Positions 1 to 64,000 of a DNA stretch of 64,000 nt are shown here, piece by piece. Below the pieces are notes generated by a model. It was not told the DNA's origin. It was given only the letters and a program-made list of their open reading frames with translations, and did not search any database. This stretch comes from Methanoculleus bourgensis MS2 (GTDB lineage: Archaea > Halobacteriota > Methanomicrobia > Methanomicrobiales > Methanoculleaceae), in the NCBI RefSeq assembly GCF_000304355.2, contig NC_018227.2, positions 248,001 through 312,000 of the forward strand, in the 5' to 3' direction. Numbering within the stretch: position 1 is the stretch's first letter; every line of letters begins with the position of its first letter. Both the position numbers and the translations under genes were made by a program.

Positions 1-584
1 TCATCCAGGCGTTCAAGAGGGTCCGCAGGAAGACTCCCTGCCAGCTCGTGCTCGTCGGCGGGCGGGCATGTGACGATCCTGAGTGCTACATTGTCCTGCG
101 CGATGTGCGCGAGACGGCCGAGGACGATCCCGACATCCATGTGCTCGATCTCCCGCCCGACAGCCACCGGGAGATCAACGCGCTCCAGCGGGCATCTGAC
201 GTGGTCGTCCAGAAGTCCATAAAAGAGGGGTTCGGGCTGACGGTGACCGAAGCGCTCTGGAAGGGGAAACCCGTCGTCGGCGGGAACGTCGGCGGCATAC
301 CGCTCCAGATCCGCGATGGATGGAACGGCTACCTGGTCTCGACGGTCCAGGAGACTGCCGACCGGATCCTGCACCTCCTGCGACACCCGGAGAAGGCCGC
401 GGAGATGGGAAGGCGGGGCAGGGAGTTTGTGCGGGAGTACTACCTGCTTCCCAGGGGCGTGCAGGACCACCTCACCGTCGTCGACCAGCTGGTCAACGGC
501 AGGATCACCGCCCGGGACAGCGTCATCTGCTACCACCCACAGGTGGTGACGACACGGATGGCCACGGGCACGGCGCAGTACTGA
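1..584 (+). CDS. Glycosyltransferase family 4 protein (trehalose synthase TreT-like), C-terminal part
   Basis: The reading frame is open from base 3, so the 5' end lies outside the window; 193 residues remain. It is the donor-nucleotide half of a GT-B glycosyltransferase: a beta-strand LVLVGG near the start, then VVVQKSIKEGFGLTVTEALW with the E-x7-E pattern of GT4 enzymes, then GKPVVGGNVGGIPLQI. The phrase QKSIKEGFGLTVTEA is typical of trehalose glycosyltransferring synthase (TreT) and close relatives, so transfer of glucose from NDP-glucose is plausible. The sugar acceptor cannot be fixed from a fragment. The family is sure and the TreT assignment is inference. The next gene lies on the opposite strand and converges with it. 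Confidence 0.85.
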   Translation, partial: IQAFKRVRRKTPCQLVLVGGRACDDPECYIVLRDVRETAEDDPDIHVLDLPPDSHREINALQRASDVVVQKSIKEGFGLTVTEALWKGKPVVGGNVGGIPLQIRDGWNGYLVSTVQETADRILHLLRHPEKAAEMGRRGREFVREYYLLPRGVQDHLTVVDQLVNGRITARDSVICYHPQVVTTRMATGTAQY

Positions 585-625
585 TTGGTGCCCTCCCCCG
601 GCCCCCTGCTCGAGGGACTACGCGG

Positions 626-1099
626 TCATTCGATGGGTATCTCCTTTCCGCCGGGTCCGGGGCCGCCGATTTTCATCTTCTTTAAGCGCACTTCGAGGAC
701 GCCATTCCTGAAACTGGTCTTTGCGGCTTCTCCCGTTACACTCGCGGGCAGGCGTATCAGCCGGCTCAGGGTGCCGCCGCCGCGTTCCTGGATGTAGTAT
801 CCCTCCCCGGCCGGTCCGGTCCTCTTTGCCGTTATCCGCAGGGTCTGCGGGTTCAGCAGCCGGATGTTGATCGCGTCCTCCTCGGCGCCGGGGAGTTCCG
901 CAACCACGATCACCTGGTCACCGTGGTCGAGGATATCAACCCGGAAGTCTGCGGAGAGACCGCGGAAATCACGGTCGCTCCCGCGGGATATCGGCGGCAG
1001 CCTGTCGGTCTCCACGTCCCTTGCGGTCCTCCCCTGATCGTCCGCCGTCTCATCTGGGCGCCTTCGTGTGGGACCGGGACCCTCGTTCTCTCCTGTCAA
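626..1099 (-). CDS. Hsp20/alpha-crystallin small heat shock protein (copy 1)
   Basis: A 157-residue small heat shock protein, an ATP-independent holdase for unfolding proteins. The alpha-crystallin domain fills the C-terminal two thirds: DFRVDILDHGDQVIVVAELP opens it and NGVLEVRLKK (beta-9) closes it, followed by a short tail with the I-x-I element IPI. The N-terminus is polar and charged. No ATG or GTG exists at the 5' end of the frame. The best start is TTG at 1099, preceded by a purine run containing GGAGGAGGAG about 4 nt upstream; a TATA-like CTTAAGTATACC sits near 1173-1185. A second, different Hsp20 lies at 35.7 kb. Confidence 0.93.
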   Translation of the reverse strand: MTGENEGPGPTRRRPDETADDQGRTARDVETDRLPPISRGSDRDFRGLSADFRVDILDHGDQVIVVAELPGAEEDAINIRLLNPQTLRITAKRTGPAGEGYYIQERGGGTLSRLIRLPASVTGEAAKTSFRNGVLEVRLKKMKIGGPGPGGKEIPIE

Positions 1100-1460
1100 T
1101 GGCTCCTCCTCCTGGCTGGTCTGGTATGCTGGATCGAATGGCTGGTCGCCATCCGGGGATCTCTCGTGAGCTGGTATACTTAAGCCTTCGCACAGGGCCG
1201 CCCCTGCACAAACCCACGCCTCCGGCAGTGTATATCTTGCGGTCCCAGGGCGGCCCGGAGATAGTCCGGGCAGGATAATTGGGCTGTAATCTTTGGTAAT
1301 ATCGCCCGGGTGGTTGGATGGTGCAGTTGTTGCCTGTGCTCATGCTGCCGTCAGGTATTTGTAGCCTGACCGGTATGGTGGGGAGAACCCCGGGTCATGG
1401 GGGTGACCACTCCGGCCGCCTCCGTGTCACCATATCGCCGGGGTTCTGGAGGGAGATGAG
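1100..1460. promoter_or_regulatory. Divergent intergenic region between hsp20 and the ferritin-like gene
   Basis: About 360 bases without a gene. It holds the TATA-like box for the Hsp20 gene (minus strand, about 1173-1185) and the ribosome binding site GGAGGGAGATGAG just before the ATG at 1461. An AT-richer patch around 1275-1305 could be the promoter of the plus-strand gene, but no clear TATA box was identified. Nothing else was recognised. Confidence 0.4.
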
Positions 1461-2705
1461 ATGGCTCAGTTCAAACCCTTTGAGATGGAAGGAATACCGA
1501 TCGACGAGCAGTTGATGAACTGGAAGGATATGGTCAAGGCCCCGTATGACAAGAAGGCGGTGGATGCCTACACCCGGACCCGGGTTATCCTCATGAACGG
1601 TATCGAGAACAACGCTGTCCTCATGTCGCACGCTATCGAGCGGATGCACCCGGATCCCGAGGTGAAGCGGGCGATGGCCCTGATACGGCGGATCGACTCC
1701 CAGCAGCAACTTGCGGTCAACTGGCTCAACCCGGCTGACCAGTCGGTCATCGAGACGACGCTTGGCTACGAGCAGGTGGCGGTCGACCTTACGGCGAATC
1801 TGGCGAAGAACGAGCCTGATCCCTACGTGAAGCAGACGCTGGACTTTGCGCTGCTCGAGGACTTCGACCACCTCTACCGCTACGCCTGCCTCTACGACTA
1901 CATCGAGGGCGGCGACCCCGAGGTGATCGTCCAGGGTAAGACCGATGTGAAACCAGGCCGGCCGACGAGCATCGAGCACCGTCACCCCGATGACTCGATG
2001 CGGAAGCACTACGACAAGGATTCGGCCGATATCAAGACGAAGATGAACTACAACACGATCGTCTCGGGGGAGCAGCAGACGATGCTCTTCTACCGGTCAC
2101 ACGGGTTCATGTACCCTGATGCGATTGCGCGGCAGCTCTACGCGGAGATTGCCGAGATCGAGGAGCAGCACGTGACCCAGTACGGGCTGCTCGGCGACCC
2201 GAGGGAGACGATGCTTGAGAAGATGGCGATGATCGAGCTCAACGAGGCCTACAACTACTTCTCCTGCGCAGAGACCGAGAGCGATTCAAGGATCCGGAGC
2301 ATCTGGGAGATGTTTGCGAGGATGGAGATCACGCACTTTGCCATGTGTGCCGAACTCATCAGGAAGCATGAGGGCCGCGATATCCGAGATATCATGAAGG
2401 CCGACGTCATCGAGCCCCTGATCGTCTTTGAGTCGAACAAGGACTACGTCAACCGGGTCATCGATGAGCAGCTCGACCTTTCACCCCACAACATGGAGTT
2501 TGTGCGGCTCCGCGACCTCCCTGACGACTGGGCGAGTTTCGCCTACCAGCGTGTCATGAACGCGAAGGGCGTCCCAAGCGAGGATGTCGTCGGCAAAGCG
2601 GTCCGGGACCTTGCAGAGCGCGACCAGGCAGAGAATATCCGGAGGGTCAAGCAGGAGATGGCGCGCCGGGTGGAGAAGGGCATGGCAGCGGTGCCGGCCC
2701 GGTGA
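1461..2705 (+). CDS. Ferritin-like (di-iron four-helix) protein of unknown substrate
   Basis: A 414-residue soluble, mostly helical protein. Several helices carry metal-ligand patterns of the ferritin-like superfamily: EQQTMLFYRSHG, then EIAEIEEQHVTQYG (E-x-x-H), and further on ARMEITHFAMCAEL (E-x-x-H). The first half repeats helix patterns such as QQLAVNWL and YEQVAVDL, which suggests two four-helix bundles. Comparable proteins occur in methanogens, often beside stress genes, and an oxidative-stress or iron role is only an inference here. The start is supported by GGAGGGAGATGAG upstream. A T-run at 2712-2717 follows the gene. No signal peptide or membrane segment is seen. Confidence 0.7.
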   Translation: MAQFKPFEMEGIPIDEQLMNWKDMVKAPYDKKAVDAYTRTRVILMNGIENNAVLMSHAIERMHPDPEVKRAMALIRRIDSQQQLAVNWLNPADQSVIETTLGYEQVAVDLTANLAKNEPDPYVKQTLDFALLEDFDHLYRYACLYDYIEGGDPEVIVQGKTDVKPGRPTSIEHRHPDDSMRKHYDKDSADIKTKMNYNTIVSGEQQTMLFYRSHGFMYPDAIARQLYAEIAEIEEQHVTQYGLLGDPRETMLEKMAMIELNEAYNYFSCAETESDSRIRSIWEMFARMEITHFAMCAELIRKHEGRDIRDIMKADVIEPLIVFESNKDYVNRVIDEQLDLSPHNMEFVRLRDLPDDWASFAYQRVMNAKGVPSEDVVGKAVRDLAERDQAENIRRVKQEMARRVEKGMAAVPAR

Positions 2706-2710
2706 AATCT

Positions 2711-2718
2711 CTTTTTTG
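2711..2718 (+). terminator. U-tract terminator after the ferritin-like gene
   Basis: A run of six T residues (2712-2717) lies 7 nt after the stop codon. Archaeal RNA polymerase can terminate at U-rich stretches without a hairpin. No strong stem precedes it. Confidence 0.4.
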
Positions 2719-2940
2719 CGTGACGGTCGGGGTTGCAGAGGAGTGCACGTGAGCGCATGCTGCGCCCCCTGCTCCGGGGGTTCGCCGCCTCCGGTCTTCG
2801 ACCTGTATTCTGTCGTCGTAGCGGATCGCGAAGATCCGGCAGAGCCAGGCCACCCGGCCGGTATCGGCGGTGGCAATGAGGTCCCTCCTGTTCTCCCCGA
2901 CTCCTCAACCGTTACAGCAATCTCGACACTGCCTGCCGTA

Positions 2941-2978
2941 ATAGAAATGTTTATAATATTAAGCGCATATGAGTAATA
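2941..2978 (+). promoter_or_regulatory. Promoter/operator of the first DUF5320 gene
   Basis: Contains ATAGAAATGTTTAT at 2941-2954, a TATA-like TTTATAATATT at about 2950-2960, and CATATGAGTAATA at 2966-2978. The same two blocks with identical spacing stand before the second DUF5320 gene on the opposite strand (3936-3973). The ATG inside the CATATG block opens a longer in-frame alternative start, but sharing of the block between the two promoters argues that it is regulatory and not coding. Confidence 0.55.
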
Positions 2979-3001
2979 TATACCAACAGAGGAAAGAAAA
3001 A

Positions 3002-3235
3002 ATGCCAGGATTTGATGGTACTGGGCCCCGAGGCATGGGGCCGATGACCGGGCGGCGTATGGGCCGGTGCGTCCAGCCGCCGCAGCCGTTGGCAGAGGGC
3101 AGCCCTGCTGGAGAGACGAGCGAGACCACCCCGGAGGCTCCGGTTCAGCAGCCGCAGGTTTACGGCCTGGGGAGAGGCGGGATCCCCTGGGGGTGCGGCA
3201 GAGGATTTGGCGGCGGACGCAGGCGCCGGTGGTGA
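3002..3235 (+). CDS. DUF5320 family small Gly/Pro/Arg-rich protein (copy 1)
   Basis: A 77-residue protein beginning with the family signature MPGFDGTGPRGMGPMTG followed by MGRC. The middle is acidic and Pro-rich, and the end is a Gly/Arg-rich tail (YGLGRGGIPWGCGRGFGGG). DUF5320 proteins are common in methanogens, often near iron-sulfur or dinitrogenase-cofactor-like proteins; their function is not established. The start at 3002 was chosen over an upstream ATG at 2969 because the paralogue at 3901 begins at the same residue and an AGAGGAAAG ribosome site lies just upstream. The next gene is a ferredoxin on the same strand, 75 bases on. Confidence 0.85.
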   Translation: MPGFDGTGPRGMGPMTGRRMGRCVQPPQPLAEGSPAGETSETTPEAPVQQPQVYGLGRGGIPWGCGRGFGGGRRRRW

Positions 3236-3310
3236 ACGCCTGATACGAGCTGGTGCAGGCCGGTTTGTCATCCGGCCGCACCTCGCTGAGCCTGCCGGGG
3301 TGCAGTGAGC

Positions 3311-3484
3311 ATGACGGCAGTGGTTGATCCGGAACTCTGCACCGGGTGCGAAACCTGCGTGGATGTCTGCCCGGCTGCAGCGATCCGGATGGAAGAAGGA
3401 AAAGCAGAGGTTGATCCCGGGCTCTGCGTCGATTGCGGTACCTGTGTCGATGAGTGCCCTTCCGGTGCGATTCATCTCGAATAG
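3311..3484 (+). CDS. 2[4Fe-4S] ferredoxin
   Basis: A 57-residue protein with two perfect C-x2-C-x2-C-x3-C-P motifs: CTGCETCVDVCP and CVDCGTCVDECP, each followed by a small-residue/AI turn. This is the classical clostridial-type low-potential ferredoxin fold, which carries two [4Fe-4S] clusters and transfers single electrons in the cytoplasm. It is encoded between two DUF5320 genes, 75 bases after the first and on the same strand, so the two are probably co-transcribed. The partner enzyme cannot be told from the sequence. Confidence 0.95.
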   Translation: MTAVVDPELCTGCETCVDVCPAAAIRMEEGKAEVDPGLCVDCGTCVDECPSGAIHLE

Positions 3485-3549
3485 TGCCGGTCGGGTGAGA
3501 ACGACTATTTTTCAGATGATTTTATGGGATAGCCCTTTTATCTAGTGAA

Positions 3550-3582
3550 ACCCGGGTATGGGTGGTAGCAGGCTACCCGGGT
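3550..3582. terminator. Inverted repeat between convergent ferredoxin and DUF5320 genes
   Basis: Arms ACCCGGGTA (3550-3558) and TACCCGGGT (3574-3582) form a 9-bp stem with a 15-nt loop. The preceding bases are T-rich. It lies between the ferredoxin stop (3484) and the stop of the opposing gene (3686), a suitable place for a bidirectional terminator. Confidence 0.4.
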
Positions 3583-3685
3583 GGTGGAGCGTGATTGGGA
3601 GAATGAGAAGGAGGGTTTGGTGCCGGTCCCACAAGGAGGTGTTTGGTGATGCGTGCAGATGAGGTTCTTGCACCGGCCATGTGTT

Positions 3686-3901
3686 TTACCAGCACCGCCA
3701 TCCGCGACCCCGGCCCCGGCCGCCACCCCGGGGCATCCCTCCCCGGCCGAGACCGTAGACCGGTCCCGGGTAAGGCGAGTATGGAATGCGACAGCCCCAC
3801 ATGGGCGGCAGCCGCCTTCGGGTGGCGGGAAGGCAGTAGCCGAATCCGCCGCCGGTCATCGGGCCCTGCCCTCCCGGTCCTGTGCCGTCAAATCCTGGCA
3901 T
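3686..3901 (-). CDS. DUF5320 family small protein (copy 2)
   Basis: A 71-residue paralogue of the protein at 3002. It has the same opening, MPGFDGTGPGGQGPMTGG then FGYC, and the same [19 protein letters not shown]-type tail, but a shorter and less acidic middle. The start is well supported: AGGAGGAAACC directly precedes the ATG. Its promoter shares two blocks with that of copy 1. It converges on the ferredoxin gene. Function is unknown. The repeated arrangement suggests a local duplication followed by inversion, and possibly shared regulation. Confidence 0.85.
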   Translation of the reverse strand: MPGFDGTGPGGQGPMTGGGFGYCLPATRRRLPPMWGCRIPYSPYPGPVYGLGRGGMPRGGGRGRGRGWRCW

Positions 3902-3935
3902 GGTTTCCTCCTGCGGGCGTACTCCCGCCCGCTAT

Positions 3936-3973
3936 TATTACTCATATGTTCATAAGTAAATAAATATTTCTAT
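3936..3973 (-). promoter_or_regulatory. Promoter/operator of the second DUF5320 gene
   Basis: Read on the minus strand it has ATAGAAATATTTATTTA followed by CATATGAGTAATA, with the same 25-base offset between blocks as upstream of copy 1. It also contains an imperfect dyad with arms TTACT and AGTAA (minus-strand TTACTTATG...CATATGAGTAA). This is a candidate binding site for a shared regulator, laid over the TATA region. Confidence 0.5.
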
Positions 3974-4189
3974 CACGGCGGGCGGCGAGCGAAAAGGCCG
4001 GTATTGATGTTCGTGCCGGGTTACCTCGGAGAACCACGCGATCGCTATCAAAACATCCCGGGTCCGGGAGTCCTGCGCGGCAAGCCCGGAGAAACGGCAG
4101 GCCTCGCCGGGACGGGGCCTGCAAAAGGCAGAGTGCCTCCGCTTGCCTGAATGTTAACGAATGCGGGCCGGTCCATTCCTGGTTCGGAT

Positions 4190-4852
4190 CTATCCTTCGT
4201 TCCAGGAGTTCGGCAACGCGCATCGTGCTTCGCGGGCAAAAGCCAGGGTTCTCTCGGGGTTGCGGACACCGTCTTTCTTGACGCCGGTATGCACATCGAC
4301 TCCATAGGGGCGGACTTTCCGTATCGCCTCGCGAACATTCTCCGGAGTGAGCCCTCCTGCAAGTATCACGGGAATCGCCGAGGTTGCAACAATTGTTGCA
4401 CTGATATTCCAGTCGTGAGGGATTCCTGTCCCCCCGATCTTCTCGCTGGTCCTGGTGTCAAGGATGAGCGCATTGGCATAGGGCTCGTAGCGTTTTCCCA
4501 TCGCTATGGCCGACTCGTCCGTCACGTGAACGGCTTTCACGATCTTCAGATACGGGAGTGCGTTACGGATGACGTCTATCTCGGATGGCTCGATGGTATC
4601 CTGGATCTGCAGTGTCGTGCAGCGCGAGTCCTTCACCAGTCTGATGAGGTCTTCTGTCTCCTGCAGGTGGGTGACTGCGACCGGTTCGATGAACGGCGGG
4701 AGCTCTCGTATCATCTTCGCGGCTTCTTTGGGAGTTACGACGTCGCTGCTCCGATGGGTCACGCCCATGATGAAACCCAAGGCATCACAGCCCGCATCGA
4801 TGGCGCACTGCATATCCGCAAGACTGGTTGTTCCGCAGAATTTGATACGCAT
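4190..4852 (-). CDS. trpF: Phosphoribosylanthranilate isomerase-like protein (TrpF family)
   Basis: A 220-residue (beta/alpha)8 barrel. TrpF landmarks are visible: MRIKFCGTTS at the start (catalytic Cys, usually in KICG), ALILDTR (catalytic Asp), GGTGIPHDW (phosphate site), GGLTPENV and GVDVHTGV near the end. TrpF catalyses the Amadori rearrangement of phosphoribosylanthranilate in tryptophan synthesis. Several positions differ from the usual consensus: LQIQDT in place of the common VQLHG, and HTG in place of SSG. No other trp gene is near. It could be a solitary TrpF or a relative with another substrate. The start at 4852 was chosen because the conserved barrel begins there. Confidence 0.8.
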   Translation of the reverse strand: MRIKFCGTTSLADMQCAIDAGCDALGFIMGVTHRSSDVVTPKEAAKMIRELPPFIEPVAVTHLQETEDLIRLVKDSRCTTLQIQDTIEPSEIDVIRNALPYLKIVKAVHVTDESAIAMGKRYEPYANALILDTRTSEKIGGTGIPHDWNISATIVATSAIPVILAGGLTPENVREAIRKVRPYGVDVHTGVKKDGVRNPERTLAFAREARCALPNSWNEG

Positions 4853-4912
4853 CAGAATCTCTCTGTCGTTATGGGAGAATAGGATATTCCCAGATCGGTA
4901 GTGCTCCAGCAT

Positions 4913-5267
4913 CTAACTGATAATTGATCTCAGAGGGTCCGACCGAATTACGTTGCGCACCAACCCGCGTTCATGACAAAAAATAACCTTGGGAGAAGAT
5001 TTCCATTATCGGGTTCTGGTGAAGCCCTATTCTGGCTGTCATTCTTCCCCGACGAGATTGGTGTCGGACCTGGCCTGGAGTTCGACCTTTTTCTTCTCAA
5101 GCATGTCCTCATGCCGTGGACCGGATTGCAATCAATCGGGAACACCCAGACGAGATCTCAACAAAGTTTAGTATCAGTTGTTTCGTAGGGCACTACTCCT
5201 AGGTCCCGGGTGTGCGGGTGCTACTATCACATTTGTGATACGAAAGCATCAGAAAAGTTGCTCGAAG
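4913..5267. other. Gene-free stretch between trpF and tRNA-Phe
   Basis: About 350 bases. Short open frames on both strands show no recognisable motif, and the repeat families found elsewhere in the window are not evident here. A reverse-strand 30-codon stretch around 5040-5130 looks coding-like (charged helix with KKKVELQ) but has no proper start and was not called. Confidence 0.3.
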
Positions 5268-5341
5268 TGCCCCCGCCCGGATTTGAACCGGGGACAACCA
5301 GATCTTCAGTCTGGCGCTCTCCCAGTCTGAGCTACAGGGGC
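5268..5341 (-). tRNA. tRNA-Phe (anticodon GAA)
   Basis: Reverse-strand cloverleaf. The acceptor stem GCCCCTG pairs with CGGGGGC (one G-U pair), followed by discriminator A at 5268. The anticodon arm is CCAGA-CTGAAGA-TCTGG, giving anticodon GAA. The T arm has loop TTCAAAT. There is no intron and no encoded CCA. The gene stands alone. Confidence 0.95.
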
Positions 5342-5370
5342 TTTCTGCCTAACAATGTAGTCGTTCGTTC

Positions 5371-5381
5371 CTAATAAATTC
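5371..5381 (-). promoter_or_regulatory. TATA box of tRNA-Phe
   Basis: On the minus strand AATTTATTAG lies about 30-40 nt before the mature tRNA 5' end, as expected for an archaeal TATA element with a short leader. Confidence 0.55.
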
Positions 5382-5476
5382 TGTGCTCCCCGGGCGGGCA
5401 GCCCCCGCATCCTCCGGGAACCGCGGCGGGCCCAAGACCGCCTGTTTATCACGTCCCACAGCGATACTACTGGACA

Positions 5477-6451
5477 ATGGGCCGGAGTGATCAGAAGTCA
5501 GATAACAGGGGCAGAAACCTCGCGCAGGCGCTCTCCGAGAGGACAGGGACCGTCGTGCACCTCACACACAACGACCTCGACGCTGTCGGAGGGGACGCCA
5601 TCCACCGGAGGAAGTACGGGGACGTCTTCACCATCTGGTGTTCGGTCGGCAGGTTCCTCTCCCTCCTTGACGCCGTGGCCGCCTCCCCGGGGCGGGGCGA
5701 CCTCCTCAGCATATCGGACCTCGGATACCAGCAGGGCGTCGAGCAGCGGCTCGCCAAGGCCCGGTCGAACGGGTGGCGGATCGAGTGGCGCGACCACCAC
5801 CGCTGGAAGGACGAGGAGGTCCGGGCCGTTGATGCGAGGACAAGCCTCCTCCACATCGACGTTGCCACCTGCGCTACCGGGATCGTCGCCCGCGACCTTG
5901 CGCCCGGCGATGCGGTGGCGGAAGAGATCGCCCGGGTCGTCTGCGACTACGACCTCTGGAAACACCGGGACCCCAGATCGAAGATGCTCGGCCAGGTCGT
6001 GATGCGGAAGGGATGGCGGGAGTACGTCCGCGACAACCTTGTCCGGGGCACCATCGTCGATGCGAAGGTCGAGAGCGAGTATGCAGAGATCGTCCGCGAG
6101 ATGGAGCGGGACATCCGGCACAGCCTCCGGCATACCACCATCATCGAGGACGGGCGCTACCGGATCGCGTTTGCCCCCCTCTACGGCTACCCAAGCGAGA
6201 CCGCGCATGCCATCAGGGACGAACTCGGCACCGATATCGAGGTGGTCGTCTCCGGAAACGGTCGTATCTCCATCCGCTCCGTCCCCCCGATCAGCCACCT
6301 CATCGCCCGCGAGTTCGGCGGCGGCGGCCATCCCCACGCGGCGGGAGGCACGTTTCCGTTCAACCTCCTCGACCGCCTCCTCTTCTGGCTCTTAAAGCGG
6401 AACCGCCACTACCGCCTCCTTGCGGAGGCGGCGGAGTCTATCGCGAAATGA
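5477..6451 (+). CDS. DHH family phosphoesterase (DHH-DHHA1)
   Basis: A 324-residue member of the DHH superfamily, Mn2+-dependent phosphodiesterases that hydrolyse oligonucleotides or cyclic dinucleotides. The N-terminal domain has motif I HNDLDAVGGDA (about residues 31-41) and the name-giving DHH in WRDHHRW (about 105). The C-terminal DHHA1 domain carries GGGGHPHAAGG (about 284-294). The substrate (nanoRNA, ssDNA or c-di-AMP) cannot be assigned from the motifs alone. The 3' end overlaps the convergent downstream gene by 14 bases. Confidence 0.9.
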   Translation: MGRSDQKSDNRGRNLAQALSERTGTVVHLTHNDLDAVGGDAIHRRKYGDVFTIWCSVGRFLSLLDAVAASPGRGDLLSISDLGYQQGVEQRLAKARSNGWRIEWRDHHRWKDEEVRAVDARTSLLHIDVATCATGIVARDLAPGDAVAEEIARVVCDYDLWKHRDPRSKMLGQVVMRKGWREYVRDNLVRGTIVDAKVESEYAEIVREMERDIRHSLRHTTIIEDGRYRIAFAPLYGYPSETAHAIRDELGTDIEVVVSGNGRISIRSVPPISHLIAREFGGGGHPHAAGGTFPFNLLDRLLFWLLKRNRHYRLLAEAAESIAK

Positions 6452-7223
6452 ACGCCCGGTCGACCAGGCGCTTCCAGTAGTCGGGGCAGGCCTCCTCGCA
6501 GTAGCCGCCTGCCTCAAGCATATCAGGGTCGACAAACGCGGCGGCGGCCGCAAGGTCCCCGGCATCCGGGGCGATCAGGATCAACCGCCGGACGCGGAAC
6601 TGCTCCATCAGGTCCGGAGCCCGGCCAAGCTCTCCCGCCGGGAGGATCAGGTCGCCCTGGTACTCGAGCAGGAGTTCAAGGTCGAAGGTCTCCGGGTTCC
6701 GGGGGAAGAAGACGATCTTTCTTCCGGCGAGCTTCTCAAGTTCGATCTCGTCCGCCAGATCAGCGATCAGAACGTGCCCCCGCACACCCACATCCCGCAT
6801 CTCCCGCGCGAGCCGGGCGTACCCTGTCGCGATCGTCTCGGAAAACTCCTCCGCGTCCCCGATGTAGGCGTCGTGAAACCCGAGCATGTGGGGGGCGGGG
6901 AGCGAGAACCATGCGCCTTTCCGTCTTGCCTGGATGTAGCGTGCATCCGTGACCACGGCGGTGGGGTCGATGCCAGGTTCATTGACGAGCACCCCGTCCG
7001 CCATACCCTGAAAGGCCTCCCGCCACCGGTCGCCGTAGAAGATGCCGCCAGCGGCTGGTATCGTCACGCCTTCCTGGGCGTCGAGCGAGCGGGCGAGCCG
7101 GTAGGTGGTGAGGTCCGCTTCTTCCCCCCTCATCCCCTTCAGCCACTCCGCGAGCTCCGGAACGGTGGGCACCGGGACCTCGGAGCCGAAGGATCTGACC
7201 GGTATCGTTATACGTCGTGCCAT
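6438..7223 (-). CDS. Conserved-looking hypothetical protein, 261 aa
   Basis: Not recognised. The protein is soluble, with no signal peptide or membrane segment. It alternates strands and helices and has central segments such as GHVLIADLADEIELEKLAGR and RRLILIAPDAGDL, which suggests an alpha/beta fold. A C-terminal GGYCEEACPDYW holds two cysteines. Coding is well supported by length, codon use like its neighbours, and clean packing between the DHH gene (14-base convergent overlap) and metG (divergent, 42-base spacer with TATA-like sequence). No function is proposed. Confidence 0.75.
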   Translation of the reverse strand: MARRITIPVRSFGSEVPVPTVPELAEWLKGMRGEEADLTTYRLARSLDAQEGVTIPAAGGIFYGDRWREAFQGMADGVLVNEPGIDPTAVVTDARYIQARRKGAWFSLPAPHMLGFHDAYIGDAEEFSETIATGYARLAREMRDVGVRGHVLIADLADEIELEKLAGRKIVFFPRNPETFDLELLLEYQGDLILPAGELGRAPDLMEQFRVRRLILIAPDAGDLAAAAAFVDPDMLEAGGYCEEACPDYWKRLVDRAFISR

Positions 7224-7265
7224 GCGCTGGTATCTTTATTAGCATCGCAACCAGATTAAATAGAG
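7224..7265. promoter_or_regulatory. Divergent promoter between the hypothetical gene and metG
   Basis: A 42-base spacer. The sequence TATCTTTATTAGC at 7231-7243 is TATA-like and ends about 23 nt before the metG ATG at 7266, so metG may be transcribed leaderless. Its complement may serve the minus-strand gene. No Shine-Dalgarno sequence precedes metG, which fits a leaderless message. Confidence 0.45.
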
Positions 7266-9260
7266 ATGAGTGGTAAGCCGTTGCTGGTAACGTGCGGGCT
7301 CCCGTACACGAACGGTCCCTGCCATATCGGGCACCTGCGGACCTACGTGCCGGCTGACTTTTATGTGCGGTATATGCGCCGGTCCGGGGAGGAGGTCGTC
7401 TTTATATGCGGTTCCGACAATCACGGAACACCGATCGTGATCAGCGCCGAGCGGGAGGGCACGACCCCCCGGGAACTCTCTGAGCGCTATCACGAGCACT
7501 TCTATGAGACGTTCCGGCGTATGGACGTCGTCTTCGACCGGTTCGGCATGACCGACGATCCCATGAACCGTGAGACCACCCGCTCGATCGTGCAGCGGCT
7601 GATCGACAACGGCTACGTCTACGCGAAGACCATCAGCCAGAGTTACTGCCCCGCGTGCGAGCGGTTCCTCCCTGACCGCTACGTGGAGGGGATCTGCCCC
7701 TACTGCGGCGCCGTCGCCCGGGGCGACGAGTGCGACCAGGGGTGCGGGCAGCACCTCGAGCCCGGCCAGATCAAGGATGCGATCTGCAAAATCTGCGGCG
7801 GGAAGGCCGAGAGCCGGGAGCAGGAACACTACTTCTTCAGGCTCTCGGCGTTCCGGGACTTCCTCCTCGAGTACCTCCCCACCCTCCAGGGCACCGCAAC
7901 CGCCCGGAACTACGCCCTCGGGTGGGTGAAGGAACTCCTGCACGATTGGTGCATCACCCGGACGATGGACTGGGGTGTCGGGTTCCCGGGGAGCGACGAC
8001 CTCGTCGTCTACGTCTGGGTCGATGCGCCTATCGGCTACATATCGTTCACGAAGGAGTGGGCAGAGGATGCAGGGGCGGACTGGAAGGACTACTGGTGCG
8101 GTGATGAGACAGGGGTCACCCACTTCATCGGCGGGGACATCGTCTACCACCACTGTATCTTCTGGCCGGCGCTCCTCAAGGCGGCAGGTTATGGTCTCCC
8201 GCATGCCGTGGTCGCAAGCGGCATGGTCACGATCGAGGGGAAGAAATTCTCGAAGTCTCGGGGCTACGTCGTCTGGACAAACGACGATTACCTGGATGTG
8301 GGGCTCCCGGCAGACTACCTCCGCTATTACCTCCTCTCCTACACCAATCACACAAAGGAACTCGACTTCTCCTGGAAGGTCTATGCCGACCGGGTGAACA
8401 ACGAGATCGTCGGGACGCTCGGGAACTTCATCTACCGGACGATGTACTTTGCTGAGAAGGAGTTCTCAGGCGTGCCCGACCTCCCCGTGGGGCCGGCTAT
8501 CATCGAGGAGATTGAGCGGACGCTTGCCGCGGTGGATGCGGAGATACGAGACTACGACTTCAAGAACGCCGTCGACTCGATGATGGCGCTTGCGTCGTTC
8601 GGGAACGCCTATATTCAGAAGAACGCTCCCTGGAAACTGATCAAGGAAGATCGGGATGCGGCGGAGCAGGTCATCGCAGACTGCCTGCAGGTCGTGAAAG
8701 CGCTTGCCCTCATCTTCCAGCCCGTGATGCCCGCATCGATGCAGCGGGCCTGGACGATGCTCGGCTACGACGATGATATCGCTGACCACCCAATATCCGA
8801 GGCCACGGCACCGGTGGTGGCACGGGTGCTCGCAAAGCCTGCTCCGCTCTTTGCAAAGATCGAGAAGGACCAGGTCAAGGACCTTGAGGCGACCCTCAAC
8901 ATGCGGGTCGAGGAGGCGGAGAAGGCAGCCCGGAAAGGGCCGAAGACCGTCTCCATCGAGGAGTTCGCGAACCTCGATATCAGGATAGCAAAGGTCGTCT
9001 CGGCAGAGCCGATCAAGGGCTCAAAGAAACTCTACAAACTCATCGTCGACCTCGGGGGCGAGAAGCGCCAGGTAGTCAGCGGCATCGCACAATTCTACAC
9101 CCCTGATGAACTGGTGGGGAAGGACGTGGCGCTGATTGCAAACCTCGCCCCGGCGAAGATCTTCGGGGTCGAGAGCAGAGGGATGATCCTCGCCGCCGGC
9201 GATGAGGCTTCCCTCCTTGTCCCCGCTCGCCCGGTCGAGCCGGGAACGAAGGTCAGGTAA
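7266..9260 (+). CDS. metG: Methionyl-tRNA synthetase with C-terminal tRNA-binding domain
   Basis: A 664-residue class I synthetase that charges tRNA-Met. HIGH (residues 20-23) lies in NGPCHIGHLRTY. Zinc knuckles follow, CPAC...CPYC and CDQGC...CKIC, then KKFSKSRG (about 325-332). After the catalytic core and anticodon-binding helical domain comes an EMAPII/Trbp111-like OB domain (about 575-664; FANLDIRIAKVVSAEPI and ESRGMILAA), which binds tRNA non-specifically. Some archaea encode this domain separately; here it is fused. The 3' end overlaps the convergent next gene by 8 bases. Confidence 0.98.
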   Translation: MSGKPLLVTCGLPYTNGPCHIGHLRTYVPADFYVRYMRRSGEEVVFICGSDNHGTPIVISAEREGTTPRELSERYHEHFYETFRRMDVVFDRFGMTDDPMNRETTRSIVQRLIDNGYVYAKTISQSYCPACERFLPDRYVEGICPYCGAVARGDECDQGCGQHLEPGQIKDAICKICGGKAESREQEHYFFRLSAFRDFLLEYLPTLQGTATARNYALGWVKELLHDWCITRTMDWGVGFPGSDDLVVYVWVDAPIGYISFTKEWAEDAGADWKDYWCGDETGVTHFIGGDIVYHHCIFWPALLKAAGYGLPHAVVASGMVTIEGKKFSKSRGYVVWTNDDYLDVGLPADYLRYYLLSYTNHTKELDFSWKVYADRVNNEIVGTLGNFIYRTMYFAEKEFSGVPDLPVGPAIIEEIERTLAAVDAEIRDYDFKNAVDSMMALASFGNAYIQKNAPWKLIKEDRDAAEQVIADCLQVVKALALIFQPVMPASMQRAWTMLGYDDDIADHPISEATAPVVARVLAKPAPLFAKIEKDQVKDLEATLNMRVEEAEKAARKGPKTVSIEEFANLDIRIAKVVSAEPIKGSKKLYKLIVDLGGEKRQVVSGIAQFYTPDELVGKDVALIANLAPAKIFGVESRGMILAAGDEASLLVPARPVEPGTKVR

Positions 9261-9786
9261 TCTGGAGTACCTGATCGACCCTGTTTTTCATCGAGCCTGG
9301 ATCGTAGACGACGAGCCGCCACTGCCCGCCGGGGGAGAACGGGTGGACCCCGGGGTGGTAGGCGGCAGAAAAGACCATCTCCGGCTCGTCGGTGATCCAG
9401 TAGCCCGATGCCGTCGGCAGGTCGTCCACCGGGAGATGGAAGACGTATGCCGTCATTCCTTCGCTGAGCGTCGCGTTCCGGAGGATCGCGGTCTCCACTT
9501 CGTACAGGGCCCCTTTTGGATCGATGAGATAAATCCGGCAGGTCGTGAGGTTGATCGCGTCCTGTGTGCCGGATATGCGTATCACCGGAGCCTCGGCGGA
9601 CCCGCCGTCGCCATAACCGGCGACGACCTCCACCGGGAGGGCGGAGAGGGTCAGGGCCGGGCCTGCGTCCGGCGCCCCCTCCCCCGGGACCAGGAGGAGG
9701 ACTGCGGATCCGCCGATGATCAGCACTGTGGCTATCCCGATGGCGCAGACCGTCGCTGTCCCGGTGGATATGGGACCCCGTTTCAT
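9253..9786 (-). CDS. Membrane-anchored extracytoplasmic hypothetical protein
   Basis: A 177-residue protein with a short basic N-terminus and one hydrophobic segment (about residues 13-33, VCAIGIATVLIIGGSAVLLL). A small beta-rich outer domain with no recognised family follows. One N-glycosylation sequon is visible (NLT). The membrane segment implies an anchored outside location. A minus-strand TATA-like AAATATAAGC lies about 25-35 nt upstream of the ATG. Its start resembles that of the S16 protease at 62.8 kb (hydrophobic stretch ending in VPGE), but no homology is claimed. Confidence 0.65.
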   Translation of the reverse strand: MKRGPISTGTATVCAIGIATVLIIGGSAVLLLVPGEGAPDAGPALTLSALPVEVVAGYGDGGSAEAPVIRISGTQDAINLTTCRIYLIDPKGALYEVETAILRNATLSEGMTAYVFHLPVDDLPTASGYWITDEPEMVFSAAYHPGVHPFSPGGQWRLVVYDPGSMKNRVDQVLQIT

Positions 9787-9851
9787 GAGCAGCCTCTGGG
9801 GAGCTGCTTATATTTGAAACTATGGATCCTGCTGCGCAAGAAAAGATGATA

Positions 9852-9926
9852 CGGGCCTGGGGGGATTCGAACCCCCGACATCCGGGTTAGAAGCCCGGCG
9901 CTATGTCCTGGCTAAGCCACAGACCC
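9852..9926 (-). tRNA. tRNA-Arg (anticodon TCT)
   Basis: Reverse-strand cloverleaf. The acceptor GGGTCTG pairs with CAGGCCC (one G-U), and the discriminator G is at 9852. The anticodon arm CCGGG-CTTCTAA-CCCGG gives anticodon TCT (reads AGA/AGG). The T arm is GGGGG-TTCGAAT-CCCCC. No intron and no encoded CCA. A minus-strand TTAATAT about 36-44 nt upstream is a possible TATA element. Confidence 0.95.
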
Positions 9927-10644
9927 TCTGGAGTATTCCCATACATTTTGGGGTTTCGGGGATATTAACCCTTTGAGGTCGCGGGCATCAGGGCACTTGA
10001 AGATTGAGCTCTGTTCGATACCCCCACCAGTCCGTTCCGGAAGGCCGCAGTCCTGGACTACTCCCGGGTATCGCCATGAACTGCCCCTGCGAGGATCAGA
10101 GGGGCGCACGCATGGCGGGGGGGAGACCCCCATTGGCGCGAACTTACCACATGGGTGCACTTGCGTTCCCGGGTTGGCTGTCGGCGAGGTTCAAGCTCGG
10201 TTACCCCCATGTCGGTTCTGGTGAACGCGGAGTATCCCCCGGCTCACCCGGGCAGTGAACCGTGGTGCCCCTCTTCGCCACGGGGGGCGGGGGCAGTGTG
10301 TGGCGATACCCGGGGAAAACCCTGCCCGGGGCATGGCAACCTCCCGGAGCGAACAGGTCGGGTTCTCATCGCATGCCCCCTGACCGGGATCAAGACCGCT
10401 TTCAGAGGTGGAGGCGGGCTATTGACCGCAGACTAACCAGTAATACCCAAAATCGACCCTCATCTCCTGAATCGAGCGTCATTCTCATGAATCTCCATAC
10501 CAAACGTTAGCGTGTATGGGGGAGACCGCCTCCCCGATTCCCCTCCGGTGTGATAGCCACCACGGCCCACCGCTACGTCGGCGCTCCAGGGGAACAAGCC
10601 GAGGCCAGCACAGGGTTTCATCTGAGTCAAAAATCAGGAGCGTC
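9927..10644. repeat. Gene-free region with dispersed repeat (family R2, inverted relative to 34.3 kb)
   Basis: No gene was found in about 700 bases. The part 10122-10267 is closely similar to the reverse complement of 34215-34425. Shared blocks include AACTTACCACATGGGTGCAC, CCCCATGTCGGTTCTGGTGA and GCGGAGTATCCCCCGG, ending in ACCCGGGCAGTG followed by ACCGTGGTG. Open frames across it have biased, low-information composition and lack supporting signals. Further on (10530-10570) a partial CCACCACGGCCCACCG block of the same repeat vocabulary appears. Confidence 0.6.
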
Positions 10645-11034
10645 TCAGCCGGCCCGGTAACACGCCGACCTGATGACCTCGACTTTGGTTGGGTCTCCCC
10701 ACTTCCGCCCTTCCACGTCGCGGGCGATGGTCGTCCCCCGGAACTGGACCTTGATCCGGGCAGACATCCGTTCTCGCTCCTCGATGAAGAGCGGGTTGAC
10801 GACCTCGACCCGTTTCATACTGATGCTGAGCACAAGGAGATCGACCATGATCCCCGGGTCTCCGGGCGCGAGGTCTTCCTCGTTGACCGATGTCATGAAG
10901 ATGCACTCCCCCGGCGCGGCTTCGGTCAGCGTGATGATGTTGTGGGCGCTGCATAACTCCAGAGTCCGGGCCTTGCCGCCTTTCAGCTCTGCAATGACTG
11001 ATGGTGATATTCCGGTTAACGCTGCATACTTCAT
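10645..11034 (-). CDS. DUF473-like archaeal protein
   Basis: A 129-residue protein beginning MKYAALTGISPSVIAELKGG. The pattern (short N-terminal helix, then a beta-rich domain with GECIFMTS and GTTIARDVEGRKWG) resembles the methanogen-restricted DUF473 family, whose function is unknown. The start is either ATG 11034, with GGGTGA 5 nt upstream, or GTG 11043, which overlaps the stop of the preceding gene as GTGA. The ATG is preferred for its ribosome site. Tight coupling to the PAC2 gene just upstream suggests a shared role, perhaps in protein quality control; that is inference. Confidence 0.65.
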   Translation of the reverse strand: MKYAALTGISPSVIAELKGGKARTLELCSAHNIITLTEAAPGECIFMTSVNEEDLAPGDPGIMVDLLVLSISMKRVEVVNPLFIEERERMSARIKVQFRGTTIARDVEGRKWGDPTKVEVIRSACYRAG

Positions 11035-11039
11035 GGCTA

Positions 11040-11753
11040 TCACCCGTACATCGGAAGCTGCTCTCTCCGCGGCGCGGCCTCGGTCTTCTGCACCTGTTCA
11101 GCGATCTGGGACATCGCCGCCTCGATCTCCACCGCCTGTTCGAGCAACGGTTTGATGTCCAGTTCAAGGTTATAGATCTTGTTTAAGACCTCAATTGTGG
11201 CCGCGGAAGACCGTGGGTCGGGGGTGTTCACCGTCTCCCCGAGGAGCCCGAGCCCCGGGATACCCCGCGTCTTGCACTCCGTGAGGATGCTTGCCGCGAT
11301 GCCGGAGATGCTTCCCATCGGAAGGATGATCGTCTCTTCCTCGATACGGTGGAGGGTCCCGCTACTGGTCGCGACGCCGAAGACCCTCTTTTCCGGTTCG
11401 TTCGTGATGATACCCGCGATCGTGACGATCTCCTTGATGTTGAACTGGGTGAGCCAGTCCATGATGCCGTTTGCCACCTCGTAGCAGATCATCGGGTGGA
11501 TGGGGACATCGGATATGATTGCGGCGAGGTGATCCTTCTCGTAGAGGCGTACGGGGGCGTTGATCACTCCCCTGGTCATGAGAGCAACCGGTGGGAAGTA
11601 CTTGCTGGTGATCGCCCCTATCTGATCGAAGTCCATCTGGTCGACCAGGTACTGCAGGGCAATACTCCCGACAAGTCCGCTGCCGGGGAACCCTATCAGT
11701 ACCGTTTTTTCAGCGCCGGCGAGCGCTCTGGATATGACCTTTATATCGTCCAT
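11040..11753 (-). CDS. PAC2 family proteasome assembly chaperone-like protein
   Basis: A 237-residue PAC2 domain protein. Family features: KTVLIGFPGSGLVGSIALQY at the start, an alternating beta/alpha core with VTIAGIITNEPEK, and GLGLLGETVNTPDPRSSA. A helical, charged tail follows. Archaeal relatives (PbaA/PbaB) belong to the ATP-independent proteasome assembly chaperone family. Whether this one acts on the 20S core is not known from sequence. The ATG at 11753 follows GAGTGGTTGA, and a minus-strand TATA-like AATATTTTTAAGG lies about 45 nt upstream, shared with the divergent gene. Confidence 0.85.
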   Translation of the reverse strand: MDDIKVISRALAGAEKTVLIGFPGSGLVGSIALQYLVDQMDFDQIGAITSKYFPPVALMTRGVINAPVRLYEKDHLAAIISDVPIHPMICYEVANGIMDWLTQFNIKEIVTIAGIITNEPEKRVFGVATSSGTLHRIEEETIILPMGSISGIAASILTECKTRGIPGLGLLGETVNTPDPRSSAATIEVLNKIYNLELDIKPLLEQAVEIEAAMSQIAEQVQKTEAAPRREQLPMYG

Positions 11754-11812
11754 GGGTTCAACCACTCACTTTCGGATTAGTTTAACATAGTTGGATGTCC
11801 CTTAAAAATATT
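11754..11812. promoter_or_regulatory. Divergent promoter, PAC2 gene / DUF5611 gene
   Basis: Minus strand: TATA-like AATATTTTTAAGG at about 11796-11808 for the PAC2 gene. Plus strand: AGTTTAACATAG at about 11777-11788, some 26-36 nt before the ATG at 11813. This suggests a leaderless or near-leaderless message for that gene, as no ribosome site is seen. Confidence 0.4.
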
Positions 11813-12130
11813 ATGCAGGAATACCAGATCAAGCGTGGATACACGAAACAGTTCGCAGATTCCATGGTACAGGGTCTCCGTGACCAGTTCGAGACCGAGC
11901 CCGCGGTATCGGCGGACGGCCACTACACTATCAGCTACGGAGCGCTCCTGCGGCTCGAGGTCTGGTCCGGTGAAAGCGGTAAGACGCTGGTTGTCGATAC
12001 CGAGGCGGACAAGAACGCCGATGATGAGACGATCATCGACACCAACCGCCGGTTCCGGAACTACCTCCAGCAGGTGACCGGGTATACGGCCAAAGAGCGG
12101 GCGAAGAAAGCAAAGAAAATGGTCGACTGA
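11813..12130 (+). CDS. DUF5611-like small archaeal protein
   Basis: A 105-residue soluble protein, MQEYQIKRGYTKQF..., with a beta core (HYTISYGALLRLEVW) and a helical C-terminus ending in KERAKKAKK. It matches the general pattern of the small methanogen family DUF5611, of unknown function. An in-frame ATG at 11795 would add six residues, but promoter spacing favours 11813. It is divergent from the PAC2 gene and followed by U-rich sequence and then a long repeat block. Confidence 0.65.
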   Translation: MQEYQIKRGYTKQFADSMVQGLRDQFETEPAVSADGHYTISYGALLRLEVWSGESGKTLVVDTEADKNADDETIIDTNRRFRNYLQQVTGYTAKERAKKAKKMVD

Positions 12131-12460
12131 TCGTTCTTTTCGGCCCGGTATCTTTTCCTCTCGCGGGCCCCGGGAACCGAATTTCACTCTTTTTTGCTGC
12201 AGCGCGGCGTATGCCGGAGGGCTGGCGGTGAGGGAGAGAAAGCGGCCCCTGTTGTGGGGATAGGGATCTTTACGCTCCAGACGGTTCTGGTAGTTGTTGC
12301 TTGTTACTTGCACAGCAGGATTTGACGAATTCTTAAGTCCCCGGGTTCTGTCATTCGCAACCCCATCCGCGGCTTACCGCTGGATATACGCCTGGACACT
12401 GCCCCCCGGCACTCGGGGGCGGGGGAGGAGGCCGGATGGGGTGAGGGGTGCAAGAAGAGT
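12131..12460. repeat. Gene-free start of the repeat block
   Basis: T-tracts at about 12137-12141 and 12187-12193 could end the upstream transcript. From about 12368 the sequence reads GGATATACGCC, then GGACACTGCCCC and a G/C palindrome, GCGGGGGAGGAGG. The same string order recurs at 12890-12935 and, in part, at 45195-45240. No gene was seen. Confidence 0.45.
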
Positions 12461-12797
12461 CTACTGCACCATTTCACCTGAATTTTCCACGAAGACCTCC
12501 CCGGGTTGGTGACCGGGGCCCCCCCGCTCTGTTCCATCGTGCCCGGGTTCGGGTTGTGGGGGGAGGGGGCGAGCCCCCTCCCCTGCCCCCACCCCCAGGG
12601 CGATAGCCACCACGGTCCACTGCCCGGGGCGAGCCCGGGGAATAGGTCGCTTTCATGCGTACAGCTTCTCGCGCTCTCGCGCGAAGCCTTGACGCCCGTG
12701 TAGCTCCTCCCAACCGGAACCCTTCGCGTCTTCGCGTGAGAGACCGGCGATCACTCCAACGCACCCTCAAGCTAAGGTGAAATACTCCACTACTGCA
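12461..12797. mobile_element. Non-coding TIR element, copy A
   Basis: Left end CTACTGCACCATTTCACCTG (12461-12480) continues into AATTTTCCACGAAGACCTCC. The right end, reverse-complemented, reads AGTAGTGGAGTATTTCACCT, so the termini form an imperfect inverted repeat. The interior holds GGGGAGGGGGCGAGCCCCCT-type palindromes, CCACCACGGTCCACTGCCCG, then GGGGAATAGGTCGC, a GCGTACAGC block and the short motif TTCGCGTCTTCGCGTGAG. The order is the same as in copy E at 34.1 kb but without the internal insertion. There is no open frame of note, so it resembles a MITE or other non-autonomous element. Confidence 0.6.
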
Positions 12798-13029
12798 TCG
12801 ATTCCCAATTACCGGCACTCTCAACGGAGGAGAGTATCAACCTTTTTTACCACGGTCTGGGGGTCTGCATCCCGGAGGACGGTGTTCCACCGGATATACG
12901 CCCGGGCACTGCCCCCGCCCCCGGGGGCGGGGGAGGAGGCCGCAGGCCGGGCGGGGTGGGGGAACAGAAGGGAGCGCTCCGCGGGGGATGGGACGAAGGC
13001 CAGATATGATCTGCTAATTTGGAATCGGT
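12798..13029. repeat. Spacer repeat between elements A and C (includes family R4)
   Basis: This stretch repeats the GGATATACGCC / GCACTGCCCCCGCCCC / GGGGGAGGAGG string seen at 12.37 kb and 45.2 kb. It ends with GACGAAGGCCAGAT, TGATCTGCTAATT and GGAATCG, a block that recurs at 45262-45300 just before the xseB stop codon. No gene was recognised. Confidence 0.45.
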
Positions 13030-13324
13030 GTACTACTGGAGCATTTCAGTTAACATTTCCCATGAAAACCACCCCGATTTGGCGAGTGAGGGATCAGGGC
13101 TCTGTTTGCGCCCCCGGTCCGGCTTGTACGGGGAGGGAGCGATCCCCCTCCCCGGCCCCCACCCCCCAGGGCGATTCCCACCACGGTCCACCCACTGCCC
13201 GGGGAGCAGGGTGTTTCCCTGCGTACAGCCGCTCGCTCTGCCCCATGAACGTTCCACACCCTTCGCGATCTTCCGCGTGATCCATGCCAGAACCCGCAAA
13301 ATAAGATGCAACGCTCCACTAGTG
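13030..13324. mobile_element. Non-coding TIR element, copy C
   Basis: Left end GTACTACTGGAGCATTTCAG at about 13030-13049. Right end CGCAAAATAAGATGCAACGC then TCCACTAGTG to 13324. The ends are imperfect inverted repeats. The interior order matches copies A and E: CCTCCCCGGCCCCCACCCCC, CCCACCACGGTCCAC, GCGTACAGCCGCTCGCTCTG, then CCATGAACG. The right end shares its final palindrome CACTAGTG with the left end of copy D, so the two abut. Confidence 0.6.
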
Positions 13325-13500
13325 TATCATTTCATCTAATATTGTCCATGCAATACCATCTCACGCGAAGGGCGCGAAGCCGCGAAGTTCGGTTGCTGGG
13401 CGGCAGAGTCCCCTTCGCGTTCTTCGCGTCTTCGCGTGAGGTGGCGATCGCTCGCCCCGCATCAGGACCCGCAACATAAGGTGAAATGCTCCACTACTGG
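13316..13500. mobile_element. Short TIR element, copy D
   Basis: Left end CCACTAGTGTATCATTTCAT; right end GCAACATAAGGTGAAATGCT then CCACTACTGG. This 185-base unit lacks the G/C-rich middle found in A, C and E. It keeps the TTCGCGTCTTCGCGTGAG core and the terminal inverted repeats, as expected of an internally deleted non-autonomous copy. Confidence 0.55.
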
Positions 13501-13785
13501 TGCGGGGAGGGGAGCCCGGTCCCCACTCCCCGGGGTGATGAGCGACTGACCTGAGAGTAGGAGCTCAAGCATCGGAAGTGCGCAGGCCACCACGGTCCAC
13601 TACATGGGCTCCTCGATCGTTCCGATCGTTTTGGCTGGTGCACAGCAGGAGATTTCGCCCTTATTGAATACCAGAGACGCGGCCCATTCGCCCCCACACC
13701 CCTGGGGAAACCGCCGCTGTAAACCGGAGAGGACCTGCCCGGCCATACCGGGATATGTGAAAGAAAACCGTGAAGGATGTGCGTG
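13501..13785. repeat. Repeat fragments and gene-free sequence before leuS
   Basis: Contains another partial copy of the repeat vocabulary (GGGGAGGGGAGCCCGGTCCC; CCACCACGGTCCACTACATGGG at about 13587-13608). The rest shows no recognisable gene. The short open frames have no supporting signals. Confidence 0.4.
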
Positions 13786-13802
13786 AAAAAAGGTGGAGCG
13801 GG
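13786..13802 (-). terminator. U-tract after leuS
   Basis: On the minus strand a run of six T residues (complement of A at 13786-13791) follows the leuS stop within about 12 nt. A second T-rich stretch lies further on (about 13758-13766). Likely terminator of the peptidase-hisI-pinA-leuS transcript. Confidence 0.45.
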
Positions 13803-16580
13803 TTACTCGATCACAATCGCCGGCTTGAAGGGCAGGGCTCCCGACGCCTTCGGGTGGGTGCTCTCCCCCGCATCCTGGATCGTCACCGGCACGCCGAACT
13901 CGTGCTCCAGGAACGATCGAGCCCCCTCAAGGACCGCCTGCTCGTCGAGAGACGCAACCTGCAGCTGTTTCACGAGATCGGGCGGCAGTTTCAGCACAAG
14001 TTTTGTGATCTGCTTCGTCGCGTCCGTCGCCTCGCGGCCGCGCTTCCGCATCTCCTCGTTCTGCATGATCTCCCGCACAACCCTCGTCTTATCGGTCGAG
14101 GCGGCGATGATGCGGAACGCCTCGTGTTTCCAGGCCGGGGCGACGAAGAGGCTGATGCCTTTCGGCTCCATCGGGATGAGCTTCAAGATCGACTCGATAT
14201 CCTCGACTGTCCTCTCCAGGAGTTCCTCAGCGAGTTCGACCTCGGGGTTGACCTGGGCCTCGTCCACCTCCGGCCAGGGGGCAAACGAGACCATGCCGCT
14301 CTCACCGAGATCGCTCCAGAGCGCCTCACAGGTGAAGGGGATGAAGGGGGAGAGCAGCCGCACCCAGGTGCGGCAGAGATCCTGCAGCACCGCCCCGCCG
14401 CTCGCGCCCTCAGGCAGGCGGCGGCGGTACCACTTCAGGTCGGCCTCCACACCGAAGAACGCCTCCTGCAGTGCCTGCCTGGTCTGGAACGAATCGAACG
14501 CCGCGGTTGTACTCATGATGCGGTGCTGGAGCCTGCTCGCGAGCCAGGCATCGATGGCGTACGCCCCCTCCGCCTGCCTGGCCTCCCCGACCATGTTCCA
14601 GAACCGCTCGATCTGTTTCCTGGTCGACGAGACCAGTTCATTGCGCCAGTCAAAGTCCTGCCAGGGCTCCGCACTCCCGACAAGGAACATCCTGACGGTA
14701 TCGGCACCAAACTCCTCCAGGGCATCCTCAAGCAGGTAGACGTTCCCCTTGCTCGAGGACATCTTCGCCCCGTTCAGGAGACCCATACCGAAGACCACCA
14801 TGCCCTTCGGCTGCAGTTCAGGCGGGAATATGGCCCGGTGGTGGAAGAGCTGGAACGTGAGGTGGTTTGAGATCAGGTCCTTTGCCGAGAACCGGTAGTC
14901 GTAGGGGTACCAGTAGAGGAACTCGTTCCTGATCGCATCAAGGGTCTCCCGCTCAACGGTCGTGGGCGAGCCTTCCCCGAAGAAGATGTAATCAAAGACC
15001 TCGGGGGTGAGGTTCTCCGGCGGGATGGCCTTCAGGTGATGAGCGATGGTGTAGTAGGCCATGTAGATCGTCGAGTCGGAGAGCGGCTCGATGATCCAGG
15101 CCGGATCCCAGGGCAGTTTCGTGCCGAGCCCCACCCGGCGGGTGCAGGCCCAGTCCTTCAGCCAGTCGACCGTCCGGTCGAACTCGTTCCTGACCTCGGG
15201 CGGGACAAGCGCCATCTCCTCAAGCTGCGTCTTCACCTGCTCTTTCCAGCAGGGGTCGCTGTACTCCAGGAACCACTGGTCATGGAGGATCTTCACGTAG
15301 ACCCTGCCGCCGCACCGGCAGATCACCTGACGGTTATCAAAGTCGTACATCGGGATGGAGCCGTAGCGCTCCAGCATCAGCGCCGCCACATCGTCCCTGG
15401 CCTCCCGAACCGGCTTTCCGCCGTACTTCTCAAAGACCTTCCCGCGGGAGAACTCGGCGCTGTAGATCTCCTGGGTGAGCGCCTCCATCGCCGGGTCGTT
15501 CTGGTCACGGATGCCTGCCCGCTCGACCGCGTCCTTTGCCGGGATCTCGCCGTAGCCGTCGACAGAGATGAGCGGAACCGGCTGGATGGACGTGTACCTC
15601 CCCTGCTGCTGCAGGTCGCGGAGCGCGATGTAATCGAAGGGTGCGTGGGCGGGAACGCTCATGACGATCCCGGTCCCCATATCGGGGTCCACAAACGTTG
15701 CCGGAAGGACGGTGATCTCGCCGCAGAGCGGGTGGGCGACCGTCTGGTCGATGAGCGCGGTTCCCGGGATCTTCTCGGTCACCAGGACCTCGTGGTCCTG
15801 CAGGGCGAGCTTCCCTGCCGCCTCTGCGCTTAAGATCCACTTCTCACCGTCGATCGTTGCCCGGACGTAGGTAGTGGCCGGGTTCACCCAGAGGTTCGTC
15901 ACGCCGTAGATCGTCTCGGGCCGGAGCGTCGCGCATGGAATGCGGGCATCGCCCCACTGGAAGACCACCAGGGTGAACTTGATGATCTCAGCCTTGTCCC
16001 CCTCGAGCAGGTCGTGGTCGCCGACAGGGTTCTCGCACTGGGGGCAGTACTTGACCGGGTGGGCCCCCTTCACGACATGTTTGTCCTCGTGCAGGTGCCC
16101 GTACTGCCACTCGATGAACCTGCTGTACTGGGGGTCGACGGTGATGAACCGCCGCCGCCAGTCGATAGAGAGCCCGGACTTCTGCATCACCCGCATGTAC
16201 TCCTCAGAGAAGTAGCGGACGATCTCCATCGGGTTGATGAACCGGTCCAGGATATCCTGCGGCACCCGGTAGAGGTCGCGGTAGAGCCCGATCGTCTGCT
16301 CATCACCGTTTGCTATCCGCTTCGATATCCCGATCACCGGGGTTCCGGTGACGTGGAACGCCATCGGGAAGAGGACCTGCCTCCCCTTCATCCGCTGGTA
16401 CCGGGCGATGACATCAGGGACGATGTAGGTCCGCCCGTGCCCGACGTGCATCGCCCCGCTCGGATACGGGTATGCCACGGTCAGGTAATACTTCTCTTTC
16501 TCTGCCGGGTCAGCCTCGAACGCGTGCTCCCACCTGATGATGCACTCCCGTTCGTTACTTCGCATATCAAATCCGCTCAC
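13803..16580 (-). CDS. leuS: Leucyl-tRNA synthetase (archaeal type)
   Basis: A 925-residue class I synthetase. The signature HVGH (residues 45-48) lies in PSGAMHVGHGRTY. A large CP1 editing domain follows, with the threonine-rich editing region ATLRPETIYGVTNLWVNP. KMSSSKGN lies at about 604-611, then the anticodon domain and a C-terminal extension. The start is GTG at 16580, preceded by TTGGAGG at 7 nt; an in-frame ATG five codons later has no such site. It lies 33 bases after the PINA-type gene on the same strand, so the two are probably co-transcribed. Confidence 0.98.
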   Translation of the reverse strand: MSGFDMRSNERECIIRWEHAFEADPAEKEKYYLTVAYPYPSGAMHVGHGRTYIVPDVIARYQRMKGRQVLFPMAFHVTGTPVIGISKRIANGDEQTIGLYRDLYRVPQDILDRFINPMEIVRYFSEEYMRVMQKSGLSIDWRRRFITVDPQYSRFIEWQYGHLHEDKHVVKGAHPVKYCPQCENPVGDHDLLEGDKAEIIKFTLVVFQWGDARIPCATLRPETIYGVTNLWVNPATTYVRATIDGEKWILSAEAAGKLALQDHEVLVTEKIPGTALIDQTVAHPLCGEITVLPATFVDPDMGTGIVMSVPAHAPFDYIALRDLQQQGRYTSIQPVPLISVDGYGEIPAKDAVERAGIRDQNDPAMEALTQEIYSAEFSRGKVFEKYGGKPVREARDDVAALMLERYGSIPMYDFDNRQVICRCGGRVYVKILHDQWFLEYSDPCWKEQVKTQLEEMALVPPEVRNEFDRTVDWLKDWACTRRVGLGTKLPWDPAWIIEPLSDSTIYMAYYTIAHHLKAIPPENLTPEVFDYIFFGEGSPTTVERETLDAIRNEFLYWYPYDYRFSAKDLISNHLTFQLFHHRAIFPPELQPKGMVVFGMGLLNGAKMSSSKGNVYLLEDALEEFGADTVRMFLVGSAEPWQDFDWRNELVSSTRKQIERFWNMVGEARQAEGAYAIDAWLASRLQHRIMSTTAAFDSFQTRQALQEAFFGVEADLKWYRRRLPEGASGGAVLQDLCRTWVRLLSPFIPFTCEALWSDLGESGMVSFAPWPEVDEAQVNPEVELAEELLERTVEDIESILKLIPMEPKGISLFVAPAWKHEAFRIIAASTDKTRVVREIMQNEEMRKRGREATDATKQITKLVLKLPPDLVKQLQVASLDEQAVLEGARSFLEHEFGVPVTIQDAGESTHPKASGALPFKPAIVIE

Positions 16581-16613
16581 TCTACGCCTCCAATTTCTGG
16601 TTCCCTCATCCTC

Positions 16614-18497
16614 TCACACCGGCCTCAGCCGGATCGTCTCGCCCTCGTTGTAGCGCTTGATCATCTCCTGGGCGATCGTGCTGTTCTTGGCAAGGAGGAT
16701 ATCTCCCTCTTCGTTCACCGTAGCCGTAAAGAGGTACTCCTTTCCGGCAAAGACATCGACGATCCTGCCCCTGTTCTCAGGGGAGATGATGGTCAGCTGC
16801 TTTCGGTCAAGGCGGATCCTGATGCCACCGGCAAACTGCATCTCCTCCTCGACGGGTTTTCGCACCTCAAGTTCGCTTCTCGGCCGGATGTCGATCCCGA
16901 TACCGAGTTTGTTCACGATCGCCGAGACGTTCTTGCCGCCTTTCCCGATCGCCGCCGGGACATCCTTATCCTCGATGTAGACGACAGCTTTGTTGTCGTT
17001 GATGATACAGACCTCGACCGGGCCGCTCGTATACCGCCCGATCTCGCGCTGAACCTCCTTCTCGGCAACCTTCCAGGAGACGTTCTCCTCGGGCTCGGCT
17101 GGCGCCCCGACCGGCGCCGCGCTCGCCGGGGCGACCGGTTCCTCAGCACTCCGTGCGAGCGGCATCACCAGGGTCTCCCCCTCGTAACGGAAGATCTCGA
17201 TCTCGGGCTCCCTGCGAGAGTGTTCGCGGACGACGATCACCGGGCGGGCGTATGCATCGCCGGGCATTCCTGCCGGCACCTTGATGGTCAGTTCAAGGTC
17301 ATAGATCTTCGCGATCTCGCCCTTGACGACATATATGATGGTGTTGATGATCTGCGGCAGGACGCTGTAGTCCACGCGGTCGCAGAAGCGCTGGAGGCAG
17401 TCGTGCACCTCCATGGCATGCACCACCCCGACCATTCCCATCCCGGCGAGACGCATATCGGCGTAGACGCTGAAGTCTTCGCTCTTCCGGAGTTCGTCGA
17501 AGATGACGTAGTCGGGCCGGACAAGCAGGAGGGCTTCAGCGGTGTTTGCCATGCTGCCCTCGAGCGCCGTATACTGGGTGATGTGGTCCGGCACCTGCAG
17601 GTCCCGCGGCGCCTCCATCGTTTTCACGATAAAGTCATGGTCGGCAAGGAACGTCGCAAGGCTCTGGGCGAGCGTGGTCTTCCCCGCGCCGGGAGGCCCT
17701 GCGATCAGGACGCCACGTCGGTTCCCGAGGATCCGCTTCTTGATCTCAGGTGCCATGCTGTAGTCATCAAGTGCGAGGTCCACGAGCGGCCGCACCACCG
17801 TGATCTCCATCCCATCGGAGAACGGCCGACGGGCGATCGAGATCCGGAGCGACCCGATCTGGACGACCGTGATCCCACGTCTCTCGAGTTCGATGAAACC
17901 ATCAGGGTCGCGTTTTGCCCGTTCGAGGAGTTCCTGTGCCATGGACCGGAGTTCGTACTCGGTCATCGGCGTATCGCGGAGGGTGACCAGCCTGATATCC
18001 CGGAGTTTCCCTACCTTTGCCATCGGCGGGGCCCGCTCCTTGAGGGTGATCGCGATCGTCTCCTCATCAAAGAACTGGTCGATCGAGAGCGGTGAAAAGT
18101 CGCCGATCTGTGGTTTTAAGTAGGTGACATCGAGTCCTTTTGCCTTTGCCACCTCAGCCTGCACGAGGTCGCTCGTGATGAACCTGGCGTCATACAGGAG
18201 GGCGACGCTCCGGATCAGGGCATCGATCTCGCCGCCGCTGGAGAGCTTCACCTGGTCGAGGCTCGGGCGGTCTCCGGCAAACTGGAGCTCAATAACATTA
18301 TCCTCCGACATCCGGAAGAGCTCCTGGAGTTCGGTCAGACCGGAAAACCCTATCTCCCGCCCCTGATTCGCCTGTGCCTCCAGTTCGGCGACGACGGCTT
18401 CCGGTATGATTATTGTTGCGCCCTTATATTCCCCGGTTTTTATCATCGATGTTATGCGTCCGTCTATCACGACGCTTGTATCGGGTACAATTTTCAT
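16614..18497 (-). CDS. PIN-domain / PilT-type ATPase with KH domain (PINA-like)
   Basis: A 627-residue three-part protein. An N-terminal PIN nuclease-like domain (about 1-140: PDTSVVIDGRI, EAVVAELE, DARFITSD) keeps the acidic residues of the family. A central PilT/VirB11-like ATPase (about 230-430) has Walker A GPPGAGKTTLAQ (about 266-277) and Walker B-like YVIFDELRKSEDF. A C-terminal KH domain (about 505-570) has AAIGKGGKNVSAIVNKLG. Archaeal PINA proteins form hexameric ATPases tied to Holliday junction processing in Sulfolobus; the nucleic-acid role here is inference. It sits between hisI (23 bases) and leuS (33 bases). Confidence 0.9.
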   Translation of the reverse strand: MKIVPDTSVVIDGRITSMIKTGEYKGATIIIPEAVVAELEAQANQGREIGFSGLTELQELFRMSEDNVIELQFAGDRPSLDQVKLSSGGEIDALIRSVALLYDARFITSDLVQAEVAKAKGLDVTYLKPQIGDFSPLSIDQFFDEETIAITLKERAPPMAKVGKLRDIRLVTLRDTPMTEYELRSMAQELLERAKRDPDGFIELERRGITVVQIGSLRISIARRPFSDGMEITVVRPLVDLALDDYSMAPEIKKRILGNRRGVLIAGPPGAGKTTLAQSLATFLADHDFIVKTMEAPRDLQVPDHITQYTALEGSMANTAEALLLVRPDYVIFDELRKSEDFSVYADMRLAGMGMVGVVHAMEVHDCLQRFCDRVDYSVLPQIINTIIYVVKGEIAKIYDLELTIKVPAGMPGDAYARPVIVVREHSRREPEIEIFRYEGETLVMPLARSAEEPVAPASAAPVGAPAEPEENVSWKVAEKEVQREIGRYTSGPVEVCIINDNKAVVYIEDKDVPAAIGKGGKNVSAIVNKLGIGIDIRPRSELEVRKPVEEEMQFAGGIRIRLDRKQLTIISPENRGRIVDVFAGKEYLFTATVNEEGDILLAKNSTIAQEMIKRYNEGETIRLRPV

Positions 18498-18520
18498 AAA
18501 AAATCACCATATTAGTGAGG

Positions 18521-18886
18521 TCATTCACCCTTATTAGCGTATACCTTCTCCGGATCAAAGACCATTCCGGCGATCTCCTCCCCTTCGACCGTTCGGTAGA
18601 AACAGGAGGCATGACCGGTGTGGCAGGCTGCGCCGGTCTGCTCGACCTCGTAGAGGATCGTATCGGCGTCGCAGTCGACAAGCACCCGGCAGACCCGCTG
18701 GACGTGTCCACTCTCCTCCCCTTTCTTCCAGAGTTTCTGTCTGCTCCTGCTGTAGTAATGTGCATATCCGGTGGTCAGGGTGAGGTCCAGCGCCTCGGCG
18801 CTTGCGTACGCAAGCATCAGGACCTCACGGGTTCGCTTCTCCTGCACGATGACAGGCACCAATCCGTTCTTGAACTGTATCTCCAT
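18521..18886 (-). CDS. hisI: Phosphoribosyl-AMP cyclohydrolase
   Basis: A 121-residue HisI, the Zn/Mg enzyme that opens the purine ring of PR-AMP in histidine synthesis. Diagnostic features are [19 protein letters not shown], the metal-binding VDCDADT, and [10 protein letters not shown] near the end. It has the stand-alone archaeal length without the HisE pyrophosphohydrolase domain. It starts 6 bases after the stop of the peptidase gene, so the two form a transcription unit. No other his gene is nearby. Confidence 0.97.
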
Positions 18887-18892
18887 ATTGGT

Positions 18893-19696
18893 TCACATTC
18901 CTGCGAGGATCGTTAAGATTACAAAGAGTATATCACCCATGAACAGTGCGGTCAGGAATCCCGCCGTGATCGGTATAATAAACGGAATGCCGTAGGATAT
19001 CCAGACCCTGCCGGCCTTTCGGTAGAGGGCAAGCTCACTCCGGTAGTCTTCGGGGTGCAGCCTGAGATCCTTTGTATATATCCGCTTCTCTCCCCGCACC
19101 ATCCGTCTGAGCGACTCGGTAAAGCCGACGAACCGCCTGACCAGCCTGCCGTCCTGTTCTTCGATATCTTCCATGACAAAGCCGAATTCGTTCTGGATCT
19201 CCTTTCCATCGACCGGGAACCCGAGGAAGAGACAGGGTAGCGGGGCCCGGTTTCCCTGGATGAGGTTTCTCACGAATATTGCAATCGGTGCTGCGATGTT
19301 GATGAGTACGGCGTTTGTGAGGACAGCAAACGGGAAGAACCCGTGGGGCGGGCTACCAAAGTATGGCTCGATCGGGAAGAACGGGATGCAGACCGTGATG
19401 ATGATGAGAGCATACGCATCCGCTCCCCCGAAGAGGTTTGCAGCCCCAAAGAGGTAGAAGAATCCGCAGAAGACTGCGACCAGGATGAGGTAGCCTGCTG
19501 CCGTTCGCCAGTCGGCAAGAAGGATCAGCCCGTATACCCAGACGGCCGCCGGAATCGCGACCGCGAGCGCGGGACGCCAGGTCCTGTGCGGTACCCGGCG
19601 CTCCTTTGCGTCTAGGACCGACGCGTAGACGAGCGTGACCCCTATCGCGACCGCTGCGACAATGAGCGGGACGGCGACCACGGGCGGAAGAATCAT
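18893..19696 (-). CDS. Prepilin peptidase-like A24 aspartic protease
   Basis: A 267-residue membrane protein with about six hydrophobic segments. Two catalytic aspartates fit the TFPP/A24 family: VLDAKERRVP after the first helix, and FGGADAYA, the GxGD-type site, in a later helix. Such enzymes cleave the class III signal of prepilins or archaellins. A soluble stretch of about 80 residues (about 150-235) interrupts the helices, as in some archaeal EppA/FlaK relatives. The start ATG 19696 lies 26 nt from the centre of a TATA box, so a leaderless message is possible. It is divergent from the pilus motor operon, which supports a pilus role. Confidence 0.85.
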   Translation of the reverse strand: MILPPVVAVPLIVAAVAIGVTLVYASVLDAKERRVPHRTWRPALAVAIPAAVWVYGLILLADWRTAAGYLILVAVFCGFFYLFGAANLFGGADAYALIIITVCIPFFPIEPYFGSPPHGFFPFAVLTNAVLINIAAPIAIFVRNLIQGNRAPLPCLFLGFPVDGKEIQNEFGFVMEDIEEQDGRLVRRFVGFTESLRRMVRGEKRIYTKDLRLHPEDYRSELALYRKAGRVWISYGIPFIIPITAGFLTALFMGDILFVILTILAGM

Positions 19697-19716
19697 GGGA
19701 CAGTACCTTATCCACC

Positions 19717-19728
19717 TTTTATATCTTA
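19717..19728 (-). promoter_or_regulatory. TATA box of the prepilin peptidase operon
   Basis: Minus-strand TAAGATATAAAA, centred about 26 nt before the ATG at 19696. A GGTGGA ribosome-site-like block lies between the two, so either a leaderless or a very short leader is possible. Confidence 0.55.
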
Positions 19729-19939
19729 TTTCTGGCGATCTCGCTTTGCAGGGGGTTCCTGCATTTTTGACGCATACCTCATGCAATCAGGGCCTCCCGC
19801 AGCCCCGGTTCTCGCGGTTGCGGCGGGAGCCGCATCTGCTGCTTTCCCGTGGCTTGCCAATCGGAAACACCGGCCTCTCAGTTCCTGGATCCGGTACTTT
19901 CACCAGAATATCGGCTAGAATCGAGATCGAGTTATCACA

Positions 19940-19976
19940 AACTATTAATAATAGCATACTGATGTGGTATATTGTG
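19940..19976 (+). promoter_or_regulatory. Putative promoter of the pilus operon
   Basis: Holds the near-palindrome CTATTAATAATAG (about 19943-19955) and a TATA-like GGTATATTG (about 19965-19973). Transcription from the latter would give a leader of roughly 40 nt before the first gene. Confidence 0.4.
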
Positions 19977-20039
19977 CTGGGGACCAAAATCTCCCCGTGC
20001 GGCACACAAACCATAGAAATACCGTACCTGAAGATGTGC

Positions 20040-20678
20040 ATGGCTATAAACGACCTTGTAGACGAGATCCTCGAGCAGTCGACGCACGAGGGGTGCTTTA
20101 CCCTGAGTGAGCTGTTGCACTACAGTAACATCCATTCCCTGACCGGAATGGGGATCTCAAAAGATAGTACGCATACGTTTTTCCTGGTTTTCTCCCGGGG
20201 CGAACCGGATGGTGCCGTATTTGCCGATGAGAAGGGGACGCTCTTTGGCGATTCGGCTGTCCTGCACCTGGCTGATGGGGAAGAGTTCGACCTCTATCTG
20301 GTGGCACCGCCGATCGCCGACGCACTGGTATCGCGCTGCAGAGTCTTCGAGAAGAGCCACCTGAAGAGGAACGGCCGTCTCGATATCCCGACCATCGGCG
20401 CTCCCACCCGGCAGAGGGTGGGAGTGCTCTGCTTGACCATCCACGACGGCCAGGCACCTCTTGCCGGGGCCCACGTCTCGGTCCGGAAAGGCAAACTCGT
20501 CATCACGAGCGATGTGACGGATTCCGGGGGAAGAGTCTGTTTCCGGCTGCTAAACGGGCGCTACATGTGCGTGGTCTCGGATCGGACCGGAGAGCGGACA
20601 CGGTGCATCGTCGAATTCCATGAACCTCAGGTAGAAACGCGCGTTGATATTGGGGGCACAGAGGATGAGAGCAGGTGA
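20040..20678 (+). CDS. Unrecognised protein leading the pilus operon, with C-terminal carboxypeptidase-regulatory-like beta domain
   Basis: A 212-residue cytoplasmic-looking protein. Residues about 1-120 form an alpha/beta domain (NDLVDEILEQSTHEGCFTLS; THTFFLVFSRGEPDGAVFAD; GEEFDLYLVAPPIADALVS) that resembles a small sensor but matches no family I know. Residues about 130-212 look like a transthyretin/carboxypeptidase-regulatory beta sandwich (LTIHDGQAPLAGAHVSVRKG; TDSGGRVCFRLLNGRY). No signal peptide is seen. ATG 20034 would add two residues. Its last 14 bases overlap the start of the secretion ATPase, so translational coupling and a role with the pilus motor are likely inferences. Confidence 0.75.
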   Translation: MAINDLVDEILEQSTHEGCFTLSELLHYSNIHSLTGMGISKDSTHTFFLVFSRGEPDGAVFADEKGTLFGDSAVLHLADGEEFDLYLVAPPIADALVSRCRVFEKSHLKRNGRLDIPTIGAPTRQRVGVLCLTIHDGQAPLAGAHVSVRKGKLVITSDVTDSGGRVCFRLLNGRYMCVVSDRTGERTRCIVEFHEPQVETRVDIGGTEDESR

Positions 20679-23091
20679 AGATGAAGAACGTGAATTGATA
20701 GCAACGGTCAGGAATCTTCTCACACAATCCAGGAAACCGGGGAGCAGCGGCGAGGAGGTCGCATCCTCCCCGCCCGGGGACCAGCCTGGTGAGGAAGAGG
20801 TCCGGGAAGAAGCGGTTCTGGAGGACGGGGGGCAACCAGACCCCTCGCCCGCACCGGCACCGAGGGGAGCGGGTATCCGTTCGCTCATCGACTCGGTGCT
20901 CGGGTCGGGGGGCGCCGGCCAGCGGCGCGCATCAGGCAATGGTGATCCCGCCAGGGCGCTCCTCGAGCGGATTGGAGAGAGTGGTGCAGAATCGGGCGGG
21001 GAGGATGCGACCTCCCCAGAGGCGGTGGAGGATATGGAGACAGAGCCGGAGATGCCGGCCTCTCCGCCGGAGCGCCGTGACCCCTTCGGCATCTTTGCGG
21101 GGCGGAAGAAGGAGGCGGACACTTCCGCCCCAAATGACCCCGGGGCGGCGACGGCTGACGAGCCGGTGATCCCGGCACGCGGTCACCGCGCCTCTCCCGG
21201 TCTCCCCGACCCGGAGGTGGAAGAAGAGCCCGAAACCGACGAGAACATTTCTGCCGGTGTGGTGTCGGTCGACGAACTCGGGAACCTGGCCGACCTGATC
21301 CTCCCGAAGGGTGCGACATTTGAGGTCGAGGAGCTGCACATTAAACGGAACGAGCGCCAGTTCGACTTTGTCGATAACGCCCGGGTTGTATCTGAGTTTG
21401 ATGAACTCTTCACCGAGGCGTTTTCTTCTGCCACGCTTGCCGCGGCCGCGGCGGCCACGGAGGTCCCGGTTGAGGACGTCCCGGAGCCCCGGTTCGGGTT
21501 CCTCGAGCGGTTCCACCTCCCGAAGACTGTGGAGGTGATCGAGGAGTACAACCCTGTCCTCCACGGGCCGCTCGTCGACCTCTCGATGCGGCCGTCGCCG
21601 GGACTGGAGGAGATCGAACTCTACCCGGTGAACGAGCCGTATGCCTATGTCCGGGTGACTTACGACAGCACGACGCACGAGTACACCTACAATGTCCTCG
21701 AACCCGTGCTCACGCCCGGTGAACAGGAACTCTTCGGGGAGATCAAGGAGCGCCTCTTTGAGACGCTCGACATCACCACCCGGGACCTCACCCGCGATGA
21801 GGCAAGGAAGGCGCTCCGGGACGCGGCGAACACCATCATCGCCGATTACGGGATCCGCCTCGAGCCGCCCGGGCGGGAGAAGATCCTCTATCACGTGGAG
21901 AAGGAGTTCCTCGGCGACGGGCTGATCGACCCGGTGATGCATGACGGCTACATCGAGGATATCTCCTGCGACGGCGTAGGAAGCGCCATCTTCGTCTATC
22001 ACACGACGTATGAATCGATGAAGACGAGCCTCATCTACCGCGATGCTGCCGAACTTGATTCGTTCGTCACGAAACTTGCGCAACGGGCCGGGAAGTACAT
22101 CTCGATCGCTGAACCGATGCTTGACGCCACAATGAGCGACGGGTCACGTATCCAGATGACGCTCGGGTCAGAGGTGACCGCCCACGGCTCGACGTTCACG
22201 ATCCGAAAGTTCCGTGAGGAGCCGATTACGCCGACCGATCTTATCGAGTGGCACACCTTCTCGCCGCTCGGGATCGCCTTCCTCTGGCTTGCGGTCGAGA
22301 ACGCCAAGTCCTGCATATTTGCCGGCGGGACGGCGTCCGGGAAGACGACGACCTTGAACGCCATATCGCTCTTCATCCCGCCGCTTGCAAAGATCGTGAC
22401 GCTTGAGGATACCCGTGAGTTGAAACTCCCTCACCCGAACTGGATCCCGAGCATCACCCGGGACTCGTTCTCGCAGGACGGGCGGGGCGAGATCGATATG
22501 TATGAACTCCTGCGTGCCGCCCTCCGGCAGCGTCCTGAGTACATCCTGGTCGGCGAGGTCCGTGGCCGCGAGGCCCTGACGCTTTTCCAAGCGATGAGCA
22601 CCGGACACGTCACCTACGCGACGATGCACGCAGACTCGGTGGCGAGCGCCGTCCACCGTCTGGAGAACCCGCCGATCAACGTGCCGAGAAACATGCTCTC
22701 GGCGCTCTCCCTGATGTCAATCCAGGTGCAGGCCCGGGTTGGCGGCCAGCGGATCCGGCGGAACAAGCAGCTCATCGAGATCCTGGATATCGATCCCAGG
22801 ACGAACGAGCTGATCACGAACGAGGTCTTCAGGTGGCACCCGGCGACCGATGAGATCCGCTACTCCGGCAAGTCCTACATCCTTGAGCAGATCATGGAGG
22901 ACCGGGGATGGAGCGAGGAGCGGATGCAGGAAGAACTGAAACGGCGGCAGGAGGTGCTCGAATGGATGCGCATCAAGAAGATCCGCTACTTCCGTGACGT
23001 GAGCAAGATCCTGGTCTCCTACTTCCGTGACCCCGAGACGGTCATCCAGCGGGTGCGCTCCGACCTCTACGGGGAGGGTGGTTCCGCATGA
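20665..23091 (+). CDS. Type IV pilus/type II secretion ATPase (GspE/TadA family)
   Basis: An 808-residue motor ATPase for pilus assembly. The first 220-250 residues are acidic, Pro/Glu-rich and likely disordered, with loosely repeated EEVASSPP / GEDATSPE segments. A domain with LPKGATFEVEEL leads into the GspE core: FAGGTASGKTTTLNAI (Walker A, about 553-568), an Asp box around TLEDTRELKLPHPNW, Walker B ILVGEVRGREALT (about 622-634), and the His box MSTGHVTYATMHAD. The frame is open for 7 codons further upstream without a better start. It overlaps the upstream gene by 14 and the next gene by 4 bases. Cytoplasmic face of the membrane. Confidence 0.93.
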   Translation: MRAGEDEERELIATVRNLLTQSRKPGSSGEEVASSPPGDQPGEEEVREEAVLEDGGQPDPSPAPAPRGAGIRSLIDSVLGSGGAGQRRASGNGDPARALLERIGESGAESGGEDATSPEAVEDMETEPEMPASPPERRDPFGIFAGRKKEADTSAPNDPGAATADEPVIPARGHRASPGLPDPEVEEEPETDENISAGVVSVDELGNLADLILPKGATFEVEELHIKRNERQFDFVDNARVVSEFDELFTEAFSSATLAAAAAATEVPVEDVPEPRFGFLERFHLPKTVEVIEEYNPVLHGPLVDLSMRPSPGLEEIELYPVNEPYAYVRVTYDSTTHEYTYNVLEPVLTPGEQELFGEIKERLFETLDITTRDLTRDEARKALRDAANTIIADYGIRLEPPGREKILYHVEKEFLGDGLIDPVMHDGYIEDISCDGVGSAIFVYHTTYESMKTSLIYRDAAELDSFVTKLAQRAGKYISIAEPMLDATMSDGSRIQMTLGSEVTAHGSTFTIRKFREEPITPTDLIEWHTFSPLGIAFLWLAVENAKSCIFAGGTASGKTTTLNAISLFIPPLAKIVTLEDTRELKLPHPNWIPSITRDSFSQDGRGEIDMYELLRAALRQRPEYILVGEVRGREALTLFQAMSTGHVTYATMHADSVASAVHRLENPPINVPRNMLSALSLMSIQVQARVGGQRIRRNKQLIEILDIDPRTNELITNEVFRWHPATDEIRYSGKSYILEQIMEDRGWSEERMQEELKRRQEVLEWMRIKKIRYFRDVSKILVSYFRDPETVIQRVRSDLYGEGGSA

Positions 23092-24011
23092 ACAGTTATG
23101 AGCGGTTCTGCTTCAACCTGATCGGCCGGGACTTAAAGAAGAAGCGGGGGGACTTCATCAGCCTCCGCAAGGATCTCATGGGGGCCCGGATGAATACGCC
23201 GTTTGAGGCTTACCTTGCGACCGCCTACGTCTCCTCGGTTGTCGTGGGGCTGGCCGCCGCCGTGCTCATCGGGCTCTTTACCTACCTCCTGAGGGTCCCT
23301 GAGATGATCACCTACCGGGGGGCGGTCCCTGAGTTTTTCTACGCGTTGAACGATTACAAACTCGTGATCGGCACCATCATCATCACGGTCCTCTCGCTCC
23401 TGATCTTCGGCGGCATATCCTACCTGATCTTCCTCCTCTATCCCGGCATACGGGCTGGAGAGCGTCGCCGGAACATCGACGCCACCCTGCCCTACGCCAT
23501 CAACTACGTCACCGCGATGTCCTCGGCAGGGATCACCCCCGACGAGGTCTTCCGGCTGCTCGGCCAGAGTAAGATCTACGGCGAGAGCGCCGTTGAGGCG
23601 CGTTACGTCTCCCGGGAGACCGACTTCTTCGGGAAGGACCTCCTCGAAGCCCTGCGGACGGTCTCGCAGGCGACGCCGAGCGAACGGATGCGGGAGTTCC
23701 TGCAGGGGGCCGTTGCGAGCATCTCGAGCGGGAGCAACCTCACAGAGTATTTCCGCACGAAGGCTCACCAGTATACGCTTGAGAACAACCAGCAGCAGAA
23801 GACGTTCCTCGAGACGCTCGGGTTGATCGCGGAGTCCTACGTCACCGCGATGGTTGCGGGTATGCTCTTCCTGATCATCCTGCAGTCGGTGATGACAATC
23901 CTCTCCGGTGACTCGAATCCGCTCTTCCTCTACATCATCATCTACCTGATCGTGCCGTTCGGGAGCATGATGTTCGTCATCCTGATCAGTTCCATGACCC
24001 CGGAGGTGTGA
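23088..24011 (+). CDS. TadC/GspF-family pilus platform protein (first)
   Basis: A 307-residue membrane protein with TMs near residues 40-65 and 85-115, and two near the C-terminus. Between them is the soluble GspF/TadC helical domain with INYVTAMSSAGITPDEVFRL. Members form the inner-membrane platform turned by the ATPase. The start overlaps the ATPase stop (ATGA type). With the next gene it makes a pair of TadC-like proteins, which is the Tad/Epd pilus layout, not the single large FlaJ of archaella. Confidence 0.9.
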   Translation: MNSYERFCFNLIGRDLKKKRGDFISLRKDLMGARMNTPFEAYLATAYVSSVVVGLAAAVLIGLFTYLLRVPEMITYRGAVPEFFYALNDYKLVIGTIIITVLSLLIFGGISYLIFLLYPGIRAGERRRNIDATLPYAINYVTAMSSAGITPDEVFRLLGQSKIYGESAVEARYVSRETDFFGKDLLEALRTVSQATPSERMREFLQGAVASISSGSNLTEYFRTKAHQYTLENNQQQKTFLETLGLIAESYVTAMVAGMLFLIILQSVMTILSGDSNPLFLYIIIYLIVPFGSMMFVILISSMTPEV

Positions 24012-24013
24012 TT

Positions 24014-25051
24014 ATGGGATTTAAAGAGATTATCGATGATTTCCTGAATAGATTGCCTGACCGTGGCGAGGCGGTGGATGCCCCGGTGGCTGACGCCTTC
24101 GAGGAGCAGGAGCAGGAGATCTTTGGCAAGATCGAGGACCAGCGGAAGTACCGGGAAGGGTTTTACCGGTTCATCAGGCACCCGCTCCGGGTGATGATGG
24201 AAGACCCGGTCACCGTCCTCTTTATATCGGTCCCGGCGGCGCTGCTCCTCCTCATCGGGGGGTCTGTGAGCCTGGTGATGTCCTATGGTTTCGGCGTCCT
24301 CTTCACGACGACGATGATCGATGATATCTTTGTCTTCTCGCTCCTCATCGCTATCGTGCCGCTCGCGATCCTCGACCTCAAGGAGGCGCTCCGCGTCTCG
24401 AGCATCGAGGCCTCCCTCCCGAACTTCTTCCGGGACGTGGCCGGGATGAACGACTCCGGCATGACGCTCCCGCACGCGATCCACATCGTCTCGGAGGGCG
24501 AGTACGGGGCGCTCACGCCGCACGTCCGCCAGCTGGATACCGAGATGTCCTGGGGCGTCCCGTTCGTGGAGGCTATCCGCCGGTTTGGGAAGACAGTGAA
24601 CACCCCGCTTGCCGAGCGGAGTGTCGACCTGATTGCGCACGCGAGTTCCGCCGGCGGTGACGTCAGCGAGGTGCTTCGGGCGGCGGCTCACGACGCCTAT
24701 GAGTTCTTCAACCTGAAGTCGGAGCGGAGGAACGGTATGATGATCTACATGATCATCATCGTTATGTCGTTCTTTGTCTTCCTCTTCGTCATCGGGGTGC
24801 TCTCAAGCACCTTCCTCTCCACCATGGCGGAGGCGGGCGAGGCGGTCGCGGCGTCAGGTTCGAGCCAGACGTTCATGGGTACCGTGGACCTCTTCCTCTA
24901 CAACCGGCTCTTCTCCCACTCCGCACTGATCCAGGGGCTCTTCTCGGGGCTTGCGGCGGGCATCATGGGCGAAGGCCGGGTGCTCGCTGGGCTGAAGTAC
25001 TCCGCCATCATGGTGCTGATCGCCTGGGTTGCGTTCCGGTTCTTTATCTGA
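24014..25051 (+). CDS. TadC/GspF-family pilus platform protein (second)
   Basis: A 345-residue paralogous platform protein. It has a soluble N-terminus of about 70 residues, two TMs (about 72-120), the GspF-like domain with LPNFFRDVAGMNDSGMTLPH, and C-terminal TMs ending in IMVLIAWVAFRFFI. The ATG at 24014 is chosen because GGAGGTG stands 6 nt upstream; a GTG two codons earlier overlaps the previous stop. It is the last gene of the pilus motor operon. No prepilin gene was seen in the window, so pilins must be encoded elsewhere. Confidence 0.9.
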   Translation: MGFKEIIDDFLNRLPDRGEAVDAPVADAFEEQEQEIFGKIEDQRKYREGFYRFIRHPLRVMMEDPVTVLFISVPAALLLLIGGSVSLVMSYGFGVLFTTTMIDDIFVFSLLIAIVPLAILDLKEALRVSSIEASLPNFFRDVAGMNDSGMTLPHAIHIVSEGEYGALTPHVRQLDTEMSWGVPFVEAIRRFGKTVNTPLAERSVDLIAHASSAGGDVSEVLRAAAHDAYEFFNLKSERRNGMMIYMIIIVMSFFVFLFVIGVLSSTFLSTMAEAGEAVAASGSSQTFMGTVDLFLYNRLFSHSALIQGLFSGLAAGIMGEGRVLAGLKYSAIMVLIAWVAFRFFI

Positions 25052-25073
25052 AAAAGAGGGGACCGGTTTATTC

Positions 25074-25079
25074 TTTTTT
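25074..25079 (+). terminator. U-tract after the pilus operon
   Basis: Six T residues in a T-rich context (TTTATTCTTTTTTCGG) about 22 nt after the stop codon. Confidence 0.45.
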
Positions 25080-25135
25080 CGGTTCTGTTGAAACAGGCTC
25101 TCTGATCTCTGTGGGTCAGTCTCGACCCGGTCGCA

Positions 25136-26629
25136 TCAGTCTATTATCTGTTCTTCCCGGGGCTGCCCCTCACCGTCCTGAAAATAGACCATGAGAGCAT
25201 CCATATCCACATGCTCCTCGAAGTGCCGGGCCAGGTCGTCGTAGGCGGCGTCGCCATCTGCCTCCCCCACCGGCTCGAACGGCACTCCCCGCCGCTCAGA
25301 GAGGTAGGCGAGCAGGGCGTTTACGGCGCCCGGGTTCTGGAAGAGGCCGTGCATGTAGGTCCCGAAGACCAGTCCGTCGGGGCTTGCGGCCCCCTCCCCG
25401 GAAAACGCCTCGGGGAGGTCGCCCCGTTCTGTCTCTCCCATGTGGATCTCGTAGCCCTCCACCTCTCCCATCACCGGGAGGATGGGGCCGGGCCCGATTG
25501 CCCGGCGCCGGACCTGCACCGTCGTCTTCCGGTAGCCGGCGGTAAATGCTGTGACCACGTCGAGGAGCCCGAAGCCCTCGTATTCGGCGCTGGAGCCTGA
25601 CTCGATACCGCCGTCGATGATCCGGCGGCCGAGCATCTGGTAGCCGCCGCAGATCCCGATCACCGGGACGCCCCGCTCCCGGGCGAGCCTGAGTTCTTCC
25701 CCGGTCCTGTGGCTCTGCAACACCTCGAGGTCCTCCACGGTGTTCTTCGTTCCCGGAAGGATGATGCAGTCGTAGCCGGCGAGCGGCGTCCCCGGGGGGA
25801 CGTAGTCCACCGTGGCGTGGCGCTCGAGGAGTTCGAAGTCGGTGAAGTTTGCGATCCGGGGGAGACGGACGACAGCGATCCGTATCGGGCTCCCGGTTGT
25901 CTGCCCTCGCTTATCCCCGAGCGAGAGCGAGTCCTCGCTCGGGAGAGGGATATCTGCGTAAGGGACCACCCCGAGCACCCGGACGCCCGTGAGTTCCTCG
26001 AGTTTCTCCACCCCGGACGCGAAGAGCCCGACATCTCCCCGGAACTTGTTGATGATGACCCCGACGACGAGCGGCCTGATATCATCGGGGAGGAGGGCGA
26101 GCGTCCCGTAGACCTGGGCGAAGACCCCGCCCCGCTCGATATCGGCGACGAGAATGATCGGAAGCCCGAGGCTCCGGGCGAGCCTGATGTTTGCGATGTC
26201 GCGGTCGTAGAGGTTCACCTCCGCCGCTCCCCCGGCCCCTTCCACCACCACGTGCCCAAAGCGTCTCCGCAACCGCTCAAACGCCCCCACAGCTTTTGCA
26301 AGGAGCATATCAGTCTCTGCGTAGTAGTCGCTGATCTGTACATCCTTGTACGGCCGGCCGAGCATCACCACCTGTGAGGTCCGGTCCCCCTTCGGTTTGA
26401 GGAGGACCGGGTTCATATCTGCCACCGGCTCGATACCCGCAGCGAAGGCCTGTACGGCTTGGGCTATCCCGATCTCGCTCCCGTCTGCCGTGACGTAGGA
26501 GTTGAGACTCATATTCTGTGATTTGAACGGCGCAACCGTGATCCCGCGGCGGTAGAGCGCACGGCAGAGCGCCGTCACCGTCACGCTCTTTCCCACGTGG
26601 GATGCAGTTCCGAGCACGATAAGAGACAT
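25136..26629 (-). CDS. cobQ: Cobyric acid synthase
   Basis: A 497-residue ATP-dependent amidotransferase that amidates adenosylcobyrinic acid a,c-diamide at positions b, d, e and g. The N-terminal dethiobiotin-synthetase-like domain starts [20 protein letters not shown] (P-loop) and has [11 protein letters not shown]. The C-terminal class I glutaminase-like domain has [12 protein letters not shown] with the nucleophile Cys, and YEIHMGET. The start at 26629 is the first residue of the conserved domain. It is divergent from a B12-dependent ribonucleotide reductase, with overlapping TATA-like sequence between them. Confidence 0.97.
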
Positions 26630-26687
26630 TGCCGGCAGAAGAGTTGGGCACGACGGATTATTAAGGGCGGGGTTCCATGACTGCAGC
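26630..26687. promoter_or_regulatory. Divergent promoter between cobQ and nrdJ
   Basis: A 58-base spacer with GGATTATTAAGG at about 26655-26667, which is TATA-like on both strands. It could serve either or both genes. No B12 riboswitch can fit or is seen. Confidence 0.4.
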
Positions 26688-28334
26688 ATGGAGCTCTCCC
26701 CGCAAGGCCGCCTCCTCCTGGAACGTCGCTACCTCCTCCCCGGCGAGACACCGGACAGCCTCTTCTCCCGGGTCGCCGATCTCGTGGGTGGTCCGGCACG
26801 GTCCCGTGAGTTCCTCTCGCTTATATCAAGCCTCCGCTTCCTCCCAAACTCCCCCACCCTGATGAACGCAGGCACCGCAAGCGGGCAGCTCTCGGCCTGC
26901 TTTGTCCTGCCGGTGGAGGACACCCTCGAAGGAATCTTTAGAAGCCTCACCAACATGGCGCTCATCCATAGGTCAGGGGGCGGCACCGGGTTCTCGTTTG
27001 CCCGCCTCCGCCCCCGCGGTGACATCGTCAACGGGACAATGGGCGCCGCAAGCGGCCCGGTCTCGTTCATGCGGGTCTTTGATGCGGCGACCGGGGCGGT
27101 CAGGCAGGGAGGCCGGCGACGGGGGGCGAACATGGGGGTGCTTGCTGCCTCCCATCCCGACATCGAGGAGTTCGTCACCTGCAAACAGGACGGCGGTCTC
27201 TCGAACTTCAACATATCGGTCGGTATCGACGCGCGGTTCTTCCGGTGCCTGGCAACCGGGGAGGACTACGACCTCATCAATCCCCGCGACGGCAGCATCT
27301 GGAGGAGCATCGACCCCGCCTCGCTCTGGCACCTCGCCGCCACGTCGGCCTGGGCCTCCGGCGAGCCTGGGATGCTCTTCCTCGACGAGATCAACCGGCG
27401 AAACACCACACCGCATCTCGGGCTCATCGAGGCGACCAACCCCTGCGGCGAGCAGCCGCTCTATCCCTACGAGAGCTGCAACCTCGGCAGCGTCAACCTT
27501 GCCCGGTGCATCAGGAAGCACGAGATCGACGAAGACCTGCTTGCTACCATCGTCAGGTGCGGCATCGACTTCCTTGACGCGGTCATCGACGTCAACCGGT
27601 TCCCGCTCCCCGAGATCCGGGAGCGGACCCTTGCTACCCGGAAGATCGGCCTCGGGGTCATGGGGTTTAGCGAGGCGCTCATACGCCTCGGGATACCCTA
27701 CGAGTCTCGCGAAGCGCTCCGGTTCGCCGGGAGCCTGATGGGGGGCATCCAGGCTGTGGCCCGTGAGCGGTCGGAGGAACTCGGGGCTGAGAAGGGCTCG
27801 TTTCCGGCGATTGAGGGGTCTGTCTACTCAGGAGATATGCGCAACGCCACCGTCACCACCATCGCCCCCACGGGCTCGCTCCACCTCATCGCCGGGACGA
27901 CGAGCGGTATTGAGCCGGTCTTCTCCTTTGCCTACACCCGAACGATCGACGGGCAGCAGGTCAACATCGTAAGCGACCTCGTCCGGGAACTCCTGCCGGA
28001 GACCGCCGGCGGGAGGGACGTGGCGGCGCACGTACGGCGTTACGGGACAATCGAGGGTCTCCCTCTTGCGGCCCATACCCGGGATCTCTTCAGGACGGCT
28101 ATCGAGATCGCACCCGACCACCACGTGCGGATGCAGGCGGCGTTCCAGGAGCACGTGGACAACGCCGTCTCAAAGACGGTAAACCTCCAGGAGTCCGCAA
28201 CCCCCGACGATATCGCCCGCGTCTTCTCCCTCGCCCACGACCTCGGGTGTAAGGGCGTCACCGTCTACCGCTACCGGAGCCGGCCTGACCAGGTACTCTC
28301 CCGCGGATGCGACGTCTGTATCATCAACGACTGA
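26688..28334 (+). CDS. nrdJ: Adenosylcobalamin-dependent (class II) ribonucleoside-diphosphate reductase
   Basis: A 548-residue compact class II reductase that makes deoxynucleotides with a radical from adenosylcobalamin. Visible features: [25 protein letters not shown] (active-site Cys), [16 protein letters not shown], then the finger loop [20 protein letters not shown] with the thiyl-radical Cys and Glu, and [18 protein letters not shown]. It ends with CDVC, the redox pair that re-reduces the active site. No ATP-cone is seen, so overall activity control by dATP is unlikely. The upstream divergent gene makes cobyric acid. Confidence 0.96.
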
Positions 28335-28342
28335 GCATGCCA

Positions 28343-28355
28343 AATAATATATAAC
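28343..28355 (+). promoter_or_regulatory. TATA box of the aIF1 gene
   Basis: AATAATATATAAC centred about 28 nt before the ATG at 28377. An AAAGGT ribosome-site-like block lies about 9 nt before the start. Confidence 0.5.
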
Positions 28356-28376
28356 GAGAGCTGAAAGGTACATGCA

Positions 28377-28682
28377 ATGAACGGTGGGATATGTCCGACC
28401 TGCGGACTGCCAAAGGAATTATGTATCTGTGAAGAAGTTGCAAAGGAACAGCAGAGAATCAGCGTAAAGATAAACAGGCGGCGGTACGGAAAAGAGGTCA
28501 CGGTCATCGAGGGGCTCGATCCCTACGACATCGATCTCGAAGACCTCTCAAAATTCCTGAAAGGGAAGCTCGCCTGCGGCGGCACGGTCAAAGACTCCTC
28601 GATCGAGCTGCAGGGCAACCATCGCGAGCGGGTGAAGGAATTGCTCGCCCAGAAAGGATACAATATGGAAAATATCAGTTGA
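28377..28682 (+). CDS. Translation initiation factor aIF1 (SUI1)
   Basis: A 101-residue SUI1-fold protein that helps the small subunit discriminate start codons. The N-terminus carries a zinc-knuckle-like [13 protein letters not shown]. The core has [19 protein letters not shown] and [17 protein letters not shown], the conserved basic-loop region. It is single-copy-like and monocistronic here, with its own TATA box and a hairpin plus T-tract terminator. Confidence 0.96.
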
Positions 28683-28684
28683 AC

Positions 28685-28719
28685 CCGGGTAGTTCTTCAG
28701 GAACCCGGATATCTTTTTT
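28685..28719 (+). terminator. Hairpin and U-tract terminator after aIF1
   Basis: Arms CCGGGT (28685-28690) and ACCCGG (28703-28708) form a GC stem with a 12-nt loop. Six T residues follow at 28714-28719. It resembles an intrinsic terminator of the bacterial kind. Confidence 0.6.
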
Positions 28720-28769
28720 CCGATGAGAGATGGTTATGGGGAGCGGATGCTGCGGGCAGGGTGCGGCGG

Positions 28770-28846
28770 CAGACACTATATAATCGGGGATGCAACCCAT
28801 GAGACACCCTGGCGTCTTCAAAAAACGTTTGTCAGACACTATAATC
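28770..28846 (+). promoter_or_regulatory. Direct repeat CAGACACTATA upstream of the small DNA-binding-like gene
   Basis: CAGACACTATATAATC at 28770-28785 and CAGACACTATAATC at 28833-28846 are near-identical, 63 bases apart, and overlap TATA-like sequence. They lie before a gene whose product begins like a ribbon-helix-helix protein. A pair of operators for self-regulation is an inference. Confidence 0.4.
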
Positions 28847-28889
28847 AGCAAGAGAGACAAAACAAGATCTCTAGAGAAGTGGATGATAT

Positions 28890-29228
28890 ATGGTGATGAG
28901 GTGTTCGTTTGCGCTCGATCCCGGCCTGCTGGAGCAGATCGATCAGTTCGCCAGGGATAACGCGTTCGACCGGAACGAGGCGATCCTTGAACTGATCGAG
29001 ACCGGTCTTGCCTGCCGGAAGGACGGCAAGACGCCGCCGGTGCGGCAGCAGCGCTCGTTTGAAGAGTTGAACCAACTCCAGCGTGAACTTGAGGACGTCA
29101 AAGAGGTCCTCGCTGAACTCCGCAACGAAGTCCGGCTGGTTCACCATACGATTGAGACCGACTGGGTCAAGGAGGCGAAGGGTGTTCCGTTCCAGACGAA
29201 GCATCCCTGGGAGTTCTGGCGGAAGTGA
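28890..29228 (+). CDS. Ribbon-helix-helix-like small protein with coiled coil
   Basis: A 112-residue protein. The first 45 residues (CSFALDPGLLEQIDQFARDN, then AFDRNEAILELIETGL) fit a CopG/RHH DNA-binding fold: a short strand followed by two helices. Residues about 57-95 (EELNQLQRELEDVKEVLAEL) form a likely coiled coil for dimerisation. The C-terminus is short and aromatic (HPWEFWRK). GTG 28893 or ATG 28896 are alternative starts. The repeated CAGACACTATA upstream fits an autoregulated gene. No toxin partner is adjacent, so toxin-antitoxin membership is not supported. Confidence 0.65.
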   Translation: MVMRCSFALDPGLLEQIDQFARDNAFDRNEAILELIETGLACRKDGKTPPVRQQRSFEELNQLQRELEDVKEVLAELRNEVRLVHHTIETDWVKEAKGVPFQTKHPWEFWRK

Positions 29229-29642
29229 TTTTTCCTCATGTACCAGCGCAACTAATGCATCGTGTCACTTTATCTTGAAGATTTGATGCGTGAGGTGCAA
29301 CGCCAATAACCACGCGTGAAGATGGGGATGTGACCTCACGCGAAGACGCGTTGCCTACACCCATTACCAAACTTCGCGTCTTCGCGTCTTCGCGCGAGGT
29401 TTCAGTAGTATAGAGTGGCGCTACAGTCTCATGCGAAGAGGGACGGAAGATCTCTAAATTTAAGATGACAACAAGCACTAATAACCAGACAACGTTGTCT
29501 CACGCAGAAGTGCGAGAAGCCGCGAAGTTTGCCTGTTCCCGCTATCCTCTTTGCGAACTCACGCGTGCTTCCGCGTGGGACCGGATCACCGTTCCGCCTC
29601 ACGCACCGCAAAAAGGTACACCCTGCCGCTGGCCCGGTGCAC
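29229..29642. repeat. Gene-free repeat region (family R3 and TTCGCG motifs)
   Basis: Contains two runs of the short motif family TCACGCGAAGACGCG / TTCGCGTCTTCGCGCGAG (about 29334-29400), and at 29420-29490 a block whose reverse complement (GTTGTCATCTT, TAGAGATCT, CCGTC, CTCTTCGC) recurs at about 42733-42775. No gene was recognised; the open frames here consist of repeat sequence. Confidence 0.5.
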
Positions 29643-29909
29643 TCAGCTGATGATGCTTGTGATGCTCCGGAACCCCTCTCCCCGGGCGTCGTCGCAGACG
29701 ACCGCCTCCACTTTTGCCATATCGACACCGGACGTAACCTGGCACCGGCTGCAGTAGGCGCGTGCCGGTGACGGGAGTTCTCTTCCCCCGACGACGACAA
29801 GGGCGGAATGAACACAGAACCCGCACCGGTCGACGGAGACAGCCGTATCCGGCGTGCACTGCACCCGGCCGCCGACGACCGGGAGGCGCCGGGAGCCGTG
29901 GTCACTCAT
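29643..29909 (-). CDS. Small CxxC protein coupled to the YkgJ-like gene
   Basis: An 88-residue protein of unknown function. Its central region has two CxxC pairs, RCGFCVHS and YCSRCQVT, about 25 residues apart, with a further Cys in VQCTPDT. A small zinc-binding or redox fold is plausible. The ATG at 29909 overlaps the stop of the upstream gene by 8 bases, so translation is probably coupled and the two proteins may act together. No membrane segment. Confidence 0.6.
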   Translation of the reverse strand: MSDHGSRRLPVVGGRVQCTPDTAVSVDRCGFCVHSALVVVGGRELPSPARAYCSRCQVTSGVDMAKVEAVVCDDARGEGFRSITSIIS

Positions 29910-30399
29910 AGGCCTCGACCCCGTAGCCTGCACGGCCGAGGATCGCGATAACCTCACTGCGCCAGGCAACGTCGTTATCGGTCCCGAGCGGTGCAACCGA
30001 CTCTTCCCAGCAGCGGCGCAGGGCGGCATCCTCGGTGACGAGGCTCCTTCTCCCTTTCACCTTCCCGACCTCCCGCCCGTCACCGGCAAATATCCGCATG
30101 CTGCAGCAGATGTAGGTCCGGCAGACCGAGGGGCGGCTGTCGTGGATGGTGCAGACATACTTTCCTTCTTCTTCCGGGTGGCTCCGCAGGAACGGGCACC
30201 AGGACGGGTGCGCATCGTTCTCCGAAGTCTCGCTGAAGATATCGAGGAACCGCTCCTCGACACGTGCACGGAACGTACCACCGACGATCTTCTGCCGGCA
30301 GAGGTAGTCCCGGCTCGTGAGCCTCTTCTCGACCTCGATGAGTTCAGCGCCCGCGTGCATGCAGCACTTCCCGCAGAGCGTACATTCAAACGCTGCCAT
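29902..30399 (-). CDS. YkgJ-type cysteine cluster protein
   Basis: A 165-residue member of the YkgJ/CxxCxxCC family (putative zinc or iron-chelating domain). It opens FECTLCGKCCMHAG and continues with WCPFLRS, YVCTIHDSRPSVCRTY and then ICCS, so eight or more cysteines are conserved in pattern. The metal and function are not settled for the family. ATG 30399 is chosen because the cluster begins right after it and a TATA-like CCTTTATCC is centred about 31 nt upstream. An in-frame ATG at 30423 is the alternative. It overlaps the small CxxC gene downstream. Confidence 0.8.
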   Translation of the reverse strand: MAAFECTLCGKCCMHAGAELIEVEKRLTSRDYLCRQKIVGGTFRARVEERFLDIFSETSENDAHPSWCPFLRSHPEEEGKYVCTIHDSRPSVCRTYICCSMRIFAGDGREVGKVKGRRSLVTEDAALRRCWEESVAPLGTDNDVAWRSEVIAILGRAGYGVEAYE

Positions 30400-30585
30400 C
30401 TTAAAAGACTCTCTGCGCGACATGGGATAAAGGTTCGGGGATCCTTGCCCCCGCGGAGATCTTAAACCTTCATGCCACCCAGACCGGACTTGAGGAACTC
30501 ATCTGGTTCCTCCCCCGGGAGGATATGACCCCGCCGGTACTGGTTCCGGTCGAAGAGAGGAGAGGAAGCAGCCGGAGACCAGCTG

Positions 30586-32465
30586 TCAATTTTCAGTCAT
30601 TCCTTTACTGTCAGGTTTTTTCCCTGCTGTCGTACCCGGTTCGATCAGGGTAACGAACCCGGTATGGTGGCCTCTTCCTGTCGACTGTGACGCTCTCCGG
30701 ACGTAGGCCTTCATGATATCTGTCCGGGTGATGAATCCGGAGAGCAGCCTGGGATCGTCTACCGGAACAACGGGCAGGTGATGAATGTCATGCTCGACCA
30801 TCAGATTCAGGGCATCGCGCAACGTACAGGCGTGGTGAACGGTGAACACCCGTGAACTCATGACGTTCTTCACTGGCAACTCATCGTTCATCCGGTTGTC
30901 CCTGATATCATCTAGAGCGATGATGCCAACCAGTTTCTCTTCCCCATCAACGACCGGAAACCCTGTGTGCAGTGTCTTGTCGATGAGACGGAACACACGC
31001 CCGATGTTGTCATCAGGCGATACGGCGACGATCCGGTCATGGGGCACCATAACATCATCCACATGAATGTCCTGGAGGATCTCGATCATATACTCATCCC
31101 GGTGAGCAGCTGACCAGGACCGGTCCTGCACCTGCTCGCGGAAGAGGGTGGCCTGACCGATGAGAAGGACTGAGACCGATACGGCGCCCATCGCCGGCAT
31201 GAGCAGGGAGAAGTCACCAGTCATCTCCACGACCATGATCATGACCGCGATCGGTGCGTGGGAGACCGCACCGAAGAGAGCGATCATCCCGATGACAATG
31301 AAGACCGGCACCGATTCGGCAGGCACAATCCCCGGGAGCGCGAGGTGCAGCAGGGATCCGAAAGCGCCTCCCATCACTCCGCCGATCATCAATCCCGGTG
31401 CGAAGATGCCTCCGCTCCCCCCGGAACCGATAGTGAGCGACGTCGTCAGGATCTTCGCAAACGGGAGGATGAGCAGCACCCCGATCGGGAGCATATTATA
31501 GAGCGCGAGCTGGGTAAAGCCGTATCCGGTCCCGAGGCTGGCAAGCCCGACGATTGCCGTCTCAGGAGAGAAGGCCGCAAGAGCGAGAACGAACACGCCG
31601 GTGAGAAATGCCCCGGTAAGGGGCCTGAGGTGGTTTGGGAGGTTAAATTGGGCGAATACCTCCTTAAAGACCCTGTTTGCCCCATAAAAGGTGTTTATGT
31701 AGATCAGGCCGACCGCCGTTGAGACCACGCCGAGGAGAATGAAGAGAGGGATCTGGGAGACGTTCCAGAAGGTTGTACAGGAGGCAAAGACCGGTTCAAA
31801 ACCTTCAACCAGACCGAAGATGGAATACCCGATGACAGAAGCCAGAAACGCAGGAACAATTACTTCGGTCTCGAAGTCCTGTCTGTAGAGGATCTCTGCA
31901 GCGAGGATTGCCCCTCCCAGCGGAGCCATAAAGATCGTACCGATTCCGGCGCCGATACCGGTGGCGATAGCAAGTCTCCGCTCACGGATGGAGAGCCCTA
32001 AAAGATCAGCGGTGATCGAACCGAAACCGGCTGATATCTGTGCGGTTGGCCCTTCACACCCGGCGCTCCCTCCTGTCGAGATGGTCAGGATGGCGGTAAT
32101 CGCTTTGACGAGCGGGACGCGCCAGCGTGCCTGTCCCCCTTATGAAACGCCTTTATTGCTGCATCGGTCCCATGACCTTCCGCCTCCGGGGCAAGGGTGT
32201 AGACCAGGAGGCCGGAGAGGAGCCCTCCAAAACAGATGACGGGGAGGATCATCCAGAGATTATCGGGAGGAGCCCACTGACTGATATCCTGGACAGTCTG
32301 CCCCTCCTTCGGGAGGTTGAACCCGACGATGCCCTCCATGAACAACGCACTCCCTAGTTTCAACCCTTCGAAAAAGAAGAGAGCACCGAGGCCGGAGATG
32401 AGCCCGACGATGATGGCTATGAGTATGATCCTCCTATAGGGAGTGACGGTTTCCTCGATCTGCAT
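30586..32465 (-). pseudogene. ClC-type chloride channel/transporter with two CBS domains, frameshifted
   Basis: Two reading frames together encode one ClC protein. The first (32465 down to about 32130) has the N-terminal helices, then EAEGHGTDAAIKAFHKG. The second resumes RWRVPLVKAITAILTI...GGSAGCEGPTAQISAG and runs to 30586, including GSGGSGGIFAPGLMIGG and two CBS domains (about the last 170 residues). The break lies at the five-C run 32135-32139 (G on the coding strand); one extra base there restores about 626 codons. The expected Arg/Lys of the GREGP motif is Cys. It may be a sequencing error, phase variation or a real pseudogene. Confidence 0.8.
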
Positions 32466-32910
32466 GGACGTATAAAAAGATCAGATTGACATGTTATTTA
32501 ACCTGTTTGACTTGATGTGGCTGTTCAGTGAAAGGGTTTGCGCATTACCGCCGCTTCGGGATCGTGGGAACCGGGAGATTGGTGCGCGGAGGACGTTTTC
32601 TGTCAAAGAGGGCATGGAGCGCCTTTGCCGTCTCCGGGGGCAGGCACCCGGAGCATTCGTGAGCCTGTGCAAAATACCCTGAGTATTTTCTCCCTCTGGA
32701 GGCCGGGAGGCTCCCGGAGCCCGTTGACGCCGTTGCATAGGGAGAGCCCGGGGAAAAGCCCGCGTTGTGCGGCCTCTCGCTCTACTTCATCGCCCTCCTG
32801 ATCCGGTTTTGTGTAGATCTCCGACCCCTGCTTCAACGTGTGACCGGTGCAAGGAACCCTGCCGATTCTCCCCCAATAGGGTTAAATCGATACGCGTACA
32901 ACGGAGTGAC
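32466..32910. other. Gene-free region before the nucleotidyltransferase
   Basis: About 440 bases. A minus-strand TTTTTATACG just after 32465 may be the TATA element of the ClC gene. Open frames (for example a 77-codon one on the minus strand at 32603-32836) have no recognisable family and were not called. Nothing else is seen. Confidence 0.3.
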
Positions 32911-34089
32911 ATGAAGGTGTGCATAATGTGCGGAGGGGAGGGCACACGGCTCCGCCCCCTCACATTCGGGCGTCCCAAGCCCTGTGTTCCGATCGTCAAC
33001 AAACCCTCGATCCAGCACCTGGTCTCACACCTCTCCAACCTCGGGTTCAACGATGTGGTGATCACGCTCGGCTACATGAGCGACGCGATCGAAAAAGCGC
33101 TCGGCGACGGGTCGCTCTTCGGGGTCAACGTCACCTACGTCCGTGAAAAGACAAAACTCGGGACGGCGGGGAGCGTCAAGAACGCCCAGAAGTATCTCGA
33201 GGAGCAGCCGTTCCTTGTTGTCGGCGGCGACCACGTGGTGGACTTAAACCTGCTTGAGTTCTACCGCGAGCACCTCAATAACGACTCGATCACCACCATC
33301 GGGCTGATCAGCATCGACGACCCCACCGAGTACGGTATCGCCGAGATCGATGCAAACTACCAGATCAAGCGATTCAAGGAGAAACCGAGCCCCGGGGAGA
33401 TCTTCTCAAACCTCGCGAGCACCGGGATGTACGTCTGCAACCCGGAGGTCTTTGACCATATCCCGGCGGGTGAGAAGTTCGACTTCGCAAGGAATCTCTT
33501 CCCCGAACTGATGGAGAAGGGGTATACCCTGAAGGCCTGGCTTGCCCGCGGCAACTGGTCGGACGTCGGGAGCCCCCGGTCGCTCCGGGAGGCGGAACGC
33601 TGGAAACTCCAGGATATCAGGTTCACGAACATCTCCGGCGACCTCTACATCAAGGGCGCCCGGGTCATGGGTCCCGCCCAGATAGGAAACAGCGTCTCGA
33701 TTGCTGCCCATTCCCGGGTGATCGGGCCGGTCTCGATCGGTGCCGGGACGATCATCGAGGAGAACGTCGTCATCGGGCCGTACACCAGTATCGGGGAAGG
33801 CTGCATCATCAAGAGCAACGCCAAGGTCTTCTCGTCGTCGATCTACAACCGGGTGGTGATCGGGAGGGACAGCACCGTCAGCGGGAGCATCATCGACAAT
33901 GATACGCTCGTCGGCACCGGGTGCAACATCGAGCATGACACGGTCATCGGGCCACACGTGGTGCTGAAAAACAATGTGGTCGTCCATTCCGGGACCAGGG
34001 TCTGGCCGGAGGTCATCATCCCGGAGGGGTCGGTGGTGAAAGAGCACGTCTTAAACGAGGACTACGACACCCGGACCGAAGGCTCGTAG
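32911..34089 (+). CDS. Sugar-phosphate nucleotidyltransferase with left-handed beta-helix
   Basis: A 392-residue two-domain enzyme that couples NTP with a sugar 1-phosphate. The N-terminal Rossmann-like domain starts MKVCIMCGGEGTRLRPLTFG (nucleotide loop) and has FLVVGGDHVV, STGMYV and WSDVGSP. The C-terminal part (about 250-385) is hexapeptide repeats (IGNSVSI, IGPVSIGAG, IGPYTSIGEG), as in GDP-mannose pyrophosphorylases and GlmU-like archaeal enzymes. The sugar and nucleotide cannot be fixed from sequence alone. ATG 32911 follows GGAGTG. The stop TAG is the first triplet of the repeat element that follows. Confidence 0.9.
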   Translation: MKVCIMCGGEGTRLRPLTFGRPKPCVPIVNKPSIQHLVSHLSNLGFNDVVITLGYMSDAIEKALGDGSLFGVNVTYVREKTKLGTAGSVKNAQKYLEEQPFLVVGGDHVVDLNLLEFYREHLNNDSITTIGLISIDDPTEYGIAEIDANYQIKRFKEKPSPGEIFSNLASTGMYVCNPEVFDHIPAGEKFDFARNLFPELMEKGYTLKAWLARGNWSDVGSPRSLREAERWKLQDIRFTNISGDLYIKGARVMGPAQIGNSVSIAAHSRVIGPVSIGAGTIIEENVVIGPYTSIGEGCIIKSNAKVFSSSIYNRVVIGRDSTVSGSIIDNDTLVGTGCNIEHDTVIGPHVVLKNNVVVHSGTRVWPEVIIPEGSVVKEHVLNEDYDTRTEGS

Positions 34090-34804
34090 TGGATTATTTC
34101 ACCTGAATTTTCCACGAAGACCTCCCTGGATTGGCGACCGGGAGGCTCCCCTGCTCCGGGTCCGGCTTGTGCGGGGAGGGGGCGAGCCCCCTCCCCGGTC
34201 CCCACCCCCCAGGGGATTCCCACCACGGTCCACTGCCCGGGTGAACCGGGGGATACTCCGCGTCCACCACCCATGCTGAGGTGGGTGGGGACGATCACCA
34301 GAACCGACATGGGGTTCAACAGAGTTTGAACCTCACTGATAGCCGACCAGGAACGCAGTGCACCCATGTGGTAAGTTTGCGCCAATGAGGGGGAAACCCC
34401 CAGGGCGATTCCCACCACGGTCCACAGTATGGGTGAGGCAGGGAACTGTCCGGTTCCGGCATCCAGCATCGGGCTTTGCCAGAGCACAGGAAAACGGCGA
34501 TGAGCGGCCCGTATCGTTTTCACCCGGGCGCACGGGTACTTGTTGCAGCGGCTGCTCCGCATACCCAGACCACCCGGGTTTCAAGCAGTTGACGGGGCTC
34601 AGCAAGTTTGAACCTCATCGATAGCCACCCGGGAACTCGGTGCACCACAGGTTGGGTTCGCGCTTATGGGGCGAGCCTGGGGAATAGGTCGCGTTCATGC
34701 GTACAGCCTCTCGCTCTGCCCCATGAATGCTCCCGCGCGGCTTTCCGCGAGAGGCTGGTGATCCCCGCACCAGACCCCACAAAATAAGATGAAATGGTCC
34801 ACTA
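34087..34804. mobile_element. Non-coding TIR element, copy E, with nested repeat
   Basis: Left end TAGTGGATTATTTCACCTGA (34087-34106); right end, reverse-complemented, TAGTGGACCATTTCATCTTA. The outer parts match copy A in order: CCACGAAGACCTCC, GGGAGGGGGCGAGCCCCCTC, CCACCACGGTCCACTGCCCG, then GGGGAATAGGTCGC and GCGTACAGCC. Between about 34238 and 34667 lie some 430 extra bases, part of which is the R2 repeat also found inverted at 10.1 kb. No open frame is credible. Both terminal TAG triplets are stop codons of the flanking genes. Confidence 0.65.
34238..34667. repeat. R2 repeat nested in element E
   Basis: Reverse complement matches 10122-10267 (shared AACTTACCACATGGGTGCAC; CCCCATGTCGGTTCTGGTGA; GCGGAGTATCCCCCGG). 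A second, degenerate half-copy follows within the same insert at 34605-34665 (TTTGAACCTCATCGATAGCC against TTTGAACCTCACTGATAGCC), so the insert is itself partly duplicated. Confidence 0.55.
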
Positions 34805-35614
34805 ACCGTGCCGCACAAGCCGGTGCGTCAGCGCGACAAGGGGATGGCGGGCGTAATCGAGCACCTTGATGTCGTCGAGCGTGTGGAGATTCAGTGTCCG
34901 TGCCGTCCGCTCCATCCCGAGTTCGATGTTCTCCCTGACCTCGATGATGTAGGCGTCGAGGTTCTTGATCCCGAGCCTCTTCGCCGCTATCGCCCGGTGA
35001 TGTCCGTCGACCAGGATCCAGCGGCCCGGCCGCCTGACCACGATGAGGGGTTCGGCAAGCCCCTTCTTGATCTCGTACATCCGTCCTTCCAGTTCGTCCT
35101 CGTAGATCTTAGACTGGGTGGGCAGGAGGTCGTTGATCGGGACCGAGCCTCTTCGTAACGTCGGCTCGACTCCGTAGAGTTTTTTGAGGGTCTCGATGAA
35201 CTTGAAGACCTTATCAGGCGAGACATGCTCGATCTGGGACCTGATGACGTCGGCGTTTGATATGATTCCTATGAGTTTATTGTCCTCGTCGACGACCGGG
35301 AGTTTCTGGATGCCGGAGCGGAATATGACGCGGGCCGCATCGTTCACGCTCATGTCGGGGTCGGCGACGATGAGGTGGCGGGACATCACCTGCTCTATGG
35401 GTGTTGCCGGATGGGCAAAGAGGAGGTCCCGTGCCGAGATGTAGCCTACCACCTCTTTTGCGTTATCCACGACCGGGAATCCGTCATGGTGTGTCTTTTT
35501 TATAGCTTCGGTGACGTCCCGGACCGTCCCGTGGGCGTTGACGGTGACGACGTCGTAGGTCATGTAGTCCTTGACCCTCTTCTTCTCCATCATGATAGTG
35601 TCACGCTGGCTCAT
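34802..35614 (-). CDS. CBS-domain pair fused to ParB-like domain
   Basis: A 270-residue cytoplasmic protein. Two CBS motifs (about 10-130: VKDYMTYDVVTVNAHGTV; VMSRHLIVADPDMSVNDAAR; VVDEDNKLIGIISNADVI) form a Bateman module that usually senses adenosyl ligands. A ParB/Srx-like domain (about 150-235) follows, with RWILVDGHHRAIAAKRLG. Such CBS-ParB fusions are widespread in methanogens and their target is unknown. ATG 35614 or 35593 could be the start. The stop TAG lies in the end of repeat element E. A heat shock gene is 44 bases upstream on the same strand. Confidence 0.85.
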   Translation of the reverse strand: MSQRDTIMMEKKRVKDYMTYDVVTVNAHGTVRDVTEAIKKTHHDGFPVVDNAKEVVGYISARDLLFAHPATPIEQVMSRHLIVADPDMSVNDAARVIFRSGIQKLPVVDEDNKLIGIISNADVIRSQIEHVSPDKVFKFIETLKKLYGVEPTLRRGSVPINDLLPTQSKIYEDELEGRMYEIKKGLAEPLIVVRRPGRWILVDGHHRAIAAKRLGIKNLDAYIIEVRENIELGMERTARTLNLHTLDDIKVLDYARHPLVALTHRLVRHG

Positions 35615-35658
35615 GATGAATTGTTCGGTTGAAATTGGTGGGAGAATGGAAAAAAGGG

Positions 35659-36129
35659 TTACTCGATGGGGATTGTTGTCCCGACCTCGGCCGGTAATTT
35701 CTTCAGCCTGACCTCGAGGACACCGTTCTTGAACGAAGCGGTGGCGCCCTCCTCGGTCACCTCGGCGGGGAGCATCACCGTGCGGCTCATCTGGCCGTAG
35801 ACGCGCTCCCGCATGAAGAAGTCCACAGCCTCCTCCGCGGTCTCGCCCGCCCGCCGGCTTGTGATCTCCAGGTGCCGGGGGTCGATGAGCCTGACTGAGA
35901 CGTTCTCTTTCTCGACCCCGGGGAGGTCAGCAACGACGATCACTTCGTCTTCGTGGTCACGGACATCCACGCGGAAGTCCCGGACCGCCGGGACGACCCG
36001 GCCCCTGAGCTCTTCTCCCCGTGCGCCGATTCCCCCGAGCATGGACTGGAACCTGCTCTCCATCTCGGCCATGAGGTCGTCAAAATCCTGCCATATTGTC
36101 CGATATGGCCCTCGTTCAATTCTTGCCAT
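35659..36129 (-). CDS. Hsp20/alpha-crystallin small heat shock protein (copy 2)
   Basis: A 156-residue small heat shock protein. The N-terminal region is IWQDFDDLMAEMESRFQSML. The alpha-crystallin domain runs from DFRVDVRDHEDEVIVVADLP to NGVLEVRLKK, with a C-terminal TTIPIE tail (I-x-I). The domain is closely similar to copy 1, but the N-terminus differs. ATG 36129 is chosen since GGAG stands 8 nt before it; ATG 36135 is too close to that site. A strong TATA box lies upstream, as expected for a heat-inducible gene. It is divergent from the FKBP-like gene. Confidence 0.94.
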   Translation of the reverse strand: MARIERGPYRTIWQDFDDLMAEMESRFQSMLGGIGARGEELRGRVVPAVRDFRVDVRDHEDEVIVVADLPGVEKENVSVRLIDPRHLEITSRRAGETAEEAVDFFMRERVYGQMSRTVMLPAEVTEEGATASFKNGVLEVRLKKLPAEVGTTIPIE

Positions 36130-36198
36130 CTTCATTGCTCCTATTGTATGAAATGGCCCCAGAGCGTTCCAGGCACTGAGGCTAACCTAAAGGTAGTG

Positions 36199-36214
36199 TT
36201 TTAAATATATAATT
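36199..36214 (-). promoter_or_regulatory. TATA box of hsp20 copy 2
   Basis: Minus-strand AATTATATATTTAAAA, about 70-85 nt before the start codon, in an AT-rich island that also holds TATTTTATTTTA (about 36252-36263) for the divergent gene at 36286. Confidence 0.55.
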
Positions 36215-36285
36215 ATTAGTATTGGGGCAGCTGTCCAGTACAGAACAATACTATTTTATTTTAACGAAAGACGATTGTACTCCAG

Positions 36286-36984
36286 ATGAAAAAGACTCAG
36301 CAGAAGGGCTCGAAGAGCGACGATAAGGCCTGGATGAAATGGGCCTACGTGGGAATCGCCCTGCTTGTTGCGGTGGCCATGGTGGGTTCCTACTTTGCCC
36401 CGATGTTCAACAAAGGGCAGGCCGCCCAGGCGGGGAGTACGGCGTTGATCGGCTACACCATCCGCGATGAAGCCGGGCGCCCCCTCATAACGACCGATCA
36501 GGGTCTCCTGGAGAATGAATACAAGAAGGGGAACGCCGTCCTCCTCTCGAGGGGCATGGAGATCCCTGTCGGCGGACAGATCTCAGGTGAGAACATTGCC
36601 GTTCTCCCGGTCGTGTACCCAAGTATCACCGGGTTCTCGGGTTTTTCCCTCCTTGGCTTTGAGATCAATTCCATATCCGGGGGACTCGTCGGGATGCGGC
36701 CCGGCGAGACGAAGACCATCAGTTTCGCGTATGGGGAGAATAAACTCGAGAAGAACCTGAGCGAAGAGGACGCAGAAGGTCTTGGTCTTAACTTTACTGA
36801 GTGGAAGGTGGGCGACCTGATCCCGCTCGGGCTGACGACATCGCCTGATATCCCGGTGGGCAACGATACCGCTGAAACGCCGGCACTGCGGTTCGGCAAA
36901 GTCACCGCCAAGACCTCTGACACGATGGTCATCACCTACCGTTACGGCAGCGCCGACGTCACGCTCAACGGTATAACCGGGTGA
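36286..36984 (+). CDS. Membrane-anchored FKBP-like protein
   Basis: A 232-residue protein with a charged N-terminus and one TM segment (about residues 17-40, MKWAYVGIALLVAVAMVGSY), so the rest is outside the membrane. The outer domain has the FKBP-type signature GLVGMRPGETKTISFAYGEN (about 125-144) and an inserted flap-like region with FTEWKVGDLIP. It may be a peptidyl-prolyl isomerase/chaperone for exported proteins. Catalytic residues are not all recognisable, so activity is uncertain. Confidence 0.7.
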   Translation: MKKTQQKGSKSDDKAWMKWAYVGIALLVAVAMVGSYFAPMFNKGQAAQAGSTALIGYTIRDEAGRPLITTDQGLLENEYKKGNAVLLSRGMEIPVGGQISGENIAVLPVVYPSITGFSGFSLLGFEINSISGGLVGMRPGETKTISFAYGENKLEKNLSEEDAEGLGLNFTEWKVGDLIPLGLTTSPDIPVGNDTAETPALRFGKVTAKTSDTMVITYRYGSADVTLNGITG

Positions 36985-37342
36985 TACCCGTTGAGGACCA
37001 CCGGACGGTTCGTCTGGTGTGGAGGGGCGTAACGGCGCCCTCCCGGCCGCCTCTGGTATCGCCGGATGCATACGCTCTTCGGGCGAGTTCAAGAGTGCGA
37101 ACATAGGGGGAGAAATCTCTCCCTCTCAACCCTTGCGTTTTTTTGGTTTCCCCGATGATACTGTTCCAGTCATGATAGGGGGCGGCCTTCCCCAAAGTCC
37201 GGTTTTTTCCGGGTACATCCCTCCGCGCCCCCGCTCCGCCTGCCCTAAGGCGGGGGGCGACCGGCGCCTCGGCGGGATGCCCGCATCCTTCCGATGTGCA
37301 TATTGCCGCGCACGTTGATCTTCTCCCTGCACGAGGAGACGG
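36985..37342. other. Gene-free region before the MBL-fold gene
   Basis: About 360 bases. A CTCCCTCTCAACCCTTGCGTTTTTTTGG stretch (about 37112-37145) ends in seven T and could terminate the upstream transcript. A GAGGAGACGG ribosome site (37332-37341) precedes the next gene. No other element was recognised. Confidence 0.35.
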
Positions 37343-39079
37343 ATGGAAGGAGACTGGATTGAGATCCCCGGAAGCGGCGGTGCTTCTATACTTCCCTTCA
37401 CGCGGTACCCTGATGTCTGTTGTTCGAACGCTTATCTGGTTAGGACACTCCGAGAGATCATCGTCATCGATACGGGCGCCGATGAGGCCCATATCGCATC
37501 GGTCGTCGCGGCGATATGTGCGGCGAACGGAGAACACCCCCGTGACGTCTCTGTGCTGCTTACGCATTGCCATCTCGATCATGCCTACGGTGTCATCAGG
37601 CACCGGGAGTGGATAAAATCCTCGAGGGTTGCCGTCTTCGCCCAGGAAGAGGGGGCGCTGGCGCTTGAGGCCGGCGACCCGCACCAGACGGTTGCGGAGA
37701 TGTACGGCCGGGAGATCGAGCCGGTGCCGGTGGACGTCCATCTCCTGACCCGGGAGGACCGGGCTTGCGGAGGCGAACGGACGGTGGAGGCACGCGGCCG
37801 CACCGTGCGGCTATCCACTGATCGGGTGCAGGTCGATGACGAGACGGTACTGTACCGGCAGCACGTTACCTATCAGTCGGGGACAACATGCACCGTGTAT
37901 TCTATGCCGGGCCATAGCCCCGATTCCATCTTCATCAGAATCGGGGAGCACCTCTTCATCGGGGACATCCTTTTTGCGGCCAGCCCGGGCATTGCCGGTC
38001 TGCACCGCTGGGATTGCGATCACCTCTGCGCCTCGATCCGGGCGGCCCGCCTGCTCCTTGAGTCAGGGGAGATCGCTTTCTGCTGGAATGGCCACGGCCG
38101 TGGGTTGTCAGTCTCCGATACGCTCATGGCGCTCGGATCCCTTGAGACCGAGGCGGAAAAACTCAAGGGCATCTCGGCCTTCGATCCCGATCGTCTCCGC
38201 GCCTCGGTCTCCTACGCACGGGATATGCTCATAGAAGCAGGCAAACTCTTTTCCGTCATCGGCGGCAGGCTCTATTATCTCTCGTATTACCTGGAGGAAC
38301 TTGGGGAGATCGAGGAGGCGAAAAAATACCGCGACCTTCTCCAGAACGATGCAATCGATGAATTCCTCACCAACTTCTCGACCTTTGCCGGTGAGTTCGG
38401 TGAAGGAAGAAAGATCGAGATCCAGTTTGTGCTCAAGGCCGTCCAGATCGTAGGGAAGATCGAGAGGGTGCTTGGTTCCAGCCCGAACAACCCGGTGCTC
38501 GACGCCTCCCTCGTAAGGAGGGTGAGGTATCTCCTTACTGACTGTCTCTCTACGGTCTACGGCCTCAACGAGAGGCTGAACGACCGGAATATAGACCTTG
38601 CCGGATGCCTTGAAGCTTTTGTCGCGAGATACAACGACCCCTCGTATCTTGACGATGCGATGATCGCTGCAGCCGAGGACGAATCGGCATTTCTTACGGC
38701 ACTCGCCGCACGGATCGCAAACCCCGTCATCTTCGAGGAGACCGTGGTCAGCGTGGAGGTCTGCCCCCGCCCCCTCCCGGTTATGACTGATCCCGATCGG
38801 CTCTGCGACGGCATCACTGGTCTCATTGAAGACCTCGCTGCAGCCGGGGCGAAGAATGTCGTCATCACAGTGGCCGGAACGCCGGACGGTGCGACGATCG
38901 CGATCGCATCCGACGCCCTGCATCCGGACTGGCCGTATGCCGGGATCTACGAGCGGCGTTTCGCACGATGCGGGGGCCGATGCGCCATCGAGACCCGGGG
39001 CGGCACCACCCGGATTGAGGTCTGTTTTGCATGTGAGGATGCTCTATGCACGAGCGGACCTGCGCCACGGCCGACCTGA
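37343..39079 (+). CDS. MBL-fold hydrolase-like sensor fused to a degenerate GHKL-type domain
   Basis: A 578-residue protein. Residues about 1-245 form a metallo-beta-lactamase fold with all metal motifs: THCHLDHAYG (HxHxDH), MPGHSPDS, IGDILFAA and WNGHGRG. Residues about 290-440 are helical, like a dimerisation region (YYLSYYLEELGEIEEAKKYR). The last 120 residues follow the order of a HATPase domain (DPDRLCDGITGLIEDLAAAG; KNVVITVAG; a final GGTTRIEVCF), but the N-box Asn and the DxGxG loop are missing. It converges on the STAS/SpoIIE/RsbW operon with a shared terminator, so a role in that switch is plausible. Confidence 0.8.
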   Translation: MEGDWIEIPGSGGASILPFTRYPDVCCSNAYLVRTLREIIVIDTGADEAHIASVVAAICAANGEHPRDVSVLLTHCHLDHAYGVIRHREWIKSSRVAVFAQEEGALALEAGDPHQTVAEMYGREIEPVPVDVHLLTREDRACGGERTVEARGRTVRLSTDRVQVDDETVLYRQHVTYQSGTTCTVYSMPGHSPDSIFIRIGEHLFIGDILFAASPGIAGLHRWDCDHLCASIRAARLLLESGEIAFCWNGHGRGLSVSDTLMALGSLETEAEKLKGISAFDPDRLRASVSYARDMLIEAGKLFSVIGGRLYYLSYYLEELGEIEEAKKYRDLLQNDAIDEFLTNFSTFAGEFGEGRKIEIQFVLKAVQIVGKIERVLGSSPNNPVLDASLVRRVRYLLTDCLSTVYGLNERLNDRNIDLAGCLEAFVARYNDPSYLDDAMIAAAEDESAFLTALAARIANPVIFEETVVSVEVCPRPLPVMTDPDRLCDGITGLIEDLAAAGAKNVVITVAGTPDGATIAIASDALHPDWPYAGIYERRFARCGGRCAIETRGGTTRIEVCFACEDALCTSGPAPRPT

Positions 39080-39117
39080 AGAACCGGTCGGGAATTCCCC
39101 GCGTGAGGGGGTGAAGA

Positions 39118-39137
39118 ACCCTTTTTTTAAAAAGGGT
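39118..39137. terminator. Bidirectional terminator hairpin
   Basis: ACCCTTTTTTTAAAAAGGGT is an inverted repeat that gives a T-tract on either strand. It lies between the convergent stops at 39079 and 39152. Confidence 0.65.
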
Positions 39138-39151
39138 CCGCTTGAAAAGTA

Positions 39152-40417
39152 TTATCTCCTTTTGATCGCGGAGATATAGGCGATCCCGACTTTTGCACGG
39201 TAGATCTTCGTCGTATTGAGCAGATGACGCATATCGACGAACTCCCCGTCCGCAAAGCAACGCTCGATCCCCTTGATCAGGTCCGCTTCGGGGTTCCAGG
39301 GTGCGTTTCTGAAAACGGCACCGTGGTTGTGGAGGTAAAGGCCGTTCGCATCCCCTCCCTCCGGTTGAGGGGCGAGAATGGCGTCAAGCGCAGATTGGTC
39401 GTATCCTGAGAGATCAGCAGAGCGATCGATGCCGATGCCGAAGGCGACGATGCTGTAGCCGCTGTAGTTCGTTGCCGTGCGGTCTTCCGGATCCGGGGTT
39501 GAGTCGCCGTTCATCGGGGCAGGCGACCGCTTTCTGCCCATGCCTTTGAAATCCGCGACAACGCCCCAGATCGCCGTTGCCAGAATGCCGCGGCAATCCC
39601 TCTTCCTCTCTTTTGCCAGCGCGAAGATGGCGCGGTACAGGGCGTCAAGGGCGATCCCGTCCTCGTCGGTCGCCCCGACGTCAGCGATCTCGTTGAACGC
39701 TCCTTCAAGAGAGAGATTGAATGCCGTGTATGCCCGGACCTCACCCGCATCCCCGGCGGGGACAAAGAAATCGGGCGTATCATGACCGCCGGCCGGGAGC
39801 CAGATCATGGCGCTGCGGAGGGTCATCATCTCGCCGAGGAACGGCATCACATCCTCAACTGTGCTCCCGAGGGCGCCAAGGCCCAGCGAGTATTCGATCT
39901 CGGAGAGACGCTCTGCGCTGATATCCTCCTCGCTGATGCGGTTCCGGGCAAGAGCGGAATGGTCTCCCTGCACCCTCAGCGACGCGGGGGCCCGGGATGC
40001 AGTCTCGAACCCGAACCGTGCGCTTCCCCGTTCCGTCATAGGGTTCTTCAGGTCTGCGATCAGGGAGAGGCTGTCCTCACGCTTCCGCATCTCCCTGAAG
40101 GCTTCCTCACGGGACGGGAATGTCGGGAAGACCTTGTCGAAGCCCGCCATGGATAGCACGTTCTTCGGATACTCTCCGATATTACAGAGGGCAATCCCCC
40201 CGTTTCTCGCTTTCACCTTCTTCTGGAGCGCCAGAAGAACCCTGATGCCGGCGCTGCTCATGTAGGTCAGCCCATCCAGATCGACGACGACCGACCTGTC
40301 GTCGTCCCTCAGGTTACGCTCGATCTCAACCGCGACCTGCGATGCGGCGTAGCCGTCGAGTCGCCCATTCACTCCGAATATCAACACATCATCTTTTCTT
40401 TCCGTAACGATCATCAT
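39152..40417 (-). CDS. STAS domain fused to a large domain of unknown function
   Basis: A 421-residue cytoplasmic protein. Residues 1-105 are an anti-anti-sigma-type STAS domain with the phosphorylatable loop DGLTYMSSAGIRVLL. About 300 residues follow that I cannot assign (SLGLGALGSTVEDVMPFLGE; SAMIWLPAGG; YSIVAFGIGIDRS; KVGIAYISAIKRR). No membrane segment is seen. It is the last gene of the operon, 4 bases after the RsbW-like kinase. In partner switching the STAS protein is released when dephosphorylated, so the attached domain is a good candidate for the system's output. That is inference. Confidence 0.8.
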   Translation of the reverse strand: MMIVTERKDDVLIFGVNGRLDGYAASQVAVEIERNLRDDDRSVVVDLDGLTYMSSAGIRVLLALQKKVKARNGGIALCNIGEYPKNVLSMAGFDKVFPTFPSREEAFREMRKREDSLSLIADLKNPMTERGSARFGFETASRAPASLRVQGDHSALARNRISEEDISAERLSEIEYSLGLGALGSTVEDVMPFLGEMMTLRSAMIWLPAGGHDTPDFFVPAGDAGEVRAYTAFNLSLEGAFNEIADVGATDEDGIALDALYRAIFALAKERKRDCRGILATAIWGVVADFKGMGRKRSPAPMNGDSTPDPEDRTATNYSGYSIVAFGIGIDRSADLSGYDQSALDAILAPQPEGGDANGLYLHNHGAVFRNAPWNPEADLIKGIERCFADGEFVDMRHLLNTTKIYRAKVGIAYISAIKRR

Positions 40418-40421
40418 CTAT

Positions 40422-40847
40422 CTACCTCCCATCGCTCGTCTTGATACGTTTTCCAAGGATCAGGATGTTTCGTCCCTCAGTACGTTCGTATCGGATTTCA
40501 TCAGTCATTTTTCGGATAAAGTGGATACCTAGACCCCCTATGGGTCGTTCATCGGCGTCTCCTCCGAGATCGGGTTCGGGAACCTCCGTGGGATCGAAGG
40601 GCGGCGCCTCGTCCTCAATCCGTATCCGGACCATATCCCCATCACGCTGGCAGGAGAGCCGGATCAGGCCTTCCAAAGAGGTATACCCGTGCAGCATGAT
40701 GTTTGTCACAGCCTCGTCCACCGCAAGTTCAAGTTCCCGGACGGTTTTCTCCGGCACGCCGAGACGTCCAAGGATCTCGGTCACCGAGGAGAGCGCACCC
40801 GGCAGGGACGATATGGCGGCATCGATCGTGACCTCCTCCATCTTCAC
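40422..40847 (-). CDS. RsbW-like anti-sigma-type serine kinase (HATPase)
   Basis: A 141-residue GHKL ATPase of the RsbW/SpoIIAB class. The N-box ELAVDEAVTNIMLHGY, the G1 region IEDEAPPFDP and the G2 region GGLGIHFIRKMTDEI are intact, so ATP binding and kinase activity on a STAS serine are likely. It lacks the histidine-kinase dimerisation domain. The start overlaps the SpoIIE stop by 4 bases. In bacteria such kinases hold a sigma factor; archaea have none, so the sequestered partner must differ. Confidence 0.93.
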   Translation of the reverse strand: MKMEEVTIDAAISSLPGALSSVTEILGRLGVPEKTVRELELAVDEAVTNIMLHGYTSLEGLIRLSCQRDGDMVRIRIEDEAPPFDPTEVPEPDLGGDADERPIGGLGIHFIRKMTDEIRYERTEGRNILILGKRIKTSDGR

Positions 40848-42205
40848 ACCCCTTTGAGCACCATCAGGGTGATGTCGTCGAACTGGGGCTCGCCTCCCGC
40901 ATGCTCATCGATCACATCCCTGATCTCGCGGATAATCTCCCGCGACGAGTGTTCGCGCACACTGAGTACCGTCTCCATCAGTCTGGCCTCACTGAATTCC
41001 TCGTTGCTCCCGTTGATCGCCTCGGTCACACCGTCGGTGTAGAGGACGAGCAGGTCGCCCGGGAGCAGGGTGACCTGTTCTGCGCCGTATTCCTGTTCGC
41101 TGGCGGCGCCGAGCGCCACACCCGTCGGCATCAGGCGGCCGAAATCCGTGGCGCCTGCCCTGAGGAGGAGGGGCGGGTTGTGGCCGGCATTCGCGTAGGT
41201 GAGCGTCCGGGTCTTTTCGTCGAGCACGCCGTAGAAGAGGGTGACGAACATACCCGAATCCGACTGCTCTTCGATTATCGTGTTCGCATCGGCAAGAACG
41301 AGAGAGACCTCGGGATGCCAGGTTGCCGTCGCTCTGATGATCGTGCGGGAGAGCGCCATGTACAGCGCCGCGGAGACGCTCTTGCCCGAGACGTCTGCGA
41401 TAACAAGTCCGGTCTTGCCCTGCCCCAGGGGAATAGCGTCGTAAAAATCGCCGCCGACCTCCCGTGCCGGACAATTGACGGCGAGAAGGTCGAATCCCTT
41501 CAGTGTGGGGATGGACTTCGGGAGAAACGTCTGCTGAATATCTGCTGCAATCTGGAGCTCGGCTTTTTTGCGCTGGAGTTCTTCGTGGTAGGCGTCGCGT
41601 TCGGCCTTTGTCCGTCGCTCGGTAAGGAGGTTGGTGATCAGTTTTGCAAAAATAAGCATTCCGATGGCGTTTGCGAGGATCATCGGCAGGCCCACCTGAC
41701 TGACAAGGTTCAGGGCCGTCTCAAAGGGACGGGAGATGAGCAACACGATCCCCATGTGCAGCACCTCCATGCCTACGGCAAACCCGACCGCGGTTCCGAC
41801 GGTGACCGGGCGCCCTCTGTGGGCGTAATAGATCGCCCCGCCGAGAGCGCCGGCAAGGACCGTCGAGAGTGAGCAGGGAATGGCGGTGAACCCTCCAAGT
41901 CCCATCCTGAAGGCGCCGCCGATGAGCCCTGCGCCGATACCGACCACCGGTCCGCAGAAGACGCCTGCAACCATGGGGCCGAGGTCCCGCACATTGATCG
42001 GTGCGCCGAGCACCTCGACGCCGCTCAGGGTCCCGTATATCGATAGGATGCCGAAAAACAGGATCAGGTACACCCCGCCCCTGAACGAAAGCCGCCGTTC
42101 AAGCGCTTCGGTGAAGATCTCGGTCCTGGTGATGAAGTAGGCTGCGACGATGATGACGCAGATCATCTGCAGGAGAACGAGCAGATCCAGGATTTCAGCG
42201 TTCAT
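40844..42205 (-). CDS. SpoIIE/RsbU-type PP2C phosphatase with 5TM sensor domain
   Basis: A 453-residue membrane protein. The first 190 residues contain about six hydrophobic segments with PMVAGVFCGPVVGIGAGLIG, resembling the LytS-type 5TM receptor (5TMR_LYT). A coiled linker (ERDAYHEELQRKKAELQIA) leads to the PP2C domain: EVGGDFYDAIP, VIADVSGKSVSAALYMA, LYTDGVTEAING and FDDITLMVL. The metal-binding Asp residues are all present. It should dephosphorylate one or both STAS proteins in response to a membrane or ligand signal. It overlaps both neighbours by 4 bases. Confidence 0.94.
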   Translation of the reverse strand: MNAEILDLLVLLQMICVIIVAAYFITRTEIFTEALERRLSFRGGVYLILFFGILSIYGTLSGVEVLGAPINVRDLGPMVAGVFCGPVVGIGAGLIGGAFRMGLGGFTAIPCSLSTVLAGALGGAIYYAHRGRPVTVGTAVGFAVGMEVLHMGIVLLISRPFETALNLVSQVGLPMILANAIGMLIFAKLITNLLTERRTKAERDAYHEELQRKKAELQIAADIQQTFLPKSIPTLKGFDLLAVNCPAREVGGDFYDAIPLGQGKTGLVIADVSGKSVSAALYMALSRTIIRATATWHPEVSLVLADANTIIEEQSDSGMFVTLFYGVLDEKTRTLTYANAGHNPPLLLRAGATDFGRLMPTGVALGAASEQEYGAEQVTLLPGDLLVLYTDGVTEAINGSNEEFSEARLMETVLSVREHSSREIIREIRDVIDEHAGGEPQFDDITLMVLKGV

Positions 42206-42570
42206 CCGGTCAGTCTCTTTCTCTCAGTAGCCTCCTCGACACTTTCATAGACCGAAAATATCCTCAGGAATCCGGATATTTCGAAGACTTCCCGTACGAA
42301 GGGCGTCAGGGCGGCTATCGAGAGATCCCCACCCGATCTCTTGAGGTTCTTCTTTGCCGCAAGGAGCACACGAAGGCCGGAACTGCTGATATACTCAAGT
42401 CCTCCCATCTCGACGATGATCGCGCGCTCGCCGCCGTCGATGAGTCGGGAAAGCTCAGTGTCCAGGAGGCCGGCCGAAGAGGCATCAATCCTCCCTGTTA
42501 CTGATATAACAGCACCTGATTCGCCCGTATGCGCAGATATGCCACAGGCATTCGCCATCAATATTTGCAT
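42202..42570 (-). CDS. STAS domain protein (anti-anti-sigma-type antagonist)
   Basis: A 122-residue single STAS domain with the phosphorylation loop GGLEYISSSGLRVLL and the RIDASSAGLLDTEL element. It is the first gene of the operon; a minus-strand CTACTTATGG about 20-30 nt upstream may be the TATA element. ATG 42558 is an alternative start. The downstream SpoIIE gene overlaps by 4 bases. In the expected cycle, RsbW phosphorylates the loop serine and SpoIIE removes the phosphate. Confidence 0.94.
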   Translation of the reverse strand: MQILMANACGISAHTGESGAVISVTGRIDASSAGLLDTELSRLIDGGERAIIVEMGGLEYISSSGLRVLLAAKKNLKRSGGDLSIAALTPFVREVFEISGFLRIFSVYESVEEATERKRLTG

Positions 42571-43149
42571 GTCATTAAGACCATAAGTAGATTGTCTTTC
42601 TGCGCTTGAAGCGATGGGGCTTCCTTCTGAAAAAACGGCATTTCAGGGCGCCGGCATCTCCGGTGCTCGCCGGATCGGGCCGGGGGTCCTGCTCCCCGTG
42701 ACGCCGGCTTCATGCTCCTGCACCAGTGCTCGTTGTCATCTTCAATGTAGAGATCTCCCGTCTCTCTTCGCGACCTTCGCGTACTTCTGCGTGAGACGTT
42801 GGTACTCTCTAGTACCCCTCACGCGAAGCCGCGAAGACCGCGAAGGGGCGTTGCAGGGGATTATACCGAACTTCGCGCACTCCCGCGTGGCTTTCCGCGT
42901 GAGACCGACGTTCTGCACCAGGACCCGCAAGATATGGTGAAATGGCCCACTAATCGTTCCCGGAGGGTTCACCCGCAGGGCACCGATCCCGAACGTGAGC
43001 GCGGTGAGCCTGCCGGCGGGGACGGCAACAGGACCTTTAAATATCAGGGGATGAAGAGGGTATTTCTAGCGGGACGTCAGGATCGGCGAGTACAATGGAG
43101 GACGCGCATCCTCCCCTGGTTGAATCCGTGGTCTCGGCGCTGTGATACC
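42571..43149. repeat. Gene-free repeat region with R3 block and element end F
   Basis: About 580 bases. The block at 42725-42775 (GTTGTCATCTTCAATGTAGA; GATCTCCCGTCTCTCTTCGC) is family R3, also at 29.45 kb in inverse orientation. TTCGCG / TCACGCGAAG motifs follow. At 42931-42952 GATATGGTGAAATGGCCCAC then TA matches the right end of the TIR elements, but no left end is visible, so it is a solo or decayed end. CTTTAAATATC at about 43034 is a possible TATA box for the thioredoxin gene. Confidence 0.5.
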
Positions 43150-43416
43150 ATGACGGTGAAGGTGATAAGTTTCTTCCAGGAGGGCTGCATGGGGTGCGAG
43201 GAGCAGGCCCCGGTCCTCCAGGAAGTCGAGAAGGACCTCGGGATCGAGATCGAGGTGATCGATGCCGTGAAGAACCCGCAGTATATCAAGGAGTATAAAC
43301 TCCGGGTGACGCCGACAACCCTCGTTATCGAGGGTGATGAGGTCAGGGAGCGGATGGAGGGCTTCGTCCACCGTGAAGACCTCGAGGCTGCTATCCGGCG
43401 TCACCTGCCCGGATAA
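43150..43416 (+). CDS. Thioredoxin-family protein (CMGC active site)
   Basis: An 88-residue minimal thioredoxin fold. The redox motif is CMGC in SFFQEGCMGCEEQAPVL, and VTPTTLVI holds the cis-proline. It is the short archaeal glutaredoxin-like thioredoxin length. Cytoplasmic, without a signal peptide. The CMGC pair differs from the usual CGPC and fits small archaeal variants whose electron donor is often unknown. It follows a repeat region and has no clear ribosome binding site. Confidence 0.9.
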   Translation: MTVKVISFFQEGCMGCEEQAPVLQEVEKDLGIEIEVIDAVKNPQYIKEYKLRVTPTTLVIEGDEVRERMEGFVHREDLEAAIRRHLPG

Positions 43417-43586
43417 CCCGGCGTTGCAGTTCTCTTTTTGTGGTATCCGGGGCTCTCCCGGGAGGGGCGGACGGTCTGCGGCCGCTAAACCTCTCTCCGC
43501 AGCGTAGTTCTCATAAGCCCCCGCCCGGCCTCCGGCCCCCGGGAGCGCCAAAAAACAGTGATGGACAAAAACCCCGGCTGGGAGGA

Positions 43587-44177
43587 TCACCACCTGCGGG
43601 GGCGCCCCTCGAGGTAGCCGTAGATCCTCTTTATCCGGCGGGCCACTGTCTTCCAGCCTTCTTTGCGTATGACCGGGCCGTCGCGGAGTTTTATATGCGA
43701 TATCCTGATCCGCCGCCCGCCGAAGGTATAGGTCTCCCCGACGACGAACTCGTCCTCCCCCTCAGCGGACTGGTAGAGCGGGATGGTCGTGCGCCCGGAG
43801 TGGACGGACGCCCTCACCACGACCTGCTCGATCCCCCGGGTCCAGAGGGTCGTCACCTCTGTGGCCTCCGCCCGGCGGACTCTCTTCTCCCCGGCCTCGA
43901 TGCCGGTGACCTCGACCCCGATCGCCTCGTCCCCGCACTCTGCAACGATATGGTCCCCGAGGGTTACGACCTCATCTTCGAGCATCTCCACGCTGCAGAC
44001 CTCCGATTCCGTCTCCCGGCTCACGATCGCCTTGACGGTGAGGATTCGGGGTTCAGGGGGCTTTGGCACCCTGTGCACCCGACCGCACTCGCTGCACTGC
44101 ACAACCAGTTCGGCGGCCTCCCGGAGAACCTGGTGTTCGCACTCTTCCTTACACGCGGGGCAGACGATAGTAATCAT
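43587..44177 (-). CDS. HVO_0476-type zinc finger protein
   Basis: A 196-residue archaeal protein. The N-terminal zinc ribbon has CPACKEEC and CSECGRVHRVP. A beta-rich domain follows (VTTLWTRGIEQVVVRASVHS; YTFGGRRIRISHIKLRDG), ending with a basic tail. Homologues occur in Euryarchaeota as HVO_0476-like proteins of unknown role, probably binding nucleic acid. It is divergent from the DUF371 gene by 33 bases. Confidence 0.85.
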   Translation of the reverse strand: MITIVCPACKEECEHQVLREAAELVVQCSECGRVHRVPKPPEPRILTVKAIVSRETESEVCSVEMLEDEVVTLGDHIVAECGDEAIGVEVTGIEAGEKRVRRAEATEVTTLWTRGIEQVVVRASVHSGRTTIPLYQSAEGEDEFVVGETYTFGGRRIRISHIKLRDGPVIRKEGWKTVARRIKRIYGYLEGRPRRW

Positions 44178-44210
44178 TCAATAGCAATGGAATCCCTCTC
44201 CTAATTAAGC

Positions 44211-44645
44211 ATGAAGGCGAGGGATACCGTGCGGGCACGGGGGCACCCGCTGGTCCAGGGCACCCACCCGACGACGTTTGAGGTAACGAGAGACGAGACA
44301 CTGACGCTATCAGGCGACTGCATCATCGGCATCGCCGCTGACAAAGGTGCAGCCGACCTCGACCCCAACCTGAGGGCGCTGCTCTGCGACGACCGGGCGG
44401 TGCTCACGACCAGGCTTGTTGCCGGCGGCCAGACCGTTGTCGTCAGGTCGCAAGGATCTGCGGCGTTCACCCTGGACCACCCCGCCGACCTTGTCTGGCG
44501 GCGAAGCGACTTTGTCTCCGACCGGACTGTCGGCATCCGCTCCGATCATGTCGCGGCCGCGCTCCCCCGGGAGTTCATTGAGGCGCTCCGGCGGGGGGAG
44601 GAACTGGTGGTCGAGCTCGAGGCCGAGATCCCGGAGGGGACCTGA
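44211..44645 (+). CDS. DUF371 family protein
   Basis: A 144-residue archaeal protein with the family signature RARGHPLVQGTHPTTFEVTR, then TLSGDCIIGIAADKGAADLD. The N-terminal RGHP and GDCIIG residues are highly conserved in DUF371. Function is unknown. It pairs divergently with the zinc-finger gene. The start ATG 44211 follows an AATTAAGC stretch; no ribosome site is clear. Confidence 0.88.
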   Translation: MKARDTVRARGHPLVQGTHPTTFEVTRDETLTLSGDCIIGIAADKGAADLDPNLRALLCDDRAVLTTRLVAGGQTVVVRSQGSAAFTLDHPADLVWRRSDFVSDRTVGIRSDHVAAALPREFIEALRRGEELVVELEAEIPEGT

Positions 44646-44688
44646 CCCGCGTTCGGTAGGTCGCTCTCCCCACGTTCGGGGGAACCGC

Positions 44689-44867
44689 TTATCGGGTGAT
44701 CCGCATCCCGTCCCGGATCTCTCCAGGCACCAGCAACCCAACGGCAAGGAGGAGCGCGACCGCGAAGACCAGGATCAGCCCTGTCGGGTCGCTCCGAGGA
44801 GATGCAGGACTGTAAAGACGCCTAAAACGAAGACGGTTATTATTGCCCCTGCTTCCTCATCCACCAT
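44689..44867 (-). pseudogene. Possible frameshifted two-TM small membrane protein
   Basis: From ATG 44867 the frame reads MVDEEAGAIITVFVLGVFTV then LHLLGATR and soon stops. In the next frame the sequence continues TGLILVFAVALLLAVGLLVP with EIRDGMRITR and a stop at 44689. Joined by one added base near 44775-44785, it makes a 59-residue two-helix membrane protein. Either a recent pseudogene, a sequencing slip or chance. Not recognised as a known family. Confidence 0.35.
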
Positions 44868-45301
44868 GATGGAGAATGCACCATCCGGACAGAACCGGGG
44901 AAGGCCAGAGTCCAGACTCAGTACTCCGCTAAATTGTTTGAGACAGTCCTCAGGAGGTCAATCCATCGTCTTTCCTTCGCATTCTCACGCGTGCTTCCGC
45001 GTGAGTTTTTAGCACAGGGGGTGATCGAGCATCACGCGAAGGACCCGAAGCCGTGAAGTCCGGCGCCTGGATGCTGCGATCCCGTTTTACGTCGTCGCGC
45101 GAGGCTGCATTGCTCAATGTCGGATGCTAAAATTAGTGAAGTACTGAGACCATCCTCCACTTGTGGGCCCCGGCACGGTTCCTCCTCTGGCTATCGCCAC
45201 GCACTGCCCCCGCCCCGGGTAGGGCGGGGGAGGAGCGCCGAATGGGCGGGCGGGGTGGGGGACGAAGGCCAGATGTGGTCTGTTAATTCAGAATCGTTGC
45301 G
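44868..45301. repeat. Gene-free repeat region before xseB (family R4)
   Basis: Contains TCACGCGTGCTTCCGCGTGA and other TTCGCG-type motifs (44985-45110). A GCACTGCCCCCGCCCCGGGT / GGCGGGGGAGGAG string (45200-45235), then GACGAAGGCCAGATGTGGTC, TGTTAATTCAGAATCG (45262-45300) match the spacer between elements A and C at 12.9-13.03 kb. The block ends at the stop codon of xseB. Confidence 0.5.
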
Positions 45302-45484
45302 CTAGTCGCGGCCGAGCTCCGTGAGTTTCATCTCGGCCTCGCCGAGGAGGTCCTCGCACTGCTTCACAAGGAGGGCGCCGCGCTCGTACATGGCGATACT
45401 CTCTTCAAGGCTTCCATCCCCGTCTTCCAGTCTCCGGACAATCCCACGCAGCTCTTCCAGCATCTCTTCAAACGTCTTTGTCAT
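45302..45484 (-). CDS. xseB: Exodeoxyribonuclease VII small subunit
   Basis: A 60-residue XseB, all helical: FEEMLEELRGIVRRLEDGDG then LEESIAMYERG, with L-x-x-C-E-D-L near the end. It forms a multi-subunit complex with XseA that degrades single-stranded DNA into oligonucleotides. The start overlaps the end of xseA by 17 bases. Bacterial in type; methanogens probably obtained the pair by transfer. Confidence 0.95.
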   Translation of the reverse strand: MTKTFEEMLEELRGIVRRLEDGDGSLEESIAMYERGALLVKQCEDLLGEAEMKLTELGRD

Positions 45485-46712
45485 GAGTTATATCCTCCAC
45501 GACGGCCCTGCACCGACCGTCCTTCATCCGCAGCACCACATGCTCCCCCGGGCTGAGGTCGCCAGCACTCTTCACGATCCTCCCGCCCGACTCGGCGATG
45601 CAGTAGCCCCGCTTCAGGATGGCGAGCGGGTTCTTCCCGGCGAGGCTCGCCCTGACCTCGGCGAGCGCGGAGCGCTCCCGCTGCACCCGGGAAAGCGCCG
45701 CCCGCCTGAGCAGTTCCTCGTGCTCGGCGAGGCGCTGCATCCGCTCATGGATCCGGCGTGTGAGCCGCCGGGGGTGCATGCGCGCCCGCAGGTCCTCAAC
45801 CTCACGCCCTGCGGCATCGATGCGGTGGGAGAGGAGCGCCCCCATCCTCTCCTCGTATCCGGCGAGGTCCCTGAGCACCTCCCGGCGGTCGGGCACAGCC
45901 CGTTCGGCAGCCGCCGACGGCGTCGGCGCCCTGAGGTCAGCGGCAAAATCGCAGAGCGCGGTATCCACCTCGTGCCCGACGGCGCTGATCACCGGGGTCC
46001 TGCAGCGAGCGACGGCCCGCACGACGTCCGGGTGGTTGAAGGGGAAGAGGTCCTCGAAACTCCCGCCCCCGCGGCCGACGATGATCACGTCCACGAGCCC
46101 GTCGACCCGCTGGATCGCTTCCGTGATCTCGGTATGCGCCCCCTCGCCCTGGACGGCAGTCGGTGAGAGGACCACTTCCGCGGCCGGATACCGCCGGGAG
46201 ATGACCGAGAGGATATCCTTCAGCGCCGCGCCGGTCGGGGAGGTAACCACACCGACCCGGTGCGGGAATGCGGGCAGGGGTCGTCTTCGTTCCGGGGAGA
46301 AGAGCCCTTCGGCATCGAGTTCCCGTTTCCAGCGCTCCACCATCAGGTGGCGCTCGCCGCGGCCTGCCGGGAGCATCTCCCTGACAATCAGCTGGTACCT
46401 GCCGTGGGGCTCGTAGACCTCCACCGTTCCCCAGGCGAGGACGTCCATACCGTTCTTCGGCGTAAATTCGAGCCCCGAGGCGTAGGTGCGCCACATGACG
46501 CAGTTGATCAGCGCCGAACTTCTCCCGTTCTGCTCCGAAAGCGAGAAGTAGCGGTGACCGGAGGCATGGTCCTTATAGTTGGTCATCTCCCCCCGCACCC
46601 AGATCTGGTGCAGGCGCATGTCGTCGAGGAGGTCGCAGATAAGCCCGGAGACCTCTGAAACCCCGAGAATCGGAGTCCCAAAGAGGTCCGGACTGCCGGA
46701 AGGACCGCGCAT
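45468..46712 (-). CDS. xseA: Exodeoxyribonuclease VII large subunit
   Basis: A 414-residue XseA. An N-terminal OB domain (VSEVSGLICDLLDD; WVRGEMTNYKDHASGHRYFS) precedes the catalytic domain with VGVVTSPTGAALKDIL, VIIVGRGGGSFEDLFPFN and VISAVGHEVDTALCDFAADL, then a coiled-coil region and a C-terminal segment with NPLAILKRGYCIAE. Residues of the Exo VII active site (GRGGGS, GHE, D) are present. ATG 46712 is chosen for its 30-nt distance to a TATA-like box; GTG 46721 is possible. Confidence 0.95.
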   Translation of the reverse strand: MRGPSGSPDLFGTPILGVSEVSGLICDLLDDMRLHQIWVRGEMTNYKDHASGHRYFSLSEQNGRSSALINCVMWRTYASGLEFTPKNGMDVLAWGTVEVYEPHGRYQLIVREMLPAGRGERHLMVERWKRELDAEGLFSPERRRPLPAFPHRVGVVTSPTGAALKDILSVISRRYPAAEVVLSPTAVQGEGAHTEITEAIQRVDGLVDVIIVGRGGGSFEDLFPFNHPDVVRAVARCRTPVISAVGHEVDTALCDFAADLRAPTPSAAAERAVPDRREVLRDLAGYEERMGALLSHRIDAAGREVEDLRARMHPRRLTRRIHERMQRLAEHEELLRRAALSRVQRERSALAEVRASLAGKNPLAILKRGYCIAESGGRIVKSAGDLSPGEHVVLRMKDGRCRAVVEDITHDKDV

Positions 46713-46721
46713 AACAATCAC

Positions 46722-46757
46722 AATCTATTAGACCGATCGTTTATATCAACTACTCTT
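46722..46757. promoter_or_regulatory. Divergent promoter between xseA and the isomerase-fold gene
   Basis: Minus-strand GATATAAACG (about 46737-46746) lies about 30 nt from the xseA ATG at 46712. On the plus strand CTATTAGACC (about 46725-46734) lies about 28 nt before the ATG at 46758. Both fit leaderless transcription. Confidence 0.4.
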
Positions 46758-47582
46758 ATGGGTCGAATCGCCGTCTCGACAATGTTCTTCCACGAGTACC
46801 CGTGCGACTACATCTTTGACTACGTCGCCGAGGCCGGGCTTGACAGTCTCGAGTTTTGGGTCGAGACGCCGCACTTCTGGCTTCGCGGCCTCCCTGAGGA
46901 CGACCTTGTACGGTGTATCGCCGACCACCCGGAACTCTCGCCGATCACCGTTCACGCACCGTCGCTCGACTTAAACCCCTGCTCCATCAACCCGAAGGTC
47001 GCCGGGATATCGGTCGACTACGCCATCGAGGCGGTCAGGATGGCGGACCGGGTCGGTGCCGACGTGATCACCGTCCATCCCGGCCGGCGGACCGCAAAAC
47101 GCCACCCGAGCGCCTACGACTTCCGGCGGTTCGAAGAGTACATCGACCGGCTCCGGGAAGCCGCAGGGCAGACGCGGGTGCGGGTGGCGATCGAGAACCT
47201 GGAACCCCGGGTCAACGCCCTCCTCTCCATGGCGGACGACGCGGCTGAGGTGCTCGAGCAGGAGCCCTGGCTCTGGTTCACGCTGGATATGGGGCACGCC
47301 ATGATGACATCCTGCGACGAAGTGATCCGGTTCATCGACCTCTGCATAGACCGGATGGCAAACATCCACGTCAGCGCAATCGGGGGAAACGGGCGGCCCC
47401 ACCACCCCATCCACGACGACCCCTCTGCTACCCGAGTACTTGCGGAACTTGCCGACCGTGGCTACGACGGATACCTCACCCTGGAACTTGAGGATATGGT
47501 ATTTCCAGGCTCTCTCTCCTCAGAAGAGAAGATTGTGCTCTTGATGCGGGAATTGGAGGCATTGGATGCGATATTCTCCTGA
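46758..47582 (+). CDS. Sugar phosphate isomerase/epimerase (xylose isomerase-like TIM barrel)
   Basis: A 274-residue AP-endonuclease-2 fold TIM barrel. Metal ligands are arranged as in the family: ITVHAPSLDLNP, VITVHPGRR, VAIENLEPR (Glu), FTLDMGHAMM (Asp, His), NIHVSAIGGNGRPHHPI and a late LTLELED (Glu). The reaction could be sugar isomerisation or epimerisation, or endonuclease IV-like cleavage; the sequence does not decide. No signal peptide. Confidence 0.88.
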   Translation: MGRIAVSTMFFHEYPCDYIFDYVAEAGLDSLEFWVETPHFWLRGLPEDDLVRCIADHPELSPITVHAPSLDLNPCSINPKVAGISVDYAIEAVRMADRVGADVITVHPGRRTAKRHPSAYDFRRFEEYIDRLREAAGQTRVRVAIENLEPRVNALLSMADDAAEVLEQEPWLWFTLDMGHAMMTSCDEVIRFIDLCIDRMANIHVSAIGGNGRPHHPIHDDPSATRVLAELADRGYDGYLTLELEDMVFPGSLSSEEKIVLLMRELEALDAIFS

Positions 47583-47678
47583 AGCGCTGGTTTTATAATC
47601 TCTGCCCACAACATAATTCATATATCCTCAACAATTAATCAGATATTAGATGCAGCCGTTCACTGCGGCGTGGAGTAA

Positions 47679-48959
47679 ATGGTAATCATAGACCTAGTAA
47701 CCGTAGAGATCATATTATTTTTCATCTGTTTGCTCCTATCGGGCTTCTTCTCAAGTTCTGAAGTCGCTCTCATATCGATAACCCGGGCGAAAGTCCATGC
47801 ACTCCTCAACCAGGGGCGAAAAGGAGCAGAAGCGCTCGACATCCTGAAACGGTCGACCGATACCGTCCTGATCACCATCCTCATCGGGAACAATATCGTC
47901 AACATCGCCGCAGCATCACTCGCGACCGCTATTGCCATCGGCATCTACGGCGACGTCGGTATCGGGATAGCGACCGGTGTTACGGTCATCCTGATGCTGA
48001 TCTTCGGCGAGATCGGGCCGAAGATGTATGCATCCCGGCACACCGAGGAACTTGCGCTCCGCGTCGCCCTGCCCATCCTCTACCTCTCAAAGGTGATCTA
48101 CCCGGTGCTCTGGGTCTCAGACCATATCAAGCAGCAGTTCGCCTTCAGGCCGGAGGTGACCGAACCGGTCGTCACAGAAGAGGAGATCAAGGAGTGGATC
48201 GACGTCGGCGAGGAGGAGGGAACAATCGAGGAACAGGAGCGGGAGATGCTCTACTCGGTGTTGCGCTTCGGCGACACGACAGTTCGCGAGGTGATGACGC
48301 CCCGTGTCGACGTCGTTATGATCGAAGATACAAGCACCCTCGAAAACGCCCTCTCCATCTTCAACGAGACCGGTTTTTCCCGGATCCCGGTCTACCATGA
48401 GCAGATTGATAACGTCGTCGGGCTCTTAAACATCAAGGACATCTTTGCGGCTGCCTTTCGCCAGCAGATGGACGTGACGATCAAAGACCTGATGTACGAG
48501 CCCTGTTTTGTCCCGGAGAGCAAGAAGATCGACGAACTCTTAAAAGAACTCCAGGTGATGAAACAGCATATGGCGGTCGTCCTCGACGAGTACGGATCGT
48601 TTGCCGGTATCGTGACGGTCGAGGATATGCTCGAAGAACTGGTGGGCGAGATCATGGACGAGTTCGATGAGGAGGAGCCCGAGGTGCAGAAGATCGGGGA
48701 GGGTGTCTACCTGGTCGACGCACAGGCGTGGGTGGGACACCTCAACGAGGATCTGAACCTCAGCCTCCCGGAGACGGACTCGTATGAGACCATTGGCGGC
48801 CTGGTCATCGACCGGCTGGGACATATCCCCCGCCGTGGTGAGGTGGCCAGGATCGATGAGAGCAACATCAAACTGGTGGTGACGCAGATGCAGGGCCGGC
48901 GGATTGTCAAGGTGAAACTGGTCATCACCCCCCCGGTCGTGCCGGAGGAGTCCGGATGA
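47679..48959 (+). CDS. CNNM/CorC family membrane protein (DUF21-CBS-CorC_HlyC)
   Basis: A 426-residue HCC family protein. The DUF21 membrane domain (residues about 1-185) has FFICLLLSGFFSSSEVALIS, then IGNNIVNIAAASLATAIAIG and LIFGEIGPKMYA. Two CBS motifs follow (VREVMTPRVDVVMIED; IKDLMYEPCFVPESKKIDEL), then the CorC_HlyC domain from YLVDAQAWVGHLNEDL. Relatives export or sense Mg2+/Co2+. A ribosome site GGAGT precedes ATG 47679. The next gene, purN, overlaps by 4 bases. Confidence 0.93.
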   Translation: MVIIDLVTVEIILFFICLLLSGFFSSSEVALISITRAKVHALLNQGRKGAEALDILKRSTDTVLITILIGNNIVNIAAASLATAIAIGIYGDVGIGIATGVTVILMLIFGEIGPKMYASRHTEELALRVALPILYLSKVIYPVLWVSDHIKQQFAFRPEVTEPVVTEEEIKEWIDVGEEEGTIEEQEREMLYSVLRFGDTTVREVMTPRVDVVMIEDTSTLENALSIFNETGFSRIPVYHEQIDNVVGLLNIKDIFAAAFRQQMDVTIKDLMYEPCFVPESKKIDELLKELQVMKQHMAVVLDEYGSFAGIVTVEDMLEELVGEIMDEFDEEEPEVQKIGEGVYLVDAQAWVGHLNEDLNLSLPETDSYETIGGLVIDRLGHIPRRGEVARIDESNIKLVVTQMQGRRIVKVKLVITPPVVPEESG

Positions 48960-49597
48960 GGAAAAGACCCATGGATCCAGAGATACCTGTTTGCAGAAAA
49001 AGGATTGCAGTGCTCGCCTCGGGGAGAGGATCAAACTTTCAGGCAGTGATCGACGCCATCGCGGCCGGGGATATCCCGGCGGTCTGTGTCGGCCTCGTCA
49101 CCGACAACCCCGGTGCATACGCAATAGAGCGGGCCAGGGCCGCCGGCATCCCGGTGACGGTCGTCGAGTATGCGCGGTTCCCCTCGAAGGCCGCCTACGA
49201 AGAGGCACTGCTTGCGGCGATGCGGAACTGTCGTGCCGACCTCTTTGTCCTCGCCGGTTACATGCGGATCCTCGGGTCCGCCATCGTGCACGAGTTCTCG
49301 GGCCGGATGATGAACATCCACCCCGCCCTGCTCCCGGCGTTCGCCGGCCTGCACGCGCAGAGGCAGGCGATCGAGTACGGGGTGAAGGTCGCGGGCTGCA
49401 CCGTCCACCTCGTGGATGAAGGGATGGATACCGGCCCCATCGTCGTCCAGCGGTGCGTGCCGATCCTCCCGGGCGACGACGAATCAATGCTTGCCGACCG
49501 GATCCTCATCGAGGAGCACGAAGCCCTCCCGCTCGCCGTGAAACTCTTCTGCGAAGAACGCCTTGAGGTCACCGGGCGGCGGGTGCGGATCCGCTGA
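48956..49597 (+). CDS. purN: Phosphoribosylglycinamide formyltransferase
   Basis: A 213-residue PurN. This step of purine synthesis transfers formyl from 10-formyl-THF-type donors to GAR. Features: IAVLASGRGSNFQAVIDAI at the start, VLAGYMRILG, and MMNIHPALLPAFAGLHAQRQ with catalytic Asn-His and the downstream Asp in VDEGMDTGPIVVQ. It overlaps the CNNM gene by 4 bases (ATGA). A slightly longer N-terminus than bacterial PurN may mean that the inner ATG (MDPEIP) is used. Confidence 0.96.
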   Translation: MRKRPMDPEIPVCRKRIAVLASGRGSNFQAVIDAIAAGDIPAVCVGLVTDNPGAYAIERARAAGIPVTVVEYARFPSKAAYEEALLAAMRNCRADLFVLAGYMRILGSAIVHEFSGRMMNIHPALLPAFAGLHAQRQAIEYGVKVAGCTVHLVDEGMDTGPIVVQRCVPILPGDDESMLADRILIEEHEALPLAVKLFCEERLEVTGRRVRIR

Positions 49598-49671
49598 CCC
49601 CGGACATCAAAATCTTATACTCTTCCGCCTCCAATCTCAAGACCTACTATCTCGATGGAACGGATCGCACC

Positions 49672-49989
49672 ATGGCAGATACAACACGAAAAACAGGCTC
49701 CCGGAGGCTCGCACGCGAGAGGATCGAGATCCTCTTCGCGCGTGCTGCGGAGTTCTACCCTGAAAACCCCGTGTGGAGCAACCGCTGTGTGGAACTGGCG
49801 CGAAAGATCGGCATGCGTCACCGGATACGGATAGACCGGCACCTGAGGCGCCAGTTCTGCCGCCGGTGCAATGCCTACCTGGTCCCGGGGTCGAACGCGC
49901 GGGTCAGGATCCACCGGGGATATGTGATCGTCACCTGCCTTGCCTGTGGGCACCGGTCACGGTACCCGGTCGGGAGGCCTCGATCGTGA
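49672..49989 (+). CDS. rnp4: Ribonuclease P protein component 4 (Rpr2/Rpp21)
   Basis: A 105-residue RNase P protein that supports tRNA 5'-end maturation with the RNA subunit. Two helices (LARERIEILFARAAEFY; NRCVELARKIGMRHRIRI) precede a zinc ribbon with CRRCNAYLVPG and CLACGHRSRYP. It is first gene of a long translation-related run. The stop overlaps the next GTG start (GTGA). Confidence 0.95.
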   Translation: MADTTRKTGSRRLARERIEILFARAAEFYPENPVWSNRCVELARKIGMRHRIRIDRHLRRQFCRRCNAYLVPGSNARVRIHRGYVIVTCLACGHRSRYPVGRPRS

Positions 49990-50246
49990 GGAAAGAATCG
50001 TTCCAGGACCTCAAGCCCACCATCTGGATCGGGAAGCGGGGTGCAACGAGCGTCATGATCGATGAGATCCGGCGCCAGCTCAAGAGCCGTAAGATCGTCA
50101 AGGTCAGGTGGCTCCGGAATACGGAGGTCGATCCTGAGAGTATAGCGGCATCGGCCGGTGCTGACCTCCTGGAGGTCCGGGGGCGGACACTCGTCCTCGC
50201 GGAGCGGCGGAGCCGATCGCCCGGCCGGGATTCTCGAAATATATAA
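49986..50246 (+). CDS. YhbY/CRM-domain RNA-binding protein
   Basis: An 86-residue CRM domain protein: PTIWIGKRGATSVMIDEI with the conserved GKRG loop, then LKSRKIVKVRWL and GADLLEVRGRTLVLAE. CRM proteins bind rRNA or introns; bacterial YhbY is tied to the large subunit. The start is GTG 49986, which overlaps the RNase P gene stop. The last codons overlap the TATA box of the next gene. Confidence 0.93.
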   Translation: MRKESFQDLKPTIWIGKRGATSVMIDEIRRQLKSRKIVKVRWLRNTEVDPESIAASAGADLLEVRGRTLVLAERRSRSPGRDSRNI

Positions 50247-50249
50247 AAC
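50236..50249 (+). promoter_or_regulatory. TATA box of the ribosomal protein run
   Basis: GAAATATATAAAAC, with the TAA of the YhbY gene (50244-50246) inside it. It lies about 55 nt before the S19e start, so the message has a leader; GAGAGG just before the ATG can serve as ribosome site. Confidence 0.65.
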
Positions 50250-50297
50250 ATCACTGGACGAATATGTAAAGACTGTTAGCGATAGAGAGGTTCATCT

Positions 50298-50747
50298 ATG
50301 ACGACTGTATATGACATCCCCGCCGATATCCTTATCCGGCAGGTGGCAGAAGAACTCAAGAAAAACCCGCAGATTCAGCCCCCGGACTGGGCCGCTTTTG
50401 CGAAGACGGGGGTACACAAAGAGATGCCTCCCGAGAATGACGACTGGTGGTACGTGCGTGCGGCGTCGGTCTTCCGGCGTGTCTATATCGACGGTCCGGT
50501 CGGAACCCAGAAGATGCGCTCAATCTACGGCGGCAAGCGTAACCGGGGTTCGGCCCCGGGGCAGTTCCGGCGGGGAAGCGGTTCGATCATCAGGAAGGTT
50601 CTTCAACAGCTCGAGGCGGCCGGATACGTCTCCCACACCAGTGAGGGACGCACGGTCACTGCGGCCGGCAGGTCGTTCCTCGACAACGTCGCGCACGGCC
50701 TGAAGGCCGAGGCCGCCGGGACTGCACCGGGACTTGCGAAATACTAA
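50298..50747 (+). CDS. rps19e: 30S ribosomal protein S19e
   Basis: A 149-residue small-subunit protein shared by archaea and eukaryotes. Typical elements are DDWWYVRAASVFRRVYIDGP, SIYGGKRNRGSAPGQFRRGS and RKVLQQLEAAGYV. The next gene (PDCD5 family) is adjacent in many archaea. It has a strong promoter of its own. Confidence 0.97.
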   Translation: MTTVYDIPADILIRQVAEELKKNPQIQPPDWAAFAKTGVHKEMPPENDDWWYVRAASVFRRVYIDGPVGTQKMRSIYGGKRNRGSAPGQFRRGSGSIIRKVLQQLEAAGYVSHTSEGRTVTAAGRSFLDNVAHGLKAEAAGTAPGLAKY

Positions 50748-50766
50748 TCTAATGGAGGTATGACTG

Positions 50767-51105
50767 ATGGTAGATGACGAACTCGCGGAAATCCGCCGCC
50801 GGAGGATGGAACAGCTGCAGCGGCAGGCGATGGACCAGCAGGCTGTGGAAGAAGAGGCTTTGCGCCAGCAGCAGATCGAATCACAGATCCGCCTCGCGCT
50901 CATGGAGATCCTCGAGCCTGAAGCGAGGGAGAGGCTCAATACCATCAAGTTGACCCGGCCGGAGTTTGCGAAAGCGGTTGAGCAGCAGCTTGTGATGCTG
51001 GCCCAGGGCGGGAGGATCCGGCAGCGGATCACCGACGACCAGCTCAAGAGCCTGCTTGTGCAGTTGACGCCGTCAAAGAAAGAGTTCAGGATTACACGGA
51101 AATAA
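50767..51105 (+). CDS. DNA-binding protein of the PDCD5 family
   Basis: A 112-residue helical protein with EIRRRRMEQLQRQ at the start, then the three-helix core LEPEARERLNTIKLTRPEFA and ITDDQLKSLLVQL. Archaeal PDCD5 relatives bind DNA or prefoldin-type partners; their role is unclear. It is charged throughout. The stop TAA shares its final A with the next ATG. Confidence 0.94.
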   Translation: MVDDELAEIRRRRMEQLQRQAMDQQAVEEEALRQQQIESQIRLALMEILEPEARERLNTIKLTRPEFAKAVEQQLVMLAQGGRIRQRITDDQLKSLLVQLTPSKKEFRITRK

Positions 51106-51695
51106 TGGAAGCAGGTGTGCTCTTCTCGGGAGGGAAAGACAGCGCGCTGGCGGCGATCCTGCTTGCGCGTGATTACGGCGTGGAGTTGAATACCTGTGTC
51201 TTCGACCCCAACCGGAAGGTTCCGGCGGTGCAGGCCGCGGCGGCCGCCCTGAACCTCCCCCTCCGCATAAGGGTGCTCGGGAATGACCTCCTTGAGGAGG
51301 CCGTCGACCTGCTTCTGTCGTGTGGTTATCCAAACGACGCGATCAGCATGATCCACCGGGCGGCTGTCGAGACCCTCGCGGCTGAGTATGCGGTTGTCGG
51401 TGACGGCACCCGCCGGGACGACCGTGTCCCCAGGCTCGAGCGGTCCGAGGTGCAGCACCTGGAGACAACCACCGGTTGCTCCTATGTCAGGCCGCTGCTT
51501 GGCTACGGAAAACCGGAGGTGGAGCGCCTTGCAGGAAGGCTGCTTGTGGTGCAGTACGGGGAGACAGGCAGTATCGGGAACGGCGACTACGAGCAGGAGA
51601 TCCGGGGGGCTATCTGTGCCCGCGGTATCGATCCGGCATCGTTCTTCCCTCCCAACCACCTGCAGTCGCTGGTGGTCGGCAGGAAGGAGACCTGA
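51105..51695 (+). CDS. ATP-pyrophosphatase (N-type) family protein
   Basis: A 196-residue ATP-PPase/PP-loop protein. The P-loop motif is GVLFSGGKDSALAAILLARD at the very start. Later SYVRPLLGYGKPEVERLA resembles the RPL element of tRNA-sulfurtransferase or diphthamide-ligase-type relatives. The usual product is an adenylated intermediate that leads to RNA or protein modification; the substrate here is not known. Its place among ribosomal genes suggests a translation-linked modification. It overlaps its neighbour by 1 base. Confidence 0.85.
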   Translation: MEAGVLFSGGKDSALAAILLARDYGVELNTCVFDPNRKVPAVQAAAAALNLPLRIRVLGNDLLEEAVDLLLSCGYPNDAISMIHRAAVETLAAEYAVVGDGTRRDDRVPRLERSEVQHLETTTGCSYVRPLLGYGKPEVERLAGRLLVVQYGETGSIGNGDYEQEIRGAICARGIDPASFFPPNHLQSLVVGRKET

Positions 51696-51714
51696 AATAT
51701 TGCGAGAGTGAGTT

Positions 51715-51867
51715 ATGAGCAAGGTAGTGAAGGGCCGGAAGATCCGGCTGGCAAAGGCATGCGAGCAGAACCGCCGCGTGCCGGCATGGGTGATGATCAG
51801 GACCAAACGTGCGGTTGCGTCGCATCCGAAACGGCGCAACTGGAGACGGAGTACCTTAAAGGTGTAG
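51715..51867 (+). CDS. rpl39e: 50S ribosomal protein L39e
   Basis: A 50-residue, very basic protein ([48 protein letters not shown]). This is the length and composition of L39e, which lies by the exit tunnel. A GAGAGTGAG ribosome site precedes the ATG. L31e follows after 4 bases. Confidence 0.97.
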
Positions 51868-51871
51868 GGTT

Positions 51872-52135
51872 ATGGCAGAGGCATTAAAGGAGCATATCTA
51901 TATCATACCTCTCCGTGAGGTGAAGCGTGCGCCCCGGTGGAAGCGGGGTAACACTGCTATCAAGGATATCAGGGCGTTTCTCGAACGGCACATGAAGAGC
52001 GAGGACGTCAAACTGGACCGAAGCATCAATGAGAAGGTCTGGGAGAACGGCAGTGGAAAGCCCCCGCGAAAGATTCGCGTCCGCGCGATGAAGTTCGAGG
52101 ACGGGCAGGTCCAGGCCGAGCTCGCTGAGGAGTGA
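51872..52135 (+). CDS. rpl31e: 50S ribosomal protein L31e
   Basis: An 87-residue L31e: [20 protein letters not shown], then [20 protein letters not shown] and [13 protein letters not shown]. It lies on the large subunit near the tunnel exit. It sits between L39e and aIF6 in the common archaeal order L39e-L31e-aIF6. Confidence 0.97.
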
Positions 52136-52136
52136 A

Positions 52137-52799
52137 ATGACAGGGACGATCGATCTTTCCGGTGATCCAAACATCGGTGTGTACGCCCGCGTCTTTGAGG
52201 ACGTGGCGATCGTGTACCCCGGGGCTCCCCGGGAATTCACCGACGCTCTCGCGGAGGAGCTCGATGTCGAGATCGTGGTCACCTCCATCCAGGGAAGCGC
52301 CATCATCGGTTCGCTTGTTGCGGGAAACAGTCAGGGCCTGGTCGTCAGCGGTCTTGCCGCCGCCGACGAGGTGGCTGCCCTCGAGGAGTACCGGGATGTT
52401 CTCCTGTTTGAGGGGTCCATGAACGCGGCAGGCAACGTCATCCTCGCCAACGACTATGTCGCCGCTGTCCATCCCGATATGGAGATCGACGTCGCTGAAG
52501 AGATCGGGTCGTTCCTCTCAGTGCCGGTGGTCAGGCTCTCGCTTGGAGGCATCAAGACCGTCGGCATGGCCGGATACGCAACGAACAGGGGGATCCTTGT
52601 TCACCCGCGGGCCAACGAGACGGAGGTCGCCACCCTTGAGCGGGTCGTCGACCTTCCTATCGGCCTTGGTTCGGTGAACATGGGCAGCGGCCTCGTCGGC
52701 ACCGGAGTCCTTGCGAACAGCAAGGGATACATTGCAGGGTCCTTCACGAGCGGGTTTGAGCTGGGACGAATAGAAGAAGTCTTTGGGTTTTTGGAGTGA
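52137..52799 (+). CDS. eif6: Translation initiation factor 6 (aIF6)
   Basis: A 220-residue pseudo-pentameric aIF6, which binds the 50S subunit and prevents early joining. Repeats of the five-fold fold are visible: [38 protein letters not shown] and [20 protein letters not shown]. It starts 1 base after the L31e stop. Confidence 0.97.
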
Positions 52800-52806
52800 G
52801 TGAGTC

Positions 52807-52998
52807 ATGGAGAACCAGACGTTTGAAGTTGTGGGCGCGTGTATGATCAAGAACGAGTGGAAACCCTACCGGAAGGTAGTCGCGGCCCCGAACGAGAACC
52901 AGGCAAAAGAGCGGGTTTTCGCGGATATCGGGAGCAAACACCGCCTGAAGAGAAGTTATATCACCATCGAGTCGGTTAACGTAGTAGCTGGTGAATAA
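52807..52998 (+). CDS. rpl18a: 50S ribosomal protein L18Ae (LX)
   Basis: A 63-residue LX/L18Ae with KNEWKPYRKVVAAPNENQAK and KHRLKRSYITIESV. It is shorter than the eukaryotic form, as usual in archaea. The stop overlaps the prefoldin start by 8 bases. Confidence 0.95.
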   Translation: MENQTFEVVGACMIKNEWKPYRKVVAAPNENQAKERVFADIGSKHRLKRSYITIESVNVVAGE

Positions 52999-53446
52999 CG
53001 TGGAGCAGGTAGATCCTCGCGAGATACAGACCCTCCAGATGTACTTGAACGAGTACGGGCAGCAGATAGAGATCCTGACGCAACAGCTCGGGATGATCGA
53101 GCAGCAGCGCCTTGAATCTGCTGCCGCAATCGAGTCCATCAGGGCTATCCAGGAGAATGAGGACGGGGTCGTCCTTCTTCCCATCGGGGGCGGCGCTCTC
53201 CTCAGGGTGAAGGTGCTCGATCGCGGACATGTTCTGGTGAACCTCGGGGCCGACGTCTCTGTCGAACGGGCCAGCGCCGATGCGGTGGAGTATCTCGAGG
53301 ATCGGATAACAGAACTTGAAGCGCTGGGCAAGAAGGTCGCAGGCTCCATCGAGCAGTTGCAGGGACAGGCAACGCAGATCTCGCGGCGCCTCGAAGCTGC
53401 CTACCAGGTGGCCCGACAGGCCCAGGCAGGCCAGAGCGGATCCTGA
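52991..53446 (+). CDS. pfdA: Prefoldin alpha subunit
   Basis: A 151-residue prefoldin alpha. Two long coiled-coil helices (IQTLQMYLNEYGQQIEILTQ; VEYLEDRITELEALGKKVAG) flank the beta-hairpin region with GVVLLPIGGGALLRVKV. Together with prefoldin beta it forms the hexameric holdase that passes proteins to the thermosome. It overlaps L18Ae and shares one base with ftsY. Confidence 0.96.
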   Translation: MNNVEQVDPREIQTLQMYLNEYGQQIEILTQQLGMIEQQRLESAAAIESIRAIQENEDGVVLLPIGGGALLRVKVLDRGHVLVNLGADVSVERASADAVEYLEDRITELEALGKKVAGSIEQLQGQATQISRRLEAAYQVARQAQAGQSGS

Positions 53447-54513
53447 TGTTTGATTCCTTAAAGAAAAAACTTCAGAATATAAGGACTAAATTCACCTCGA
53501 ATATCGAGGAGGCTGCCGGAGCCGAACCGGCTCCACCGGCAGCGGAGCAACTGCCGGAGCCGGAACCCTCTTTAGTCCCGGCCCCTCCAGAGGAGGAAAC
53601 GGCCCGGGAGGGGCGGGATGAGCCTACGTTCCTCAACAAGCTGAGAGTTCTTGTCCGGGACCGTGAGGTCCTCCTTGAGGAGAAAGATATCGAGGAGCCT
53701 CTTTTTGAACTCGAGATGGTCCTCCTCGAAAACGACGTCGCACTCCCGGTTACTGACGAGATCATCGCCCGGATGCGCAAAGACCTTGTGGGCCGGCACA
53801 AGAAGATCGGCACTTCGGTCGACGAACTGGTCGCATCCACCCTCAGGTCGGCGCTCTGCGGGGTGCTGGGCGACGGCCTCGACCTCCTCGACTATGTCAG
53901 GGAGAACGAGCGGCCCGTGAGGATCCTCTTCACCGGCGTGAACGGGACCGGGAAGACGACGACCGTCGCGAAGGTCGGTCATTACCTCCAGAAGAACGGT
54001 TTCTCGGTCGTGATCGGCGCAGGAGATACCTTCCGTGCGGGGGCGATCGAGCAGATCAGAACCCATGCCGACCGTCTCGGGATCAAGGTGATCCAGCACC
54101 AGGCAGGCGCCGATCCCTCCGCGGTCCTCTTTGATACGGTCCAGTACGCAAGAGCGCACAACATCGATGTTGTCCTCGCCGATACCGCCGGCCGGTTCCA
54201 TAACCGGGCAAACCTCATGAACCAGCTTGAGAAGATCCGGCGGGTCATGAAGCCGGACCTCGTCGTCTACGTCGATGAGGCGGTGGCAGGGAACGATGCG
54301 GTCATCAGGGCCGACGAGTTCAACCGCGCGGTCGGCACCGACGCGGTCGTCCTGACGAAGGCTGATATGGATCCCAAAGGCGGCGCTGCCATATCGATTG
54401 CGCATACCGTCGGAAAACCGATTCTCTTCCTCGGGACCGGGCAGGGGTACGACGATATCCTGCCGTTCTCGCCCCGCGTTGTGGTGGATGAACTGCTGGG
54501 GGATGAGGCCTGA
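53446..54513 (+). CDS. ftsY: Signal recognition particle receptor FtsY
   Basis: A 355-residue SRP receptor GTPase. An acidic Pro-rich A region (about 20-65) links to the helical N domain and G domain with [52 protein letters not shown] and [11 protein letters not shown]. It acts at the membrane with SRP54, whose gene starts in the final base of this one. The arrangement pfdA-ftsY-srp54 is common in archaea. Confidence 0.97.
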
Positions 54514-55841
54514 TGCTCGATAACCTTGGTGCGTCACTCAAAGACGCGGTTAAGAAACTCGCCGGCAAGACGGTGATTGACCGGGCGGCGGTCGATGAAC
54601 TGGTGCGCGACCTGCAGCGGGCGCTTCTGCAGGCAGACGTCAACGTCAAACTCGTGATGCAGCTGTCGCAGGCGATCAAGCAGCGTGCCCTCGACGAGGA
54701 GCCCCCAAAAGGGATGGGCGCGCGCGAGCACGTCCTGCGGATCGTCTACCAGGAACTCGTCCGCCTGATGGGGACGCCGGGAGCGGTGACGCTCGGGCCC
54801 CAGACGATCCTGATGGCTGGCCTGCAGGGGAGCGGGAAGACCACGACGACCGCGAAACTCGCCCGCTTCTTCCAGCGGAAGGGACTCAGGGTCGGGGTGA
54901 TCTGCGCCGATACCTTCCGGCCGGGTGCGTATGATCAGTTAAAGACCCTCTGCGACCGGATCAGCGTCCCCTGTTTTGGCGATCCAAAAGAGCCTGACGC
55001 CTTGAAGATTGTCAGGGAAGGGCTGCCCCGGTTCCGCAAGCTCTACGAAGTGATCATCATCGACACCCAGGGGCGGCACGCCCTTGAGGAGCACCTGATC
55101 GAGGAGATCATCAACATCAACGAGATATCGCACGCCGACCACCGGTGGCTCGTGATCGATGCGGCGCTTGGGCAGCAGGCGAGCGAGCAGGCCCGCAGGT
55201 TCCATGAGGCTATCGGGATCGACGGCGTCCTCGTCACCAAGATGGACGGCACCGCGAGAGGCGGCGGTGCCCTCTCGGCCGTCGCTGAGACGCAGAGCGG
55301 GATTGTCTTCATCGGGAGCGGTGAGACGATCGAGGACCTTGAGCGGTTCAACCCGGACGGGTTCATATCCCGGCTGCTCGGGATGGGCGACTTAAAAGCG
55401 CTCGTCGAGCGGGCGGAAGAAGCGGTCTCGGCCGAGGATATCGATGTCAACGCCATGCTCAAGGGCAAGTTCACGCTCCGGGATATGTACAAGCAGCTTG
55501 AGGCGTTGAACAAGATGGGGCCCTTAAAGCAGATCATGAGCATGCTCCCCCTCGGCGGCATGCAGATCCCGGACGACGCCTACGATATCACCAGCACCAA
55601 GATGGCGCGCTATAAAGTGATCATGGACTCGATGACGCCTTCGGAACTCGATGACCCCGCGGTCATCGGGAGTTCCCGGGTCCAGCGTATCGCCCGGGGT
55701 GCCGGGGTGGCGCCTGAAGACGTCCGGGACCTCATCAAGTACTACAAGATCATGCAGCGTGCCTTAAAAGGCATGCGGGGCATGGGCGGCGGCAAGTTCA
55801 ACATGCAGCGCATGATGAAGAAGTTCGGCAGGACCCCGTAA
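54513..55841 (+). CDS. srp54: Signal recognition particle protein SRP54
   Basis: A 442-residue SRP GTPase. It has the N domain, the G domain with [30 protein letters not shown] and [17 protein letters not shown], and the M domain (about 300-442) that binds 7S RNA and signal peptides ([38 protein letters not shown]). The G3 motif reads [13 protein letters not shown], where most SRP GTPases have DTAGR. It starts in the final base of ftsY. Confidence 0.97.
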
Positions 55842-55842
55842 G

Positions 55843-56433
55843 ATGAAACGGTTTGTCGTCGTGGGCCACCTTGCCGCAACGAGCGGCACCTTCAGCCTCA
55901 ACGATCTCCCGGGAAGCGCCGGGAGGATGGATATCCTCTGCCGCTGCATCAACTCCTCGCTCTTCCTCTCCCACGACCTCCGGCGCGACGTCGAGTGTTA
56001 CCTCATCCTCCGCGGCGCACCAGACCCGGAGAAGACCGTCCTCTTCCGGGGGAGCGCTGTCCGTTACCTCTCGCCTGATGAGCGGAGCAGCGCCGCCCTG
56101 ATCAAGAAGGCGCTCTCGATCCCCTGCGGGGATGAGTTCCGGGAGTCGACCCCCGGGGTCTACGTCCGCCGTGGGGGGCTCTCGCGGATTCTCTCCGAGA
56201 TCCCGTTTGCGGTCCTCGATGAGGCGGGGGAGGATATCAGGGGCGTTCCGGTGCTGCCTGAGGCCTATCTCCTCTCTGACCACCAGAACTTCACCCCGGA
56301 GGATCAGGAGATGCTTGAGGGGCGGGACCGCTACTCGGTGGGGCCGTTGTCGCTGCATGCCGATCACACTATCACCGTCCTCTTAAACGAGATGGACCGG
56401 AGGGAATCTGGATGGATGTCATCGAAGAGGTAG
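55843..56433 (+). CDS. trmY: tRNA (pseudouridine(54)-N1)-methyltransferase
   Basis: A 196-residue SPOUT enzyme that methylates Psi54 in the tRNA T loop to m1Psi. It starts KRFVVVGHLAATSGTFSLND, then VECYLILRGAPDPEKTVLFR; the knot region near the C-terminus has YSVGPLSLHADHTITVLLNE. Its 3' end overlaps pus10 by 22 bases. Pus10 makes the Psi54 substrate, so the two steps are encoded together. Confidence 0.94.
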   Translation: MKRFVVVGHLAATSGTFSLNDLPGSAGRMDILCRCINSSLFLSHDLRRDVECYLILRGAPDPEKTVLFRGSAVRYLSPDERSSAALIKKALSIPCGDEFRESTPGVYVRRGGLSRILSEIPFAVLDEAGEDIRGVPVLPEAYLLSDHQNFTPEDQEMLEGRDRYSVGPLSLHADHTITVLLNEMDRRESGWMSSKR

Positions 56434-57647
56434 AAGCAATCCTTGGATACGGCGATACCTGCAACCATTGCCTCGGGCGGTTCTTCGGCAAACGGTCGTT
56501 TGGGCTGACAAACGAAGAACGAGGGAGGGCGCTACGGATCGCGCACGAGATCACGGCGAACGAACCGCACCAGGAACCGGCACCGGAGTCCTGCTGGATC
56601 TGCGGCGGCGAACTCTCCCGCACCGATGCCTGGGCCGCAAGGGTCGTGGAAGCGATGCAGGGAATCGAGTTTGAGACGTTCCTTATCGGGACACGGGTGC
56701 CGCCGCTGATGGCGGAGAGCGAGGAGATGGTCTGGAGTGATCTCTCTCTGCGTGACCCCGAACCCCTGAAGGCTGAGATGAACCGGGAGGTGGGGAAGGC
56801 CGTCTCGGAGATGACGGGGAAGGTGGCTGACCTCCAGAAACCCGACGTCGTGGCGATCCTCGACCTTGCGGACGAGACCGTCGAGATACAGGTCAACCCC
56901 GTCTTCTTTTCCGGCCGTTACCTGAAATACGAGCGGGGGATCCCGCAGACCCACTGGGACTGCCGGTCCTGCAGGGGGGCCGGGTGCGAGCGCTGCAACT
57001 TCACCGGCAAGCAGTACGCAGACTCGGTCGAGGAACTGATCGGCCGGCCGGTGATCGAGACCTTCGGCGCCGAAAACGCCGTCCTCCACGGCGCCGGCCG
57101 GGAGGATATCGATGCCCGGATGCTCGGGTCGGGCCGCCCCTTCGTTATGGAGGTCGAGGCGCCGCGGAAGCGGTTGGTGGACCTCGCGGCGCTTGAAGCG
57201 GAGATCAACCGGAGCGCTGAGGGCAGGGTGGCGGTCCACCTGACCGGATGGGCGGACCGGAAGATGGTGCAAAGCCTTAAATCCGACAAAGCGCATAAAA
57301 AATACAGGATCCTGGTCGAGATCGACGGTCCTGTAACGTCAGATGAGTTCAGGACGGCCCTCGATCAGTTAAATGGTGTAACGATACGACAGCGCACCCC
57401 TACACGGGTGTCACACCGGCGGGCAGATAAAGTTCGGGAACGGCAGGTCATCGATATCCAGTGTACGGGCACACAGGACGACCGATACTGGGTCGAAGTC
57501 GTCGGTGAAGCAGGCCTCTACATCAAGGAACTGGTATCGGGTGATGGCGGCCGGACCCGGCCCAGCCTCGCCCAGATCCTGGGGCGCACCGCAAGTGTTG
57601 TCAGCCTCGATGTGGTGCAGGTCAGAACAACGAACGAGCAAAGGTGA
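56412..57647 (+). CDS. pus10: tRNA pseudouridine synthase Pus10
   Basis: A 411-residue archaeal Pus10 that forms Psi54 and Psi55. The N-terminal zinc and THUMP-like region has CNHCLGRFFG and CWICGGEL, with CRSCRGAGCERCNFTGKQY further on. The catalytic part holds AGREDIDARMLGSGRPFVME with the active Asp, then RILVEIDGPVTSDEFR, IDIQCTGTQDDRYWVEV and VSGDGGRTRPSLAQILG. It overlaps trmY by 22 bases and precedes L21e by 9. Confidence 0.96.
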   Translation: MDVIEEVEAILGYGDTCNHCLGRFFGKRSFGLTNEERGRALRIAHEITANEPHQEPAPESCWICGGELSRTDAWAARVVEAMQGIEFETFLIGTRVPPLMAESEEMVWSDLSLRDPEPLKAEMNREVGKAVSEMTGKVADLQKPDVVAILDLADETVEIQVNPVFFSGRYLKYERGIPQTHWDCRSCRGAGCERCNFTGKQYADSVEELIGRPVIETFGAENAVLHGAGREDIDARMLGSGRPFVMEVEAPRKRLVDLAALEAEINRSAEGRVAVHLTGWADRKMVQSLKSDKAHKKYRILVEIDGPVTSDEFRTALDQLNGVTIRQRTPTRVSHRRADKVRERQVIDIQCTGTQDDRYWVEVVGEAGLYIKELVSGDGGRTRPSLAQILGRTASVVSLDVVQVRTTNEQR

Positions 57648-57656
57648 GTAAATCTT

Positions 57657-57950
57657 ATGGCACATCACAATGGACCACGCAAGAAGACGCGGTATAAGTT
57701 CAAGAAGGACCTCCGAAGACGCGGTATCCCCCCGGTATCCTCGGTGATTCAGGAGTTCGAGATCGGGCAGAGGGTTCACGTCGTGGTCGAACCGAGTGTC
57801 CAGAAAGGCATGCCCCACCGGAGATTCCACGGGAAGACGGGGACGGTCATCGGGCAGCGCGGACGCGCATGGATACTCGAGATCAGGGATGGAGATGCGG
57901 TAAAGCAGGTTATCGCGAGACCGCAACATCTAAGAGCGCAGAGAGTATAA
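57657..57950 (+). CDS. rpl21e: 50S ribosomal protein L21e
   Basis: A 97-residue L21e with GPRKKTRYKFKKDLRRRGIP at the N-terminus, and GMPHRRFHGKTGTVIGQRGR, the SH3-like core. It lies 9 bases after pus10 and shortly before rpoF in the usual archaeal order. Confidence 0.97.
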   Translation: MAHHNGPRKKTRYKFKKDLRRRGIPPVSSVIQEFEIGQRVHVVVEPSVQKGMPHRRFHGKTGTVIGQRGRAWILEIRDGDAVKQVIARPQHLRAQRV

Positions 57951-57971
57951 TCCTCAACAGTAGTGATTGGC

Positions 57972-58322
57972 ATGAAGGTAAAACGGATCGTTAGCGAAGA
58001 ACGGATACTGCTTCCCGAACTGCGTGATACTCTCCTCACCGTGGAAGCCGCCCGGCTCGAATCTGGAGAAGAGATGTCCTACGAACTTCGTAAGAGCATC
58101 GAGCATGCCAATCATCTCGCAAAGACGTCCGCTGAGAAGGCCCGCGACCTGGTCGACGAGCTCATGAAGCTTGAGAAGATGAAGGAGGACATCGCCTACC
58201 GCATCGCGAACCTGATGCCGCGGACCCGGGACGAACTGCGAGCAATTTATGCCAAAGAACGATTTAACCTCACGACGGAAGAGCTCGACGAGATCCTTGA
58301 TCTGGTAATGACCCACTTCTAA
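57972..58322 (+). CDS. rpoF: DNA-directed RNA polymerase subunit F (Rpb4)
   Basis: A 116-residue Rpb4 homologue that, with RpoE, forms the polymerase stalk. MKVKRIVSEERILLPELRDT leads to helical repeats, LMPRTRDELRAIYAKERFNL and EELDEILDLVMTHF. A GTG three codons upstream (57963) is an alternative start; the ATG is preferred because the conserved sequence begins there. L21e-rpoF-DUF655-ksgA is a conserved archaeal cluster. Confidence 0.95.
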   Translation: MKVKRIVSEERILLPELRDTLLTVEAARLESGEEMSYELRKSIEHANHLAKTSAEKARDLVDELMKLEKMKEDIAYRIANLMPRTRDELRAIYAKERFNLTTEELDEILDLVMTHF

Positions 58323-58339
58323 CGGTTGGGGTGGTGTCT

Positions 58340-58903
58340 ATGAAGACCGAGAAGAAAGAGGAGAACGCGGTAATCATCGATATACTCCCTATGGGGTATG
58401 CGAATGATCCGCGTCCGGTTTATAAGCGTGAACCGGTTGTGCTCGCCGTGGGGGTTGACCAATTCAAGTTGCTTGAGCTCATCCCGAAGGCGGGTGCCGA
58501 TATCCAGATCCATGACCGCGTCTACATCGGTGATGGGGAGCGGGATACGATCGAACGGGTCAAGCGGCGGATCAGCTACGATGACCTGACGGCGACGGCA
58601 AAACTGGAACTCCCGTTTGTGGTCGAGCAGATCGTCCTTGAGAACGAGAGGCGGTTCGTCGACTTCTTCAATAAGTCTCTCCCGATCACGCCGAAGTTCC
58701 ATATGCTCCACCTGCTCCCCGGCATCGGGAAGAAACTGATGTGGGAAGTGATCGAGCAGCGGGAGAAGAAGCCGTTTGAGAGTTTTGAGGATATCTCCCG
58801 GCGGATCAAGTCGATACCGCACCCGGAACGTATGATCATCAGCCGGGTCCTGCGCGAGATCGAGGACCCGAACGAGAAGTACCATATCTTTACACTGAAA
58901 TGA
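58340..58903 (+). CDS. DUF655 family RNA/DNA-binding-like protein
   Basis: A 187-residue DUF655 protein. It has a beta-rich first half (IDILPMGYANDPRPVYKREP; DRVYIGDGERDTIERVKRRI) and a helix-hairpin-helix-like second half (MLHLLPGIGKKLMWEVIEQR then PFESFEDISRRI). This fits nucleic-acid binding. It is nearly always next to ksgA in archaea, so a role in rRNA maturation is plausible. The stop overlaps the ksgA ATG by 4 bases. Confidence 0.92.
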   Translation: MKTEKKEENAVIIDILPMGYANDPRPVYKREPVVLAVGVDQFKLLELIPKAGADIQIHDRVYIGDGERDTIERVKRRISYDDLTATAKLELPFVVEQIVLENERRFVDFFNKSLPITPKFHMLHLLPGIGKKLMWEVIEQREKKPFESFEDISRRIKSIPHPERMIISRVLREIEDPNEKYHIFTLK

Positions 58904-59700
58904 GTGCTCCGAGGGATCAGCACTTTCTCGTCGACCAGAGGGCCGTCGAGAAGATCGCCGGTTTTGTTGATGTTTCCGGCCGGAGGGTGCTCGAGATCGG
59001 GCCCGGTGAAGGGGTCCTCACCCGCGCTCTCCTCGACCGGGGTGCGACAGTCGTTGCGGTAGAGGTCGATCCGGCTCTTGTGGAAGAACTTGAGTTCCTG
59101 TTTGCCGACGAGATTGCGGAAGGGTGTCTTCAGCTGGTTCCGGGCGATGCGACGAAGGTGGACTTCCCGCCGTTTGATATCGTCGTCGCAAACCTCCCCT
59201 ACTCTGCCTCTTCAAAGATCACGTTCCGGCTGCTTGAGTCCGGGTTTGAGGTCGCGGTCCTGATGTACCAGAAGGAGTTTGCCCGGCGGATGATAGCGCG
59301 CCCCGGGAAGCCCGGCGTCGGGCGGCTCTCGGTGATGGTGCAGACCTATGCTTCGGTAAAACCGCTGCTCGAACTCTCGCCGAACTCCTTCCGCCCAAAA
59401 CCCCAGGTCCGCTCCTGGGTGGTCAGGATCACGCCGCACGAACCGCCGTATCCGCTTGCGGACCGGGGAGTCTACGCGGATGTGGTCAGGGTGCTCTTCT
59501 CCTACCGGAGGAAGACTGTCAGGAAGGCGCTCCGGAGCGGCAAGGATGCTTTTGCGCCTGAAGCGATCGAGCGGGCGATCGCGGGCCTGCCTGACGACCT
59601 CCTGCAGCTGCGGCCCGAAGACCTGTCGCTTGAGGAGTTTGCGCTGATAGCAAACCGGATGAGCGGGTGCCTGCATGACGAGCTGCCGGCAAGAGGCTGA
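58900..59700 (+). CDS. rsmA: 16S rRNA dimethyladenosine transferase
   Basis: A 266-residue KsgA/Dim1 enzyme that dimethylates two adjacent adenines at the end of 16S rRNA. Motif I RVLEIGPGEGVLTRALLDRG, motif IV DIVVANLPYSASSKI, and the C-terminal cap with RVLFSYRRKTVRKALRSG are present. The SAM pocket is complete. It overlaps DUF655 (4 bases) and the next methyltransferase (26 bases). Confidence 0.96.
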   Translation: MSAPRDQHFLVDQRAVEKIAGFVDVSGRRVLEIGPGEGVLTRALLDRGATVVAVEVDPALVEELEFLFADEIAEGCLQLVPGDATKVDFPPFDIVVANLPYSASSKITFRLLESGFEVAVLMYQKEFARRMIARPGKPGVGRLSVMVQTYASVKPLLELSPNSFRPKPQVRSWVVRITPHEPPYPLADRGVYADVVRVLFSYRRKTVRKALRSGKDAFAPEAIERAIAGLPDDLLQLRPEDLSLEEFALIANRMSGCLHDELPARG

Positions 59701-60268
59701 CGCGGCCCCGGACCAGGTCTATCCTCCTGCCGAGGATTCGCATCTCCTTCTTCGTGCGGCGCTCCGGGAGATCCGGCCGCCCGACCGGGTGCTTGAGGTC
59801 GGGACCGGGAGCGGCTACGTTGCGGCCTCCGTTCTGGGCCGGGCGGCGAGTGTGGTCGCGACCGACATCAACCCCTACGCGGTGGAGTCCGCCCGTGCCC
59901 GCGGCGTAGCGACGGTCCGAACCGATCTCTTTGCGGGGTTGTCGGGCCCCTTCGACCTTGTCCTCTTTAACCCCCCTTACCTGCCGACACTTCCCGAAGA
60001 GCGGATCGACGACTGGCTGGAGTACGCCCTCGATGGCGGTCCCACGGGGAGAGCGGTGATTGAGCGGTTCGTCGCGGACGTTGGACGGGTGCTCGCGCCG
60101 TTCGGGCGGGTCCTGCTGCTCGTCTCGTCCCTGACCGGGCCTGACGCGGTGCGGGAACTCTTTGCCGGTCAGGGGTTCGTCTCGTTCATCGTCGATTCAG
60201 AGCCGCTTGAGGACGAGACCCTCTATGTGCTCAGGGCGATGCGGGACCTCTGCCGGGCGGGGGCGTGA
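59675..60268 (+). CDS. HemK2/Mtq2-like class I methyltransferase
   Basis: A 197-residue methyltransferase. PPAEDSHLLLRAA, VLEVGTGSGYVAA (SAM motif I), VVATDINPYAVESAR and LVLFNPPYLP (NPPY, motif IV) fit the HemK2/Mtq2 group that methylates a Gln in release factor aRF1. It starts inside rsmA by 26 bases, so it is translationally coupled. It is the last gene of the long run; a gap of 170 bases follows. Confidence 0.93.
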   Translation: MTSCRQEADAAPDQVYPPAEDSHLLLRAALREIRPPDRVLEVGTGSGYVAASVLGRAASVVATDINPYAVESARARGVATVRTDLFAGLSGPFDLVLFNPPYLPTLPEERIDDWLEYALDGGPTGRAVIERFVADVGRVLAPFGRVLLLVSSLTGPDAVRELFAGQGFVSFIVDSEPLEDETLYVLRAMRDLCRAGA

Positions 60269-60414
60269 GCGGCCCCGGTTTCTTCCCGATCCTGCTGAAC
60301 ATCTCCCCCTCCCGGGTGTTCCCAATGGCCCGAATTGAGGCGGAATTGGTCTTATTTTTGTTTTTATTGGAGGATTGAGCTTTAAATGGGCAGTCAAACT
60401 TTATCACCTATCAC

Positions 60415-60427
60415 CTCATATAATACG
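60415..60427 (+). promoter_or_regulatory. TATA box of the MATE gene
   Basis: TCATATAATACGT centred about 20 nt before the ATG at 60441, in an AT-rich spacer after the translation run. Either a very short leader or a leaderless message is implied. Confidence 0.5.
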
Positions 60428-60440
60428 TGATAACTTGACG

Positions 60441-61832
60441 ATGCAGTATTCGAATAACTTCCTCACCGAGGGATCAGTCGGAAAAGGCCTCTGGATAGTG
60501 GCACTCCCGATCATTATCAGTAACTTCCTCGCGAGTATCCTGGAGGTGGTGGATATGTACTTCATCGGCAAGCTTGGTGATATCCCGATCGCCGGCGGAG
60601 CGATGAGCATATCCATCATAATAGTGCTTACCACCGTGATCTTCGGGACCGTGACGGCAACTGCTGCGTTTGTATCGCGAGCGTACGGATCAGAGCGGTT
60701 TGATCGCATCCCGGTGATCCTTTCGCATTCGCTTTATTTGGCACTCGCCTTCTCGGTGGTTCTTGCGGTCATCGGTATGTTCTGGTCGCAGGACCTCCTC
60801 CTGCTCCTGGGAGCTGACCCCGAGGTTGCAATGGTAGGGGCACGCTTTCTCTCCCCGATGCTGATAGGAATGTTTGTGTTCGTCACTCTGATGATCCTGA
60901 CAACCGTCTTCCAGAGCACGGGGGATTCCAGGACACCGATGTTTGTGATGATCGTAGTGAATATCGTAAACATTATCCTGAACCCAACACTGATCATGGG
61001 CCTTGGCGGTTTCCCGGCATTCGGAATAGCCGGATCTGCATATGCGTCCCTTGCGTCGCGTACGACCGGCGTGCTGCTTCTGATCGGGGTGATGTATCTC
61101 CTGCCGTCCAGGAAGAACGGACCGGTCAGATTCCCGAAGGAATGGGTGTTTGAACCGCGGCTAATTAAGGATATCATGAAGGTCATGATACCATCGGCGG
61201 TACAGAGCGGGGTCAGGAGTTTTGCGTTCCTGGGGATGACAGCGATCGTAGCACTATACGGCACGGCAGCGGTGGCAGCATACGGTATCTGCCAGCGCCT
61301 GGATATGTTGGGCCTGGTGTTCGTGATGGGGGTTTGCACGGGAGTCGCGGTGATGGTCGGGCAGAACCTGGGAGCGGGAAAAGTAGCGAGGGCGGAGAAA
61401 GTAGTCAGGATTGCGATGATCGTGAATGCGTCATTTATGGCGGTTGTAGGTATCCTGTACCTGCTGTTTGCGAAGCACCTCCTGGCGTTCTTCGGCGCGA
61501 CAGGTGAGTCGCTTGCAGGCGGCATCCTGTTTATGCGGATAATCCCCATGTCGTATTTTGTGATAGCTATGGCGATGACGATGGGATTTGCGATGAATGG
61601 TGCGGGGATGACGAGACCCGGCATGTACGCGGCGATCACGGGGCAGCTGATCGTGCAGGTGGGTCTTGCGGCGATCTTTGTGGCGATGGACCTGCCACTG
61701 CAGTCCATCTGGTTCGCGGTAGTCTGCGGCACAGTAGTGGTGTTCCTGTGCGATCTGTTCTTCTACAGGCAGGGTACCTGGAAGACAAAGAAACTAGATC
61801 TCGGTGGAGAAATTAATCCAGAGAGTCTCTAA
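60441..61832 (+). CDS. MATE family efflux transporter
   Basis: A 463-residue membrane protein with about twelve hydrophobic helices in two related halves. First-half hallmarks are IVALPIIISNFLASILEVVD and MYFIGKLGD; second-half ones are IMKVMIPSAVQSGVRSFAFL and GICQRLDMLGLVFVMGVCTG. MATE proteins export drugs or metabolites with Na+ or H+. The substrate is not known. ATG 60441 is the first Met before the family's NFLTEGSVGKGLW start. T6 at 61838-61843 follows as a likely terminator. Confidence 0.94.
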   Translation: MQYSNNFLTEGSVGKGLWIVALPIIISNFLASILEVVDMYFIGKLGDIPIAGGAMSISIIIVLTTVIFGTVTATAAFVSRAYGSERFDRIPVILSHSLYLALAFSVVLAVIGMFWSQDLLLLLGADPEVAMVGARFLSPMLIGMFVFVTLMILTTVFQSTGDSRTPMFVMIVVNIVNIILNPTLIMGLGGFPAFGIAGSAYASLASRTTGVLLLIGVMYLLPSRKNGPVRFPKEWVFEPRLIKDIMKVMIPSAVQSGVRSFAFLGMTAIVALYGTAAVAAYGICQRLDMLGLVFVMGVCTGVAVMVGQNLGAGKVARAEKVVRIAMIVNASFMAVVGILYLLFAKHLLAFFGATGESLAGGILFMRIIPMSYFVIAMAMTMGFAMNGAGMTRPGMYAAITGQLIVQVGLAAIFVAMDLPLQSIWFAVVCGTVVVFLCDLFFYRQGTWKTKKLDLGGEINPESL

Positions 61833-61837
61833 CAATC

Positions 61838-61843
61838 TTTTTT
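61838..61843 (+). terminator. U-tract after the MATE gene
   Basis: Six T residues 6-11 nt after the stop codon, no strong stem. Confidence 0.4.
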
Positions 61844-61921
61844 CAACCAATGTCATACGGAGCCCCGGGTCCGCCGGGGGAGGTCACCCGCCACGGCCAT
61901 GGCCGTGTGTCCCCGTCACCA

Positions 61922-62791
61922 TCAGGCAACCGCGGTGACCGGGGTCTCCGCGGGCAGGCGGACATCGGCGAGCAGGCCGTCTATGGAGTCCACGTACTCC
62001 ACTCTGATGCCGTAGTTCTCCTCGATGTACTCTTTTGCGTCCACAGCAACAGGCCGCTGCCTTGCTATACTCAGTCCGCCGAGCGTTCGGGTCTCCTCGC
62101 GGTACTCAAACACCTGGTTGTTCTTCTCTGAGAGGAGCAGGAGCGTCTTTCCGCTTGCTGCAGCGGCCTCGGCCTTCACGAGGATTCCCCCGACCGGGCC
62201 GATCTCCCCGTTCTCATTGATGGTTCCGGTCACGGTCACGTTCTCGTTGAGCGAAAACCCCTCCAGTACCGAGAGGAGCAGCGTTGTCATCAGCGCCCCC
62301 GCGCTGGGGCCGTCGATCTCTGAGACCTCCTCCGGTCCGTGGATGCTGAAGATGATGTCGCTTGTCGAGAGGTTCACGTGGGAGCGGTTCTGCGCGACAG
62401 CGACTGCCTGATTCGCAGCGTCCTGGAAGACCACCCCCATCAGGGGCGTTGTCTGGACGAGCACCCGGCCCCGTCCGGGCACGACCTCGGCTGAGATGTC
62501 CACCATCGCGCCCTCCTCGGTCACCCTGTCCGGGGAAAAAGGACCGCCCCGGCCGGCCTCGATCTTCTGGAGGATGACCGGCGCCTGCATCGACGCCGTA
62601 CCTCCGGCCCCCGCTTCCTTCTCTGTCGGGAGAGGAGCCGGGGTCGTGATCGGGCATATATCATCTGCCGGAGGTTGGGAAAGAATCCGGGCCGGGTCCT
62701 CTCCCGGGACAAGGGCGACGACCAGGAGGAAGACGTTCATGACGAGCGATAGAATGAGCAGAGTCGCCAGGGTCTTCTCCCGCATGCGCAT
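61922..62791 (-). CDS. Membrane-anchored Lon-like S16 peptidase
   Basis: A 289-residue protein with one N-terminal TM (TLATLLILSLVMNVFLLVVA), a Pro/Thr-rich linker (about 38-65) and a Lon-type S16 protease domain outside or at the membrane. The Ser-Lys dyad is visible: Ser in EIDGPSAGALMTT and Lys in GPVGGILVKAEAAAASG. There is no AAA ATPase domain, unlike LonB, so it resembles secreted archaeal S16 proteins. The N-terminus has two candidate ATGs (62791, 62785). Confidence 0.88.
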   Translation of the reverse strand: MRMREKTLATLLILSLVMNVFLLVVALVPGEDPARILSQPPADDICPITTPAPLPTEKEAGAGGTASMQAPVILQKIEAGRGGPFSPDRVTEEGAMVDISAEVVPGRGRVLVQTTPLMGVVFQDAANQAVAVAQNRSHVNLSTSDIIFSIHGPEEVSEIDGPSAGALMTTLLLSVLEGFSLNENVTVTGTINENGEIGPVGGILVKAEAAAASGKTLLLLSEKNNQVFEYREETRTLGGLSIARQRPVAVDAKEYIEENYGIRVEYVDSIDGLLADVRLPAETPVTAVA

Positions 62792-63047
62792 ATGGTACCC
62801 GGACACCATTCATCCAGATATACCTTTCCGAAGATCGGTGCAGGAAGGCGCTATCCCCGGCTGCCTGGCTTGTTCTTCACCAGGGGTTTGGTCCGCCCCG
62901 ATAACCCCCACAGACTTCCATGCGAGGCAACCCGGGGTGCAGACGGCGTTCTGGTCGCACGTAAAGCCGTGAAGTATGGGATTATTCAAGACCTTGGAGC
63001 ACTCCGGACAGGCGGGGTAGCAGAAAAATAGGGGGTTGAGAGGCGAT
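62792..63047. other. Gene-free region between the S16 peptidase and a small hypothetical gene
   Basis: About 255 bases; open frames here (including one on the minus strand with several cysteines) show no confident family. No terminator or clear TATA box was identified. Confidence 0.3.
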
Positions 63048-63386
63048 CTATCTGGTAGGGCGTTTTTGGGAGGCTCCCTGTCGCCCGTCCTCTTCCTGAG
63101 AGACCTCAGTGGTCTCCGGGGAGAGAGCCGCTTCAGGGGATATGTCAAAGTACGATTCGATGATCGAATCATTCTCACGATCGTGATACTGCTTCCCTCC
63201 GTCCCTGGTTTTCATCCAGAGGCGGATCTGCTGGAGTAGTGTCACATAACTCATTCCTGTTGTCTTCAGCGGGGAGTCACCCGCTGACGTATGCCATTCT
63301 GATCCTCGAAGAATAAATCCATTATGATACGGCATTCTGCCGATATCGCCGTCAGGTTCTACGGTATTTAAAAAAGGGCGGTTCAT
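63048..63386 (-). CDS. Small hypothetical protein downstream of mutL
   Basis: A 112-residue protein from ATG 63386 (MNRPFLNTVEPDGDIGRMPY...). A GTG at 63422 would lengthen it by 12 residues and overlap the mutL stop as GTGA. It has a middle helix MSYVTLLQQIRLWMKTR and an acidic, Ser/Glu-rich tail. No family was recognised. It may be a short co-transcribed gene or an open frame by chance; a TATA-like CTAAAAATAAC just before ATG 63386 leaves both open. Confidence 0.4.
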   Translation of the reverse strand: MNRPFLNTVEPDGDIGRMPYHNGFILRGSEWHTSAGDSPLKTTGMSYVTLLQQIRLWMKTRDGGKQYHDRENDSIIESYFDISPEAALSPETTEVSQEEDGRQGASQKRPTR

Positions 63387-63418
63387 AGGGGTTATTTTTA
63401 GATCCCGACCCGGCTCCC

Positions 63419-64000
63419 TCACCCACGCCGGAACATCCCGTCGAGTTTCCGTTTATCGAACGCCACCACCGTCGGCCTCCCGTGCGGGCATGTCCAGGGG
63501 GTCTTCGTCCGGGCGAGCTGTGCGAGGAGACGTCTCTGCTGGTCGTGCGTGAGAAGGACGCCGGCCTTCACCGCGCCCCTGCAGGCGACGATGCAGGTGA
63601 CCGCCTCCCGCCGGTCGGGATTGGTGCGGGACGCTCCGGTGAGGAGGTCGGCGATCGTCTCCCTGACAACCCCGGGGTCCTCAAGTGCGCCGAGGGCGGC
63701 CGGCACCGCCCGGACGGCGAAGGTGTCCCGGCCGAACTCCTCGACCACGAACCCCTCCTCCGCCAGGACCGCCATTGCGTCGCGGAGCGCGGCAGACTCC
63801 CGCGGCGGGAGGGAGAGGACGGCAGGCATGATCAGTTCCTGGGTCTCGGGCGTTGCGTCGCGCCGTTCCACGACCTGGTCGTAGAGGATCCGTTCGTGGG
63901 CCGCGTGCTGGTCGATGAGATAGAGGGTCCCGTCGGCCCCTTCAGCCACGATATAGGTCGCCGCCACCTGTCCCACCGGCTTCATGGCGGGGAGGAGGTT
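63419..64000 (-). CDS. mutL: DNA mismatch repair protein MutL, C-terminal part
   Basis: The 5' end is beyond the window; 193 residues of the C-terminal dimerisation domain remain. The endonuclease-type motif is LIDQHAAHERILYD (the last acidic residue is Asp where Glu is typical). Further motifs are VACRGAVKAG and CPHGRP, with FRRG at the end, as in metal-dependent MutL endonucleases. MutL in archaea is of bacterial origin and usually next to mutS, which would be further upstream of this gene, past the window edge. Confidence 0.95.
   Translation of the reverse strand, partial: NLLPAMKPVGQVAATYIVAEGADGTLYLIDQHAAHERILYDQVVERRDATPETQELIMPAVLSLPPRESAALRDAMAVLAEEGFVVEEFGRDTFAVRAVPAALGALEDPGVVRETIADLLTGASRTNPDRREAVTCIVACRGAVKAGVLLTHDQQRRLLAQLARTKTPWTCPHGRPTVVAFDKRKLDGMFRRG

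What the first reader, a model, noticed from the sequence alone, without database searches (positions are those of the whole stretch)
37343..42570. Complete Rsb/Spo-like partner-switching module in an archaeon
Four tightly overlapping minus-strand genes encode a STAS antagonist, a 5TM-SpoIIE phosphatase, an RsbW-type kinase and a STAS fusion, and a convergent MBL-fold protein lies beside them. All catalytic motifs of the phosphatase and kinase are intact. In bacteria such modules release a sigma factor; archaea have none. The output is therefore something else, perhaps the ~300-residue domain attached to the second STAS or an archaeal transcription factor. This is the best candidate in the window for an undescribed regulatory system.
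Basis: partly seen in the sequence, partly recalled or inferred. Interest (0 to 1): 0.8.

Follow-up and report, generated by a model that had tools for sequence, protein, structure and literature searches.

The report
Archaeal phospho-switch with pyruvate-type sensor
A methanogen has acquired, as one 6-kb block, a bacterial-type protein-phosphorylation switch whose membrane part matches a known pyruvate receptor and whose likely outputs are an enzyme-like domain and a zinc-hydrolase protein rather than a sigma factor, which gives concrete tests for a puzzle open since 2009.

Summary
STAS (42202-42570), 5TM-SpoIIE phosphatase (40844-42205), RsbW-type kinase (40422-40847) and STAS-X fusion (39152-40417) form a tight minus-strand operon with intact motifs; a convergent MBL protein (37343-39079) abuts it. 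Archaeal SpoIIAA/AB/E-like trios were reported in Methanomicrobiales in 2009, target unknown, so the trio is not new. New here: (1) The five genes occupy a 6,164-bp insertion (36985-43148); eight other Methanoculleus have the empty site. MBL therefore travels with the operon. (2) The SpoIIE membrane domain carries all four residues that bind pyruvate in E. coli BtsS. (3) The ~300-aa X domain folds like acetolactate decarboxylase (Foldseek E 1.8e-7) and keeps its GEM and HxH motifs but not the GGH histidine. X is conserved in nearly half of Methanomicrobiales genomes and in Bacillota, Verrucomicrobiota and others, often with the same switch genes; some archaeal copies add TCAD9. (4) MBL ends in a degenerate histidine-kinase ATPase domain and is repeatedly linked to a single-STAS gene. 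Best reading: a pyruvate/2-oxoacid-type signal drives partner switching whose output is STAS-X and/or MBL, not a sigma factor. Phosphorylation, ligand and output are inferred.

The parts
36985..43148 (.). 6,164-bp horizontally acquired block holding MBL plus the four-gene operon, between ORF36286 and a thioredoxin-like gene
   Evidence: blastn: flanking homology ends at 36984 (one genome 36982) and resumes at 43149-43170 in eight other Methanoculleus genomes, where the two flanks lie ~44-66 bp apart; the same block is present in G084
37343..39079 (+). MBL-fold protein (578 aa): intact HxHxDH zinc site; helical region; C-terminal degenerate histidine-kinase-type ATPase domain
   Evidence: Pfam Lactamase_B 5.5e-8; metal ligands invariant in 13 aligned sequences; AF2 model and Foldseek to GloB-type MBLs; hhalign of the C-terminal part against own-genome histidine kinases prob 92.7, E 4.2e-7, shuffles far below
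39104..39150 (.). inverted repeat ACCCTTTTTTTAAAAAGGGT between the convergent genes, possible shared terminator
   Evidence: sequence; RNA fold -17.6 kcal/mol, z -1.4, not significant against shuffles
39152..40417 (-). STAS-X fusion (421 aa): STAS 3-106; X domain ~114-421 with acetolactate-decarboxylase fold
   Evidence: Pfam STAS 2.9e-21, X no Pfam hit; AF2 pLDDT 88.5, pTM 0.87; Foldseek to ALDC structures E down to 1.8e-7; conserved E196, H363, H365, D395, R397, H398
40422..40847 (-). RsbW/SpoIIAB-type serine kinase (141 aa)
   Evidence: HATPase_c_2 1.4e-28; RsbW, SpoIIAB and anti-sigma models match below NCBIfam cut-offs
40844..42205 (-). membrane PP2C-type phosphatase (453 aa): LytS/BtsS-type 5TM domain 29-192 plus SpoIIE domain 262-451
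   Evidence: Pfam; R73, R100, C111 and S114 align with the BtsS pyruvate-binding R72, R99, C110 and S113
42202..42570 (-). single-domain STAS antagonist (122 aa), SpoIIAA/RsbV-like
   Evidence: Pfam STAS 2.6e-21, TIGR00377 1.3e-21; S63 at the phosphoacceptor position

Best explanation
This is a membrane-controlled partner switch without a sigma factor. Inferred cycle: RsbW binds and phosphorylates the two STAS domains. The 5TM-SpoIIE phosphatase, whose membrane domain has the pyruvate-contact residues of BtsS, responds to pyruvate or a similar 2-oxo/2-hydroxy acid and dephosphorylates the free STAS. Free STAS then captures RsbW, which releases STAS-X; alternatively, STAS docks on the kinase-like tail of MBL. 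The output is therefore protein activity: the ALDC-fold X domain of STAS-X, and/or the zinc hydrolase MBL, rather than a released sigma factor. Shown here: gene set, motifs, predicted fold of X, pseudo-kinase tail of MBL, co-inheritance of all five genes, phyletic co-occurrence. Inferred: phosphorylation, direction of switching, ligand, catalytic activity of X and MBL.
For: Coupled operon with all motifs. One strong kinase and one SpoIIE phosphatase in the genome and three STAS domains, two of them here, so partners are nearly closed. RsbW and SpoIIE co-occur in 118 genomes (of 119 with RsbW and 120 with SpoIIE); RsbW is present in 94 of 96 MBL genomes and in 85 of 89 STAS-X genomes (relatedness not corrected). 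Five genes inserted as one block. MBL is adjacent to a single-STAS gene in several genera. STAS-X occurs with 5TM-SpoIIE, RsbW and STAS again in Peptococcaceae (L219), Dethiobacter (L213, SpoIIE-RsbW fusion) and Syntrophothermus (L201), and with Cache-HAMP-SpoIIE, STAS and RsbW in Opitutales (L212). BtsS residues conserved: R/R 16 of 16, C 15 of 16, S in 7 of 16 including the window. ALDC fold; profile score above 60 of 60 column shuffles in two alignments. MBL tail HATPase-like.
Against: No binding or phosphorylation data. BtsS-site residues are common in LytS-type domains generally (R72 and R99 highly conserved, C110 71%, S113 79% in the paper's alignment), and S113 is Ala in 8 of the 16 sequences aligned here, so the ligand may differ. 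X lacks the GGH histidine of true ALDC and has no Pfam hit, so it may be a ligand-binding sensor and not an output enzyme. 34 of 119 genomes with RsbW lack a detectable STAS-X, so STAS-X cannot be the only output of archaeal RsbW. In other Methanoculleus STAS-X lies away from the kinase operon, and MBL is 14-15 kb off.
Confidence: 0.5

Rival explanations
1. X is a sensor, not an output: the ALDC-fold domain binds a metabolite and tunes the attached STAS, as the sensor domains of RsbR or YtvA do, and RsbW controls an unlinked archaeal transcription factor or other target.
For: Sensor-STAS fusions are a known design (established knowledge). X has a conserved pocket-like residue set but lacks the full ALDC zinc triad. 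34 of 119 RsbW genomes have no detectable STAS-X, so another target must exist there.
Against: No transcription factor was seen to recur in the neighbourhoods read. Input already enters through the 5TM domain. RsbW is present in 85 of 89 STAS-X genomes.
Confidence: 0.25
2. The main output is the MBL protein: unphosphorylated STAS leaves RsbW and binds the degenerate ATPase tail of MBL, switching its hydrolase on or off; STAS-X is an accessory.
For: MBL is the more constant companion of RsbW (94 of 119 against 85 of 119), is adjacent to or overlaps STAS in several genera (L050, L080, L265, L268) and travelled inside the inserted block. Its tail is HATPase-like, the fold that STAS domains bind in RsbW.
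Against: In the window MBL is convergent, not co-transcribed. The tail has lost ATP-binding motifs, and no STAS-binding surface was tested.
Confidence: 0.3
3. The module is a decaying bacterial import without present function.
For: It was horizontally acquired and is absent from some Methanoculleus.
Against: All motifs are intact; the Methanomicrobiales STAS-X form one clade spread over the order; MBL metal ligands and X residues are conserved.
Confidence: 0.05

Closest known systems
SpoIIAA/SpoIIAB/SpoIIE-like proteins of Methanomicrobiales (Anderson et al. 2009, PMC2686161; M. marisnigri genome PMC3035220)
   Same: Same trio in the same order; target stated to be unknown
   Different: The passages read do not mention STAS-X, MBL, the pyruvate-receptor domain or a mobile block. 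G034, which I take to be M. marisnigri JR1 by size and single contig, has the trio at ~42-58% identity, MBL elsewhere, and no STAS-X
SpoIIAA/AB/E and RsbV/W/U of Bacillus
   Same: STAS, GHKL kinase and PP2C phosphatase with conserved serine and catalytic motifs; STAS model matches 1tid/1th8
   Different: No sigma factor in archaea; phosphatase has a LytS-type membrane domain; second STAS carries an ALDC-fold domain; MBL-pseudokinase companion
LytS/BtsS pyruvate receptor (E. coli BtsS, PMC10653868)
   Same: 5TM-5TMR_LYT domain with the four pyruvate-binding residues
   Different: Coupled to a SpoIIE phosphatase instead of a histidine kinase; some relatives have Ala for Ser113
Alpha-acetolactate decarboxylase (PF03306; PDB 4bt2, 6inb, 6j92)
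   Same: Fold over ~285 columns (TMt 0.59-0.70); GLG...GEM...L.G...DG segment; HxH
   Different: 8-13% identity; no Pfam hit; lacks GGH histidine; fused to STAS
SypA/SypE non-canonical partner switching of Vibrio (review PMC8256260)
   Same: Partner-switch parts with a STAS protein as output whose target is unknown
   Different: Different architecture and output; no ALDC-fold or MBL component in the passage read
TCAD9 ternary-system proteins (PF19974)
   Same: Some archaeal STAS-X proteins (Methanoregula, Methanolinea, Methanophagales) continue into TCAD9
   Different: The window protein has no TCAD9; no vWA-MoxR partner was sought here

Membership tests
Partner-switching module (SpoIIAA/AB/E, RsbV/W/U type) | STAS antagonist with phosphoacceptor serine | tested here: met
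   STAS S63 and STAS-X S55 at the Ser58 position; equivalence to Ser58 read from the motif, Bacillus numbering from memory
Partner-switching module (SpoIIAA/AB/E, RsbV/W/U type) | GHKL serine kinase with N, G1 and G2 boxes | tested here: met
   HATPase_c_2 1.4e-28, motifs intact
Partner-switching module (SpoIIAA/AB/E, RsbV/W/U type) | PP2C phosphatase with metal-binding aspartates | tested here: met
   SpoIIE 3.6e-51; GGDF, ADVSGK, TDG, FDD
Partner-switching module (SpoIIAA/AB/E, RsbV/W/U type) | Kinase alternates between STAS and a target | not testable with these tools
   Needs binding assays
Partner-switching module (SpoIIAA/AB/E, RsbV/W/U type) | Target is a sigma factor | not tested
   No sigma search was run; archaea have no bona fide sigma factors (PMC2686161)
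LytS/BtsS pyruvate receptors | 5TM-5TMR_LYT domain | tested here: met
   Pfam 3.9e-45
LytS/BtsS pyruvate receptors | R72, R99, C110, S113 of BtsS | tested here: met
   R73, R100, C111, S114 in the window
LytS/BtsS pyruvate receptors | Binds pyruvate | not testable with these tools
   Needs DRaCALA or similar
Acetolactate decarboxylase (PF03306) | Fold | tested here: met
   Foldseek of the AF2 model to many ALDC chains, E 1.8e-7 to 7e-5
Acetolactate decarboxylase (PF03306) | Sequence family hit | tested here: not met
   No PF03306 hit in 31 members; hhalign only E 0.0075-0.015
Acetolactate decarboxylase (PF03306) | HxH plus GGH histidines | tested here: not met
   HxH present (H363, H365), GGH absent; 3D equivalence not checked
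Histidine kinase (MBL tail) | ATP-binding N-box Asn and DxGxG | tested here: not met
   HATPase-like by profile, motifs absent

The most novel reading that the evidence does not exclude
A mobile, sigma-free partner-switching system shared by methanogens, Bacillota and Verrucomicrobiota that senses pyruvate-like acids at the membrane and directly controls a metabolic-type domain (ALDC fold) tethered to STAS, so that partner switching regulates enzyme activity or a metabolite pool instead of transcription.
Probability: 0.25. Interest if true: 0.85.

Novelty: new variant of a known kind. Interest (0 to 1): 0.6.

Why it matters
Since 2009 it has been unclear what anti-sigma-type proteins do in archaea that have no sigma factors. 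This work names an input candidate (pyruvate-like acids) and two output candidates (the ALDC-fold domain on STAS and the MBL-pseudokinase), shows that nature moves the five genes as one unit, and finds the STAS-X domain in bacteria, several of which carry the same switch genes beside it. Several of those bacteria (Pelotomaculum, Syntrophothermus) belong to syntrophic groups that live with methanogens (general knowledge), so the question can be tested in either host.

Tried and rejected
Sequence search of X against the PDB gave no usable hit. Pfam on 31 X members and 23 MBL tails gave nothing consistent. The first alignment was too diverse for the search for related loci; a narrower one worked. 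hhalign of X against ALDC is weak taken alone (probability 3-5%) and counts only together with the fold match and the shuffle control. An ECF-like sigma gene (recognised by eye) lies beside STAS-X in Pelotomaculum (L220) and one 5.6 kb away in Formimonas (L211), but none was seen near the more complete bacterial modules L219, L213, L201 and L212 (gene starts read by eye), so a sigma link was not pursued. The terminator-like repeat between STAS-X and MBL is not significant against shuffles. No paper pairing ALDC with STAS domains is held. An automatic motif survey of all 5TM domains matched only ten sequences and was dropped in favour of the alignment.
Full report
OBSERVATION. The window lies in a single-contig genome of 2,789,774 bp. 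The four minus-strand genes and the convergent MBL gene are present as described, overlap or abut by 4 bp, and carry the expected domains with intact motifs. The genome has one SpoIIE domain, one strong RsbW-type kinase and three STAS domains, two of them here.

PRIOR ART. Anderson et al. 2009 (PMC2686161) described an anti-anti-sigma, anti-sigma and serine phosphatase trio in M. marisnigri and M. labreanum, with the same kind of proteins in M. hungatei, called the kinase and phosphatase part of the Methanomicrobiales signature and said that the target cannot be determined; the M. marisnigri genome paper repeats the puzzle. The existence of the module is therefore known.

THE BLOCK. In eight other Methanoculleus genomes the genes that flank the module (ORF36286 on one side, thioredoxin-like and CPxCG zinc-finger genes on the other) are neighbours. 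Homology to the window stops at 36984 (36982 in one) and resumes at 43149-43170, with about 44-66 bp between the two points in those genomes. So 36985-43148, 6,164 bp, is an insertion that carries MBL and the operon and little else; G084 shares it. The module proteins are about 69-86% identical to those of the Methanofollis genomes G003 and G009 and about 37-58% to the corresponding proteins of other Methanoculleus. The tree of STAS-X pairs the window with Methanofollis (SH-aLRT 100) and not with other Methanoculleus. This is a transfer or replacement within the order and delimits the functional unit.

INPUT. The phosphatase membrane domain is Pfam 5TM-5TMR_LYT (3.9e-45), the sensor of LytS-type kinases. 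In E. coli BtsS, Arg72, Arg99, Cys110 and Ser113 bind pyruvate (PMC10653868). Aligned with BtsS taken from the K-12 record, the window has R73, R100, C111 and S114; across 16 sequences (BtsS included) the arginines are invariant, the cysteine is kept in 15 and the serine position is Ser in 7, Ala in 8 and Gly in 1. A pyruvate-like ligand is the natural prediction, weakened by the general conservation of these residues in LytS domains. Other archaeal copies swap this sensor for HAMP- or Cache-HAMP-type sensors (L076, L260), so the cytoplasmic switch is constant while inputs vary.

THE X DOMAIN. It has no Pfam match but occurs in 89 of 199 genomes of the order, in a few other archaeal lineages and in Bacillota, Verrucomicrobiota, Lentisphaerota and Chloroflexota records at 35-40% identity. 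AlphaFold2 on 56 sequences gives pLDDT 88.5 and pTM 0.87. Foldseek finds two folds among the 50 best matches: STAS at the N-terminus and alpha-acetolactate decarboxylase for X, with many ALDC chains at E 1.8e-7 to 7e-5. Profile comparison with 21 archaeal ALDCs is weak in itself but aligns GLG...GEM...L.G...DG in register, and its score exceeds all 60 column shuffles for two alignments. E196, H363, H365, D395, R397 and H398 are almost invariant in the main family, bacteria included, and largely lost in TCAD9-fused Methanoregulaceae copies and in the HAMP-SpoIIE-linked subfamily. ALDC has HxH and GGH; X keeps HxH only. X is thus ALDC-like in fold, not a member of PF03306. The window genome itself has no true ALDC.

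MBL. Its zinc ligands are invariant in 13 aligned sequences. Its C-terminal part matches histidine-kinase ATPase domains from the same genome (prob 92.7, E 4.2e-7; shuffles at most 17.4 against 43.8) but lacks ATP-binding motifs. Across genera MBL is next to or overlaps a single-STAS gene (L050, L051, L080, L260, L261, L265, L268, L272). Of 96 genomes with it, 94 have RsbW. It is a plausible second partner of STAS.

CO-OCCURRENCE. Counts over 199 genomes are: RsbW with SpoIIE 118, RsbW with MBL 94, RsbW with STAS-X 85. The Fisher values given there ignore shared ancestry, so I rely on the block insertion and on repeated re-arrangement of the same genes more than on the counts.

MECHANISM. The parts fit a partner switch: phosphatase activity restores STAS, STAS takes RsbW, STAS-X is freed, and STAS may also engage MBL. 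Every step of this cycle is inference from family knowledge; the gene set, predicted folds, residues and co-inheritance are shown. I put 0.5 on the overall reading, with the two main alternatives (X as sensor with an unlinked target; MBL as main output) at 0.25 and 0.3; these overlap in part.

VERDICT. A new variant of a known kind. The archaeal trio is old news; the five-gene mobile unit, the pyruvate-receptor-type input, the ALDC-fold domain on STAS, the MBL-pseudokinase companion and the inter-domain distribution were not found described in the papers I could search.

Noticed in passing
L043, L044, L045, L046, L047, L049, L188, L199: STAS-X proteins of 785-861 aa continue into TCAD9 (PF19974), a kinase-like domain of ternary conflict systems, in Methanoregulaceae and Methanophagales-type archaea (L043, L045, L049, L188, L199 scanned).
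   Followed up: partly
L075-L079, L082: A second STAS-X subfamily (~440 aa, HxH lost) sits directly beside a ~640-aa membrane SpoIIE phosphatase; the one scanned (L076) has HAMP-SpoIIE.
   Followed up: partly
L253, L254, L255, L256: In Methanocalculus a genuine acetolactate decarboxylase gene lies divergently next to the STAS-RsbW or RsbW gene.
   Followed up: no
L264:7256-9664, L271:4360-6774: In family f6 genus g20 RsbW is the C-terminus of an ~800-aa protein; the copy scanned (L271) has a Cthe_2159 carbohydrate-binding-like region.
   Followed up: no
L263: Genus g28 carries an island with 5TM-SpoIIE, STAS, RsbW, an MFS-like transporter, a LuxE-like acyl-protein synthetase and a HATPase_c_2-acetyltransferase fusion; similar-looking genes lie near STAS-X in Formimonas (L211).
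   Followed up: no
window 42817-42903: Short dispersed repeat, also found at other places in several Methanoculleus loci, inside the inserted block upstream of the STAS gene; possible trace of the insertion.
   Followed up: partly
L220:8462-9088: A gene that looks by eye like an ECF-type sigma factor lies immediately upstream of STAS-X in Pelotomaculum propionicicum.
   Followed up: no
window 39152-40417, residue 210 of STAS-X: The window protein has Gly where the other 55 sequences of the alignment have Asp in the conserved DGN motif.
   Followed up: no
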